Positions 1-64,000 of a stretch of DNA of 64,000 bases are shown here, one piece after another (position 1 is the stretch's first letter; every line of letters starts with the position of its first letter). Location of the stretch: contig JAKJXP020000138.1 of the NCBI GenBank assembly GCA_022225965.2, positions 28,196-92,195 on the forward strand, given 5' to 3'. A program made the position numbers and the translations under genes. Source of the stretch: Diatrype stigma (Eukaryota > Ascomycota > Sordariomycetes > Xylariales > Diatrypaceae). The notes below the pieces were generated by a model. That model saw only the letters and a list, made by a program, of their open reading frames with translations. It had not been told where the DNA came from and ran no database searches.

Positions 1-1402
1 TTGACTCCTTTGCCCGTACTATCTACTTTGTAATCGGCAAACAGAGAGAGGAACACGCAACCAGCATCAAGTAACTATAATTCTACTGCCTCCTGGGGGA
101 TGTATGCCAGACCCCGAACAATTCATCGTGAAGTAATAGGGAGTGATGTGGCCAATCGTCGAAGATGAGGTGCTGTATATTCTAGAATAGTGAGTAAGTA
201 CATAGATGAACCGGGTTTTGACTATAAATACAGTCTCGTCCCCGACAGTTGAGGCAGGGGTCTGGCATGCTTAGCCAGACGGACAATATTGAATCTAATA
301 TGTCGCTAGGATGGCCTTGTCATTATTTTGAACATATTGGTCATTCAAATATACCTACACCAATCAATGGCGTTGTTATAGACAACCGGTAACAAATAAC
401 AAGGAAGAGCATATGAGCAATTCGGGAAACTTTGTTTGGTGAATCCATGGCTGCGAGTTTTTATACTATGTAGGTAATTTTTATGCCGCTACCGACATGA
501 AGCCACCGGCGGGCCTGTTACCAGATTAATACTACGAAGTAACCAGGCAGCCAGGGCGCTTCTGAGATTCTGAGATTCTGAGATTCTGCAGCTTATCAGC
601 GTCAGGGGAGCGTAAGCCAGCTAAATTACCCACAGCTAAATGCCTACAGCCCACAGGATTGCCTAGAGTTGACTCCCAAGACCTTGGGAATTGCTGCCTA
701 CGGACCCCTAAGACATCATTTACAGCTGGCCGAGTCTCTTGGCTCCCCACATGTCCACTGTAATGCGTCTAATCAGCTCGGCTGGTTACGTACGGATTGT
801 ATGTAGGTATGTACGTCGTTATTGTACATACAATATAGTCGAGTTTAATGGACAGAGGCTGAGAGGATAGCTGGAAGACGGCTAGACAACCTAGTAAATT
901 ACGAGATGTCTAAATTACATACATACATACCTAGATACTTGCCTACCTACCTACTCGCTACTGTAACTAGGTGAGTTTGTACTGATGACTGTAGTTACAT
1001 ACATACATACCTACCACTCACTACCACAACCACATAAAATCGTTTCCCCCCTTCTTCATGACACCTGCATCGTGTAATCATTATCACCTCGTACTTTGAC
1101 TGGTGTGTTTCTATATCGGATACCTACACCATTGGCTTGACTCCCACCAGTCTATTCACAGTAGGTGCCAGGTACTTGGGAATACACCACAATCCTACCT
1201 GGAATATCCCAATATCGCGATAGTTCTGTGCGCCTCGCCTTGATCGCTCGACTACCTTTCCCGCTTCGCGCACGCCCACGCCCACGCCCACGATGACGAA
1301 CTGCCCCAACCAGTTGCCATTCTAGAGCTTCAACCTCAGAGAGCCGAAAACTCCCTCCGGATCCGCTGCGCATACCTGCTATTCTTCCTTCAGCCCTGCT
1401 CG
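1..1402. other. Intergenic region upstream of the GT90 gene
   Basis: No convincing gene is seen; the short open frames here have no family features or splice-supported extensions. It holds short simple repeats: a TTCTGAGA unit repeated about three times (560-588), CATACATACATACCTAC-type microsatellite around 915-955 and 995-1015, and three to four copies of CACGCC (1271-1292) about 110 bases before the start codon of the next gene, in its presumed promoter or leader. Confidence 0.6.
560..588. repeat. Short tandem repeat, unit TTCTGAGA
   Basis: About three and a half head-to-tail copies of an 8-nt unit read directly from the sequence. No coding or regulatory meaning is evident. Confidence 0.8.
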
Positions 1403-3370
1403 ATGCTGCATCGCATTGGCTCGTGGCTGTCACGCCTTCCCGGCGGCCACCTGCATTCCTCCGTGAGGTGGCAGGCCGTGCTCCGATACGGGATCGCAGC
1501 CTTCATCGTCTCCATCGCCTTCTCCAGCATATTCCTTTTCACAGGCCCTGAGGGCACTCTTAGCAAGACGGCTCTTATCGATACCAGCACCAACCTTTTC
1601 CAAAATTTCTGGCACCACCGCAAAAATGCAACACATCCCATCGACCAGCTCATTAGCGACGCCCGCGCCTACCACAAGATCCTGCTGGAGCAGCAGAGCT
1701 TCAACGTTTCGTCCGCGGCTCAGCGCTACCGTAAGCGACGCCAGCGCCACCCTCCCCCGGGCTTCGACGCCTGGTTCAAATATGCCACCGAGCATGACGC
1801 TATCGTCATCGAGTCGTTCTTCGACCGCATATATGCCGACCTGGCCCCGTACTGGGCCCTCGAACCTAAGACGATCGCCGAGCGAGCCTCCTCGTGGTAC
1901 CACGTCGTGCGCGTGCGCAATGGCGTCGCTAATGGCACCGGGAACACCGAAGGCATGGTTCCGTGGCTGCAACTCTGGACCGATCTCGTCAACGAGGCGG
2001 CCCCGTACCTGCCAGATGTCGACATGCCCATCAACTATATGGACGAGTCGCGCCTGATGGTGCCCTGGGAGAAGATCGAGGGGTACATCGAGGTGGAGCG
2101 TTCGTACCGCTCCGAGATCCCTCTCGATCAGGTCATGAAGAACTACACGGGCTTGGCGAAGATCGATGCGAACGGGGAGAAGGCGAAACCGTACGATCCG
2201 GCGTGGATCGAGTCGGCCAACTACTGGGACCTGACGCGGGCCGCCTGCGCGCCCGACTCGCCCTCGCGCAACGTGCCCCCGCTCGAGGACCTCGAACAAT
2301 TACCGCGGTTCCCGCCGGACGACTGGGCGCCCGACTGGCAGTACTACGGTTACGTGCGCAACTTCACGGCGGCGCTCGACCCGTGCCTGCAGCCGCACCT
2401 GCGGGGCCTACACGGCACCTTCATTGAGCCGCTGACCATGTCGACCAGTCGCGAGCTGATCCCGCTGTTCGGCGGCTCTAAGTTGCCCACCAACAACGAG
2501 ATTCTCATCCCGGGCGCTATGTACCTGACCGACGACCCTTTCTACTCGGGCGGCAAGGAGCACGGCCCGCCATGGGCCCACAAGAAGACCGGCGTCGTCT
2601 GGCGTGGTGTCGCCTCCGGCGGCCGCAATAAGAAAGAGAACTGGACCCACTTCCAGCGCCACCGCCTGATCGAAATGCTCAACGGGACGACGGTCGCGGA
2701 GATCGAGCGGAACGCTTCCATGTTGTCGATGTCGGGTGAAGGTGAATCGTCATCGTCATCATCGGGGAGCGCCGGCGAAAAAGACGAGGTAGCAAAAGCG
2801 CGCGCGCCGACGTTCGAGATGCCGCCCCTATCCAAGTACGACTTCCCGCGGCGGCGGGATGGCCAGGTGGGCCACTGGCTGCGCGAGTTTGCCAACGCCG
2901 GGTTCGTTAACCTGCTGTGCTTCCCGGCGGACTCGGAATGCGACTACGTAGCGCCGTGGTTCGGCGAGGTGCCGAGCGTGCCGATGGCGGAGCAGTACGA
3001 GTACAAGTTCATGCCGGACGTGGACGGGAACAGCTTCAGCGCGCGGTTCCGGGGCCTGCTGTCGTCCACATCGCTGCCGCTCAAGGCCACCGTCTACGCC
3101 GAGTGGCACGACGACCGCCTCGTCCCCTGGCTGCACTTCGCGCCCCTCGACAACACCCTGCAGGACCTGTGGGCCGTGCTCGACTACTTCACCCGCAACC
3201 GCGATGGCGACAACGCCGCAAGGTTCCTCGCCGAGGAAGGCACCGCCTGGGGCGCCAAGGTCCTCCGCCGCGAGGACATGCTGCTCTACGTCTGGCGCCT
3301 GCTGCTCGAGTTTGCCCGCGTCTGCGACGAGAGGAGGGTCTGGCTTGGGTATATCGATGATCTGCTGTAG
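1403..3370 (+). CDS. CAP10-like family 90 glycosyltransferase (Golgi type II membrane protein)
   Basis: A single-exon frame of 655 residues. A short cytoplasmic N-terminus is followed by one hydrophobic segment (about residues 29-48), then a long lumenal region, which is the type II layout of Golgi glycosyltransferases. The C-terminal half (about 300-650) reads like the CAP10/GT90 domain: a WRGV block near residue 400, the DGNSFSARFRGLL block near 555, then LKATVYAEWHDDRLVPWLHF and a D-x-L-x-D-L-W motif. The family was first known from capsule formation in Cryptococcus and includes beta-xylosyltransferases; the substrate in filamentous ascomycetes is not fixed by sequence. A Ser/Gly/Glu-rich insert (about 445-465) separates the two halves and is probably a disordered loop. 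There are several N-glycosylation sequons. The start at 1403 is chosen because it keeps the whole membrane anchor. An antisense open frame over it is a shadow. Confidence 0.88.
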   Translation: MLHRIGSWLSRLPGGHLHSSVRWQAVLRYGIAAFIVSIAFSSIFLFTGPEGTLSKTALIDTSTNLFQNFWHHRKNATHPIDQLISDARAYHKILLEQQSFNVSSAAQRYRKRRQRHPPPGFDAWFKYATEHDAIVIESFFDRIYADLAPYWALEPKTIAERASSWYHVVRVRNGVANGTGNTEGMVPWLQLWTDLVNEAAPYLPDVDMPINYMDESRLMVPWEKIEGYIEVERSYRSEIPLDQVMKNYTGLAKIDANGEKAKPYDPAWIESANYWDLTRAACAPDSPSRNVPPLEDLEQLPRFPPDDWAPDWQYYGYVRNFTAALDPCLQPHLRGLHGTFIEPLTMSTSRELIPLFGGSKLPTNNEILIPGAMYLTDDPFYSGGKEHGPPWAHKKTGVVWRGVASGGRNKKENWTHFQRHRLIEMLNGTTVAEIERNASMLSMSGEGESSSSSSGSAGEKDEVAKARAPTFEMPPLSKYDFPRRRDGQVGHWLREFANAGFVNLLCFPADSECDYVAPWFGEVPSVPMAEQYEYKFMPDVDGNSFSARFRGLLSSTSLPLKATVYAEWHDDRLVPWLHFAPLDNTLQDLWAVLDYFTRNRDGDNAARFLAEEGTAWGAKVLRREDMLLYVWRLLLEFARVCDERRVWLGYIDDLL

Positions 3371-5203
3371 GATACATATGTAGTTACATAGTAGTAGTGG
3401 TGGTAGTAGCCGTACATGGTATCTGGCGGGCAGGCGGACAGGCGGAGGTAGCGTAGCTAAGCCAGTCAGCCACTCGAGTCCCGAGAAAGTATATGAATAA
3501 TAGTAATGACCATAAGGATTCTTCGCTTCTTTTCGTTTTGGGGGCTCAACTTTGGAGGTTTGTCAAGCGCTTTTTCGCCGTAGTAGATTCCTTCGTCGCA
3601 ACCAGGGAGGTCGAAGATGGGAAGACATGGGAGAGGATAGGAGAGGGAGGGTATGAGCGTCGTTATCGCTCTGATGACATACATACAGTGTACAACATAC
3701 GGCACGCGACATACTGCACAGACGTGGAACGTGATAAGTGCTTTTTAGAGGGAAATAATAGGTCGTAGTATTGAGTGAACCCCTCCCTCGTGGACAGATT
3801 GCATTTATGTATGTTCCCGACGCCGCCTCATTATGAACAGCGGTTGGCAATGGCTGGAGATATGCCAACGTCCCTTGATTTCAGGAGATGCGGACCGTCC
3901 CGAGACCCTCTTAATTTCGCCAGAGACCCGGACAGACGAAGAATGGAATGCATGCACGATTCATATCAGCACGTAGGCTTGTATGAGACAATCTAACTTA
4001 TTAGGGGTTATATTTACTATGCGACTTAATAATATGTGAACAAGAATCCAAAAGAAAAAAGAAGAACGTATATAATGCATAATTAAACGTAACAAGCACT
4101 AAGCAATTTGTAAGTAACGAAGTCCTATTTAAATGCAAAGAGCTTTAATATGCAGCTATATACTATGCAATACTATATACCACTATAAGTCAGAAAAGTA
4201 AGAGTTAACTTCGTAATATATAAATGGCTTCATTATTTTAAAGATATTATGAATTTGTTAATTCTTTTATATCTTATATACATTCTATTAAGCCATAGCT
4301 ATTATTTTCGACTAATTAACAGCCGAAGCATTATGTTAACTTTCTTATTCATAACGTTGCTACATATAATAATAAGGTACTTTCGAATATATCTTTCCAT
4401 AGGTTCGAGGCTGAAGTAGTTACCGCACGTCATTGTAATCCGTAACAGCACGGGCTTTGCTAGAACAGGACTGGCAGGAAAGAACTGGCAGGAAAAAAGC
4501 TGGCTCGGCTGGAACAGTATTAGCTGTGCTGGAACAGTACTAGCCTAATTGCAACAGCACTGGCCGGGCTCGGGAAAGCCTGGCTTGAAAGGGCCAGGCC
4601 CGGGAGCACTGGCCTGGAAGGGCTGGCCCGGAAGAAGCTGTACGGGACGGACCTAGCCCGGAAGGACTGGCCCGGGAGCACCGGCCGGAAAAAGGGGGCA
4701 CTGACCAAACAATACTTGGCTACCTGGTACCTGCAATTCGGCAAATTTCATCACCAACACCTCACATCTTGTCTCATATGGGTTCTGTATTACACCCACC
4801 CACTGACTCAATTACATGGAGTCATCCGTCTGGTGTGAAGTGATACACGTCATATGCAGGCATGGCCTATCTCAATTTGTCGCCTTTGGATCGGGTCGGG
4901 TGTGCCTATGCTGGGTGTTCGGACCTCACAATCGCCGCTATGTAGTCGGCGTTTAGGACAACGCCGATAGCGTACGTCCCTGTGCGTGCATGTTGTGAAA
5001 CGAGGATTAACTATAGGACAAATGCAGAATGCACATAGAGATATGAGAAACATATATATTTTCATGTCATGTCGAGATATAAAGGATAGATTCATTACTT
5101 AGAAGACATCCTATACTCTTAGTTATCTATCTCGTATCGGCATTACACATCTTCTCTCCCCTTAAAGAAAAGGGGTGACACAGCACGCTAGACTACTTCC
5201 ACC
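3371..5203. other. Intergenic region with an AT-rich island and a degenerate minisatellite
   Basis: No supported gene. 3371-4000 is ordinary intergenic sequence with TACATA microsatellites. 4010-4430 is strongly AT-rich and resembles a short RIP-mutated relic. 4446-4697 is a degenerate repeat listed separately. 4750-5200 is likely promoter of the downstream SDR gene; no box is clear enough to assign. Confidence 0.55.
4446..4697. repeat. Degenerate minisatellite built on CTGG / GGAACAG / GCACTGGCC words
   Basis: The stretch repeats variants of 'GGAACAGTACTGGC' and 'CCCGGGAGCACTGGCC' every 15-25 bases with drifting spacing, and changes abruptly from AT-rich to GC-rich at its left edge. It looks like a decayed tandem array rather than a gene; the open frame on the minus strand across it is a consequence of the repetition. 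Confidence 0.6.
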
Positions 5204-6445
5204 ATGTCAGCATCACCCTCAACACACGTGGAGTACACCTTCCCCCTCGCCGGAAAGGTCGCCGTGGTGACAGGGGCATCGCGAGGCATCGGCGCTGGCG
5301 TCGCCATAGAACTCGCCAGGCGAGGAGCAGCAACGGTACGTACACCCCTATCCATCTCCACCTACATACCTAGGTATTCATTCATCCACTCGATATCCAC
5401 TCGATCACAAACATCCAACGTGACCAGTAACCAGCTAGTCCAGGTAATCCTGACTGATTTAACTAACAGACCACCTAAAAACCACAGATCATCCTAGGTT
5501 ACACATCCCCTGGAAGCGAAGCCGACGTCCAGGCTCTCGCGTCCCGGATTCGCGCCCTCCCGCACCACCCCGCCGCGCATCCGTGCCGCGCGGACCTCGG
5601 CACCATCGATGGTGCGGAAGTATTCGTGGCGGACCTGCTGGCCTGGTGGAAGGAGAAACGAGAGGAGGAAAATATCTCCAGGAGCAGTACCACCGCGCCT
5701 ACCTCCCTTCCCCTCCACATCGACATTCTCGTCAACAACGCCGGCGTCGACGTCGTGCGCCCGCTCGCAGACATCAGCCCGGCCGACTTCGACTTTGTGT
5801 ACGGCGTGAACGTGCGGGGTGTGATCCTGCTCACGCAGGCGCTCCTCCCACACTTCAACGCCGGCGGGCGCATCATCAACATCGGCTCCGTCGGTGCGCG
5901 CGCCGGCTTCAAGGCCATGAGCCTGTACTGCTCGTCTAAGGCGGCGCTGGAGGGCCTCACGCGCTGCTGGGCAGCCGAGCTGGGCGGCGATGGCACTACG
6001 GTCAACTGTGTCAACCCGGGCCCGGTCCCCAGCGCCATGCTCGACGGCGTCCCGCCTGGGATCGTCGCCATGCAGAAGGCCTCTACGCCCGTCCAAAACC
6101 GTCTTGGTACTGTTGCCGAGATCGCTGGTGTTGTTGCGGCCCTGGCGGGGAGAGATGGCGCTTGGGTTAGTGGGCAGGTCATTTCAGCTAGTGGTGTAAG
6201 TTTTGTTGGGTTTCTTTTCTTCGTTTGTTTTCTCTTATCCCCTTCATCTCTTCTTTCTCGGTTGAGGGGCATTTGATATCTTCCCAAGACCCTGTCATCT
6301 TAAGAATGCTATGTTGTTTCATACACATGAGTATTTGCTCGCTTGAGAGGGCCATGTTCTTTTGCTGGCCGGTTCCTTCCTGGCATTCGATTTGACTGAC
6401 TGACTGACTGGCTCAAACACTGTGTAGGGCTGGGCTATGTACTGA
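5204..6445 (+). CDS. Classical short-chain dehydrogenase/reductase (SDR)
   Basis: Three exons, 5204-5335, 5488-6195 and 6428-6445, encode 285 residues. The introns are GTACGT...CACAG and GTAAGT...TGTAG; the last exon adds only GWAMY plus the stop, the usual C-terminus of this SDR type, which is why the third exon is called. The nucleotide-binding motif TGASRGIG lies at about residues 23-30, NNAG follows in the middle, and the catalytic triad reads Ser178, Tyr191 and Lys195 (YCSSK). The family reduces carbonyls or oxidises alcohols with NAD(P)(H); the substrate cannot be told. It resembles the 3-oxoacyl-ACP reductase/versicolorin-reductase group. No pathway partner lies beside it except a decayed transporter in the opposite orientation. 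It is cytosolic by lack of any signal. Confidence 0.88.
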
Positions 6446-6896
6446 GAGATAAGCTTGTCGATGACGGGTTTTGACTTGAGCAACCAGTACGAAGGCAGAT
6501 AAGTAGCTGGTTTGATGAGAATTCGGGGTTTAGCTCGAAAATTGCTGGATGCGATCTTGGGGGTCAGGGAGATCAATAAATCACAGTATTGCTGTGAATA
6601 TATGTATATAACCAAGCTAGCCGGGATCATTAATAGTGATACTGCCATAAATCATTGAAAAAAATAAGGAGAGTCCCCTTTCCGGAAAAGAAAGATTTAT
6701 GATATAAATTGAAAAACCAATCACTTTGCCGTGTTCGAGCCCCTTTTCAGAAACCGTCTGTCTTTCTACGTAGCATTACTATTCATTGACGTTTTTCGTA
6801 TAGGGTCCACTAGAAATAAAATCGATATATAATATCACCGAGATGTGTAAAGTGAGGCTTTAGGTCTCAGGAGATCCCGGTGCCTGGATTTATCCC
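6446..6896. other. Convergent intergenic region
   Basis: Lies between the 3' ends of the SDR gene and the broken MFS gene. No gene or repeat is evident; it presumably carries both 3' untranslated regions. Confidence 0.5.
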
Positions 6897-9310
6897 TTAA
6901 TAGCCTTGGACCGTCGCCGCACTTCTCAACTTACGCTCCCAGAGTAGCAGTGAGCTGACGAGGACAACGACATTAAAGTACAACATTGTACGCATCTGCT
7001 CATTGTAACCATCGGCAAAAACCTCTCTTACTGTGTCTCGGGTCAAATCCGGTAAGGTGCTGATGTACTGGACAGATTCCGATATCTGACGAAGCTCCTC
7101 GGGCGTCAACAGGCCTTGCAGACGCGAGTTGACATAGTTGTTAAGAACGGTTGCACTAATACATATCAGCCAGGTGGCGCCAACGATAAAGCCCCATTGC
7201 GTTACCTACCTGATGGCAAGCCCGATTGTCCCGCCCAATACTCGTACCTGTGTTATTGCTCCCATGGCCACGCCTGAGACATCAAATCAGTGATCAATAC
7301 GTTGATTTCGACGAGAAGTTTTCCAGCTTACCCAAGTCTGCTCTGTCGACGACCATGGGCGTGAAGATAAGAAGTGACACCAAACCCATCCCGAAGCCGA
7401 AACCCATGATAACCTCGTACCCATACATCTCATTGCCACTGATGTAGTGCACAGAAATTGCTAGACCAAGACCGACCATCTGCAATGATGCGGCGAAGAG
7501 CAAGAGATAGAACGGGGGGAGCTTGAGCTTTGCAGCAAGCTGTCCTGCGACGGCGGTGGCCACAGGAGAGGCTAGCAATAACGGAAGCATCCGAATGCCC
7601 GCTTGGAAAGCCGAATGGCCGTCTACGGCTTGGAATCGCTGTGGAAGGTTGACGAGAACCGTCATGAAAGGTGGACCGGTAAAGAAAGCGATGCTGTACA
7701 GTGTCAGCCAATATTCTTTGATGATCAAGATAGCTGAAAGGAAAGGGATAATGGGGATAGAGAAACAGATAGGGGGAACTGACACGATGAGCGCCGCAAA
7801 GATCCGGTCCTTCATCAACCGCAGCGGAAAGACGGGCTCTTGACTGGAGCTTTCTCGGCCGACGAACCTCCCCCAAATGATAAACATGACGAAGAGAGCG
7901 GCGCCGATGATCAGACTGCTGAGGATGGCTGGACTGGCCCAGGCAAACCGGGAGCCGGCTTCTTCGAACGCGAAGACCACGAGGACGGAGGAACAGAGCA
8001 AGAGAGTGGCGCCCCCGATATCGAGACGGGCGAGAGAACCCCGCGACAGCTTAGCGCGAAGACCCGTCGTGCGTGTCGCCGACGAGGGGCGAGTTTCCGG
8101 GAAGTGGTTTGGCATAAAGAAGGCGATTAGCCCGGTAGCTATGACACCGGCTGGCGCACTGTTTGTCAAAGTTAGCCCAGCTTGCGATAATACTTTATGG
8201 CATTATTGCTTCACTGACTTAAGCAGAAAGACCCAACGCCAGGACGAGTGATCATTGATGATTCCACCCAGCACCGGACCGAGAACCGAGCTCATCACCA
8301 TAACCATGGATGTGACGGCAATGAGGTTGCCCCATTTCTCCGGCGGCACCATTTCTGGTTGGATGACCGTTACCACTACAACAACTGTAGTCAGTAAATG
8401 ATATTACGGACGTCATGATAGGCATAGGAGTTCTCTGTGAACCCCATCTCCTCTGAATTGCACCCCCAAGTGACTCTCAGCCATGGAAGTTGCTTACTGG
8501 CGTAGATCCCCGGCGCCTACACCTTGAAAGGCCCGGAATACGATACTGCACACACACATCAGTTGGGACAGCCCTAATAGGACACGGTGGACTTTACTCG
8601 GCTTACAGGTGAACCATGTTGGAGATGGAGCCATAGATGATGGAGAAGACGGTGAAGAGGGCGAGCGCCAGTAGCAGAAGCCATTTTCGCCCGAGGACGT
8701 CGCTGAACTTTGCATATATAATCAGAAATCCTACAAGGATATATCTAGTTACTACGCAGAACAGACCAAAGTAATCCCCGGTGAAAAGGGAGATCTCTTG
8801 ACTGACCAGTGTAAGTGATGAGATAGGAAGTGACAACCCAATCTCTCAGATCGAAGCCTCCAAGAGCATTCGATATGGATATAAGAGATGTGCTGACGAT
8901 GGTCGTCTCTAGAGTTGACAAGAGCAGCGATAGACATAGTCTGTGTTATATGGATGGCTATTAGTCTACATGAACGCACATGTACATATTGGGCATGCAG
9001 GGCTTTCTTTCAAGGAGAATGTATCGGGCTGGCGGAGACATAGAGGGGAGTGTCGCATACGCAAATGTCAGAGTATATATAATCTCCACCCTTTCAAGTA
9101 ATCTCTTGTTGGCTGGACAGTTTCTGCAGCGGGCACATATTCGGTCTTCCCCTGAATATCAGCACCGGTAGCAGCGCCGGTCGCAACACTGCCCCCCTGA
9201 TGCTCAGCCGGTGTGGCAGTCAATGTTGTTGCATGAGGGTCATGGTTCGTTGTAGTTTTAGCTGATGTGCTTATAGCATTGTCTTGGCTTGTCGGATTAC
9301 TATTGGCCAT
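6897..9310 (-). pseudogene. MFS drug:H+ antiporter (DHA2 type), interrupted by two 2-nt frameshifts
   Basis: Nine exons can be followed on the minus strand: 9310-9061, 8940-8807, 8730-8607, 8545-8498, 8384-8219, 8158-7784, 7693-7332, 7273-7210 and 7155-6897, all with GT-AG junctions. Together they give a 14-TM-like multidrug antiporter with a hydrophilic N-terminus, the LETTIVSTSL start of the first transmembrane block, LGRKW in the loop after TM2, and GPVLGG (motif C). Two places break the frame. In exon 1 a TATATATA run (9074-9081) is 2 nt too long, so the reading becomes RLYIL-stop instead of the expected RLYTLTFA. In exon 4 the G run of FQGVGAG (CCCC on the plus strand, 8508-8511) is 2 nt too short. 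Both are in simple runs, so sequencing error or true decay are both possible. The exons outside these points are clean. Family members export drugs or secondary metabolites. Confidence 0.75.
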
Positions 9311-11894
9311 ATTGTCGACATACGAAAGTTGCTGGGTGGATTGCCACTACGAGGAGACTTTCCCGGGTTTTCTTTTTCGGTATGGTACTTCAACTACCAA
9401 TTCTTATTATATGATGCTCCCCTTCGTTGTTTGCAATGTGTCTTTTGCAAGCAGCTTTGCAGGCAACTCACCCGGGGCTGGCAGAAGCTGAAATGACCCC
9501 CCCCCCCCCCCTGGATTGGCAGCGGCGCAGCCTAGGAAATAAAGGGGTTATGCAGAAATGCCCCTGGGAACTTGTAGTGCTTACTTCAGACTCTACTTAC
9601 TCTATCTCGGCGACTTTGTGAGTTCAACATCACATTTGGCTTTGGACAAATACTATAAGAGACTATACAAAACATTCAATTTGCACAGTCTCCTATTCAT
9701 CCCAATTACTTATCAGCATTTGTCCTTTTGTCGATAACCACTTGAAAGCCAGGCACATCGCTTGTTAGCCAACTTAACTACCTGCGCCTTGCATAGACTA
9801 TGCCGATTTTCCATTATAAGGAGGGTAAGAAGTACCTAGGCAGTTATGTGCGTTATTCAGTTGACTGGATGATGTCTGCGTATCAGCACTTCGATACTGG
9901 ATTGATACTGGATACATAGGTACCGATATAGCAACACTGATGGACTTGGATGAGGCAATAGTGGCATATTTACGAGGGAGGAAATTATGGTTTACGAAGC
10001 GTTGTGGCTGAGCAGCATTTATCATTCGTATAATCCAACCCTAAAGGCTTCTAGGTTGTTATTTATGTAAGTTCTCTACCATGTAGGTTTCTGTACATAA
10101 TAGCTACATTATATAATCCGTTCTATGCCTACTGATAAGAGGCACAACGCATTCGACAGCTGCGGGGTAGAATCTGAACTAAACCCCGCCCCTGGCAAGC
10201 TTGTACTGAGGAGGTATCAGTATACATACCTACATAAGTTCTATACCGACAACTGCGAGCTGCTATTCCATACCCTTGGCATATATCTATCTCCTCCTCT
10301 TCTTCTGCTTCTGTTTCTTCTTCTTGCTCCAGATATAGTTACAGGCATTCTAGTAAAAGGCCAAAAGCGGATGGATCTTGTTTCTTGCAATCCAAGCTGA
10401 AATCTGAGGCTGAGCGAGGGCTAACGTTACATTTTTGTTTCAGGGGCACTTCAGATTGATGTTAGTGTAGCACATGGATGCTCCTGTTGCTCCTCCATTT
10501 TCGGGTATTAGCGTAGCCGCTGAAGATATCTGAGCTTTCAGGGCCCCGGGGCTCCATGGCACTACGGGAATGACTACCTGGGTATGTAGGTATTGTACAT
10601 ACATACACGTACCTTGGAAGGATGCAGTGGCAACTTGGATGGCTGGACTACCTACGACTTATAGGTATGCTGTTATTTAGAGATCCAGACGTAACAAATT
10701 TGGAGATTTGATGCCTGCAAGCTTGTGCCGTAATCCGAGACTTGTTCTCTGAAGTGTTGCTGGGCACTACAATACATTGGACCACTAATAACTGGCGCCT
10801 TTGAAGGCAATGTCATGAACTTCCAATCAGCGCCTGGCCGCTTAGACACACCCTAGACCCCTGGCCAAGTCTTTCTCTACCAAGGAAGTTTCCCTACTAA
10901 CTACCTACATATGTATGTAGGTAGACAGAGGCGCTAACCACACCACTAAACACTCCTAATAACACCAAGCATACAAACTAACTATCGCCTACGGTTTCGC
11001 TACATCCACTGGGGAGCATTGAAACAACCCCCCCATTGGCCCCCTTCCACTTCCATACAGTCGACAGCCCAAGGCCAGCTGGTTCTTTGACATTGCATCT
11101 CTATTGATATGATCAACCAAATATACCGACCGTATGGGCTTTCAAGTACCTAGTCTAACGATAACTGACGAACAAACAACTCGACCCAAACAACTTCACC
11201 TCTGACCTACAGGAGAACACCACGGGAGAACACTACAGCCTGCCACATACTACGCAGCTACGGTACCTACATTACGCACTGCATGCCACCTACCCAGCTA
11301 CCTACCCAGCTGCCTACCCAGCTGCCTACCCAGCTGCCGAACACCTAAGCGACCAGGACCGACATGACCTTTTGAGGCTTTACCTCCTACTTCGTTTCGT
11401 ACCTTCACACCGACCATCATCCACTCTCATCTTTCACCTCTCACACCTCTCACACCTCTCCCTGTCTTTCCGTCCTGCTTCTCACTTTCTTGTTCCTACG
11501 CACCTTGTCTTCCGTGTTTTCCACACCATCATTTGTCTCACTGCGTATGATTATGATTTAGTGCCAACGACCTGTCTGGTCATCCTACACCTACATACTT
11601 CTATCCAGCCAGCCTACCTCTGTATCGTACTGCCCTATAGTACTTGCCTACTTGCCTACTCGCCTAGGTGCCTACCCAACTTGACCCCCACCTGACTTCC
11701 CATCTGCCATTCACCTCCATCTCCTGCTTACATCAACGGCATATTGGGTATCTTTGGGTATCTCCATCTTCTCTTCTCGTCCTCCCCGAACACGGCGACC
11801 GGACACGTGCCTGCCTACCTGACCGACGCGCACACGAACCTTTCCACGAACCGTCTTTCTGCGAGTAGCTATAAGGAAGCTTACACATCGCAAC
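9311..11894. other. Long intergenic region: upstream of MFS relic and leader of the Sch9 gene
   Basis: No supported gene. It contains a run of 15 C (9497-9511), many TACATACC/CTACCTA microsatellites, a four-copy 12-nt repeat (11289-11336), and a strongly pyrimidine-rich stretch with CACCTCTCACACCTCTC words (about 11380-11890) directly before the kinase start codon, typical of a long fungal 5' leader. Confidence 0.6.
11289..11336. repeat. Four-copy tandem repeat, unit CCTACCCAGCTR
   Basis: Four consecutive 12-nt units read directly; the first ends in A, the others in G. Each holds CAGCTG or CAGCTA. It lies about 560 bases before the Sch9 start codon, in the presumed promoter or leader. Confidence 0.85.
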
Positions 11895-14285
11895 ATGTCG
11901 TGGAAGCTTACCAAGAGTAAGTCGGGGCTCTCAAGCCCTTCTATGTTGATGCTTGCCCTTCCTCCCCCAAGATTGCAGATACAGATGGTTTGGGACTTCA
12001 CAGATTTGTCGATACGTAGCTTATCGTGTCGCACGCTCTTGACCATTATACCCATACCTACGTGCTATCCCTCTTGCATTTCCATCTTATCCTTTCTTCC
12101 CAAATGCCTTGTAGCAGCTTCTCGCAGCTATCCCACCACCTATATCTACGTGGAAATAGACGAAATCCACTGGCCGAAGGGACTATCACTAATCATTGTG
12201 ACACAACTAGAGCTAAAGGACACCCACCTGGGACCTCTGTCCGGGTTCTCCCGTAACCCTTCCACCTCCACCATAACAGACAAGGACGAGAAGACACCCA
12301 TCGCCACATCGACAACACCGACTCCTAGCGATAATGCCATCGGTGAGAAGACCCCCTGACCGTAACTTGTTTGGCTACTTGTTCCGTTCTGCTTTTCCTT
12401 GACCTTACCCAGTTCGACTTGCTAATATATATCAACCAAATCCAGCTGCCTCAGAAGCCTTGGTACAAGAGCCCATCATCAAGCCCCCGAAGCCGGGTAT
12501 CCTCGTCGTCACCCTCCACGAAGGGCATGGTTTCTCCCTGCCAGAACAACATCGAAACGCCTTTAGTTCCCAACATGCCGGGGGTTCAATGTCGACAGGG
12601 AATGCCTTGAGCGGTGCGGGATCCGTACGACCCGGCTCGTCACAACGACCCGGCTCCTTTATGAATGGCGGCAGGCCACAGACATCCGCTGGCGGGTTCT
12701 CCGGCATTCCTTCAAACCACGGCCGGATCTCTAGTAAATATCTGCCGTATGCCCTCTTGGATTTTGACAAGATGCAGGTTTTCGTCAACTCGGTTTCCGG
12801 AAACCCTGAGAACCCCTTGTGGGCAGGGGACAATACCCAATACAAGTTTGATGTTTCCCGAGTCACTGATCTAAACGTCCATCTGTACGTTCGCAACCCT
12901 AACGCCCCCCCGGGAGCGGGCCGAAGCCAGGATATCTTTATCGGTGTCGTTCGGATCGCTCCCAGATTCGAGGACAAGCACACATTTGTAGAAGATCCCA
13001 AAGCGAGCAAGAAAGATCGTGAGAAGGCGGCGGCAGAGTTTGCCCACCGAGAGAAGGAGCTCGGTCATACTGGAGTGGACTGGGTCGACGTACAGTATGG
13101 TAGTGGCAAGCTCAAGATCGGCGTCGAGTACGTCGAGAACCGTGCGGGTAAGCTCAAGATTGAGGACTTCGAGCTGCTCAAAGTGGTCGGGAAGGGCAGC
13201 TTCGGCAAAGTCATGCAGGTCCGCAAGAAAGATACTAGCCGTATCTATGCACTCAAGACGATCCGAAAGGCCCACATCATCTCTCGATCCGAAGTTGCTC
13301 ACACCCTCGCCGAACGATCGGTTCTCGCCCAGATTAACAATCCGTTTATCGTGCCACTGAAGTTTACCTTCCAGTCACCAGAGAAACTGTATTTCGTTCT
13401 GGCCTTCGTCAACGGTGGCGAGCTGTTCCATCACCTGCAGAAGGAGCAGCGTTTTGACGTCAACCGGGCCAGATTCTACACGGCCGAGCTTCTCTGCGCC
13501 CTCGAATGCTTGCATGGGTTCAACGTCATCTACCGAGATCTGAAGCCCGAGAATATCTTGCTTGACTACCAAGGTCACATTGCACTTTGCGATTTTGGTC
13601 TATGTAAGCTGGACATGAAGGACGAAGACCGAACTAACACATTCTGCGGCACCCCCGAATACCTGGCACCGGAACTGCTGATGGGCCAGGGATACAACAA
13701 GACGGTGGATTGGTGGACACTGGGAGTTCTCCTTTATGAGATGTTGACGGGACTCCCACCTTTCTACGATGAGAATACGAACGAGATGTATCGAAAGATT
13801 CTCTCGGAACCCCTACATTTCCCCGGAGCGGATGTGGTGCCCCCCGCCGCCAAGGATCTACTCTCGAAGCTGCTGAACCGGGATCCCGCGGAACGATTGG
13901 GAGCGAACGGTAGTGCCGAGATCAAGGCGCACCCATTTTTCCACGCAATCGACTGGCGAAAGCTCCTGCAGCGCAAGTACGAGCCGACATTCAAGCCCAA
14001 TGTGGTAAGTGAAGTCTCCGAAGGCCATGCCCCTTGCCATACGTGTGTCTTAGGTTGGGTTGCTGACTATTACTATAGGTTGACGCCCTCGACACGGCCA
14101 ACTTCGACCCCGAGTTCACATCGGAAGCACCGCAAGACTCATACGTCGAAGGGCCCGTTCTGTCGGAGACGATGCAGAACCAGTTTGCCGGTTTCAGTTA
14201 TAACCGGCCGATTGCAGGGCTCGGCGATGCAGGTGGCAGTGTCAAGGACCCTTCGTTTGTTGGAAGCATTCAGGACCGGCGTTAG
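11895..14285 (+). CDS. sch9: AGC-family protein kinase Sch9 (nutrient signalling, S6K-like)
   Basis: Four exons, 11895-11916, 12211-12342, 12446-14004 and 14079-14285, encode 639 residues. The 22-nt first exon (MSWKLTK) and the second exon starting KLKDTHLGPLS fit the fungal Sch9/SchA N-terminus. A C2-like region occupies about residues 65-290. The kinase domain starts near 293: GKGSFG loop at about 300, ATP lysine at about 322, YRDLKPEN at about 414, DFG at about 434, and the activation loop TNTFCGTPEYLAPE at about 449. The tail has the AGC turn-motif region and the hydrophobic motif FAGFSY at about 607. Activation by PDK1 and TORC1 is known for the family: it couples nutrients to growth, ribosome production and stress. 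It is cytosolic and vacuole-associated in yeast. A long pyrimidine-rich leader and an unusually early first intron (294 nt) precede the body. Confidence 0.93.
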
Positions 14286-18331
<4,046 letters not shown>

Positions 18332-19555
18332 AGGTGTGAGACGTCCCTGGATCCGGCTTGGACCGGGAAGGGGGCGAAATTGTAAGTGAAACGAATGAAA
18401 CGAACGAGCTATGTTAGGTATCAGGGAAGGCAGACATGATTGATTGGAACGGGTCGGATCGGGTCGGCGCGAATGGGGATAGGCAGGGAGTGACCATCCA
18501 AAAGGTTACTCACCCACCCATCACATAACTCAGAGACAGCAAAAACATATGCGCGATGGTTTCCTGGGTTAGTAGTGTCTGTTAGCTTAGTAAGGTACTT
18601 AGGGGTTATAGTCCAGTAACAGTTATAATGCATGCGTGCTTGTACAATTAAGACGATACGATACATAAGATGACACGGGCGTTCCCCCCCCTGGAAGAGG
18701 TTTCGAACGAGAGGTCTATATTCCTTGATAGTTTGCAAGTCGGCTACCGTGTAGATTTGGTCGTTGGTGTCCGCCTCGGGGCGAAAGCATCGGTTAGCTC
18801 AGTAAATAAATAGGTTGCTGGTTTGTACGCCGTAACAGAGGTCTTGCCAGTCAGTATATGTGCAGAGCAGTTGAAACCTGACCATGACGACGACTTAACA
18901 TGCCGATTATTTCATCCCCGAGGTGGGGTCTACCCCTTAATCAATACCCGTTTGGCTGATCCCGGACCCGCACCGATTGGCTAAGCCGGGAACTAATATA
19001 GAAACATGTGCCAAGTGGTTCGCGGCGCTTCGGCAGTCTTCCGCTTCGGCAGTCTTCCGCTTCGGCAGTCTTCCGATATATAACCGCACTGCCCACGGGA
19101 ATACTGGTCATGAATTGACTGACTCGACTGCATTAGGGAGGCAGTCAGGCAGGGCAGAGATGACGGGAAACAATACCCTGGCTAGTATTCTCGGTTCTAT
19201 CATTTGAACGACACGAGAATCCCGATACGTGAGCATCTGACTCGCTCTTGCTTCTCCGTCTTTTCTGAAGAAGAAGCTAGATATATCCGACATTGCTTTC
19301 GGGCGTCTCCCATGCAACCAGAAAGCACAAATGGTGGACGGACAGATATCAAACATGGTCTATAAGCGGTGAACATTCGTTCCATTTATACGAGGACACT
19401 TCTATGTAGTAAAGAAAGTACTCTTGCAATTTGATTCAGAGCTGTACTTTAGTGAAGATGATACAGCATCCCACAGTGATGTGCTCCGGCACTGGCTCTT
19501 CTCTCCCCCCTAACTGTATGTGCCTACTAATACATGATCAGCGCACTCAATTGTC
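18332..19555. other. Intergenic region
   Basis: No supported gene. Contains a three-copy 16-nt repeat (19027-19074) and, before 19555, the 3' flank of the minus-strand oxidase gene. Confidence 0.5.
19027..19074. repeat. Three-copy tandem repeat, unit GCTTCGGCAGTCTTCC
   Basis: Three perfect head-to-tail 16-nt copies, immediately followed by GATATATAA. Role unknown. Confidence 0.9.
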
Positions 19556-20555
19556 TTAGTCCCTATCAAACGGATGGAACACCAAGGCCCTGACTTCGAT
19601 GCTCTGCCTCGCAGGGATATCGGGGCCCGAGGAAGGATCCTCGAACGCCGTGTGCGGAATGCGTCGCGCCCTCCCGTCCGTCTTGCTGTCGAAACACTTG
19701 ATCAGCAGCACCTCCTCCGGGGTGAGCCCGTACTTGTAGTACCACCGGTGCGTCGGGTTGTGCTTGACGGCGAACGTCTCGCCCTTGCGGTCCGGGTAGA
19801 TCAGCCCCACGGGCTGCAAGTCGTCCTCGGCCACCGAGCGGGCGTCCGCTACGGCCAGCGGGTCCCGCAGTACCGGCTTGATCGGCCGCCACACGTTGAT
19901 AATCTGCACGCGGCCCTTGAGCAGCTCGGCCGCCTCCTCGGCCGGCAGGTGGTGCGGCACCCGCGACAGGGACGCCTCGTACGTCTGGTCGATGTGCACG
20001 CGCTGCACGGGCCCGCGCCTTCCCGGGTCGGTCGGGTCTGCGGACTTCTGCCGGATCGTGTGGTCAAAAATGAAGACCTTGGATGCTCCAGTGCTAAGTA
20101 ACCATTAGTCAGCCATTAATCACGCAATATACAAAACAGTTGAGTGAAAGCAAAGCTCGCTTGGCCGGTAGCAAGCTACGTGCTTCGCTTTGGAACACTT
20201 ACACATCCTTCAATAACTGCTCCGTCTCTGGGTAGTACACCGCCTTGATGTGCGCCTCGTCGGCGAAGTCCTTCTCCTGCGCAACATGGGACACGACTTG
20301 GAAACCCTGCTTGTCGAGCGAGAACTCGGACTCGCTTCCGGTGATGTCCGTAATATGTACCTGCTGCGTGTCCACGGGTCGCTCGTAGGTCTCCGGGCGA
20401 TCTACGTACGTCGGATGGGGCGGCGAGCCATCCGCGTTCGGCTTGTGGTAGTTCAAGACAGTATCAACGTCGTGCCGCTTCACCGGAGCGGCTTCAGCCA
20501 AGCTGGCGATACTAGTCGGAAGCACAGTCGGTGGCTGGGCGTGGAGGGTAGCCAT
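19556..20555 (-). CDS. CmcJ/AsaB-like Fe(II)/2-oxoglutarate-type oxidase family protein
   Basis: Two exons, 20555-20203 and 20093-19556, joined by a GTAAGT...TTAG intron that splits LLKDVTGASK, encode 296 residues. The order of motifs fits the fungal family that includes AsaB, NvfI-like and gibberellin-desaturase-related proteins and the bacterial 7-alpha-cephem methoxylase subunit CmcJ: an N-terminal TVLNYHKP block, HITDITG, then VFIFDHTIR, HIDQTYEAS with the family HxD, the highly characteristic NVWRPIKPVLRDPLAV block, and a C-terminal HTAFEDP. Family members hydroxylate or desaturate secondary metabolites; others have no known substrate. There is no biosynthetic neighbour here, so a free-standing role is likely. 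No signal peptide is seen. Confidence 0.85.
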
Positions 20556-21364
20556 GGTATCGATTTTTCAGTAACGGTGTATTCAGTGAATATTGAGCTT
20601 TTGATGTGAATGGCGATACAAGTAGATTATATCACTTCTGTCTCCGCTTTCCATGATGTAAGGGATGGGGGTAAAGATTCACGTATATATAGACTGGAGA
20701 GATAGCCATGGGTGTCTTCTCCAAACCCTTGAGGTCACAATTGTAATCATAGGTCGCCCCACAAAGCACGCAATTTCCATCGGCATCTTGCGAAAGCCGC
20801 TGGATCATGTCGATTCATGCTTACCGGCATTGCGATGCATCGGCTTATAAATCAGGGAATCGATTTTTCAGCAAGTCGGGTCAACTTTGGTTGTTTAGCA
20901 GCTACAACTAGTAATAAGGAACAACTCTGGAATCCGATTTGACCACAAGAGAAGGCTTGCAATGCATGCCGCAATATACCTGCTCGGGCTATTGGATACC
21001 CTATCGTGCGGGGGGATATCTGAGAAAAGGCATTACCTAGTAGGTAGTTGGATCTTTGTGATACTGGCCAAGTGGAACATTCAAAGCAAGTATTTCTTTG
21101 GTTGGAACGATTTCGGTACGAACCAAGTACTTGATAACACCACATTCTCTGGTAGAAGGTCGTTCTCCGCGAACGTGTTATCGTCCTTTCGTGCTGATTG
21201 CACATTTCCATTAAGCCCCTGCCACGGTAAGGTATTGGGTATGAGGGCACGCTTCTACGATACGGTATCGGTTCTCTCCAATACCCGTTTAACTTTGTCG
21301 TTGTGCTGATTTCTAATCTACGAAGACAGCAGAGCAGCAGTTAGATGTAATATACATGATTTGA
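20556..21364. other. Intergenic region
   Basis: Lies between the 5' end of the oxidase gene and the 3' end of the permease gene, both on the minus strand. No gene or clear repeat is seen. Confidence 0.5.
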
Positions 21365-23241
21365 TTATTCATCCTCATCTTCCAACTGCCGAGGGGACTG
21401 GTAGTCTTTAGGAACGCGTGTCAACACGGTAATCGCTGTGCCATCATCCAATACCTCTTCCATCTCTTCGAATCTATAGTTTCCGAGCCTTGGTAATATA
21501 ATAGTCCACACCAGCCAGTACAGAAATCCGAACACAAGTCTAGAAACAAGCTGTTAGCACCAAGTATAAGCAATATGTATCCATCTTAGTGCATATTTCA
21601 ACCACGGGCTTTGCGGGATAGCAATACTTACATGCCCACCCCGACAATTGCGTACGTTGCATAGAACAGGCCCCCGGGCTTTGGTTCGGACGGTGGAAAG
21701 AACGGCGCTGTGAGTAGAGCTAGAGATAGGACAATTCGGAAGGCCACAGCGGGTAACCATGCTTTGAAGGGCCTTTTCAAATCTGGACGCTTATAACGAA
21801 GCCACACAAGCCCAGCAGAAGTTGCGAGGGCGAAAATTTGACCGGGATATCCTTCCACTTCGAGAATGAAGGAGTAGATATCTTGCGTAGGAGGTAGAGC
21901 GATCACCAAGAAGGACGGGATGTAATGTACGATGAGCCCACCCATGGGGGCATTGAACGGCTTCGAAGATGATAGCAGCTTGGAGAAAGGGAGAAAGCCT
22001 GCCCGAGCGATCTCTTGGTTGAGGCGAGCCTAGGATCCAGTTAACCAGCGCTTATTGGAAGTTATATCTGGAAAGGGAATATCTACAAGAGCAAACGTGA
22101 CCACCATGACGTTGCCACCGGCAGATAGTGCTACTGCTAGGGGTAGTATTCGTCTACCAACGTTGACACCGAATGTGCGCTCGAAGAACAATGCCGCGAT
22201 CAACTGGCCGCTTTCCTTGATTTCTTCGATGGGAACCACGGCAAAATAAGCCACGTTCGCGAGGAGATAGAGCAGACAGGCCGTGACCAAGGCGGTGATA
22301 GAAACGGATTTCAGGGTCCTAACCGGGTCCTTTACCTCGTTCAAGACGTTGTTCAAGTTCGACAAGCCAGCGTATGAATAGAACACCTTGAACAGCGAAG
22401 TCGAAAGGGTTCCGAAGCTCCAGTCCGAGCCTTCCCAGAGCGCATCCCAGGCCGACTGGTCGCGCGCCTGGAAGCCGTTGCCGACGACCTGCGCCGGCTG
22501 GACTATGACTACGTACAGGGCAGCGAACACCATGAAGACCACGAGCCCGACCTTGACCCAGCCAAGAAAGGTCTGGATGCGGATGCCGGCCTTGTACCAG
22601 ACGCCGTGAACGACGGTGATGGCGGTCAGCAGGGCCAACGCGAGGGCCTTTTTCGAGCCCGGCGTCGGCTCCAGGTCGAGCGCGTGATGCACGTACTGGC
22701 TGAAGATGATGCAGTTGCTGGCAGTGAAGCCAAGCAGCACGGCCTGGACAGCGACCAGGGTCGAGGCCAGAAACCGCGGCCGCGGGTACGTGAACTCGAG
22801 GTAGACCTTCTCGCCGCCGGACCGCGGCAGCAGGCAGCCGTACTCGAGCGACACGGCCAGGCCGCACGCCACCACCACGGCCCCCAGCACCCACAGCAAC
22901 AGCGTTAGACCCACGCTGCCCGTCGCCTTGACGAGCACCCCCGGCACCGCGAATATCCCGCTGCCGATCACACGCGAGATCGCGATGATGTACGCGCTCT
23001 TCCAGCCGATGTTCCGCCCCAACACCGAGTCTTCCGGCAGCACGTCGTCTTCGAGCCGTCCATGGTGTGGTGCAGGTGATGGCAGCAGTAGGCTTCCATC
23101 GCTTAGGGATCGGCTCGATTCTAGGCTGTCGCGTTTCGAGCCGCCGCCGGATGTTCGACGCACGATGCCACCGCCGCGGTCCGATCCGCGGTCCGTGTCT
23201 ACTGCTTGCAGAAGCGGCTGCTGTTCGGCTTCCGAGCTCAT
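21365..23241 (-). CDS. LAT-type amino-acid permease (APC superfamily)
   Basis: Three exons, 23241-22087, 22029-21632 and 21539-21365, encode 575 residues. The first intron (GTAGAT...CCTAG) splits VTFAL/ARLNQEIARAG and the second (GTAAGT...TCTAG) lies in GVGILVFGF. A hydrophilic N-terminus of about 75 residues with Ser/Arg-rich sequence leads into about 12 hydrophobic segments. The SRVIGSGIFAVPG block of TM1 is the substrate and sodium-site signature of the APC superfamily, and GLSNLNNVLNEVKDP with ARLNQEIARAGFLPFS place it in the fungal L-type/methionine-permease-like group. It likely imports neutral amino acids at the plasma membrane. The acidic tail ends QLEDEDE. Regulation is not visible. 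Confidence 0.88.
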
Positions 23242-24756
23242 GTTCGGCGGTCCTGGTCTGCCTATCTATCTGTCTGTTTGCCTACGTATCTGGATCTTGT
23301 CGGCGCTCCTGGCAACAACAGCGACGGCAACAGTAACAACACGATTGGTTGAGGGGGTTTATTGCGCAAACTATCCAAGCTTGGCTAGGTATTTGTTATC
23401 TCGCAGTAGTCAAGGAAGGCATGTTGTCGCCCGTCTGTCTTAGGACGGAGACGCCCTGGTTGACTCAAGATCCTTCGTAGCTGACAGGTGACATAATCCT
23501 CATAACCTACCCAAGTGCGTGATACGGGGTGCGGTTCGATTAGCAATACAGGTCTTGATGTGTATTGATGTGACAGGATCATGGATGGCGTGCGACCGAT
23601 TGCCCCGTCCCGTGGCTGAGGTAGGGGGGGTCATGTTAGGCACGCCATATGTCGCCATCTTTGCACCACTCGAATTTACGACAGGGCATCTCACGGGGCC
23701 ACGCGTAATAATAAGCAAGTGGATGAACGTAGCCACGACCTCTTGATTGAAGCGACCAGTGAACGGCTCATGAGTATGGAGGACGATTGATCCCTGACGA
23801 GTCCAAATACCAATATCGAAAGATTGCTTTTCACTGGTGATTCGTCCTTGTTGACATTGGCGGTAATAGGCGCGGGAATATAAATGAAGCAGCCAGAGTA
23901 AGCTAACCCCCTATCAAGTAATGACCAATTAAACGAATGCGTTATACCTTGATCGGGCAAATATAGAAATGGCCGTGCCACTTGATTGATACACATGGTT
24001 TTTGATATGCATCAGGGATTGCTGCATTGGTATACCATAGACTATATATAGTATTAATAGGGAATGTTACCTATTTAGCACTTACATAACTGAAAAGCGC
24101 AATCCTTGCCGAGGCGTTCATCGATGTCAGGGGCTGAGGGGGTAATGTCAGTGCGCTATAGGGACTCGGGATCCACTTTGGTCCCTATTTCCACTAGGGA
24201 GGTGACTACCGCTATATGGTATATAAGGGGCCCTTTCTTTTGCTATAGCTTCCAGTTGAATAGTACGGTTTCCGTTATTCATTTCCTGGCAGATATAAGT
24301 TATCGCGTATCTCATTGTGCATTCCACGTACGTTGGTCCTTATTAGATTCTGATTGGGGTCTTTCGGTGAAGAGGTAAAGCAGGTTGTCATGTCCAATGT
24401 CATAACAAGCCAGTAAAATGAGCCATAGGTCCAGTGTAAAAGGTAACTCATTAGAGAATAATGAAAATATATCCGAAGTACCTCGTAGCATACAAGCGAT
24501 TGTCGGCCGGTCATGACGTCAACTTCCAATACCGTTAAGTGGCGGTGTTCCATATGATGTCATCAGGTCACAATCACCCGCAAGTACTACGTACGGTATT
24601 ATAATATATCAGCACCGATTGCTAACAGCTTTCATTTAACCTTTAATCAGTTAATTATCATAACCATCAAGAGGCAACATCTTATTCGACCTAAACCAAT
24701 TCAACACATTTGCAATCAAGCAGTAAGTCGTGACAATCTCACAATACTTATCCATC
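23242..24756. other. Intergenic region (divergent promoters)
   Basis: No supported gene. It separates the divergently read permease and small Ser-rich gene. Short open frames have no family features. TATATA-rich sequence occurs at 24040-24050 and 24215-24230. Confidence 0.5.
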
Positions 24757-25110
24757 ATGTCATCGAACAGTCGAAGTTACGTCACTTCATCCATCTCCTT
24801 CTCTTCGTCCAGCAGCAGTCGCAACGGGGAGACCACGGGTTCCCGCTACGCAGAGCATACCACGAGTGATCCGTTGGGCACAACTACCTTTACTGCCTCG
24901 CAACGACCCGGCGAACCCGTCTATGCGGAGCGCCGCGACTATGACGCATCGGGTCGTCCGATTGCCCAGGATCGTTCTCTAGGACAAGGGACCGGTGGAG
25001 GAGGCTCTAGCCGACGGATCGAAGATGTCTCTGATGGCCAACGCGAGAACGATCGGTTGTATAGGGAGCGGATCGAGGATGAGTATGCTAAGCGGGAGGG
25101 CGGCGCATAG
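24757..25110 (+). CDS. Small Ser-rich hydrophilic protein of unknown function
   Basis: A single-exon frame of 117 residues from an ATG in good context (ATCATGTCA). An in-frame GTG 27 nt upstream was not used. The N-terminal third is Ser/Thr-rich (a run of seven Ser in ten residues), followed by GTTTFTASQRPGEPVYAERR and a basic/acidic C-terminal segment rich in Arg, Asp and Glu that could be helical. It resembles small conserved fungal proteins starting MSS with a poly-Ser patch and a GTT-box, for which no function is known. No signal peptide, membrane segment or cysteine is present. Confidence 0.7.
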   Translation: MSSNSRSYVTSSISFSSSSSSRNGETTGSRYAEHTTSDPLGTTTFTASQRPGEPVYAERRDYDASGRPIAQDRSLGQGTGGGGSSRRIEDVSDGQRENDRLYRERIEDEYAKREGGA

Positions 25111-27892
25111 ATAAAGATCCGTATTAGAGACTGCATGGGATGTTGCGATGGTTAAAATCGCATTTCAAACTACCACAAGTCGAATCGAACGATTAGGAGG
25201 GTGGAATCGGATACTCCCCTTTCTTCCCTGTCGTGTTGGGATTAAACACCACACACTTATTTAAGATCCAACTCCATACGACTGGAATGTATATAAGGAT
25301 GTGTACAGCAACAACTACAACTACATTGATCATATGTATGGGACTGACGATAGCCGTTCCATGAGCTGGTTGGCAAGTGGACAAGCATTATGGCCTGGGC
25401 ACTGGACAACACACAGGTAGTAAGAGCAAAGTTTAAAGAGGCCTCGTTATGCAAGTGGGAAAAGTTGAAAGGCGAGAAATGTTGGACTGAGAAAATGATC
25501 CTCGGGGATACTGGGTTAGCATCAGGGTCAATGTCTTCTAATGCTTTTAATTTTGATAACCCCTGGACTTCTTCAATACACACAAGGCTGGGAATAATGA
25601 TGAGTTGCTCTTCTGGAAGGTAGTGCCGCCTAGCTGTTGCCAATCATGTACGAGAGGCGTGTTCAAAGAGTGTATTTAGATCAGATAACTCGGGTCTAGA
25701 AGCTAAGTTCTCATAGGAACAACGCCGTGTTCGAAACCGACTAATCCCAATCCTGGATCACTCGTGCAAAACGTTTGGTTCAAAATGAGAGTGCATATTC
25801 CATGTTGAATGTAATGAGAAGATAAAGGTAAACGAATGGCGCTTCGCGAATGACGTTGAACAAATCCTGTCTTGATGATATAGACCTGCCAAATCGTATA
25901 CATCTGCTTCATCACATCGATAGCCTCATAATGAACACCACGGTCCGAGTAGAAAGTTACCGATCTCATCCTTCAATATCAGTAACACAAAGCCGCAAGA
26001 TACATATGCTCTCAACAGAGCTTCGAATCCGGACACCCAACAGGGCAGTAGGTGACTTGTTTTCCGCCCTTGAGGTCGAGAACGGTACAATATGCCCCGT
26101 CACCACCACCGTCACCAATGCACTATACACCAGATTCTGTTAGCTGGTTCTTGCAGGTCTGAGGCAGACAATGACACAAGGGAGGGAAGGGGGCTTTGGG
26201 TTGGGGGTTCCACGAAACTAGACAACTTTCTTCAGACTCGATACCCATATCCTGCTTATTGTCAAGCTCCGTATGACCGTGAGAGTCAATTAGGTGTAGT
26301 ATGTTCAACGAACGATTTGTCTCTTTCATACACCGTAGACGCAACAAATCATATTAGTAAGTCAACTCTGGAGTCAAGCAGAATGTCGGCCTTCAATGAT
26401 GAGAACGATGACGAGAGCCACGAAGACGTCCCATATATCGAACCGCTCGCCTCAAGACCAGGCCATATGTTGCGAGACAATATACCAATTCGTGCATCCT
26501 GTGTCTCAATGTAAACACCGAGATAGTTTGGTGCAACCACATTGTCACCTTCGCATGGTGTTGAACTCGCGAGTTAGTCACAGTTTCGAGTAGTCACACA
26601 GGGCTACCCTACTGACGATTATACCAGGTGCGCCATAAAATGCCTTCTCGTAAGCTGAGACCGTTTCAAACATCGTGCAACCACACCCATTCACCTATCC
26701 AGGAAGTTTCGAGCACCCCACGAAGGGAATAGTCTCATTAGTATGACTATAGATCAGATCCCACTTATCTGTATCAACTGAACCTCAATAGTGTCCAAGC
26801 GAGCGAATCTGGCAAGCCAACGCTTCCAGTAAAAGTTGGGTTATATCTTCCGTTACTTGCCCTTCTTTGTATCCAGGACAGCAAACAAGGCGGTGACGTT
26901 TACAGCTTGGACAGAGTAGTTGTAGGTCTGTGTCACATCTGATGTGGCACATGAATATTATAACGTAAGCATACCGAGTAGTAGTTACTTGGTATTACCT
27001 TCTCGGGGTCGCAACTAAACGCTACGAGACTAACGTATGAAAAGGGGCTATAGGCTTAGAACGTATAAAACGAGTCAACATAAGTTTTCGATGGTCTCAG
27101 GGATCGTACTGAGCTATCACACGCTCGATTCGTTCCCATGCTTCTAGACCTCCAGTCTTACTACAAGCTAGTACTGACGGACAATGTAAAACGTAATTGG
27201 AAATCCTGAAGTTTAGGGTTGAAATGATTCTATGCATCAATTGATGTAATATGTATCATATGCAAACCATGCTGCAGTTCGCAAGTTGATGGAAGCCCGG
27301 GGGTTGACAGGCAGGCCTTCGAGCCTGCCGGAGTCCAATGACATTTCAAACCGGTCAGAGCGGGCTTAGGTAGTTTCAGGCAGGGCCGGGGCTCTATAAC
27401 TCTTTGAACCGGCCTAGCCTGGTCTCAACTTGATACCTACCTACCTACCTATATATAACGCTCTAGAGGATCAAAAGAAGTTTGGGGTATATAGTAGAAA
27501 GTGACCATCGTCCGGCTAGATACGAGCTTTTTAAGCTAGAGCTGGAAGAGCGGTTATATCCAGAATGGAACAGTGGAAAGCTTCGGATAGAAGTCATACC
27601 GTCCAGGTGGAGCGTTTCCTAGCTCCTATCTCCGAATAGAGCCCCTGACCTGCAGCACTATATAGGTACCTACTTGCCCCTTACTTGGGGTTACCGCTTC
27701 GTTAGTCCTACCCACCAGCTCCTGAACCGCATGCCCATTGATTGATACCCCAAGTTTGAGAGTCTACCTCAATTGAACCCTCGGGTTTCCTCCCGTCAAC
27801 TTCTACCGTTGACCCTTTCCACATCAACCTGATCTCCCACAGATCCTTAATTCCGACCTTTCTCAAAACAGAAGCTAAGCAGCCCTGGTATC
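25111..27892. other. Long intergenic region with weak minus-strand coding traces and a dispersed repeat
   Basis: No intact gene. On the minus strand, between about 27000 and 26350, fragments in different frames read like protein (for example QTYNYSVQAVNVTALFAVLD, ETIPFVGCSKL and VSAYEKAFYGAPGIIVSRV) but stop codons and frame changes separate them; this may be a decayed gene I cannot name. 27455-27658 is a copy of a repeat also found at 60378-60580. 27660-27890 is CT-rich and probably the promoter and leader of the hydrolase gene. Confidence 0.4.
27455..27658 (+). repeat. Dispersed repeat, copy 1 (direct partner at 60378-60580)
   Basis: About 204 bp matching the second copy in the same orientation with roughly 85 percent identity by eye. 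Both begin ATAACGCT and end CCCCTGACCTGCARCAC. Shared inner words include CAGGTGGAGC and CCTATCTCCGAAT. No terminal repeats or coding potential are clear; a solo LTR or short non-autonomous element is possible. Confidence 0.8.
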
Positions 27893-28660
27893 ATGTCTTC
27901 TGATACGCCGACTCCACCGACCATTTTGTTGATCCAGGGCTCCTTTCAGCTCCCCGAAGTCTACGAGAAGCTGAATACAGCACTTCAGAAACGGGGGTAT
28001 CCCGTTGTGCAACCGCCTCTCCCAAGCCTGACCGGCCATGATCAACCCGACTTTACTTCCAAATCGCTTGCTACCGATGCGCTTGCCGTCCGGTCAGTGC
28101 TACAGGGCTTGGTCGATGATGAAGGTCGGACCGTTTTCGTCGTCTTGCACTCCTATGGGGGTCTCGTAGGAAGCGAGGCCATCCTAGAGGAGTTCAGCCA
28201 GAAGGAGCGCGAGAAAAAGGGGCTGGCCGGAGGTGTGATCCATCTCTTCTTCTTCGCCGCCTTCATCCTTGCCGAGGGCCAGTCGGTGCTAGGCGTGTTC
28301 GGCGACCCGCCCCACGAAGATATTAAACCCGACGGTCGCTTCTGCCTCAAAAACGTTGCGCACACGCTGTACAATGATTTACCACCCGAGGAAGCAGAGT
28401 ACTGGGCATCCAAGACGGTAGACCAGTCTTATGCCGTGAAAACTACCGAGCTCACCAATGCCGCCTACCGGTATATACCGTCGACGTATGTGGTGTGTGA
28501 GAACGACCAGGGACCCCCTCCGCAATTCCAGGAGATGTTTGGCAAAGCTGCAGGCGCTACTGTGCTTAGGATTGCCTCGGGCCACTCCCCAATGCTCAGC
28601 AAGACAGAAGAACTAGTTGATATGATCTCGGCTGCCGTACGGGGTGTCATAGACCATTGA
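27893..28660 (+). CDS. Alpha/beta-hydrolase fold protein
   Basis: A single-exon frame of 255 residues. The first strand TILLIQGSF contains the oxyanion-hole region; the nucleophile elbow reads HSYGG with Ser87 (the usual G-x-S-x-G with His in the first place). Asp205 in CENDQGPP and His231 in SGHSPML are at the right places for the rest of the triad. The chain matches the family of small fungal and bacterial hydrolases (about 240-260 residues) with the ending DLVDMI-like helix after the catalytic His. The substrate is unknown; members hydrolyse esters or lactones. No signal peptide is seen, so it is probably cytosolic. Confidence 0.88.
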   Translation: MSSDTPTPPTILLIQGSFQLPEVYEKLNTALQKRGYPVVQPPLPSLTGHDQPDFTSKSLATDALAVRSVLQGLVDDEGRTVFVVLHSYGGLVGSEAILEEFSQKEREKKGLAGGVIHLFFFAAFILAEGQSVLGVFGDPPHEDIKPDGRFCLKNVAHTLYNDLPPEEAEYWASKTVDQSYAVKTTELTNAAYRYIPSTYVVCENDQGPPPQFQEMFGKAAGATVLRIASGHSPMLSKTEELVDMISAAVRGVIDH

Positions 28661-29451
28661 GTCTTTTCGTTGAATGTGGGATGCATCTATACTTGGGATG
28701 ACCGCTGCTATATACGTCTTTACATCCCACACATTCCACACAAATTAATATAGAGGTCTACTTCGCATTGCTTCTGTATAATGTAGGTGATGTGGTGATC
28801 CTGCATGGCATATGACTCTCAGTTGCGGCTGTCCGTGACTTGAACCGTTTAACGATTGCCCCTTAACTTGGCACAACCACCTGACCTGGTTCCCAGCCGG
28901 AAGTCTTGGCTGTTGTCATTCGGAAAGGAGCATCATTTACGTACGTAGCACTAGGGCAGTTGATGCCTAACCCAGACTGCCCGGTATGCTTCATGCGATT
29001 GGGCGCTCGCCTGCCTTATGCCAGGGCCCAAGGACACACTCAGGGGAACATTAACATGTGGCAGAGTGTCATCGCATACCGACCACGGAGCTGTTGCTAC
29101 CTACATATAGTACATACAAGGTAGCAGCCCAGCAAGCCCAGCAAGCCCTACATGTACCTACATGTACTACATACAACACCCATAGGTATTAGCTAGCGCA
29201 TAGTCTCCCTATAGCTCTTCGCTAAAACCCCACCAGCCCACCCCAGGCCTTTATCCATTGGCCTAAGTAGCCCGAGCATTGGAAGTCAACAATAACATGC
29301 ACCGTGGACGATAAGCAACACCGCCCTTCCACATTGCCTACATACCCAGATGCATCCTTACCACTTACATACCGATTTCACGATGAACCGGTAGGTAGCG
29401 AAGCGGCATCATCCATTTTACCTGCTCGTCTTCTTCCCAAAAGATGCCCCA
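28661..29451. other. Intergenic region
   Basis: No supported gene. Contains CATGTACCTACATGTACTACATAC-type simple sequence (29150-29175) and the promoter of the downstream gene. Confidence 0.5.
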
Positions 29452-31968
29452 ATGTCGCTTCACCAACCCAACACGTCGGTGGCACGCTCGAGAGGTCAGC
29501 GTGTCCCATCGGCCAGCAAAGCTACCCTGACCGCCCTGACCGCCCCGGCAGCACCAGCAGCACCAGCAGCATCGTCGACGGCTAGCAATTCCACACTCGT
29601 TCCGTCTGCAAGTTCGAATGTGTCGCTGTTTCTCACCAACCTTCGACTACTCGACCTCGACCTTCTGCCCGATTGGCCTGGAATAAGCCTGACTACCTTC
29701 TCTGCGAAAGACGCGGCGGGCGGGCAGAAGAAACGGATCCAGTGTGTCGAATGGGCCTTGTACAAGCTCTTTACGCTGTGGGACAACGATGAGGCACAAA
29801 ATGTATGCTGGATTCTCCCGTTGCCAGAAGATACCTTGCCGTGCTAACGATACCCAACCAAGAAATTGCGGCCCTTCTTCCCGCCAATTGATCAGGTCCA
29901 ATCCCTCAACCTGCGAGCAGCTCTCCTCCGCGGCCTTGAGCAAGCAAAGAAGAACGGAGTCCTCGGTCGCGATGCCGTTGTGCGAAGGACAATGCTAGAT
30001 GAATGCAAGGGCGAACGATTGGAGGAAGTCTTAGCTGCCTTTTCCTCGGCCGTCCTCAAGAAGCTCGTTGCCGAACGGTCTCTGAATGGCGGTCTCGAAT
30101 ATCGGTCAACAATCTCAGAAAAGCTAGCACTAGAGAATTTCGGTTACAAGGGAGATAGGAACACTCTTAGCACGCTGATATTGGCACATAAAGTGTCACT
30201 TAGCTCTCTGCTAGCACAAAAGAACGCGACGAGGCAGAGGTATAAGGAATTCGAGGACCTGCTATCAACGAAGGAGCGCAGCCTTGTCCAGCGGAAAGAA
30301 CTATCCAAGGTTTCTGACAAAGTAGACCGGATGATCGATGACCCTACAAGGGAGCAGGTTCGCAGGACACTCAGGTCGAATTGGACTGGGAACGATCGAT
30401 GGATAGACAGCCTGTTGCTGAGTGACACCAACCCGCCAAAGGGGGGGTTCTTAGGTACGGACTTTGATGAGATATGGGCCGGTGTTGAGAACGGACAGAT
30501 TGCCGACATTGAAAGCCAGAATTACGGCCTGCTCAAGCAACTCGATGAACGGGTGCGGTTACAGAAGTCGAGACTGGAGAAATGGAATGGGTTTCGGGAG
30601 AAGATGTTCGGAAACAAGCCCCGTGCACATCCCCAGAAAGCTGATGATAGCAAGTCTAAGCTTGATGGCATACAGTTAAATGCTCACCAAAACCTCATCA
30701 TTGGCCAGAAGGATACCGACCGCATCGCCGAAAGAACCACCTCTCTTCCTGCAGAATATGCCGATATACTCAGTACCATGAAGGCCGACTTCCATGGCAT
30801 GAAGAGAGCGAAAATGCCCGACCTCTCAAATCTACTAAGGAATTCCAGCCGTCAGACTAGCTTCAGTAGCTTCCAGAACCTGGCCATACCGAAAAGTATC
30901 GAAGAACCAATCTCTGACATCGGCGAGTGGGAAGATGAGCCAGAAGAGCATCGCCCAGCCCCCAAACCGACAAAGCTTCCAACAACCCGCAGCAGTCGGT
31001 ATAATCAGAATGAGATCGTTGCACCTCCTAAGAGGCGGCAGCTCCCACAGCCACGCAATATCGAGACTAGAGTGACTTCGAATGAAAAGTCCACCCCAGA
31101 TTCCATTCCAGACCTAGACCCCCCGAAGCGTGAAATTCCACGGATCGGCTCACGGATTGCCCGTCCACCACGTAGCGAATCCAATAACACTCGCTACCAG
31201 CCACCACCGCCAATAAGCAGGACTGCCTCGCCCGAAGCAATATCACCAATCGAACCACCAATTCTGGACGAACAAGAAAGTATTACGGCACCGCCCCCCG
31301 AGTTGTCGCCAGCTCCGTGCCAGGTTTCGCCAACCCAAATCCTAGCCGACGAGATCCTCGCGTCAATGTCCAATGCCTCGCCGTCGCCGAACAAGAAACG
31401 TCACACACTCTCGCTCGCGGAGCGGACGCGGCTGTCGATGGCGCGCACGCACTCCTTCTCCCAGGAGGAGGACGACAACGACAACGAGTTCGACTCGCTT
31501 CCCCAATCGCCCACCAGGGCTAACAACAGCAACATAAACGACAACAATAATGCCCGCTCTCACATCCACACCAAATCCGAGCCCGCCGTGCCCTCCCCTT
31601 CGGCCGCCGCCACAGTTGCAGCAGCGGCAGCAGACGAGGATGAGTACGAGGACCTGGTAGCGCGCACGCGGCGGTCGATGGCCGGCTTCGAGGCGGCGCG
31701 GCAGAAGGCGCAGTTGGAGCGGCGGCGGTCGCAGCGCAAGAGCCGTATGCCGCAGCCACGGAGAGACGGCTCCTATTTCCCGCGGGTCGATGAGGAAGGC
31801 GACGCATCGATCGTCGACGAGCTGCTGGAAGCGAAGGGCGGCGATACCGCGGAGATCGACATGGAGACCGTCTTCATGAGCAGACCGAAGATCAAGGCGA
31901 GCCCGCCGATGAGCCCGCTCAAGAGCCCCTGGGGGGAAGTGGACGGGGGTGATGGGCTTGAGGTGTGA
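29452..31968 (+). CDS. Augmin (HAUS) subunit 6-like protein
   Basis: Two exons, 29452-29802 and 29863-31968, joined by a 60-nt GTATGC...CAAG intron, encode 818 residues. The N-terminal part (about residues 50-270) matches the HAUS6 N-terminal domain: VSLFLTNLRLLDLDLLPDWP, then KKRIQCVEWALYKLFTLWD, then LRPFFPP and LNLRAALLRGLEQAK. It is followed by a helical, probably coiled-coil part (about 200-390) and a long disordered, Pro/Ser/Arg-rich tail with RRSM and SRMPQ-type basic motifs. The augmin complex recruits gamma-tubulin to existing microtubules to nucleate branches in the spindle. It is present in some filamentous fungi and absent in budding yeast. The start at 29452 is the first ATG in frame; an upstream ATG at 29444 is in another frame. 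Confidence 0.82.
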
Positions 31969-33187
31969 GGTGAGGCGTGAGGCGTGAGGCGTAGATCAAT
32001 TCGTATGAAGAAAAAAAAAAAAGGAATACTTGGCGTGAGTAGTTCTTAGCTTAATTGAAAACAAGAAGTGAGAAGGACGTTGAATACGGGAAATATTACG
32101 GACGCATTACTTAACCTAACGGACCTAGGAGAAACGAACACCTCTTCATGAGTTATGTTCTCATTACGAATATTGTAATTTTTGGCTGTCTTGACGCCGG
32201 TAGGTAGAATTGCTTGTAATAAGTATGACTTTTAGCTGATTTTATTATATGATCACTTCGGTTGATGATACGGCTATCCTCGTAAACCGACAGGTAATGC
32301 TATGCACCTAGTTTGTTTATTAAGGCCGTATAAGAGTAACACGACTTGTCAGCGTTTGGGAGATAAATCGATCACACCCACCTAAGTATATATACTAAGT
32401 AGATATACTACTTAGTATATAGTCCCCAGGACATATTCGAGACATGACCTCCATAGTTCTATATGTGATCCTTCCCTAGTACGAACTTAGGGTCGATCTT
32501 GTGAGGACTTTTGAAGCTGTTCGGACTTGGTTGCACGCCTTTCGCATGATGAATGAAGCTAGTCTCCGTCATGAAACTTTGTGGCTTGGTCGCCTCGCCT
32601 GTCGCGTCGGCTCGCTTATCTCCCAGGACGATGGGGGGGCCGGGAGAACCCCCCAAATCATGGCGTTCTTGGCGGGGGCTATTCGATTCGAGGACTTTGT
32701 GGGGTCTGGGGAACCATTCCTGCAAACTGACCAGTCTCCTGCCACTTCTCCACCTTTAATCGGGTACAAAACCCCTGATTCTTAACTGGAGATCGCGGGG
32801 CTCCGCATCGAGGCGAGGCGCAGGTTAATTAGCGGGCGGTTCTACGGACTTCGGTTTCATACGTGGATTAATCAACGGCAGGTACGTAAAGAAAATGAAA
32901 TAGCGACGGTGGCTTACCTCCTTTGACTACATAGGTAGCCACCTAATCTAGTATGACTACCCCAGGCCAAGAATGACCCCATTCCGCTATTAGTCTGGCT
33001 TACATGGCCAAGCTACCATCATCTCGGAAATGGGGTGCATGGAGAAGCGCACAGGGGCTTAGCAGGGAAGAAGCACCGCCGAGGGAGTTAGCAATACATA
33101 ATATATATGACTCCCTGTCCGTGAGAGCATCGCTCGTGCTATTGTCCGTTCTGTAGCTTGAGAAGAACAAGGAGAACACAGGCCAAT
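31969..33187. other. Intergenic region
   Basis: No supported gene. It has an A-run near 32010, a short perfect palindrome at 32393-32417, and opposite-strand open frames at 32460-32785 that lack family features. The last 200 bases are the likely promoter of the sugar transporter. Confidence 0.5.
32393..32417. repeat. Perfect inverted repeat, arms TACTAAGTAG / CTACTTAGTA
   Basis: Two 10-nt arms separated by ATATA can form a hairpin or bind a dimeric regulator. It sits midway between two plus-strand genes, about 770 bases before the sugar transporter start. Confidence 0.7.
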
Positions 33188-35067
33188 ATGGGCGGGTTCA
33201 AAGCTATCGAGGACAGGCCGACGCCAAAGGAGGTTTACAATTGGCGCCTGTATTCCGAGTGCATGGTCATCGCAACCGGTTCTCTGCTGTAAGTTTCCAT
33301 GTCATTGCCCTCTTGATAGTGATTCGGGTAAAGAACTACACGGATGGATTGCATTCTAAACGCAAACGGATGGCTCAGATTCGGCTACGACTCCGCCTTC
33401 ATCGGGACGACGATTTCCCGCAGCTACTTCAAGACGGCCTTCGGCATCACGGCCGAGAACGCCAACGAGGTATCGAGCAACATCACATCGGCATTTCAGG
33501 CGGGCGCGCTCGTGGGCGCGCTGCTCTGCTTCTTCGCCACGGAGCGCATCGGGCGCAAGTGGGCACTCGAGTCCAGCGTGGCGGTGTTCACCGTGGGCGC
33601 GGTGCTGATGACGGCGACGAGCGGCAACCTGCAGATGCTGTACGCGGGACGGGTACTAACGGGCCTCGGATGCGGGTCTATCACGGCGACGGTGCCGAGC
33701 TACATCGCCGAGCTCTCGGTGCCGTCGATCCGCGGCATCCTGACGGGCCTGTTCGAGATCGCCTACCAGGCCGGCTCGCTGGTCGGTTTCTGGATCAACT
33801 ACGGCATCACGCGGAACCTACCCGCCGACAGCGCCGCGTCCTTCCGCATCCCCATGGCGGTTCAGCTCGTCCCCGCCGCGCCGCTCCTTGTCGGCTGCCT
33901 GCTCCTGCTGCACGAGAGCCCCTTGTGGCTGATGCGTCAGGGACGCACCGCCGATGCGCACCAGTCGCTCGTGGGATTGCGCCACCTCCCCGTCGACCAT
34001 CCCTACGTCCAGCAGGACATCGCGGCCATCGAGGCGCGTCTCGAGGAGGAGACGGCTATCTCGGCCACATACGGGACTGGCCAATGGGCCTTCTACCGCG
34101 GTGCTCTGCGGGAGTTCTCCCGCAGCGGTATGCGCAACCGCGTCGCTCTCGTCTTCTGTGCCTTCGCCCTGCAGAACCTGTCGGGCGCCTCTGCTATCAA
34201 CTACTACTCCCCCACCCTATTCGGCTCCCTGGGCGTCACCGATGTGTCCCTGTACACGGGAATTTACGGCCTCGTTAAGGCGGTCGCCTCTATATTCTAC
34301 TACGTATTCATCATCGACATGCTGGGTCGTCGTCGCCCCACCATCGTCTCCTCGATAGCGTGCTCCCTGTGCTTGTGGTTTGTTGGGGCGTACGTGAAAG
34401 TCGGCCATCCGGCCGACATCATCAAAGCTGGCGAAACACTTCCAGGTTCTACTGCTAGGGGTGGTAACGCTGCTATTGCCATGATTATGATATACTCTAT
34501 CTTGTAAGTTCGACTCTCGTGCCACTGACTATTAGTTTAGCGTGGGCCATTGCTAATATAGAGATGGATGGATGAACGGACGGCTAATAACAGCTGGTCC
34601 TTTGGTCTCAACGGAATCCCGTGGATCGTCTCGGCCGAGATCTTTCCCGGTGCGCTCCGCAACTTCTCGGGCACGTTCGCGGCCCTCATCCAATGGGCGA
34701 TCCAGTTCGCCATCACCAAAGCGCTGCCGTACATCTTCACCTCGTTCGGCTACGGAACCTGGTTCTTCTTCGCGGCGTGGATGCTGGTGGCTAGCACCTG
34801 GTCGTTCTTCTTTCTACCCGAGACCAAGGGGCTGACTACTGCTCAGATGGATGCCATCTTGTACGTGAAGCCCCATGCCACTCTTTCTGGTTACAGATCT
34901 TGGCCCCCTTTACTAACCGTCTCTGCTCCAACAGCGGCTACAATTGTGAGGGGTACCGTGGAATCCCTCACACGTCCGTTACGACCAAGCTTACGCAACA
35001 GGGTCATGACATCGCCATGGCCGGGCAAGGCAAGATACATGCTGCAGAACATGCCGAGGATGTTTGA
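33188..35067 (+). CDS. MFS sugar transporter (hexose/quinate group)
   Basis: Four exons, 33188-33288, 33379-34503, 34594-34860 and 34935-35067, encode 541 residues; every junction has a phase-2 GT-AG intron. The first intron splits SLLFGYDSAFIG, the block at the start of TM1 in fungal sugar transporters. Other marks are ERIGRKW after TM2, the GRVLTGLGCGSITATVPSYI motif, HESPLWLMRQGR after TM6, QNLSGASAINYYSPTLF in TM7, and PETKG after TM12, giving 12 expected membrane segments. The C-terminal exon adds FGYNCEGYRG and a hydrophilic tail. It should be a proton-coupled plasma-membrane sugar or quinate transporter; the exact substrate is not readable. The first-exon start MGGFKAIEDRPTPKEVYNWR is typical of the group. 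Confidence 0.9.
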
Positions 35068-35248
35068 ATCTCATTACCTGGCGATATGTATTATTATTCT
35101 GATATTATGATACAATCTGAATAAGCCATGAACAACCTAGTAACACAAGACGGCTGAAGTCAATCAAGAACCCTTAACAATCGCACACTACCCGCACATG
35201 AAGCCTAGTGTCTGGCTATGGTACAATTCCCGTAGTGCTGTAGCGAGC

Positions 35249-35664
35249 TCAATTTCCCGCGCCAGGGACGAGCTTCCTCAAGGCATGCTTCAACTTGTAT
35301 CCTGGACTAGGCCGACGATTCAACTTTCTCTATAGGGGCATCAGCGAGGTTCCTTTGGGGTCAGGTAAGATAGCACAGGGACACTCTACACATGCACCAG
35401 GGATGGTCCTCGAAGAACAAGCAGACTTACCTCGGCTCCATGGATTAGGTCATACTCCCACTCGGCCGCCTCGTTCGACAACCCGCGCTTCAAAGAGGCT
35501 TCGTGCTCATGCTCTTCGTGCTCGACACGGTGCATGAATTGGTATTCTACAGTAGCCGCCTCATCGGTGATTCCGTGCCCGAGGTCCTCCTCTGCGCGGT
35601 GCATGAACTCGCGTTCCGCCATGGCAGCACAATCGGGTAGTCCGTGGCCCTCTTGTGATCTCAT
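35249..35664 (-). CDS. Small two-exon protein with a triplicated AA-x-x-E-x-x-hydrophobic-H motif
   Basis: Exon 1 is 35664-35431 and exon 2 is 35329-35249, joined by a GTAAGT...CTATAG intron in phase 0; the product has 104 residues. The second exon is too short to stand alone but continues as a basic segment RKLNRRPSPGYKLKHALRKL and ends at a stop, which supports the splice. Exon 1 contains three related units: AAMAEREFMHRAE, AATVEYQFMHRVE and AAEWEYDLIHGAE, separated by 14-18 residues rich in His, Glu and Gly. Each unit could form an amphipathic helix. There is no signal peptide or membrane segment. I do not recognise the family. The start has A at -3. Upstream in-frame sequence without ATG was left out. 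Confidence 0.6.
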
Positions 35665-38200
35665 GTTGGAAGTAATTGTAGCGAGGTCAGTTGATTTATT
35701 TATGATTGATTGGGGGGGGTTCGCTGTACAGTGGATGTCTTGGAAGCCGTGGCAGGATCCGGGAGGGAGGGTTGGGATATATACCCTGATGGGCGCATCG
35801 CGTGACGTCCGCAAAGCATCCTAGAAGATCCGAGAGACATCGTCAAACTGTATTTCCCCATTCGGCATCTGGTCTGATGATACGCCCTTCGCCGGTATTC
35901 GCTCAACTGGGTTGGCGCTTGATGTCAGAACGTAGTATCACGTCCTCGTCGTGTGTTGTGCGATGACATCCATTTGACGCGATTAGTTCTGCCGTGTCAT
36001 GCGACGTCATAAGTCGGGGCTTTCAATGTTCTAGAATCTTAGGAGGGCCGAAGCCCGAAGGTGTGGTTGTGCTCCGGCGCGGGGGTGGGCTGATCGGCGG
36101 CTGTTTACGTCGTACTACGGTACCAGTATAGCTTTGAGATCGTGCTGATGAACATCCGACCACCCCCTCCAACTCACCAGCATTTGACATACCGATTCAA
36201 TTTGATTTGTCACCATGCTTCGATTGCGGTACTCCGCCTTGGCTATAATAGCATGGTTATTCTCTGCAAGAGCAAGTGGAAGAAGTGATTGACTATATCC
36301 GCACTTGCCGATGCTTAATCATGTTGGTCACGGACGGAAAAGGCAATGGCTTAGGCTATGATACTAGATAGACTTAAGCACAAGTCTTGTAGGATCACAA
36401 TAGGGATCCCGGAAGTCGAGGAAAAGAGGTTGTACTCAGCTAAGTGCTTACAGCAATAATAGAAGGTAGATGGATTTACTAGGTCTATGATCGACGTGAC
36501 CGCCCCACAGTCTACTGAATATAGCATGGTTGTTTAAACTTCAAATGCTGGAATCGGAGAAAGAACAGTGCTTCCAACTCTACACAGCTTTCCAAGCTCA
36601 AGATTCTAGGTCTGGAAATGACAGTAATTACATGAAGGCAGCCAAGTCCAACTGAACGGTTGCTTCCAAACCTTATCAGAAAGGTATGTCTAGCTATAAG
36701 CCTAAGCATTCTAACATTGAAATGAAATTGCAAGGGCATGTCTGATGAGTATTGGCGTAGCGATGGCCCAGTCGGATGGTACCTATATGGACGAAACCTT
36801 TGGGGCCTAGAAGCATACTTTACGTAGGCCTTCTTCCGTCCCGCTAGTATATTCAGATAACGGCAATGATTCATAAAATTGAAACTTACGAGACTTAATA
36901 CGCTTGCTTAATGTGATAAGGGCTTGTAGGGCTTGGAACTTAGGCGCTGTTCTTGAATAAAAGCATACTTACAATTCTGGCCCGTGAGCACCTTGTCATT
37001 GAGCGTAATTGAACGGGCCGGAGTTTGTATGCTGAATCCCACTTTATCACGTAAAGAACTGACCAGAATTGATGTTTCCTGGTTCATTCTGTTCTCAAGC
37101 AACAAGCTGAATTATGCTGAAGCTAATAATAACGCCACTTGTAATATCGTACCACCTTGCAAAATCTTACGATACGCGTTGCTTATTTTCTTTTTCTTTC
37201 CTTTCTTTCTTTTTTGCAACTAATTGCGTCTTATATATAAGTATTATACTGGCTATAAATCGTGTTATTAACGTCGCTTATCTTTTTAAAGGTTTAAAAC
37301 ATATGCATTTAAAGACGTTATTATAACCTTTAATTATACGTTATTAAAAATGTATAAATTACGTAATTATATAAAGAATATATATATATAAAGCTATTAC
37401 GTATTACGTTACTTATAAATAAATAAACTACTTATATTTATTAATAAAAGCAAACCTTAAAACCTTAAAAAGCTATTAAATATAAGTAAGAATTTTTTTA
37501 ATAAAACGTTATAAATTTATTAAACCGAAGCGCTAAGGCGGAAATTAAAATTTAAGCTTATTAAAGGTAATTATAATTATAATTAATCTTAAAAACGCGG
37601 TAATTCTGCTTTATTAAATCTTTATTATTTTCTTATAAGTATATTTTTACTTTTATTTAAAAATAGCGCCTTATAAAACAAATTAGCTTATAATTTTATA
37701 TAGTTTTCAAAAGCGCATTAAAGAGTTAAGATTTAAAAAACGTTAAAGAAAATTTATAAATACGTATAAATACGTATTGTTTATTTTTAACTTTTACGGC
37801 TTTCGTTATTATATTTTTAATAATTATATTAAGTAAGAATATATTTTAATACATTTTATAACTAATAATAATTATAATTATTATTAACTTAAAATCCCGT
37901 TATATAATACTTAATTAAGGTTTTAATATCTTTATAAGCGTTATATATTATATATTATATCTTAAGTTATATTATTATTTTAATATTTATATTTATAAAC
38001 TTATATATATTTAACTAGTTATAAGATAATAATGTTTAATTAAACGATATACTTTTAATAAAAAAAGTTAATTCCCGATTAGTTGTTTCTAGTTATGCAA
38101 ACCTTGCACATGGTATTTCCGAGAAAACGCAGTTATTATTAGGATTTCCATATAAATAAGTAACTAGCCACCCAGATAGGAGAGCATTTACAGCATCTTC
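35665..38200. other. Intergenic border region with an AT-rich RIP-type island
   Basis: No supported gene. 35700-37160 is ordinary composition with short open frames of no family. From about 37170 to 38095 the base composition falls sharply to AT-rich, with TTATAA/TATTAA words and almost no CA/TG dinucleotides left, as expected of a RIP-mutated repeat. I could not assign the original element. Composition recovers abruptly near 38100. Confidence 0.6.
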
Positions 38201-39106
38201 ATGAAATTCATTGTTAAGAAACACAAAACAAAAAAACTCGAGCCCACCATCCCCGTATCACCATTTCAATACAACAATAACGGCAAAGACTATTAACGAT
38301 AAGGGCGCGCCCCCATCCTATGAGGATGCCACGAGCGACATACAAAACCATGACATCGCTGCGACTAAGGCCCAGGCGATATCCGGCCAAGCTGGAGATA
38401 AAGGGTCCTTTTTCGACAAGTGGCAAGCTGAAATGCAGGTCTGCTTTTACCCTGACCCCAAAAACAACTTTTTGGTACATAAGTAACCTTGGTACGGCCA
38501 AATGTTTGTCAAGTGCGATGACGTCCTACGTTTGATGCGTGAAGGATTCCATTGAACGACCGCCAATGTCTTGCACGAAAAAGGATACATTGAACCATAT
38601 GGAACCGGAAACATTCCGTATGTAGGACAGACCAAGTTCATTTCAGCCCGATTCTATTCCATTACAGATTTGCAACAGCTACCGCAGTGGCTTGTCCAAT
38701 TCCGTATTTATTTACTTACCGTAACTAGGTTGCGCAACATTAAATTGGGTGACCTGTTAATCGAAATGGTTCATGCTATGTGGATTAGGGATTTACAGGA
38801 AAACTTGATGTATTAGTTTCACGCGAGGCAGCCATAGGATAATTTCAATGCCATTTATGACAATATGCGTATGCAGGGATGGTGGCCATGGCCTTACAAG
38901 GAGGAGCAATTAGACTACAAGAGAGGGACGATGCTGGAATAACTTGTAATAGTTTGATAGTTGTCTGTTATATTCCAAACGGGGGCGGTCGGGGTGAAGG
39001 CGCATGGTTGAAGCGCGTAGCCATTCGTTTACGTTGGGCTTGTTGTCGCGATATAGGGGCTACAATAGGAGAGCTTGGATTACATAACCAGGTAATCGGC
39101 ACCTAG
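38201..39106 (+). pseudogene. Broken gene of a hydrophilic fungal protein, several stops and frameshifts
   Basis: From an ATG at 38201 (MKFIVKKHKTKKLEP) a possible intron leads to GAPPSYEDATSD and FFDKWQAEMQ; after a second likely intron the frame continues MFVKCDDVLRLMREGF, HEKGYIEPYG, QLPQWLVQFRIYLL, WIRDLQENLMY, then NMRMQGWWPWPYKEEQL. In-frame stops interrupt it near 38551, 38815, 38840 and 38942, and a frame change near 38990 is needed to reach the C-terminus WLKRVAIRLRWACCRDIGAT...GLHNQVIGT. Stops are mainly at Trp/Gln-type codons, consistent with RIP leaking from the adjacent island. The family is not known to me. A second copy of only the last about 120 bases lies inverted at 53770-53890. 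Confidence 0.6.
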
Positions 39107-39163
39107 TGGCTTGGCATATTGTATATATAGAGCTCTTTTGCTTCTTAGACTAAAGATCGCTTT
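39044..39163 (+). repeat. Inverted-pair repeat, left copy (3' end of the broken gene)
   Basis: Matches 53770-53890 in opposite orientation at roughly 85 percent by eye, covering the last codons (ATIGELGLH, QVIGT) and about 55 bases of 3' flank ending AAAGATCGCTTT. The left copy is continuous with the rest of the gene; the right copy is not. Confidence 0.75.
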
Positions 39164-39314
39164 TAATTTTCTGGGGCTCTTATAAGCGTTATTATCATTA
39201 ATTAAATTATAGCTTAAAAGATGAATTATGAATTAGGCTGCGCGGCAATCGTGGTACATATATTTTTATACCAGCATATATGAATGTTTATAATTTTCAT
39301 TTTAATGCTAAACA
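39107..39314. other. AT-rich flank between the broken gene and the transposon
   Basis: Increasingly AT-rich 3' flank of the broken gene. It is outside the target-site duplication and probably mutated by RIP spreading from the element. Confidence 0.5.
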
Positions 39315-39322
39315 TCTTGTTT
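39315..39322. repeat. Target-site duplication, left copy (TCTTGTTT)
   Basis: An 8-bp sequence directly before the left terminal inverted repeat, identical to 48229-48236 directly after the right one. Eight bases is the duplication length of hAT transposons. Confidence 0.75.
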
Positions 39323-40184
39323 TAGGGTTTGCCATAATTACCTATTCATTTGTTTTTTTTAAACCGTGGGTAACTATTATGGATTAATGGGTAACCATTA
39401 GGGCGCAATTTTTCATTATTGGTTAGTGCTATAAACCAATAATTACCTATTGGTTTATAGCATTAATTAATGGATATTTATTATTAATGGTTATTTATTA
39501 GTTATTGCTATAAATTAATGAATAATTATTTACGAATGGTTAATTATTTACAAATAGTTATTCGTATATATCGCATAGTTATAACGTATACGAAATTAAA
39601 TAAAATTAATTATGTTAGCTTATATTATAATAATGCGTATTAATTTACGTATTAATTACGATATATTTCGTTATATAACTGTTATAATCGATTAAATTTA
39701 GCAATTAAATAATTAAAATCTTATAATTATGTTTTTTTTCGTTTAAATCTATAAGAAACATAATATTTTAATTAATATTATCGTTTTTTTCGATACTTTT
39801 AATTAGGTTTAATTTAAGTAATAATGTATTTAATTATAAATCCGGGTTTATATAAGGGCTAAATATTACGGTCGACTTTGGTATTACGAGCAATATAATG
39901 GCTATATTTATGCCTTTTTGGCAAAAACGGCCCTTATTACCGATAATTTAGCCAATTATGATATTCGATTAATTTTTAGCATAATCAAGAAATAGGATTT
40001 TATTTTGTTTATTAAATTTTTTATTTCGAACTATATAATTCCAGCCGATTATTTTTTTAATTATTTCGGTAATAGTTAGAAAGTAAATAGCATTACGAAT
40101 AGGTGGATATAAATAACGTAACAAATATCGGTTTTAATGCCGGCGTTAATAATGCGTTAATTTATTACAAATATGGAACCAAAG

Positions 40185-40229
40185 ATTAATACGGGGATTA
40201 ATACGACGATTAATACGGGAATTAATACG
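40185..40229 (-). repeat. 12-nt periodic array, four units (minus orientation)
   Basis: ATTAATAC, the reverse complement of GTATTAAT, begins at 40185, 40197, 40209 and 40221, exactly every 12 nt. Part of the family of intron-like arrays in this element. Confidence 0.85.
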
Positions 40230-40559
40230 TAATATACCGGATTTTGGGGATTCGTTTTTTTAAAGCAGCATTAAGCTTAGAAAACTTTTTTTTCCATTCG
40301 TAAAGCTTTAAAAGATTTATTTACAATAAGAAATGCAAGAAATTAATTTTATTAGGCGTTAATTATGGCAATATATTCGGATATTATAAGGTTAATTTAA
40401 TTTTAATTAGTACCGCGTTTTATTTTTTATTGTTGCAGTATTTAGTTATTACTTTTTAAAGGAATTATAAAGAAACGTAAAATTAATGTTTAAAAAATTA
40501 TAACTTAAAAAAAAGCCCTTAAATAAAAAGTTGTAATGTTTTAATTTAAAACCGATAAC

Positions 40560-42670
40560 GGCTTAACGATATAATCTATATAAGATTAATATACGTATTA
40601 ATCGGCGTATTAATTATTTATATACCTTATATTATTAAATTGCGTATTTCTTATTTAGCTTTTTGGAATTAAGGTATTTCCGGAGACGAATTTATTAATA
40701 TGCAGCCTTAATAATTTGTTACATAAACTAATTACAAAATTAAATAAAGATATTGTTCGAATTTGCATTTATTAAGATATATTCGGATCGTAAAGTCTAA
40801 ATATTTAATTAGCTTATTTAATAAAAAAGCAATAAAATATATAATCGAATAAATACCTTTATAACGTTTTCGCGTAATATGGCAAATTCTGCGTTTCTTA
40901 ATTTTAAAGGCTAATTTGCTTCCAGTTTTTTTAAAAACAATCCAGTAACGTTATTTATAAATAAAATAATCCGATTAGGAATTATTATAATAATTTATCG
41001 TTTGCGGGTAATATCTTAATAAAGATGATAGTTTTTTTTTTCTTTATTTCATTTAACGGATTTCCAGTTTTCCTGGTTCGTAAATCGAACCGTAAGTACG
41101 ATTTTATATTTTTGGGCTATTTATAATGGATATTCGTTTTTTGCCTTTTTATAAAGAATTAATATACCGATTAATATATTAATAAATAATATTTATAAAT
41201 CGTTCTTAATTTACTGGTTAATAATTATTATTTGGCGTTGCATTTTATTATTATTTGCATTTAAATTGTTTTTTATTTATTTCTTTTAAATACGTCGTTG
41301 CTTGGCCTTTATAACAGCTTTATGCTTTTCGATTATTTTTTGCTTTTTGCTTAATTTGGCCGTACGTTTGCGCGCTTTTATAATATTAGGATTACTTAAT
41401 AATTCGTTATTAAATTTGCGTCGCTTAAATTAATTAACCGATAAAGGATCGGAATTATTTCGTTTTTATAAAGGCGCTATGTTGTTATAAAGCAAATTAA
41501 TACGCGGATTAATACGTAATGATTCGCCAAAAATATGAATACGAAAATATTTTCAAAATGCATTAAGCAAAGTAATAAATTTAATTAAGGCAATTAATGC
41601 AACCGTAAAAACCATAATATTAGGTAAAACTTATAAAGAAATAAGGTTTTTAAAAAAAACCTAAAAACCTTATTTTTATATTCGAAAAAAAGGAAACTTT
41701 TATTAAAATAAGTATTAATAAAATGCTTATAAATTGTTTTAATATTATAAATTAAAGATTAACGTATTATTGGCGGTATAGGAATCTTTAAAAATTTTTG
41801 TTATTAAAAAAAATAAATTGCGGTTATTACGAAACGAAACGCATTAGTATAAAATTAAAGTGGGTCCACCGGCTAAATTTCGGGTATTCATTTATTTCAT
41901 AAATACGTTTTAATATTTAAGGAATTAATTAATAACAAATAAAAATTAATAATTAATTATAAAAAATAATTTATATTTATTATTTTAAATAAATTTTTAA
42001 TAAAATAAAAATCCTTAGGTATAATCGTAATTTTTTTTGCATATATAATATATAATTAATTACATATAAATATTGAAATTAATCTTTTTTTTGTCGCTTT
42101 TTATAAAGCAGTTAGTGCTAATGCTTAAATACGAAATTGGATTTTTTTTGTATTTGTTATTATTTTTTTTATTAGTTTTTAAAAGAATAGCTTTAAAATA
42201 TAAAAATTAATTATACGTTAAAGCTTTTTAATTTCGTAAAAGGTAATAATTGGCATTTATTAAATCGTATTAATTAGCGTATTAATTATTTAAAACTTAT
42301 TATTTGGTTTAAAATAACGTCGACGCTATTAATTATTAAATTTAATATGGGCCTTGCGTTTAATAATTAAACCTTTTTTTGGTTTCGCTTTAGTATGCGT
42401 TTTATTGGGCCTATATTCGTTTATTTTATTGGATAATTCTCGATATTATTGGATGAAATGTAAAGTATAGGTTTTAATAGCGAATTTAGTAGCTTTCATT
42501 ATAAATAAATTATTTCTTTTATAGGTTTAGATATCGGCGTAAATATTTTGAATTTTTTAATCGTATGCATATTACCGAAATGAAATGATTATTAATTGAG
42601 ATTCGGATGTTTTTTCGATTATTTTTTCGTTTATTTGCGGTGGTATTTTTGGTTTAATAGCGGGCGGCAT
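40560..42670 (-). other. Unassigned coding traces on the minus strand of the element
   Basis: Reading the minus strand from an ATG at 42670 gives over 100 codons (opening MPPAIKPKIPPQINEKIIEK, later THTKAKPKKG) with only a few TAA stops, all possible former Gln codons. Further down, around 41430-41250, a strongly basic segment (IKARKRTAKLSKKQKIIEKH) and around 41080-40780 a segment with NQENWKSVK and LPYYAKTL behave the same way. GTATTAAT arrays in minus orientation near 41496 and 40185 would fit introns of minus-strand genes. Some stretches (for example 41560-41900) read better on the plus strand, so more than one gene may be present. I do not recognise any family. Confidence 0.35.
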
Positions 42671-42997
42671 TTTGAAATAAAGTATATAAAAAAAGGTTTA
42701 ATATATTGAAAATAAAAAATAACGCTTTAAATATATTACATTAAACGGAATTAATGTATTAATTTTATTTCGAATTAATAACATACGATTATATACGGAT
42801 AAATAAGCTTTATTTTTATAGGCAACATTTTTATAAGTATTTTTTTTATATTTATTTTATCGGTATAAAGGATAAAAAAAAAGAAAATGTTTAATTGGAT
42901 AATTCTTTATATTTTTTTTTATTTTCGAAGTTATTTTCGAAATTATTTTCGAAATTATTTAAAAAAAGCCTTATTAATAAGTTTATATTATAATATT

Positions 42998-45900
42998 ATG
43001 TTAGCAAATCCTAATAATAAATGCTTTTTTTAGGATATCGACGACTCATTTTTCGAACGAGGAAATAAAATGGATTAAAAACGGAATTCTTTAAACGAAT
43101 TTAAATCAAGCCCTTTTAAAAGAAATACAAGCTTATTATTCGGCCCCGAAATAAAACATATAATATTAAAACGTATTAGCATTTTCGATTTTATCGTTAA
43201 TATCTTTTGCGAATTAAATATTTCGAATAAAAAAGATATATTTTATAACGCCAAGGAAAAAGATAAATTTCGCATAATTGTTATGGATAGTTTATTTTTA
43301 TCGAATAATTCGGAACGAACCGGCCTTATATTAGACGTAATAAAAAATCCAATATATTATTAATATATTAAAGTTGTAAAGAATAAATTTTAAAAATAAT
43401 GGGTAACGATATTTAAATATAAGGCAACAAAGACAAAAAAAAACGAACGCATAAAGAAAATAAAGAAAGCAATTAAAACTGGTCGAAAAAAAGGCCGGGT
43501 TAAAAATATCGAATAAATATATTCGATGGATTGCATTTTTAGAACTAAATAGCGAGTTAATATATAAAAAAAATTTAACAAAGGAGCAACAGTTAAAAAA
43601 GGGCGGTTTATGGTTATATATAAGCAATGCCGTATTATTTTGAACCATTTTAAAAATGCTACGATAATTTTAAGTAATGGCATATTTTTTTTACGAAATT
43701 ATTAAGTATTAACGAAATATAAAAAGGCCATAAAAGCCGTTAAATAAATGGCGGCAAGCGATATATTAATATGTTTATTGCTAATAAATTCCGTATTAAT
43801 CCGCGTATTAATTATTATATATTAAAAATAAAATAATTTACGATTTAATAAAATATTATTAACCGAAAACCGTTTAATTCTAAATGTATGGATTTTTATA
43901 TGCTTATTATTTAATTGCATTATTAATTTTTATTTTAAGGCTTTTGTTAATTATTTGCATTTTGGCTTTTCGTTATTTTTGTTATATATATTACGAAGAC
44001 GTTATAATTAATATGTCGAGACGATCGTTAAAAAAAAGTTTAAGGATATTATTAAAGATTTTTATATTGGTATAACGCATAATATATAAATCAATTCCGG
44101 GCTTGCATAAAATTTTTAAGGTATATACGTATATTTCGTTAATAAAAAATGGAATTTTAAATACGTCTTTATCGACATATATTTATGCAATAATAAAGAA
44201 GCAAAATTAAGTATTAAAAAGATTTATGAAATATTGAATAAATACGATTTTGCCGTACGGTTTTAAATAATTACGGCAAACGGCGGGCCTAGTTTTTCGA
44301 TTAAGTACATGCGAAAGTTTTTAATTAAAGACCGTAAGCGATTAGGTATAAATTTTAAATAAATCGAAAACGTAAGCCATTTTTATTGCTTTTTTTATGT
44401 ATTATAAATAATTAATAAAAATATTTATAAAGGGCTTGGTATTAAATAAGCTAAAAGGTTTGTAAAAAATGCAGGGAAGGAAATAAAAAAAAACGAAAAC
44501 GGTAAGGTTAAAGTATTTGAGATTATTTTTAATAGCGTGGCTAATATTTTAAAAGGGATACGTATTTAATTTTATTTTGCGTATTAATTTGCGTATTAAT
44601 TTGCGTATTAATTTAAATTTTAAGTGCGATAAATAATAACGTATATTAACTTTAGTATTAAGCGTTAAAAGAAATTTACGGCTATCGAGCAAAAACTTAT
44701 AAATAATAAGTTTTTATAATTAAATTGTTATTTAAAGCTTATTTATAACGTCCGTATAAAATGGAATTTTATTATATTAATACTAATTCGGATATACGTT
44801 TTATGGATAGTAATTAAAAAGTACATATTAAAAGAATATTTGGAAAAGAAAATCAAAATTACGGAAGCGATATTACAAATTTTAGGTTATATTATTAATA
44901 TTATTAAAGTTTTTATTTACCTAATAAACCTATTCGGTTTTAGCAAAAAATGCAATATTAATTACGTATTCGAAGGTTATAAGTTGGTAATTTATTATTT
45001 AACCGTTTATAAGAATTATGTTACGGAAAAACTTAAAGCCGAAAGTTATTTAATGTAGTTAAAAAAAATTAATTATGTTTTCGATTTCGTTTTTTTTAAG
45101 TTAAAGAATTATCGATAAAAGGTTTTTATTAATAATAAGGAATATTTTATTATTATTATGCTTTTATATTTATTTAGCCGCAAAACAAATTTTAAGTACT
45201 TTAATAAATGGCAAAAATATTTCGGGAAAAAATTAAATAATGAATATATTAAAGCCGAAGCTATTCGTTATTTTAAGAAATGTTACGAACCGTATTATGT
45301 TAAATACGGTAACGAATTGGCCATTTTTAATTGTATCCAGTATGTCCGGCGACGAGATTAGCCGGGCGTAACGGAAATAATAACCGATTATTAATCGATA
45401 AGTTCTTAAAAGATACCTTTATAATTGCAATATTAATTTAAAGCTTATTAATATTATATAGCCATTTATATTTTTTTCCTTTTATATATTAAACGAAATG
45501 TTATTTTTAAAGCCGTCGGATTTTATTATTAATAAATATTTAAAAATGAATCAATTAATTTAAGGCTATTTTAAAATTAATACGTTAATTAATACGATTA
45601 AATTTAAAGCTTAATTAAATTGCTTTTTAATTTTAGGCAAAATTGAAACGTTTATTATTTGGTTTTGTTATATTTATCCGTAATGTTTTTAATATTTAAT
45701 TCGTTGTTATAATAATAAAACGGATATAAAGTTAGGTTTAATTAATATATTATTTTAATCGATTTTTAATTAATTCGGATGCGTTAAAAAATTTTTTTTT
45801 GGTTATTTTCTTTTTTCGCTGCGAAGTATTTACGTTTTTCGAAAATGTATTTTATAACGAAAGAAATAACGATAATAACGAAACTGGTATATTCCGGAAA

Positions 45901-46020
45901 AAACAGGAATTTAAAAACGCGTTTAAATTTTTATTTTCCGATATAACAGCGTTTTCGTTATTAATTCGAAATGGACTTAGTTTTTATATATCCGAATTTG
46001 GGCATGATTTTGGTTTTGGA
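42998..46020 (+). pseudogene. hAT-like transposase relic, many RIP stop codons
   Basis: From an ATG at 42998 the plus strand reads as a nearly continuous protein if TAA/TAG are taken as former Gln; no TGA occurs in the long first block (42998-43790). After a gap with two 12-nt units (43793-43812) come AFRYFCYIYYEDVI and SRRSLKKSLRILLK, in the place of the hAT LPF..F..L / SRRTL block. A further block (about 44150-44560) gives IYEILNKYDFAVRF, IITANGG and IENVSHFYCFFYVL, in the order of the hAT DN...N...RC.H.L block but with key acidic/His positions altered. After an array at 44579 the C-terminal part (44840-45360) has VFDFVFFKLKNYR, LLYLFSR, KYFNKWQKYF and YIKAEAIRYFKKCYEPYY, resembling the hAT hP.yk..yf...W block. 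Assignment rests on motif order and on the 8-bp duplication. Confidence 0.58.
44579..44612 (+). repeat. 12-nt periodic array, three units
   Basis: GTATTAAT begins at 44581, 44593 and 44605. It sits between two coding blocks of the transposase relic, where an intron would be. Confidence 0.85.
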
Positions 46021-46994
46021 TAAGCTTTTTTTGAATTCGTTTTAATTAAATAGGTTTATAATACAATCGAAGTATAAAAATCGAAAACCGTTGTTACTAA
46101 TAGGATTCGATTTGTTATATTTTCCGTTCGAAATGGAAATAAGCGAAAAAGAATAATAAAAATAACAACCCAAAATTAATCGGAGCCTAAAAAGAATGCT
46201 ATAATAAAAGCTAAACGAACGGCAATTTTGTTAATTTTTTAAAATTAATATATTTCTTATAATAATAATAATATTTTTTATGTATTTGTTATTTTTTTTT
46301 TATTATATTAATTAATTTAAATATAAAATAAATATTATAAATTAAATATTTAATAAATATTTAAGTTAAGTTTTAATAATAAAGATTTTAAATAAAGAGT
46401 TTATTATATAATTAAAATATAAAAAATATAATATATATTATTTTAATTATATTTTAATTATATAAAAATTTATTTATTTTATTTATTTATAAAATATAAA
46501 GAAATGTAATATTAAAATTAACATAAGTATTATAAAAAGTATTTATTATTATATAATTTAAAAAGTATTTTAAAATAAAAGTATTTTAAAATAATTTAAA
46601 TATTAAAGAATATTATAAATTTTAAATTTTTATTATTTTTTAAAGCTAATATTATAAGTATAATATATATATATATATATATATTTCGATATAGGATTTT
46701 ATAACCAGTCCATTATAGCTATTATTAATCGTTAATAGCCGCGTTTTATATTTTATAACTAGCGGACTTATTAAAATGTATATTAACGTAATTTTGGTTA
46801 TACGTATCGTAATTACTTCCTTTTTTAACCTTTAATTCCGCCAAGATTTTTCCTTCGTTGCGTTTTCGTAAAATCCCCGATTTAGGTTAAAATTAATTAA
46901 TACTTTTCGTTTTAATTGCTTATTTAGCCGATTTCCGGATTTTGCGGCCATTATGACGCGTACGAGACAAATCGGTATGTTATTGCTTTTTTTA

Positions 46995-47028
46995 CGTATT
47001 AATTAACGTATTAATTGATGTATTAATT
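46995..47028 (+). repeat. 12-nt periodic array, three units, in first intron-like gap of the H3-like gene
   Basis: GTATTAAT begins at 46996, 47008 and 47020, between H3 blocks 1 and 2. Confidence 0.85.
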
Positions 47029-47413
47029 GCTTAATAACTAAGCCAAGTACGGCTAAAGGCAAAAGCAAAGGCATAGGTAAAGGTAAAGGCAAAGGTAAGG
47101 CTAAAGGCAAGGCAATATTTAAAAAGCCAGGTATAAAACGCCGCCGCTTTAAGCTTAGTAATAAGTATTAAATTATTTTCGTATTTTATTTATTAAAAAA
47201 ATATTAATTTAATATAGCCGTTACATTTCGAGAGATTCGTTTTAAGCAAAAGAAAGTTTATGAAAAGCCGGCGATTTTAAAAACGCCTTTTTAATAATTA
47301 ATTCGAAAGATTGCTTAAAATTTGCATCCAAATATTCGAATATAAGCTATTACTTTAAAAGCGTTATAAAAAGCTATAAAAAAAATTATTATTATTTTTA
47401 TAATTAATAAATT

Positions 47414-47485
47414 ACGTATTAATCCGTATATTAATTCGCGTATTAATCCGCGTATTAATTTGCGTATTAATTCGCGTATTAATCG
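47414..47485 (+). repeat. 12-nt periodic array, six units, in last intron-like gap of the H3-like gene
   Basis: GTATTAAT begins at 47416, 47440, 47452, 47464 and 47476; a variant GTATATTAAT at 47426 fills the missing register. The array starts with GTATTA and is followed by TTATAG right before the NLC block, as donor and acceptor of an intron. Confidence 0.88.
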
Positions 47486-48228
47486 CTTATAGCTATTAAT
47501 TTATGTATTATTTACGATAAGCGTATTATTATTTAAGCGAAAAATATATAATTAGCTTATTAAATTCGCCGAATTATGAATCCTATTAATTTAAATTATC
47601 TCGGCCTTGCGGCAAAACCTACGAATTCTTTCGTAGTTATGAATAAACGAAACAAACAAAATGTTAAGGCTAAAAATGTTATACGTATTCGGATAATTAA
47701 AAAGCTACATAATAAGGAAAACCAACAGTTTTTTAAGCGTCGGGCGAAAAAAATATCCGCAAGCCAAAACGTTAAGCCCAAAAAGCCTATGATAGCTTTA
47801 AAAAATAAAAAGCTTAAAGAAAATAAAAAACGTTATATTTAAAAGGAATTACGTATTTTCGGTAAAGCTTTCGGTAAAGCTTAATATGCAGATTAATATA
47901 TAAATTAATACGCGCATTAAGCATTACGTTTAGATTTTAGCTTAATTGCGATGTTTTAATTTTATTTTATGAAACGTTTTATTATACGAATAAAATAAAT
48001 TCGTATATATAAATTATTTAAATAAATAATTATTAGTTATTTATTTATTAAATTATTAATTAATAAGTAATTAATGGTTATTATTTTAATTAATAAATAA
48101 TTAGTGATTAATTATTTTAACCAATAAGTAACCGGCTAATAGCTTATACCATTAGTGGTTATTTATTAATTGGGATAACCATAACGGTTTTTTAGTGGTT
48201 ACCCATTGGTTACCTACGGCAAGGCGTA

Positions 48229-48236
48229 TCTTGTTT
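48229..48236. repeat. Target-site duplication, right copy (TCTTGTTT)
   Basis: Identical to 39315-39322 and directly adjacent to the right inverted end of the element. Confidence 0.75.
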
Positions 48237-48645
48237 ATTATGGCCCCCTCCCATAGCGAGACGGACTGGAATTGTTTTAGGCAATTGTCGACGGTTTGAA
48301 TTTAGGTTGGTGGGGAGGTCGGTGATAGGGAGTTTCGGTTATAATACAGCTGATGTGTTTAGTGAAGCATTGGCTAGCAAAACCTGTCACCATTTGAGGA
48401 TCAATATACTGATAATTGCGGATAATTGCGAACAGACCTCGTGCTACTAGGCTGCGTGGGAAAAGAAAGATGCTGATGGTGCCATGTATTCAAGTCACTT
48501 GTACTCTGACAAAGAAGGATCTGTTGGACATAGATGTCAGGTCTACTTCCTTGCTTATTTGTATCCCTGTAGGATAATGACGTACCTGGACGCTTGTTTA
48601 GAACAGTCGAAGCTATGAATACTACCCAGTCCAGAACACACATCA
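48237..48645. other. Right flank of the transposon
   Basis: Normal composition returns within a few bases of the duplication. No gene is supported; the open frame on the minus strand (48401-48667) has no family features. It includes the 3' flank of the rhomboid gene. Confidence 0.5.
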
Positions 48646-49611
48646 TTACCTCCTCAGCATATTCCATACACCCCCGTACTTTCGAAGAAACAGCATGTAA
48701 AATACAACTCCGAATGCCGACCCGCCTAGATGGGCAGAATGGCCGACGTTGCTTTCCTCGGAGTTAAGCCTGTACGAATCGTAGGCGATATACCCGACCA
48801 TCAGCAGCGACAAGGGGATGCCGACCGGGATGAGTATGATCCCGAAAGAAGCCATCGGGCGCATGCAGGCCATAGCTGTCCCCAGGCCACTGATCACACC
48901 GCTGGCCCCGAGACCGGGGGTCTCTTTACGCTTGCGATTCCAGTCGTAGAGGCAGGCCATATCGCTCGCCAGGCCCGACCCGACCCCGAGTGCGAGGAGG
49001 GTCGGCAGGGGCACGCCGCTCATGATCGCGAACCCAGCAAAGGCGTTGAAGCTGATCATGTTGAAGACGAGGTGGTCGAGGGTTGCGTGGCTGATGGCGC
49101 AGGTCAGAAGCGTGTGCCAGCGGCCTTCTCGCATGTTCCGCAGGCTCAGCGTGTAGTTGCTCATCATGTGCTTGAGCTGGCCGGTGGCGGGGTCGTTGAT
49201 GTCGATGGTGTTGCGAGCCCCGACCGCCCGCTGCTGCGGCGTTCGCGCCAGGTCTCTGCCGTTTCGTCGCGCCTCGGCTTCCGCCGACTGCCACCAGAGG
49301 AAGACCACGACGTTGATACCGATGAAGGGCCAGACGACTAACCTTTTTAAGGTGGAGTCGCTGGACTCGTCCATATCCGGTGGCATTTCTGGTGGTGGGG
49401 GCGGCGGCGGCGGCTGCCGCTGTTGCCACTGTTGCTGCTGTCGCTGCTGCGGAGCGCGCCGCTGAGCGTCACTGCGGAATCGAGCACCGAATATTTTGCA
49501 TCCCAGCTTGGCGGCTGGGTGGTGCGGCGCCTGGATGGCGCGGGGGCCCAAGGTGCTGCAGTTCCTCGCGAATGGCTTCTGGAGGCCATGGCGGAAAAGC
49601 GATTGCAGCAT
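48646..49611 (-). CDS. Rhomboid intramembrane serine protease, mitochondrial type
   Basis: A single-exon frame of 321 residues from the ATG at 49611; the open frame continues 9 codons upstream to a GTG that was not used. The N-terminus (MLQSLFRHGLQKPFARN) is Arg-rich, amphipathic and lacks acidic residues, as in mitochondrial presequences. A Gln/Pro-rich linker with eight Pro in a row (about residues 60-80) precedes a membrane segment (VVWPFIGINVVVFLWW) and the six-segment rhomboid core. Catalytic Ser237 lies in LGASGVISG and His294 in HSAHLGG, so the dyad is intact; the HATLDHLVFNM block supplies the oxyanion region. This matches the fungal Pcp1/PARL-like group that cleaves inner-membrane proteins. 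The substrate is not readable. It is unaffected by the RIP of the nearby transposon (417 bases away). Confidence 0.88.
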   Translation of the reverse strand: MLQSLFRHGLQKPFARNCSTLGPRAIQAPHHPAAKLGCKIFGARFRSDAQRRAPQQRQQQQWQQRQPPPPPPPPEMPPDMDESSDSTLKRLVVWPFIGINVVVFLWWQSAEAEARRNGRDLARTPQQRAVGARNTIDINDPATGQLKHMMSNYTLSLRNMREGRWHTLLTCAISHATLDHLVFNMISFNAFAGFAIMSGVPLPTLLALGVGSGLASDMACLYDWNRKRKETPGLGASGVISGLGTAMACMRPMASFGIILIPVGIPLSLLMVGYIAYDSYRLNSEESNVGHSAHLGGSAFGVVFYMLFLRKYGGVWNMLRR

Positions 49612-50623
49612 GGTGCTAAAGCCTGAGTATTGGTCCACGCTGGCCAGGCTCCTGAATTCTTGTTGGCTAGGAGAAAAGGCGCCCGTCGCGGTTGTCTTCG
49701 CTGCTCCTAGTTTGAAACTTTAACCAAGAACTGACCTCCCTTTCACTGGTTTTGAACGGAGTTCTTATGATTCTCTAAATGGGTTGAGCTTTGATGTTAG
49801 TACGACTTTTGAAGAGTTGTCGCCTGAGTGCATGTGCCTCGGTGACGATATCTTGAACTGGAGCACCCGGGTTCCATTTAATTTTGCTCGCAACTGGCAG
49901 CACCTGGCAGGGGATTATCTCGTGTCCACCTGGAACCCCTGAGATTAAAGGGGATCAGCCTAATAAGGAGTACTTAACTTGGCTAATGCCATAATCATAC
50001 TGGCTTATGGATGATTATACGGACTACATTTTGTTTTGTTTCGGTGGCTTTCAGCATAATTATTAGGAAAGATCAAGGTGGTCGACGCTAAAAGCCCAGC
50101 GGTAGTACCAACTGTCTTTCTTCTTGGCTTATGCCGCTTAATCACAAAATCGGCACGCTTGTTGTTTCCAATATTATAGCATGCCCTCTCGGTATTATCT
50201 CTTATACTTATGCTTTCAAGTCGGACCTCGACAATAATCTTTCACCCTTTCTGATGCCGTGTTGTATTCATCGCCCCGGGTATTTCCGTTGCTACAACAT
50301 CCACGGATGACAACATCAGACGGGGCGGGGCTGGTCACGACTCCGCTTACCGCCATAACCAAGGTATCGATCTGGCTCATGTGCGTGAGTGCGTTTTCGG
50401 GACGAGGAATAGCACTTTAATGTTTACAATACAATACACCGACGAAATTCACAGGTAAATGCATGCGTGTAAAGAAGCGATGAAATCGTGATGTGTGTAG
50501 TACCTAGTTATTTCGCAAAGGCCTTCAATAAAAGTATGCCCTTTTCTGCTTCTTCTTTGTTATATATATAACTCGTGGCAATTGCTAACGTATAGTTGCA
50601 AGTTCATCATCCTGGTCGGAAAC
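49612..50623. other. Intergenic region
   Basis: No supported gene. It carries the promoter of the rhomboid gene and the 3' flank of the MFS gene. Confidence 0.5.
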
Positions 50624-52596
50624 CTAACGCTGGTCCAATTGGGATGGGAGTTGTCGCAACTCTGTACCTGTAGCCACGGGTGCCGTGACTTCATCTGCGG
50701 GGTCAGCATCTGCGGGATCTTCCCAGCCCTCGCGATTATCATGCACGAGTCTGACGAACGCGAAGTCGAGCACCAAGGCGGCAACACAAATGCCTACCGC
50801 GAAGTACAGAGCCGATTTATAACCTGTTACTACATCACCGCTCTTCCTGGTAACCTCCGATTCCACAGTCGATGCGAACCCAAGCCCGAGACTGTTCCCG
50901 TACAGGAGCAGGGAGCCGATGAGCGAACCCGCTATGCCTTGTTGGCTCCGGTTGACAGAATTACTCGCGACAATCTGGCCCGCCGTGTAGACCAAGTCGG
51001 GACAGAAGGCCGTCACGATTGTGCTGGGGAAGACCTGGTACCAGTATGACTGCTGCGCAGGCATAGTCGCAATGAGCAAGTTGCCGAGCAGCATACACGT
51101 GGTGCCTATTGCTAAGATATACTGGGCTGGCACTCGCGGAATAAGGTATGCCGCGAGGAATGCCGCTGCAACGCCGCCGAGCCCGAAAGGCGTCCAGCCT
51201 ACGGCGAATTGCATCGGAGACCACCCGCGGATCTCTTCTAGCCAGGCTACCGTATACCAAAGGACGGTTCCCGTAGCCATGAAATTCAAGAGTACCACAA
51301 AGATCAGCGGCGTAAACGATGGAGCTTTAAAGATGCTTAATGGCATGATGGGGTCGGTCGCAAAGTAGTGTTCCCATAACGCATATCCGATGAAGAATAG
51401 TACAGATGTCACCAATAGCGTGACAATCAAGGGATCCGACCACCCCACGGCCGGTGCCTGACTAAGAGACGTACGTTTAGCTAGTGTGCTCGCGTGGGAG
51501 ATGTATAACTTACTTCCACATGATGTTGAAAAGGATTAGACCCCCTAAGGCCAGGACAGATCCAATCCAGTCGATCTTCCCATGACGGTCGACTGGTACT
51601 TCCCTAGGGAGAAGAGCCCACAATGGAACTGCGGCCAACAAACCAAGGCCGGCACTCGGTCAACAGCAGACTTTTTCAGTGCATGGAGGGAACCTACATG
51701 AACGTGAACATCCAGAGCAAGGAACTCCCCTCCATGAACCCGCCGACAACTAGAGCCCCTACGTAGCCACCTATCGGGGCACTAGCACCGAAAAAAGCCA
51801 GGCTCAGGTTCCGTGCAAACCCAGGCGGGTTCGTGATGCCAATCATGGCAACTGCATTAGGCATGATAAATGCGCCGCCGATTCCAGACAATGCCCGCAT
51901 AACATTCAAGGCGATAAAGTTGTTGCAGAATCCACACACGAACGTGAAGGTAATCAGGACTAGACACCCTAACAGCAACATGTTCTTATGCCCGTAGACG
52001 GCTCCGAAACGGCCGCTGACCAAGACGAACGTCCCTTGAGTGAGTCTACATAGCAAGAGGACCAACACACGTCAATATCACTGCATTTCATTTCGGCTAT
52101 CTGCCGCCGTATGGTATCCTGTCGACCCCTATCTCACGGAGAGAGTGTAGGGACAGGGACGGGGGACGACCTACGGATAAGCAGCTGCTACCCAATTGGC
52201 ATGGATGCCCGAGACGCCGAGTCTTCTACTGATTTCCAACCCTCCCGCCACGCCAATCAAGTTACAGATCATCTGCGTAATGTTGCAGGCGATGATAAAA
52301 ATCGTGACGACCGACCGGCGTTGGCGATTCGTAACGTTGAGAGGCGCGACATCGAAGACACGCTGCATGACTTCCGGCGGCGGCGACGCTGCTGTCGCCG
52401 ATGCCTCTGCCACCCCGCGCTCGAGCACGGGATTGATGGCTACGCGGTCGAGTCCCACACGCAGCGTTGCAACGGAGGCCGCCTGCATCGCATCGTCCTC
52501 GGTCGCTTCTGGAGCCGGGGCCGCTGCTACGTCGGTCGGAGTAGAAGCATGGCTGTTTGAGCCGAGCTCGTGATGTATGAGGGAATGTAAGGACAT
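50624..52596 (-). CDS. MFS transporter, DHA2-like drug/small-molecule antiporter
   Basis: Four exons, 52596-52175, 52045-51698, 51654-51514 and 51461-50624, encode 582 residues; all junctions are GT-AG and keep the frame. A long hydrophilic N-terminus (about 105 residues, Ala/Pro-rich) precedes TM1. GRFGAVYGHKN is the motif A loop after TM2, and ALSGIGGAFIMPNAVAMIG plus GASAPIGGYVGALVVGG (motif C, antiporter signature) follow. The second half has the PSFTPLIFVVLLNFMATG and WSPMQFAVGWTPFG blocks, giving about 14 membrane segments. It resembles fungal DHA2-type proteins annotated as aminotriazole-resistance-like exporters. It should act at the plasma membrane or vacuole; the substrate is unknown. 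Unlike the other MFS gene near 8 kb, no frameshift is needed. Confidence 0.88.
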
Positions 52597-53070
52597 TGTG
52601 ACAATGCATCCAACTGAGGCCCAAAGTCTGTTTCCTCAGTTAAAGTAATACCTGAGAGAGTTGACTCGAGAAGTAGCTCTCCGATCGTTGATGAGGTTGC
52701 ATCAATTGGCAAGAATGGGCGTTTGCTGACCCAATCCATGTTGGTAAGCAAGAGTTAGAGTGATAACCGCTCCATAAAAGATGCGAGTGATAAAAGCTCC
52801 ACCTGGCCGGAAGTCGTCCGGGGATAGCTGCCTTGCAGTTTAGTGGTTATTGCTACGTCAGGTACCGTGGCCGAAGCCGGGGGCGGAGGTCGTTTTGTTG
52901 GTCGGAGGTTGGGGAATGGAGGAAGGGAGAGGGTCTTCGATGCATCATGTCTTGGCGTCGATGGAAAGTGATGTCACGGCGGCAACTCCCGTGATCTCTC
53001 CGCGGAGTGCGTGGGATTACTTCAGGGATCCAGGAATGAAGGGAAACGAAGTTGTATTCTGCTAAGCGAC

Positions 53071-53335
53071 TACGAAGGTCAAGTTCAAAATCAATCGTCA
53101 TGCCAAGAAATTAGTCACAGTACACAGCCCCTTGAGTTCATAAAGCTGGCCAGCTAACACTTCAGGGGCTTTAGTGCTAAAGACCGCTAACCATACAGGC
53201 AATCTAGGGGCTGACAGAACAGCTAAAGCTTCCAGAATGCACTAAGCCTTCGTACAGTATTTAGTACAGCATTTCAATATTTGTACTGTAACTAATTCCT
53301 TGGCATGCCGATTGATTTTGAACTCGACCTTCGTA
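53071..53335. repeat. 265-bp inverted-repeat element with 53-nt arms (MITE-like)
   Basis: Arms 53071-53123 and 53283-53335 are reverse complements with 4 mismatches in 53. Each arm contains TACGAAGGTC at its outer end and ATTAGTYACAGTAC at its inner end. The 159-nt centre contains its own shorter complementary words (AGCCCCT...AGGGGCT, TTTAGTGCTAAA). Such a structure fits a non-autonomous DNA element or the relic of two head-to-head copies. Confidence 0.75.
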
Positions 53336-53769
53336 ATAAAGCTAGAATGAAAGCTAGGGAGATCTATCTAGTGAGGAATCCACGTGACAGCCCCACAAGG
53401 GCACGCTCGCAACCTTCTTCGCATACATGCAAATTGTTCACTGACGCATCTGGTTCCTATAGTTGTATGTATGTATATTCTCCATCTTGGAGCCGGTGCG
53501 GAACAGGTATGGTATCAGAAAGAAAGGGGCGATTTGACGGCACTGTAGCAACGGGACCCGGGAATCCAGCAGCTCAAGCCGATGATAAACCTAGTAACAT
53601 TTTGCTCAACAATGGGGCGCTATAATCAGACCTACTGGTCAAGATGCGGGGAACCATGGAGGTGCGGGGAGCTAGCTATTACTATTATACACAACTAGTG
53701 TGGTGTCGCATTCAAAAGATCACAGATAAGGATGGATTCGGATACAGATTTTGTCATACAAAGGAAAAG

Positions 53770-53890
53770 AAGCGATCTTTAGTTTAAGGAGCGAAACAGC
53801 TCCATATACAATATGCGAAGCCACTAGGTAAGTGCCGATCACCTGTTTATGTAATCCAAGCTCTCCTATTGTAGCCGTTATATCGCGACA
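53770..53890 (-). pseudogene. C-terminal fragment of the 38.2-kb broken gene, inverted second copy
   Basis: The minus strand reads CRDITATIGELGLHKQVIGT, then a Thr-Tyr readthrough and flank, matching 39044-39163 through about 55 bases past the old stop. Upstream of 53890 the similarity ends abruptly, so only the very C-terminus is present. It is less AT-mutated than the left copy (GTAGCCGTT versus GTAGCCCCT). Confidence 0.7.
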
Positions 53891-54012
53891 GCCTCCTTGA
53901 TCTTCCTGCCATAACACATTGGCTTAATTGCTCTAGTGACTAATCGAAATCCTGCCTTTCCGTCACGAATACGAATATTTTCCAATGCCGCGCTGATACG
54001 CACAGAATCCAG

Positions 54013-55434
54013 CTATACATGGCTAGTTGATTTTACATCGCTCGCAGGGAAGAAACTATTGTCGATTGAGGATCCTTCGATTCTCGGGTAGCTTTCCAAT
54101 GAGTACTCATCGATTCTCAGTATGCCTTGATGGTCCTGAGGTTTCTGTGGAAGATGAGACATGGATCCGTTGCTCTCGCAATTGGTGATTCTCTGTGGAG
54201 TAGCTCCTGACGCCAAAGCCCACCCCGACGAGCGGCCAGTGGTATCCCGAGCCGACTGTGACCGATCAGAAAGGTATGATGACAATCTGTCTTTTGCGAG
54301 ACCTAGCAAGGGTCTAGTCACTGGCAAGCATGAGCATATGAGCCCAACAGCAGCCTCGATCGCAGTCCATAGATAGATATCGGCGGTAATCCAAGTCGTG
54401 TCCGCGTTCAGCTCAACAGCAGATAACGAGCTGGATAAACGTACGATGCCGGCCGCAATAGCACTGAATATGTAAGCGGGGCACGAAACACAAAATGTAG
54501 CCCCGGGGACCTACAAAGCTCCTGTTGTGAACAGCGCAATTAGTGCAATTTTGTACGAGTTCTTTAACTCCAACTGCCATATCATGGCAAGAGGTAACAC
54601 AAATATTACAACGTCTCCAACACTGTTTAAAGCTGACGACGCTATAACGAGAGCGGGGTTGTTTACTCCGCATGATCCTTTAGGCGGAGGGTTCAGCAAA
54701 GGATTATACTGTTCCCAGAAATACGCGGGGGGTAGACTGTATCTTGTTAGTGGACGTATTTATATGCTTCGGACTTTCAGGAATGAATACCATTGCAACA
54801 TTGCCGCGAAAAAGGAACCAATTAACCAACTGGTAATATACAAAGCGGCACCGTAAACTGCGTACTTGAACCATGGAACATTAAAAGTAAACACACGACG
54901 ATAAAAGGCGAGAATGGACATTTTGATGAACCAGTGAACGACTATATAGATCAGCGCATTGTAGTATCCAAGCTGTATTCATAGTTAGCCCTGTTAGGTG
55001 AATTTCAGCAGGGCCATTTCACCTGTAAGATCTTCCAGGCTATGGCCGGATCAGCCGCCCAGATATGTCGTCCCATACCATAAGGAACAGCTTTTTCGGT
55101 ATATTAGCTTGTCAAACTCGGAAGAATGAAGCAAGAGTAGGTAATTACATATGATGCATGTGACGCAAAACAAAATCAGGAAAATCTTGTGATGAGGTAT
55201 ATCAGTATTGATCTCAGAGGGCGGGTGCCGGAAGGTGTACCAGCGCTCCAATAGATAGCCAATCCTCCAAACCATACTTCATCTGGCGGTTGGTTCTTGC
55301 CAGGAAGGAAGAAAGACCGACAAGGTCGAGAGACCGATCAATATCGACGTGACTATCGTTATAGCAGGCCCTTTATTCTCATTCATAGTGGCTAGTTGAC
55401 CTGGCGTGAGCTGTGGGATCACAGGTGCAGCCAT
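54013..55434 (-). pseudogene. SAT4/PTH11-like integral membrane protein, frameshifted near the N-terminus
   Basis: From an ATG at 55434 (MAAPVIPQLTPGQLA) the first membrane segment reads normally to LSTLSVFL, then a base is missing: the expected Arg codon is only CC, after which FLARTNRQMKYGLEDW continues in another frame. Later parts are YGMGRHIWAADPAIAWKILQ, an intron, GYYNALIYIVVHWFIKMSILAFYRR, the YFWEQYNPLLNPPPKGSCGV block, VGDVVIFVLPLAMIWQLELK, an intron, then LNADTTWITADIYLWTAIEAAVGLICSCLP and a Ser-rich cytoplasmic tail ending at 54013. This is the order of the fungal rhodopsin-like/SAT4 domain (seven membrane segments; includes PTH11-type receptors). The part between DWLSIGAL and YGMGRH also needs unclear splicing. 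Decay or a base-calling error are both possible; I treat it as a probable pseudogene. Confidence 0.68.
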
Positions 55435-56722
55435 TTCTATTCTATGAATTCGTGGCGTTTCTTATGAAGAAAGGTTCGAGGAATCAGTTTCGAAATCGAG
55501 ATGCAGACTCCTTATTATAAGGCAGACAAGGATTTATTATCTTTATGCATAAGGAAGAACATCAGCTTAAAGAAGTAAAGAACTCTAGAAACTGGCATCC
55601 TCTTAACCGATCAAAATTTCCCTTGGATCTAGAGTACCAGTGGCTGACAGGATGCGATATATAAAACGGCATACTTGCTTATACTTGCGGTATATTACCA
55701 CACGATCAGATCTACACTCTATGTTAGAGAGCCAACAAGTGCTATGCATTTCCCTCATTCCCCACGTAATATGATGTGATTATATTTGGGTAGTAACTGT
55801 AGCCTCGTGAACAGGCTACCTAACAACCAAGAACTTGCCAACGAAGCTTTCGTCTGACGACATGCTTTGGTTGCCTATAACTAACGCGCTAACACCCTCC
55901 GCCTGTCACACATGGCAAAGCAACCGCTTATCGAGGCGTACGTCAGTGTTAGTACTGTTTCGAGCCTCATGCATGGTAGAACTACATATGAAGCCTCAGC
56001 TAGGTAGTACATCCTTAGACAGGCCCAACGACTGCTGTTAATAGATATCATTAGTTCAGCAACTACATTGTGTTATTCATAGAATCTGAGTTAGGGTCTC
56101 CTAGTCTTCCTTTAAGAAATCGTCTTATTTGCCCATGATTGGAAATCCGTGTGCCTCACAATATGTTACCCCCGCTGGCCCTGCAGTTCCTGCTAACCGA
56201 TGTTACAGTGGCAGCTGTCGTTATGCAGCCATCTTGCAGATAGGGTTATAAGTTATAACTGCATGTAGCATGGGGCCCTGATTTAGCCCGCAGCCTTGCC
56301 GGGAGTAACTCCAATGCCCTTTCTAGTGCCAACCGCATAGCGATGGCCACCAATACCAATAGCTCGATTAGAAAATCGTGATAGATCGACGCATCAGCCG
56401 TTGGTACCATGAAAATGTTATAAGCAATCATACATGCCAGCGATATGCCTTTGGTTCTGGTCCAGTCGAAATGTTCCACTAAGACAACAAAAACATTAAA
56501 ACACCAACGGGAGTGTCTGTATAACTGGACTCTAGGTTGGTAATTTCTAACCTCAAGCCCTCTTCAACAATTTCACTTCGACTTCGGTCCTGGGTTTCGC
56601 ATTGCTATCGTCCGAGATACTCACGTACTTTCACTGTCGAATTTTGCTTATCAACTCGATTGACAGTTTGCCAACCACTTGTATCACAGTCCGCTGTTGA
56701 TATACTACAAGTCGGACAGAAG
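55435..56722. other. Intergenic region
   Basis: No supported gene. A minus-strand open frame (56246-56479) has one hydrophobic segment but no family match and may be part of a lost gene. The last 200 bases are the likely promoter of the hemerythrin-like gene. Confidence 0.45.
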
Positions 56723-57674
56723 ATGACTACGAAACCATCCACCGCCCCCTGGGCCGACGAACCTTTTCACCTCATCGCAACCCCGTCGAAGCGCCTTAAA
56801 GTCTGTTTCTTGCCCCACAATATACTGGGCTAGCTCACGTCAATTGCTAACTACAAGCCAGGATGAACATTCCTATGTCAGCGTCGCCTCAGGCATGGCG
56901 CATGCCCACAATGTGATCATTCGAGGCCTTAATGCCATCATTCAACAAGGCCCCTATGTGCCATGCGCTTCGAACAAGATGTATCGTGCAAGTGATGTGA
57001 AGGACTTCTTGTTTTACGTCAATTCGTGGGTCAAGATGGTAAACCACCACCACTGGGTCGAGGAAACCTTCATCTTCCCAGAGATGGAGAAATTCAGCGG
57101 CAGGCCCGGCCTAATGGATGACCCGAGGCATCAGCATGAACTATTCCACCCTGGTATGGAGCGGCTGTTGGCATATTCTTCGGCTACGGCACCCGAAGAA
57201 TACCTCTGGGAGGGTGGCATGAAGGATGTAATTGACTCTTTCAGCAAGGAGTTGACGGATCACTTGTACGCCGAGATTGACGTCTTGTTGAAGCTTGGCG
57301 ACTTGGATAGTGTGGGACTGCAAAATACGTGGGATCGGGCAGAGAACATTGCCAAGCAGACAGGGAATATTGGCATGTTGGTAAGTGCACCCGGCCCCCA
57401 CCCCCCACGTCGACGTCCTGTTGGATCTCGAACGACCCCGAACCTAAGTAACACTTCCCAGTACGACGTATTCCCGTGCGTACTTGGATGCGCCGATAAG
57501 ACCTATGAAGGTGGAAATCCCTTCCCTCCCCTACCGTGGATTATGCCCTACCTTATCAAATATTGGTTTGCTGCCGGTAACAAGGCTTGGAGATTCAATC
57601 CTTGTGATTGGTGGGGTAAGCCACAGCCCCTGTCATTTGCTCACCCAACTGGTAGAGCGTATGGAGAGGCATGA
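56723..57674 (+). CDS. Hemerythrin-like (HHE cation-binding) domain protein
   Basis: Three exons, 56723-56800, 56862-57380 and 57462-57674, encode 269 residues. The first exon (MTTKPSTAPWADEPFHLIAT) is joined in phase 0 to DEHSYVSVASGMAHAHNVIIRGLNAI. The metal-site pattern is an H in MAHAHN, HHHWVEETFIFPEME (HxxxE), HQHELFHPG and a last DHLYAEID, in the spacing of a four-helix hemerythrin domain that binds two irons. The C-terminal third (KTYEGGNPFPPLPWIMPYLIKYWF) is typical of the fungal group. The function in fungi is unknown; oxygen or iron sensing and links to secondary-metabolite clusters are inferences. The second intron (81 nt) is divisible by three and has no stop, so a retained form with 27 extra residues is possible. 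It lies next to the terpene-synthase fragment. Confidence 0.83.
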
Positions 57675-57682
57675 TGGGTCCT

Positions 57683-57780
57683 ACTCGTCAGGGCTCTAGA
57701 CGCCTTCTGACCCTCATTTTGCCTGCTTCGCAGATAACGGTCAAATTATGGGTCAGAAGGCGGTTAGAGCCCTGGCGAGT
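57683..57780. repeat. 98-bp hairpin element with 39-nt arms
   Basis: Arms 57683-57721 and 57742-57780 are reverse complements with about 6 mismatches; the best core is GGGCTCTA..CGCCTTCTGACCC. The 20-nt loop contains CTTCGCAGATAACGG. It starts 9 bases after the stop of the hemerythrin-like gene and lies just before the truncated terpene synthase. It resembles a miniature inverted-repeat element or a strong terminator-like hairpin. Confidence 0.8.
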
Positions 57781-57884
57781 ATAGAGATTCCTTGCACTGT
57801 CACGACTGTTCATGCACGTGGCGGTATTAGTGATACTGGGAGGTCAATTTTCGATAGCATATTCATAGTCCCAACGCATCACTA

Positions 57885-58403
57885 CGTTGACCTATCATCT
57901 CCCATTTGGTTGAGGTTGTTGCGCAGTTTATGGAGGCTTCCGAAACTGAGCAAAATTTCAAACTAAAGGGGCATGTTCCTACCCTTGAGGAATATTGGGC
58001 ATTCCGCCTAGGCATAAGCGCCGTATACGTCTCCTGCGCCGCTGGAGAATTCTCAATGTCAACGCACTTGCCGGCAGTGGTAGTGAGCTCTAAGCACATG
58101 GATGTCATATGGCGAGAGACCAACGTTATCATCTCGGTTACAAACGATCTAGTGTCGCTCAAGAAGGAAATGCGCCTAGATTGCATTGACAGTATCGTGC
58201 CCCTTACCTCTGCATTGATCAATCATATCCAGGAAGCAATCTCCAAGTCTCCGGTGGCACTGAAATGTTTGAAAGACCGGTTTGACCAGGCTGAAAATTC
58301 CCTGTTGTCCCAACATCTCGGGGACGAAAAGACACGCCAGAAGGTGGAAGAGTTCATTGAAGTTCAGAGAAGCAACTGTGTCGGTAATCTCATCTGGAGA
58401 TAA
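57885..58403 (+). pseudogene. C-terminal part of a class I terpene synthase, N-terminus missing
   Basis: About 165 residues remain, from a stop at 57885 to 58403. The segment reads FMEASETEQNFKLKGHVPTLEEYWAFRLG, which fits the end of helix G/H in fungal sesquiterpene synthases, then the NSE/DTE metal triad as NDLVSLKKEM (Asn, Ser, Glu/Lys in place) and the closing ending FIEVQRSNCVGNLIW. A full enzyme has 300-400 residues; the first metal motif (DDxxD/E) should lie about 130 residues upstream, but no matching sequence is found between the hairpin element and this point. Without it the protein cannot be active. The remaining codons are clean, with no RIP stops, so the loss is a truncation rather than mutation decay. 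It may once have been the core gene of a cluster with the SDR and Zn2Cys6 genes. Confidence 0.78.
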
Positions 58404-58820
58404 GAAATGTCATTGATATTTAGAAGTACATAGGGTGTCTCCCGTGTTGACTATTACTTAGCCTCAAAACGCGGAGATATGGAATGAAGGGAATGATCAA
58501 CGAAGACGGGAGTCAAACGTTTACATTATAAGCTTAACCCCCATTCTGTCTAATGTCAAGGAAGGACACGAAGATTCCGAGGGGCGCAGTATACGATGGA
58601 CACATCTTGGCGGGGAGGGGCTAAGGATAACGTCCGCTATCCAAACGTATATGCCAGTGAATGCATGGACCGAAACAGATGATAAATAAGGAGGTCAAGC
58701 ACCCTAGTTTTGTACATTACTCTATAACAAGAACATGATCGCTACATTAATCCTTCATGCCATTATTAGGTCTATTTATCTGCACGTCTTACCGACCTTA
58801 ACTTCATCCATGAAAATCCT
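58404..58820. other. Convergent intergenic region
   Basis: Between the ends of the terpene-synthase fragment and the minus-strand SDR gene. No gene or repeat is seen. Confidence 0.5.
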
Positions 58821-59955
58821 CTATACTACAGTTTCTGTTTCGGTGATCCTCTTGAAGTCTTCCATGATAAAATCCCAGACCTTCTCCGCAGTGCCATCTT
58901 TCCTGAACCCAGCGAGCAGCTGCTCGACTCTTGACGACGCACTTTCCAGGTTTTGTGCCACTGAGTACACCCCACTGCCCGTCTGCCCATTACTACCCCT
59001 TGCAGTGGAAACCAATGCCCTGTCCAACGCCACACCACCAGCCGCCGCGGTCGTTGTCGCGCCATCCCCATAGCCGGGAGGGTACATGGCACTGGTTGCC
59101 GCATACACATGGCGCTCGCCACACTCGGCTGGCGGAGTCTGCAGCAGAGGCTCCAGTAGCACTCGTGAGATTCCGATTAGGATGTACATCGCTAGCCCCT
59201 CGGCATCGCGCGAGATGCCGCCCTTCACGATTCCGGGAACCGTGTGCACGAAGCTGACGCTGGGAGCCCGTCGAGCCGCCGCCTCGAGCAGTAGGGTCTG
59301 AACGGAGGCGACCTGGTCGCGCGTCTTATGGAGGGAGAAGCCCTGCGCCATGATGTTGTTCACGTCGATTGGTCCCTCGAACGTCGCAGCTTGCACGCTA
59401 ACTACGCGGCGGAGGTTATCGGCGTTTTGGAGGAGCGGGAGAAGGTTTAGGATGAAGCGTAGGCGTGAATGCATTACAAGGGAAGCGGCTAAAGGCAGGC
59501 CTTCGGATGTTTCTGTAGATGGGATGTTAGTCAGGAGGGTGGTCCGGTTCAATTCGGTTGGATTGGGATCGTATTTCACGGATTGGAGAAGGGCAGCACA
59601 TACTCTTGGCAAACCCCATACTCCCCTGGGATTCGAATAGGATGTTTATCTTGGTTTCTTTGCTCTTGAGCTGGCGACATACATCGTCAACGTTCTTCAG
59701 GAGGCTGACATCGGCCTTGATGAATTGGAATGTGCCATCGGGGTTTAGCTGCTTGCACTCGTTGACGATGCGATCGGCGGCTTCCTGAGACCGACCAATA
59801 ATGTAGACTTTAGGCATGACAGCGTATCTGGCAAGCGTCTTTACCGTGTACTCACCCACGCCACTTGTTCCTCCAACGAAGACGGCCACAAGGCCGTGAG
59901 GGAACGTGGATGCGATGCGTTCGTTTGACGCGGTAACTGTAGAGAGGGCAACCAT
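58821..59955 (-). CDS. SDR-family NAD(P)-binding protein of the fungal secondary-metabolism type
   Basis: Two exons, 59955-59604 and 59512-58821, with a GTATGT...CTACAG intron that splits GFAKKTSEGLPL, encode 347 residues. The N-terminal GGTSGVGEYTVKTLARY is the dinucleotide-binding motif, followed by VYIIGRSQEAADRI and FIKADVSLLKNVDDVC. A Ser stands at the end of strand five (RRVVSVQAATFEG), but the Tyr-x-x-x-Lys pair of classical SDRs is not visible after it, as in a divergent fungal subgroup often found in biosynthetic clusters. The enzyme may therefore use a different mechanism or not be a classical reductase. It is divergent from the Zn2Cys6 gene only by a repeat-bearing spacer and convergent with the terpene-synthase fragment, so cluster membership is plausible but unproven. 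Confidence 0.82.
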
Positions 59956-60775
59956 GATTTGCTTGACTTGACTTGAACTAAAAGAATGGTAAGCTGATTA
60001 GAGCTAAGAAGGCAACACTATGAGATTCCAAGTCGATTTCCTCAGTGTTTCCTAGGGCAAAGTTTTATACTTCTTGGGTCCTCTGAATATGGCCGAAGGC
60101 CGCTAATCCCAATGCAGCGATACGAGACCAAAAGGGGGGAGGGTTTGCCACCGTCAGTCTCCACCAAAAGAGAGGCGTACGGTCGGACGAGGCGGGCATG
60201 ATCTAGGGGGTCATAGTTCTAGGTTCTATCATAATCGTTTGTCATGAATACTGGTAGATTGCAGGTACTCAAGCTTAGTTTAGTGTTCATTGATGGCACT
60301 GAGAATAGCCTTCGCTGCCCATTTGTCTTTGTCCGTGGGTTCGAAACCCCTCTATATAATAGAACTCTTTGCTTATTATAACGCTTTAGGGGATCGTACG
60401 AAGCTTGGGGCATATAGCAGAAAGTGGTAATTGTGGCTAGATCCGAGGTTCCTAAGCTAGAGCCGGAAGAGTGATTATATACAGATTGGAACGGTGGAAA
60501 TCTTCGGATAAGAAGTTATACCACCCAGGTGGAGCATTTCCTAACTCCTATCTCCGAATCGAGCCCCTGACCTGCAACACCTACAGAGGCACAGATACGG
60601 GTAATAAGACAATGAAGTACAGTTGTCACAGAATACGAACGCTAGATAAGTGGGCTCTGCGTGGTAACTGGAGATCAAGACTATAAGAGTGTTTTGATTA
60701 ATAACTAAGAGGTTAGGGTTTGACTTGACCACAATAATCGCTCCTATACAACCAGACATGACTGAATTTCGGACC
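59956..60775. other. Spacer between the SDR and Zn2Cys6 genes, with repeat copy 2
   Basis: Contains the SDR promoter and the dispersed repeat 60378-60580. A GGGTTCGAAACCC word at 60334-60347 looks like a tRNA B box but no cloverleaf can be built around it. Confidence 0.55.
60378..60580 (+). repeat. Dispersed repeat, copy 2 (direct partner at 27455-27658)
   Basis: About 203 bp, same orientation as copy 1, roughly 85 percent identical by eye with mainly C/T and G/A differences. It starts ATAACGCT and ends CCCCTGACCTGCAACAC. Confidence 0.8.
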
Positions 60776-62244
60776 CTATACATCAATTTGCTTGCTACTC
60801 TCTTTCATGAGCCATTCCTTCAAATTCGCTTCGGAGATAGTAGCGCGCTTACACGCCCACCAGTACTCTTGCGGAGGGAGTAGTATCCTCACGGCGCGGT
60901 AGAAATGGTAAAGTAGAGCGAGAGCATGCGGGTCTCCCTGCTGGACCATGGTTGCGAAAGGACCATGGCAACTCACTGGGAATGAGAGGATATATCTTGC
61001 CAAATCCGAGAACATAGTAGAGTTGTCATGAGTACAAGTTGGTGGTTCTGCCTCAGGGAGAAACGATAGAACCAGACACAGTCGTGCAATGGCAGGCTCG
61101 TAACCATCAGGTGCGAAACCATCTTCTATAGAGTTTATAGTGTCTGGTGCTTGGGAAACGAAATTGTTCCATAGATCTGAGACTACCAGGTCTGTATGTC
61201 TTTGGTACGGGAGGGGGATGTTCAGTAGTTCCATTTTTATGGGACGGTGATACGAAAAGAACTCTCGATATCTGGTTAGGGTATTGGTGCTGACCCGCGC
61301 AGTTGCCACAAGTTTCTCCATGGGGTTATATTGAAGAAGAGGCAAGAACTTCGACGGTTGATTGGCAATCAGCGGAACACTCTTCAAGAACACCTCCTTC
61401 AGACTAGAGCCCATTCCAAAGACACGATCTTTAGTTGGGTCCAGTGATTGAGTGCCATCAGTGTCACCCTCCTGCTTTGAGGGAAAGTCGTCACTAGTCC
61501 ACGCTTCGTACTGGAGTAGCAGTGAGGTTGCAATGAAGGCATCGATGTGGATGGAGGCGAAATTATTGGATAGTTCATGGCGAAACCCGGACAAGGCCCG
61601 ACATAGGTGGCTAGCTGCCGCCCTCGCATGCGTGGCATCTTCTGGTTGTAGAAAGGCCATATGTCGTGCTGTGATGCATAGGATAGTGTTCATCAAGAAC
61701 TCAAACTGGAAGGCTAGCTGGAGTGCATCGTCCCAGACCTCAGGGCATAAGATGAGCGTTTGGCGTGTAGCTGTTTGAAAATGGTGGAAGAGTTTCATGT
61801 GGTGGAGGTTCACGATGGCATCCGTTGTAGACCGAAACCCCGAAAGGAGGGTTTGAGATGTCACTGGTCTGGGTATCGAGGGGTTCGATACTACCCGATT
61901 CCTTCCATTGGAACGTTGGCAACATTCGCTTCTCCGCGAACAGTTTTCACAGGGCGTCCCTTCACTACACTGACGAGCCGCAGCATTAGTTTGTACAGAC
62001 CATTATAAGTTATGCGAGATTTACCCACCTTAACTCGTCGCCTCCTGCAGTTCTCACATCCGGTCAGGGACTTCCGATGGGCCCGCCGTTTCCTGGACGG
62101 ATCAAAAGCTAAAGCTTTGGGAATCTCGGCAAGCACCTGGTCCTGACTCGAAGTCGATAAAAAAACGAAGGTGTTAGTATAGTCAGTCAAAGATGGTTCC
62201 CCTTGTTCCGTGATCACGGTCGCAGAAGATCTATTCGAAGACAT
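60776..62244 (-). CDS. Zn2Cys6 transcription factor
   Basis: Two exons, 62244-62029 and 61969-60776, joined in phase 0 by a 59-nt GTGGGT...GTCAG intron, encode 469 residues. The splice restores the binuclear cluster: Cys63, Cys66, Cys73, Cys79, Cys82 and Cys88/89 (C-x2-C-x6-C-x5-C-x2-C-x5/6-C) with the basic patch RKRRAHRKS and RRRRVK beside it. The remainder is a helical fungal-specific factor region with LILCPEVWDDALQLAF and LCITARHMAFL, which is the usual start of the regulatory domain in factors of the sterol-uptake/cluster-regulator type. Unspliced, the frame would lose the third to sixth Cys. It probably binds CGG-containing sites in the nucleus; its position beside the SDR and terpene-synthase fragment suggests a pathway regulator. 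No target sites were identified. Confidence 0.88.
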
Positions 62245-62756
62245 GATAAACGAAGACGAAGACCTGATTCGGCTCGTATAAGAGCTTTAGGAAAGAACTA
62301 TGACACGATGGATTCAATAGTAATCAGTGCACGGAGATAATAATGAGCTCATAGCCAAGGGGTATATCTCCGTAGTTATGTCCATATGATCCTATCAGTT
62401 AGCGCTAAACCAGGTTCGGCAATACGAGCCCAGTTAGGAATTACAAGTGTCCGAGTTATGCGCAGGGTGTTACGTAACGCAACCTGTGTAAGGTTCTGTT
62501 AGCGGGAGCATTCGCCGCGGCGAGCCATGTACCTAATCAGCAGCACAGCCCACTTTGATGACACCGTTACATAACGCTTTTCTTTTCTTGGGTGCGATTT
62601 ACACCTATACAACTGCTATTGTAACGGTATGGGTCGCCGTTGCACCTCATGGAGTAAGATGGTGGGTTTTCGAGCCGACAACATTCCACTTTTGGTGGTT
62701 AGCCCTTATGTTATATTACGGAACTAACCTTGTTGTTTTGTTCTCTTTATAGCATA
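62245..62756. other. Region upstream of the Zn2Cys6 gene
   Basis: Likely promoter of the regulator gene. A short plus-strand frame (62558-62752) encodes about 64 residues with two hydrophobic segments; it ends at the border of the AT-rich island and may be a fragment of a lost membrane protein. No family is recognised. Confidence 0.4.
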
Positions 62757-64000
62757 TATGTCGTTCTTATTTTTAAATAGGTTCTTTTAGTTCTTAGGTT
62801 ATAATAATTATATTAACGTATATTTATATTATATATTTCCTTGTTTTATAACGTAATAATTTATAGCCTTTATATAATATATTCGTTTTTAAACGAAATA
62901 AATAATTCTCTTATTTTATGTGTTTATAATTTATAATTGCTTAATAATTTATTCTTATAATTCGAATTTTCATTAAAATACCTTTAAGTAATAACTATAT
63001 TAAATATAATACTAAAGGCATAATTTTATCGAATAAAACGCCGGTATTAAAAAATATCGTAATTATTAACGTTATTTCTTATTTATAAATAAATATATTG
63101 CCTTAAATTTTTAAAGCACTTTAAAAACATATCGTTATAATAATACCTTAATTTATTACTAGGATTTTTTAAAATAAATATATCGGATTTTCCTTTTTTT
63201 AAAAAAAATGTCTTAAAATGCTTTTAAATTTTCGTAATAAATAAAAACTTATAAAAATTATTAATTATGTTTTAAAATTACGACTTTAAAATAATTACCG
63301 ATTTAATAAAAAGCCGTGAAATAATAATAACCCTTAATATGTAAAATTTTAAATCGATTAATTATAAATTTAATAAAAGGTTATAAAGTAATAATAATTC
63401 TTAAACTTAAAAAATAGGATTTTAAAAGTTAATAACTTAAACGAAATAAAGAAATATTCGTTTTTTTATAATTAAAAGAATACGTTTTAATAAGTAAGTT
63501 ATATTAAAAATAATAATAAAATTATAAATTATTTTCATAATTTATAATAAATGGTTTTTACGTTTTAGTAATTCTTTACGTTAATAATAAAGAAATTCTT
63601 AAATTTTAGCCATTTTAGCTTTATCTTTTATTAGCGATAAAAACGACAAGTTTTATTTTTTAAGATTATTATAATATTATAAATTATTTCGATATGAAAT
63701 TGCCGGTAAAAATGTTAAGAAATAGCATGAAATATAATCGCCTTATTTTTATAAGTATTAAGTATTAATAAGTACGTACGTAAATTAAAGAAAGCAAATA
63801 ATAATCCGAAATAAAACGGTTATGTTTTAAGTTATTTAAAATAAAAAGGCTTTATTTAAAGAAATATAAATAAAAGCTCTTACTTATATAAAGCCTTATT
63901 GGCTTACGTAATATAACGCTACTTAAACGTTAAATATAATTATTATTTACTTTCTTTTCTTTTACGATGTAATCGCGAATTATAATGGCTATTTATTAAA
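62757..64000. other. AT-rich RIP-type island at the window edge
   Basis: Composition changes sharply at about 62757 to a sequence dominated by TTATAA, TATTAA and AATAAT words, like the 37.2-38.1 kb and 39.3-48.2 kb islands. No open frame is supported and no terminal repeat is seen; the unit continues past the window end. Confidence 0.6.

What the first reader, a model, noticed from the sequence alone, without database searches (positions are those of the whole stretch)
46953..47842. Histone H3-like gene carried inside a RIP-mutated hAT-like transposon
Seen in the sequence: four blocks align in order with the whole H3 chain (MTRTRQI start, Lys/Gly tail, VTFREIRFKQ, LIRKIA, NLHPNIRI, ALxKA, NLC...KR...LA). 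In the best block, four of the five in-frame stops fall where H3 has Gln (PFQ, IAQ, RFQ, ALQ) and one on the Arg of PFQR, so most are explained by C-to-T change of CAA/CAG. After the H3 end the frame stays open for about 88 further Lys/Arg-rich residues, which canonical H3 lacks. It lies between the transposase relic and the right end of an element bounded by an 8-bp duplication. Inference: the transposon carried its own H3 variant, perhaps to alter chromatin at the element or to counter silencing. I know of no described hAT element with such cargo, but I could not search.
Basis: partly seen in the sequence, partly recalled or inferred. Interest (0 to 1): 0.93.

Follow-up and report, generated by a model that had tools for sequence, protein, structure and literature searches.

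The report
Fungal transposon carrying two histone genes
A mutation-killed copy of a fungal jumping gene carries two unusual histone H3 genes, and an undamaged copy elsewhere in the same genome shows what they looked like; such elements are known from other fungi, but this form, with two distinct histones and its own repeated DNA motif, may be a kit for managing chromatin.

Summary
The H3-like relic is real (PDB histone H3, E=8.9e-11 with stops as X). It lies in a RIP-mutated hAT element, window 39323-48228, flanked by TCTTGTTT on both sides. The genome (Diatrype stigma by protein names) holds about 11-12 copies; one, on C37, is intact. Aligned to it, the window copy shows 1885 RIP-direction changes and 27 other substitutions over 8820 positions. 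That extension is acidic; its Lys/Arg-richness in the window is a RIP product. GTACTAATC occurs 28 times (0.10 expected) in 12 tandem arrays of 12-bp period, none in coding exons; 9 of 12 introns hold one. New here: an intact, intron-bearing, two-variant form, its orphan gene and motif arrays. Best reading: resident histone variants that alter the element's chromatin; the function is inferred, not shown.

The parts
39315..39322 (.). left target site duplication TCTTGTTT
48229..48236 (.). right target site duplication TCTTGTTT
39323..48228 (+). whole hAT element, 8906 bp, RIP-mutated (GC 0.224; 1885 of 3857 aligned C/G positions changed in the RIP direction against the intact C37 copy, 27 other substitutions)
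39323..39346 (+). left terminal inverted repeat (24 bases compared: 18 identical to C37, 6 RIP changes)
48205..48228 (-). right terminal inverted repeat (24 bases compared: 23 identical, 1 RIP change)
39771..41480 (-). relic of the orphan gene (gene A; intact form 493 aa in 5 exons)
   Evidence: tblastn with the intact protein; model
41963..42670 (-). relic of the second histone H3 variant, H3B (intact form 220 aa, 2 exons, long N-terminal tail)
42998..46239 (+). relic of the hAT transposase (intact form 1004 aa, 5 exons)
46953..46974 (+). H3L exon 1 (MARTRQTA start in the intact copy)
47043..47160 (+). H3L exon 2 (Lys/Gly-rich tail); ends approximate, splice sites changed by RIP
47218..47406 (+). 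H3L exon 3 (histone fold, first part); 39 of 39 substitutions against C37 are C to T or G to A
47493..47884 (+). H3L exon 4 (end of histone fold plus 104-aa C-terminal extension; acidic when intact)
40185..40228 (-). motif array (GTAYTAAT, 12-bp period, 4 units) in the place of gene A intron 4
46996..47027 (+). motif array (3 units) in H3L intron 1
47416..47483 (+). motif array (5 matched units and one degenerate) in H3L intron 3; C37 has 3 units there
44581..44612 (+). motif array (3 units) in transposase intron 2; further pairs at 39637, 40595, 41496, 42267, 43793 and 45576

Best explanation
Shown: the window holds a RIP-inactivated copy of an 8.9-kb hAT transposon whose intact form in the same genome encodes four predicted proteins: a hAT transposase, an orphan protein, and two diverged histone H3 variants (H3L with an acidic C-terminal extension, H3B with a long N-terminal tail). 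Inferred: the two variants are long-resident genes of the element and not recent or decayed copies of host H3. They are made, enter nucleosomes on or near the element, and, because H3L has Arg in place of Lys4 and no ARKS motif in its tail, they weaken the marking that silences the element, so that it can be expressed and move. The tandem 12-bp motif in its introns and spacers may be the address to which an element protein is directed.
For: Intact element with all four reading frames open; H3L and H3B score 99 and 104 bits as core histones. All 7 full-length RIP copies read carry both variants, orphan gene and transposase in one order. H3L against host H3: 60% identical in the core while third codon positions differ at 64%, first at 31%, second at 19%, and 33 of 57 shared residues use another codon: old divergence under constraint. 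H3L and H3B share an intron site after KPG that my models of host H3 and host CENP-A lack. Tail changes read. Motif arrays. Analogy: VANC of Arabidopsis VANDAL elements binds tandem noncoding motifs and removes silencing (PMC5735166 passages; PMC10398659 abstract).
Against: No expression, protein or chromatin data. One intact copy only, in a short-read assembly; gene models are predicted from splice signals. The copies are too alike before RIP to test selection among them. Ten or more copies were still hit by RIP, so any protection is incomplete. Published authors read H3 in such hATs as captured housekeeping copies (PMC6710886) and suggested drift (PMC3538342). H3B has no recognisable H3 tail that would show the same loss of marks.
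Confidence: 0.45

Rival explanations
1. Transduplication: the hAT captured host H3 sequence by chance and carries it as a passenger without function, as proposed for Pyrenophora and Pseudocercospora.
For: Published reading of the related cases (PMC3538342; PMC6710886). H3L is nearer to host H3 (57 of 95 core residues) than to H3B (52 of 95) or host CENP-A (51 of 95).
Against: Both variants are open and intact with introns at sites other than those of host H3; codon divergence from host H3 is high while the fold is kept; tail and extension are remodelled, and two variants travel together in all 7 full-length RIP copies read.
Confidence: 0.3
2. The histone-fold proteins are architectural or regulatory parts of transposition itself (transpososome assembly, copy control) and do not act on silencing.
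For: They are encoded between the same ends as the transposase in every full-length copy read; the histone fold is a general DNA-bending and dimerising fold (recalled).
Against: No binding data; the retained H3 core, including the LCAIH.KR and KD segments of the H3-H3 contact region (alignment; role recalled), suggests nucleosomes.
Confidence: 0.15
3. The 12-bp arrays are ordinary: branch-point-like intron sequence (TACTAAT) or transposase binding sites, unrelated to chromatin.
For: 9 of 12 arrays lie in introns and 6 of these 9 carry TACTAAT in sense orientation.
Against: 3 intron arrays are antisense, 3 arrays lie outside introns, 3 of 12 introns have none. The 12-bp tandem period is not needed for splicing. 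Other repeats of the GGTTACCCA type sit at the ends (by eye).
Confidence: 0.35

Closest known systems
H3L-bearing hAT of Pyrenophora tritici-repentis (Manning et al. 2013, PMC3538342; transduplication section part 1 and passages read)
   Same: hAT with TIRs that carries an H3-like gene with a changed tail, plus a further gene of unknown function; many copies.
   Different: About 5.6 kb with one H3-like gene; copies hardly touched by RIP; another class of fungi. Sequences could not be compared here; whether the histones share an origin is open.
H3-bearing hATs of Pseudocercospora, Cercospora and Sphaerulina (Dhillon et al. 2019, PMC6710886; parts 1-4 of 7 and passages read)
   Same: About 9.5 kb, 8-bp TSD, one or two H3-like copies per element, RIP-mutated, AT-rich.
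   Different: There read as an intronless captured H3 transcript, with no other domains or repeats found and no intact copy. Here intact, introns present, two clearly different variants, orphan gene, tandem motif. Sequences not compared (supplements not open to me).
Repeat R25 of Stagonospora nodorum (Hane and Oliver 2010, PMC3017866; passages read)
   Same: RIP-mutated repeat with a region similar to histone H3 after deRIP, and weak DNA transposon similarity.
   Different: Classed as a presumably endogenous gene region; no element structure given.
VANDAL elements with VANC (PMC5735166 passages; PMC10398659 abstract)
   Same: DNA transposon with extra genes and a short motif in tandem arrays, including introns, varying in number between copies.
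   Different: Plant element of another superfamily; VANC is not a histone; binding and anti-silencing are shown there and untested here. An analogy only.

Membership tests
hAT superfamily transposon | 8-bp target site duplication with terminal inverted repeats | tested here: met
   TCTTGTTT on both sides of the window copy; identical TSDs in 6 of 8 copies with both ends seen (C38 and C87 halves counted as one copy), one mismatch in C15, none matching in C34
hAT superfamily transposon | transposase with hAT dimerisation domain and Hermes-like core | tested here: met
   intact copy: PF05699 27.2 bits against cut-off 21.4; Hermes E=4e-7
histone H3 | H3 histone fold by profile and sequence | tested here: met
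   PF00125 99 bits (H3L) and 103.9 bits (H3B); PDB H3 chains first
canonical histone H3 | tail with Lys4, ARKS9 and ARKS27; about 136 aa | tested here: not met
   H3L 244 aa with Arg at 4, no ARKS in the tail; H3B 220 aa with another tail
CENP-A | closer to CENP-A than to H3; longer loop 1 | tested here: inconclusive
   H3L is nearer host H3. H3B is equally far from both (47 of 95, 47 of 96) and its loop 1 is one residue longer than H3's, host CENP-A's three. The 60 listed of 176 PDB matches of H3B are H3, a list dominated by H3
Pyrenophora / Pseudocercospora H3-bearing hAT family | sequence similarity of transposase, ends and H3-like genes | not testable with these tools
   the published sequences are in figures and supplements that I could not open
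VANC-type anti-silencing system | element protein binds the noncoding tandem motif and removes silent marks | not testable with these tools
   only the motif arrays are shown

The most novel reading that the evidence does not exclude
The element is a self-contained chromatin kit: it encodes two private H3 variants that escape Lys4/Lys9/Lys27 marking and an orphan protein that recognises the tandem 12-bp motif placed in each of its genes, so that element DNA is packed in element-made nucleosomes and kept out of heterochromatin. This would be a histone-based counterpart of the VANC system, and the H3-bearing hATs of several fungal groups would be one old strategy and not accidental gene captures.
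Probability: 0.25. Interest if true: 0.92.

Novelty: new variant of a known kind. Interest (0 to 1): 0.62.

Why it matters
Whether a transposon can carry histone variants to manage its own chromatin is open; the published cases were read as captured copies of a housekeeping gene. A complete element with two variants, introns, transposase and motif arrays, beside RIP-killed sisters that are otherwise nearly identical, makes this testable: expression, nucleosome entry and motif binding can each be assayed with one natural sequence. It also corrects a reading trap: RIP turns an acidic tail into a basic one.

Tried and rejected
H3B as a CENP-A: not supported, not excluded. Lys/Arg-rich extension as a feature: rejected, a RIP product. 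Selection test between copies by transversions per codon position: uninformative, since copies were almost identical before RIP; its gene A counts and the L042 H3L count contain misaligned stretches and are not used. Homologue searches with H3L and H3B were swamped by canonical H3 (7976 and 7753 matches, only 120 listed each); in the H3L list only P0001, from Diatrype stigma, scores above the canonical H3s. The orphan gene search returned one protein, P0170 of Diatrype stigma; that search reaches only relatives sharing exact 5-residue words. Structure model of P0170 without alignment: mean pLDDT 46, not used. The one motif pair outside C37, on C153, lies in sequence where I saw no element gene (first 5000 bases, by eye). 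The left end was not found for the copies on C105, C151 and C2. The 38.2-38.9 kb neighbour reading has no Pfam match. Papers: PMC6710886 parts 1-4 of 7 and passages; PMC3538342 transduplication section part 1 of 2 and passages; PMC3017866, PMC5735166, PMC12217926 passages; PMC10398659 abstract and section list. Other papers: listing only. That the new features are not in print rests in an open-access library.

Full report
Where it is. The window is C138:28196-92195 of G000 (48.98 Mb, 224 contigs). The top hit of the H3L search, 100% identical over 63% of the query, is named from Diatrype stigma and lies on a contig of 424048 bases, the length of C37. A short-read assembly of that species is published (PMC12217926, passages).

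The observation. The H3-like relic is real: with stops as X it matches PDB H3 at E=8.9e-11. RIP explains its stops: of 54 aligned stops in the window's H3L, H3B and transposase, 38 lie opposite Gln codons, 11 opposite TGG, 4 opposite CGA and 1 opposite CGG of the intact copy. The frame continues to 47884. The extension is acidic in the intact copy (26 D/E, 15 K/R in 104 aa) and basic in the window (3 D/E, 30 K/R) because G-to-A change turns Glu into Lys.

The element and its copies. Window 39323-48228, TSD TCTTGTTT. Searches with H3L exon 3, H3L exon 4 plus extension, a transposase exon and the H3B tail each matched 11 contigs (the tool calls such counts lower bounds). Together these are 13 contigs; the halves on C38 and C87 share the TSD TCTGGAAA, and C105 and C169 may be halves of one more (not shown), so 11-12 copies. 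Of 8 copies with both ends seen, 6 have identical TSDs; C15 differs in one base and C34 does not match. All 7 full-length RIP copies read (window, L031, L032, L035, L036, L037, L040) have gene A, H3B, transposase and H3L in one order; L042 holds all but H3L, and L033, L034 and L041 reach only H3L.

The intact copy. L038 335-9179, TSD GCAGAGCC (by eye). Spliced models: H3L 244 aa, 4 exons; H3B 220 aa, 2 exons; gene A 493 aa, 5 exons; transposase 1004 aa, 5 exons. Public annotation has a 153-aa protein covering part of the histone fold and the whole extension, and a 420-aa form of gene A. Aligned to C37, four RIP copies differ at 1794-1885 C/G positions in the RIP direction and by 20-30 other substitutions over 8773-8821 positions, gaps not counted. 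The spread was thus recent, and a natural unmutated sequence is at hand. The outer 60 bases are less mutated (0-8 of 27 and 1-4 of 31 C/G positions) than the gene A and transposase interior, about half.

The histones. Both keep the core histone fold. H3L has Arg in place of Lys4 and no ARKS in its tail; an ARKT occurs in the extension (by eye). In the core H3L is 60% identical to host H3, 55% to H3B, 54% to host CENP-A; H3B is 49% identical to host H3 and to host CENP-A alike, so its kinship is unresolved. H3L against host H3 differs at 64% of third, 31% of first and 19% of second codon positions. H3L and H3B share an intron site after KPG; my models of host H3 and host CENP-A have introns elsewhere. 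This argues for an old origin under constraint and against a recent transcript capture.

The motif. GTACTAATC occurs 28 times in L038, 0.10 expected, 0 of 200 shuffles reaching 28, in 12 arrays of 2-4 units at 12-bp spacing. 28 of 28 lie outside coding exons, which fill 5895 of 8845 bases; 9 of 12 introns have an array, 3 have none. The exact spaced pair occurs 16 times in the genome, 15 of them in the C37 element, 1 on C153; the reversed control pattern 0. Allowing the RIP form, the 7 full-length copies tested (C37, window, C34, C27, C15, C3, C74) have 8-16 spaced pairs each, against 0 in 100 shuffles of each. Array size varies: H3L intron 1 has 2 units in C37 and 3 in the window; H3L intron 3 has 3 in C37, and 5 matched plus one degenerate in the window.

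Prior art and verdict. H3-bearing hATs are published in Pyrenophora (5.6 kb, one H3L and an unknown ORF; PMC3538342) and in Pseudocercospora, Cercospora and Sphaerulina (about 9.5 kb, one or two H3-like copies, RIP; PMC6710886), with an H3-like repeat in Stagonospora (PMC3017866). This one is in another class of fungi (recalled). Its intact two-variant, intron-bearing form, orphan gene and motif arrays I found described in none. What it does is inferred; the nearest functional analogy is VANC of Arabidopsis (PMC5735166 passages, PMC10398659 abstract).

Noticed in passing
window 38200-38900: Broken reading of about 230 aa, less AT-rich than its surroundings, with a few stops; no Pfam match.
   Followed up: partly
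window 37200-38060 and about 62500-64000: Further AT-rich tracts (GC 0.22 and 0.175 in the bins 37001-38000 and 63001-64000), probably other RIP-mutated repeats.
   Followed up: no
L038 335-9179 (C37): One copy untouched by RIP beside heavily mutated sisters; how it escaped (recent arrival, crossing, or protection) is unexplained.
   Followed up: no
element ends in the window, L031, L032 and L037: Terminal 60 bases are much less RIP-mutated than the gene A and transposase interior.
   Followed up: partly
L038 near 340-540 and 8930-9150: Repeats of the type GGTTACCCACTGGTTA near both ends, like subterminal transposase binding sites (recalled).
   Followed up: no
L031 (C34) ends: Both ends present but flanking 8-mers differ (ATAGACTT / GGCCATAG), as after recombination between copies.
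   Followed up: no
H3L extension, L038 679-990 (-): An ARKT motif in the C-terminal extension, resembling the ARKS sites that the tail lacks.
   Followed up: no
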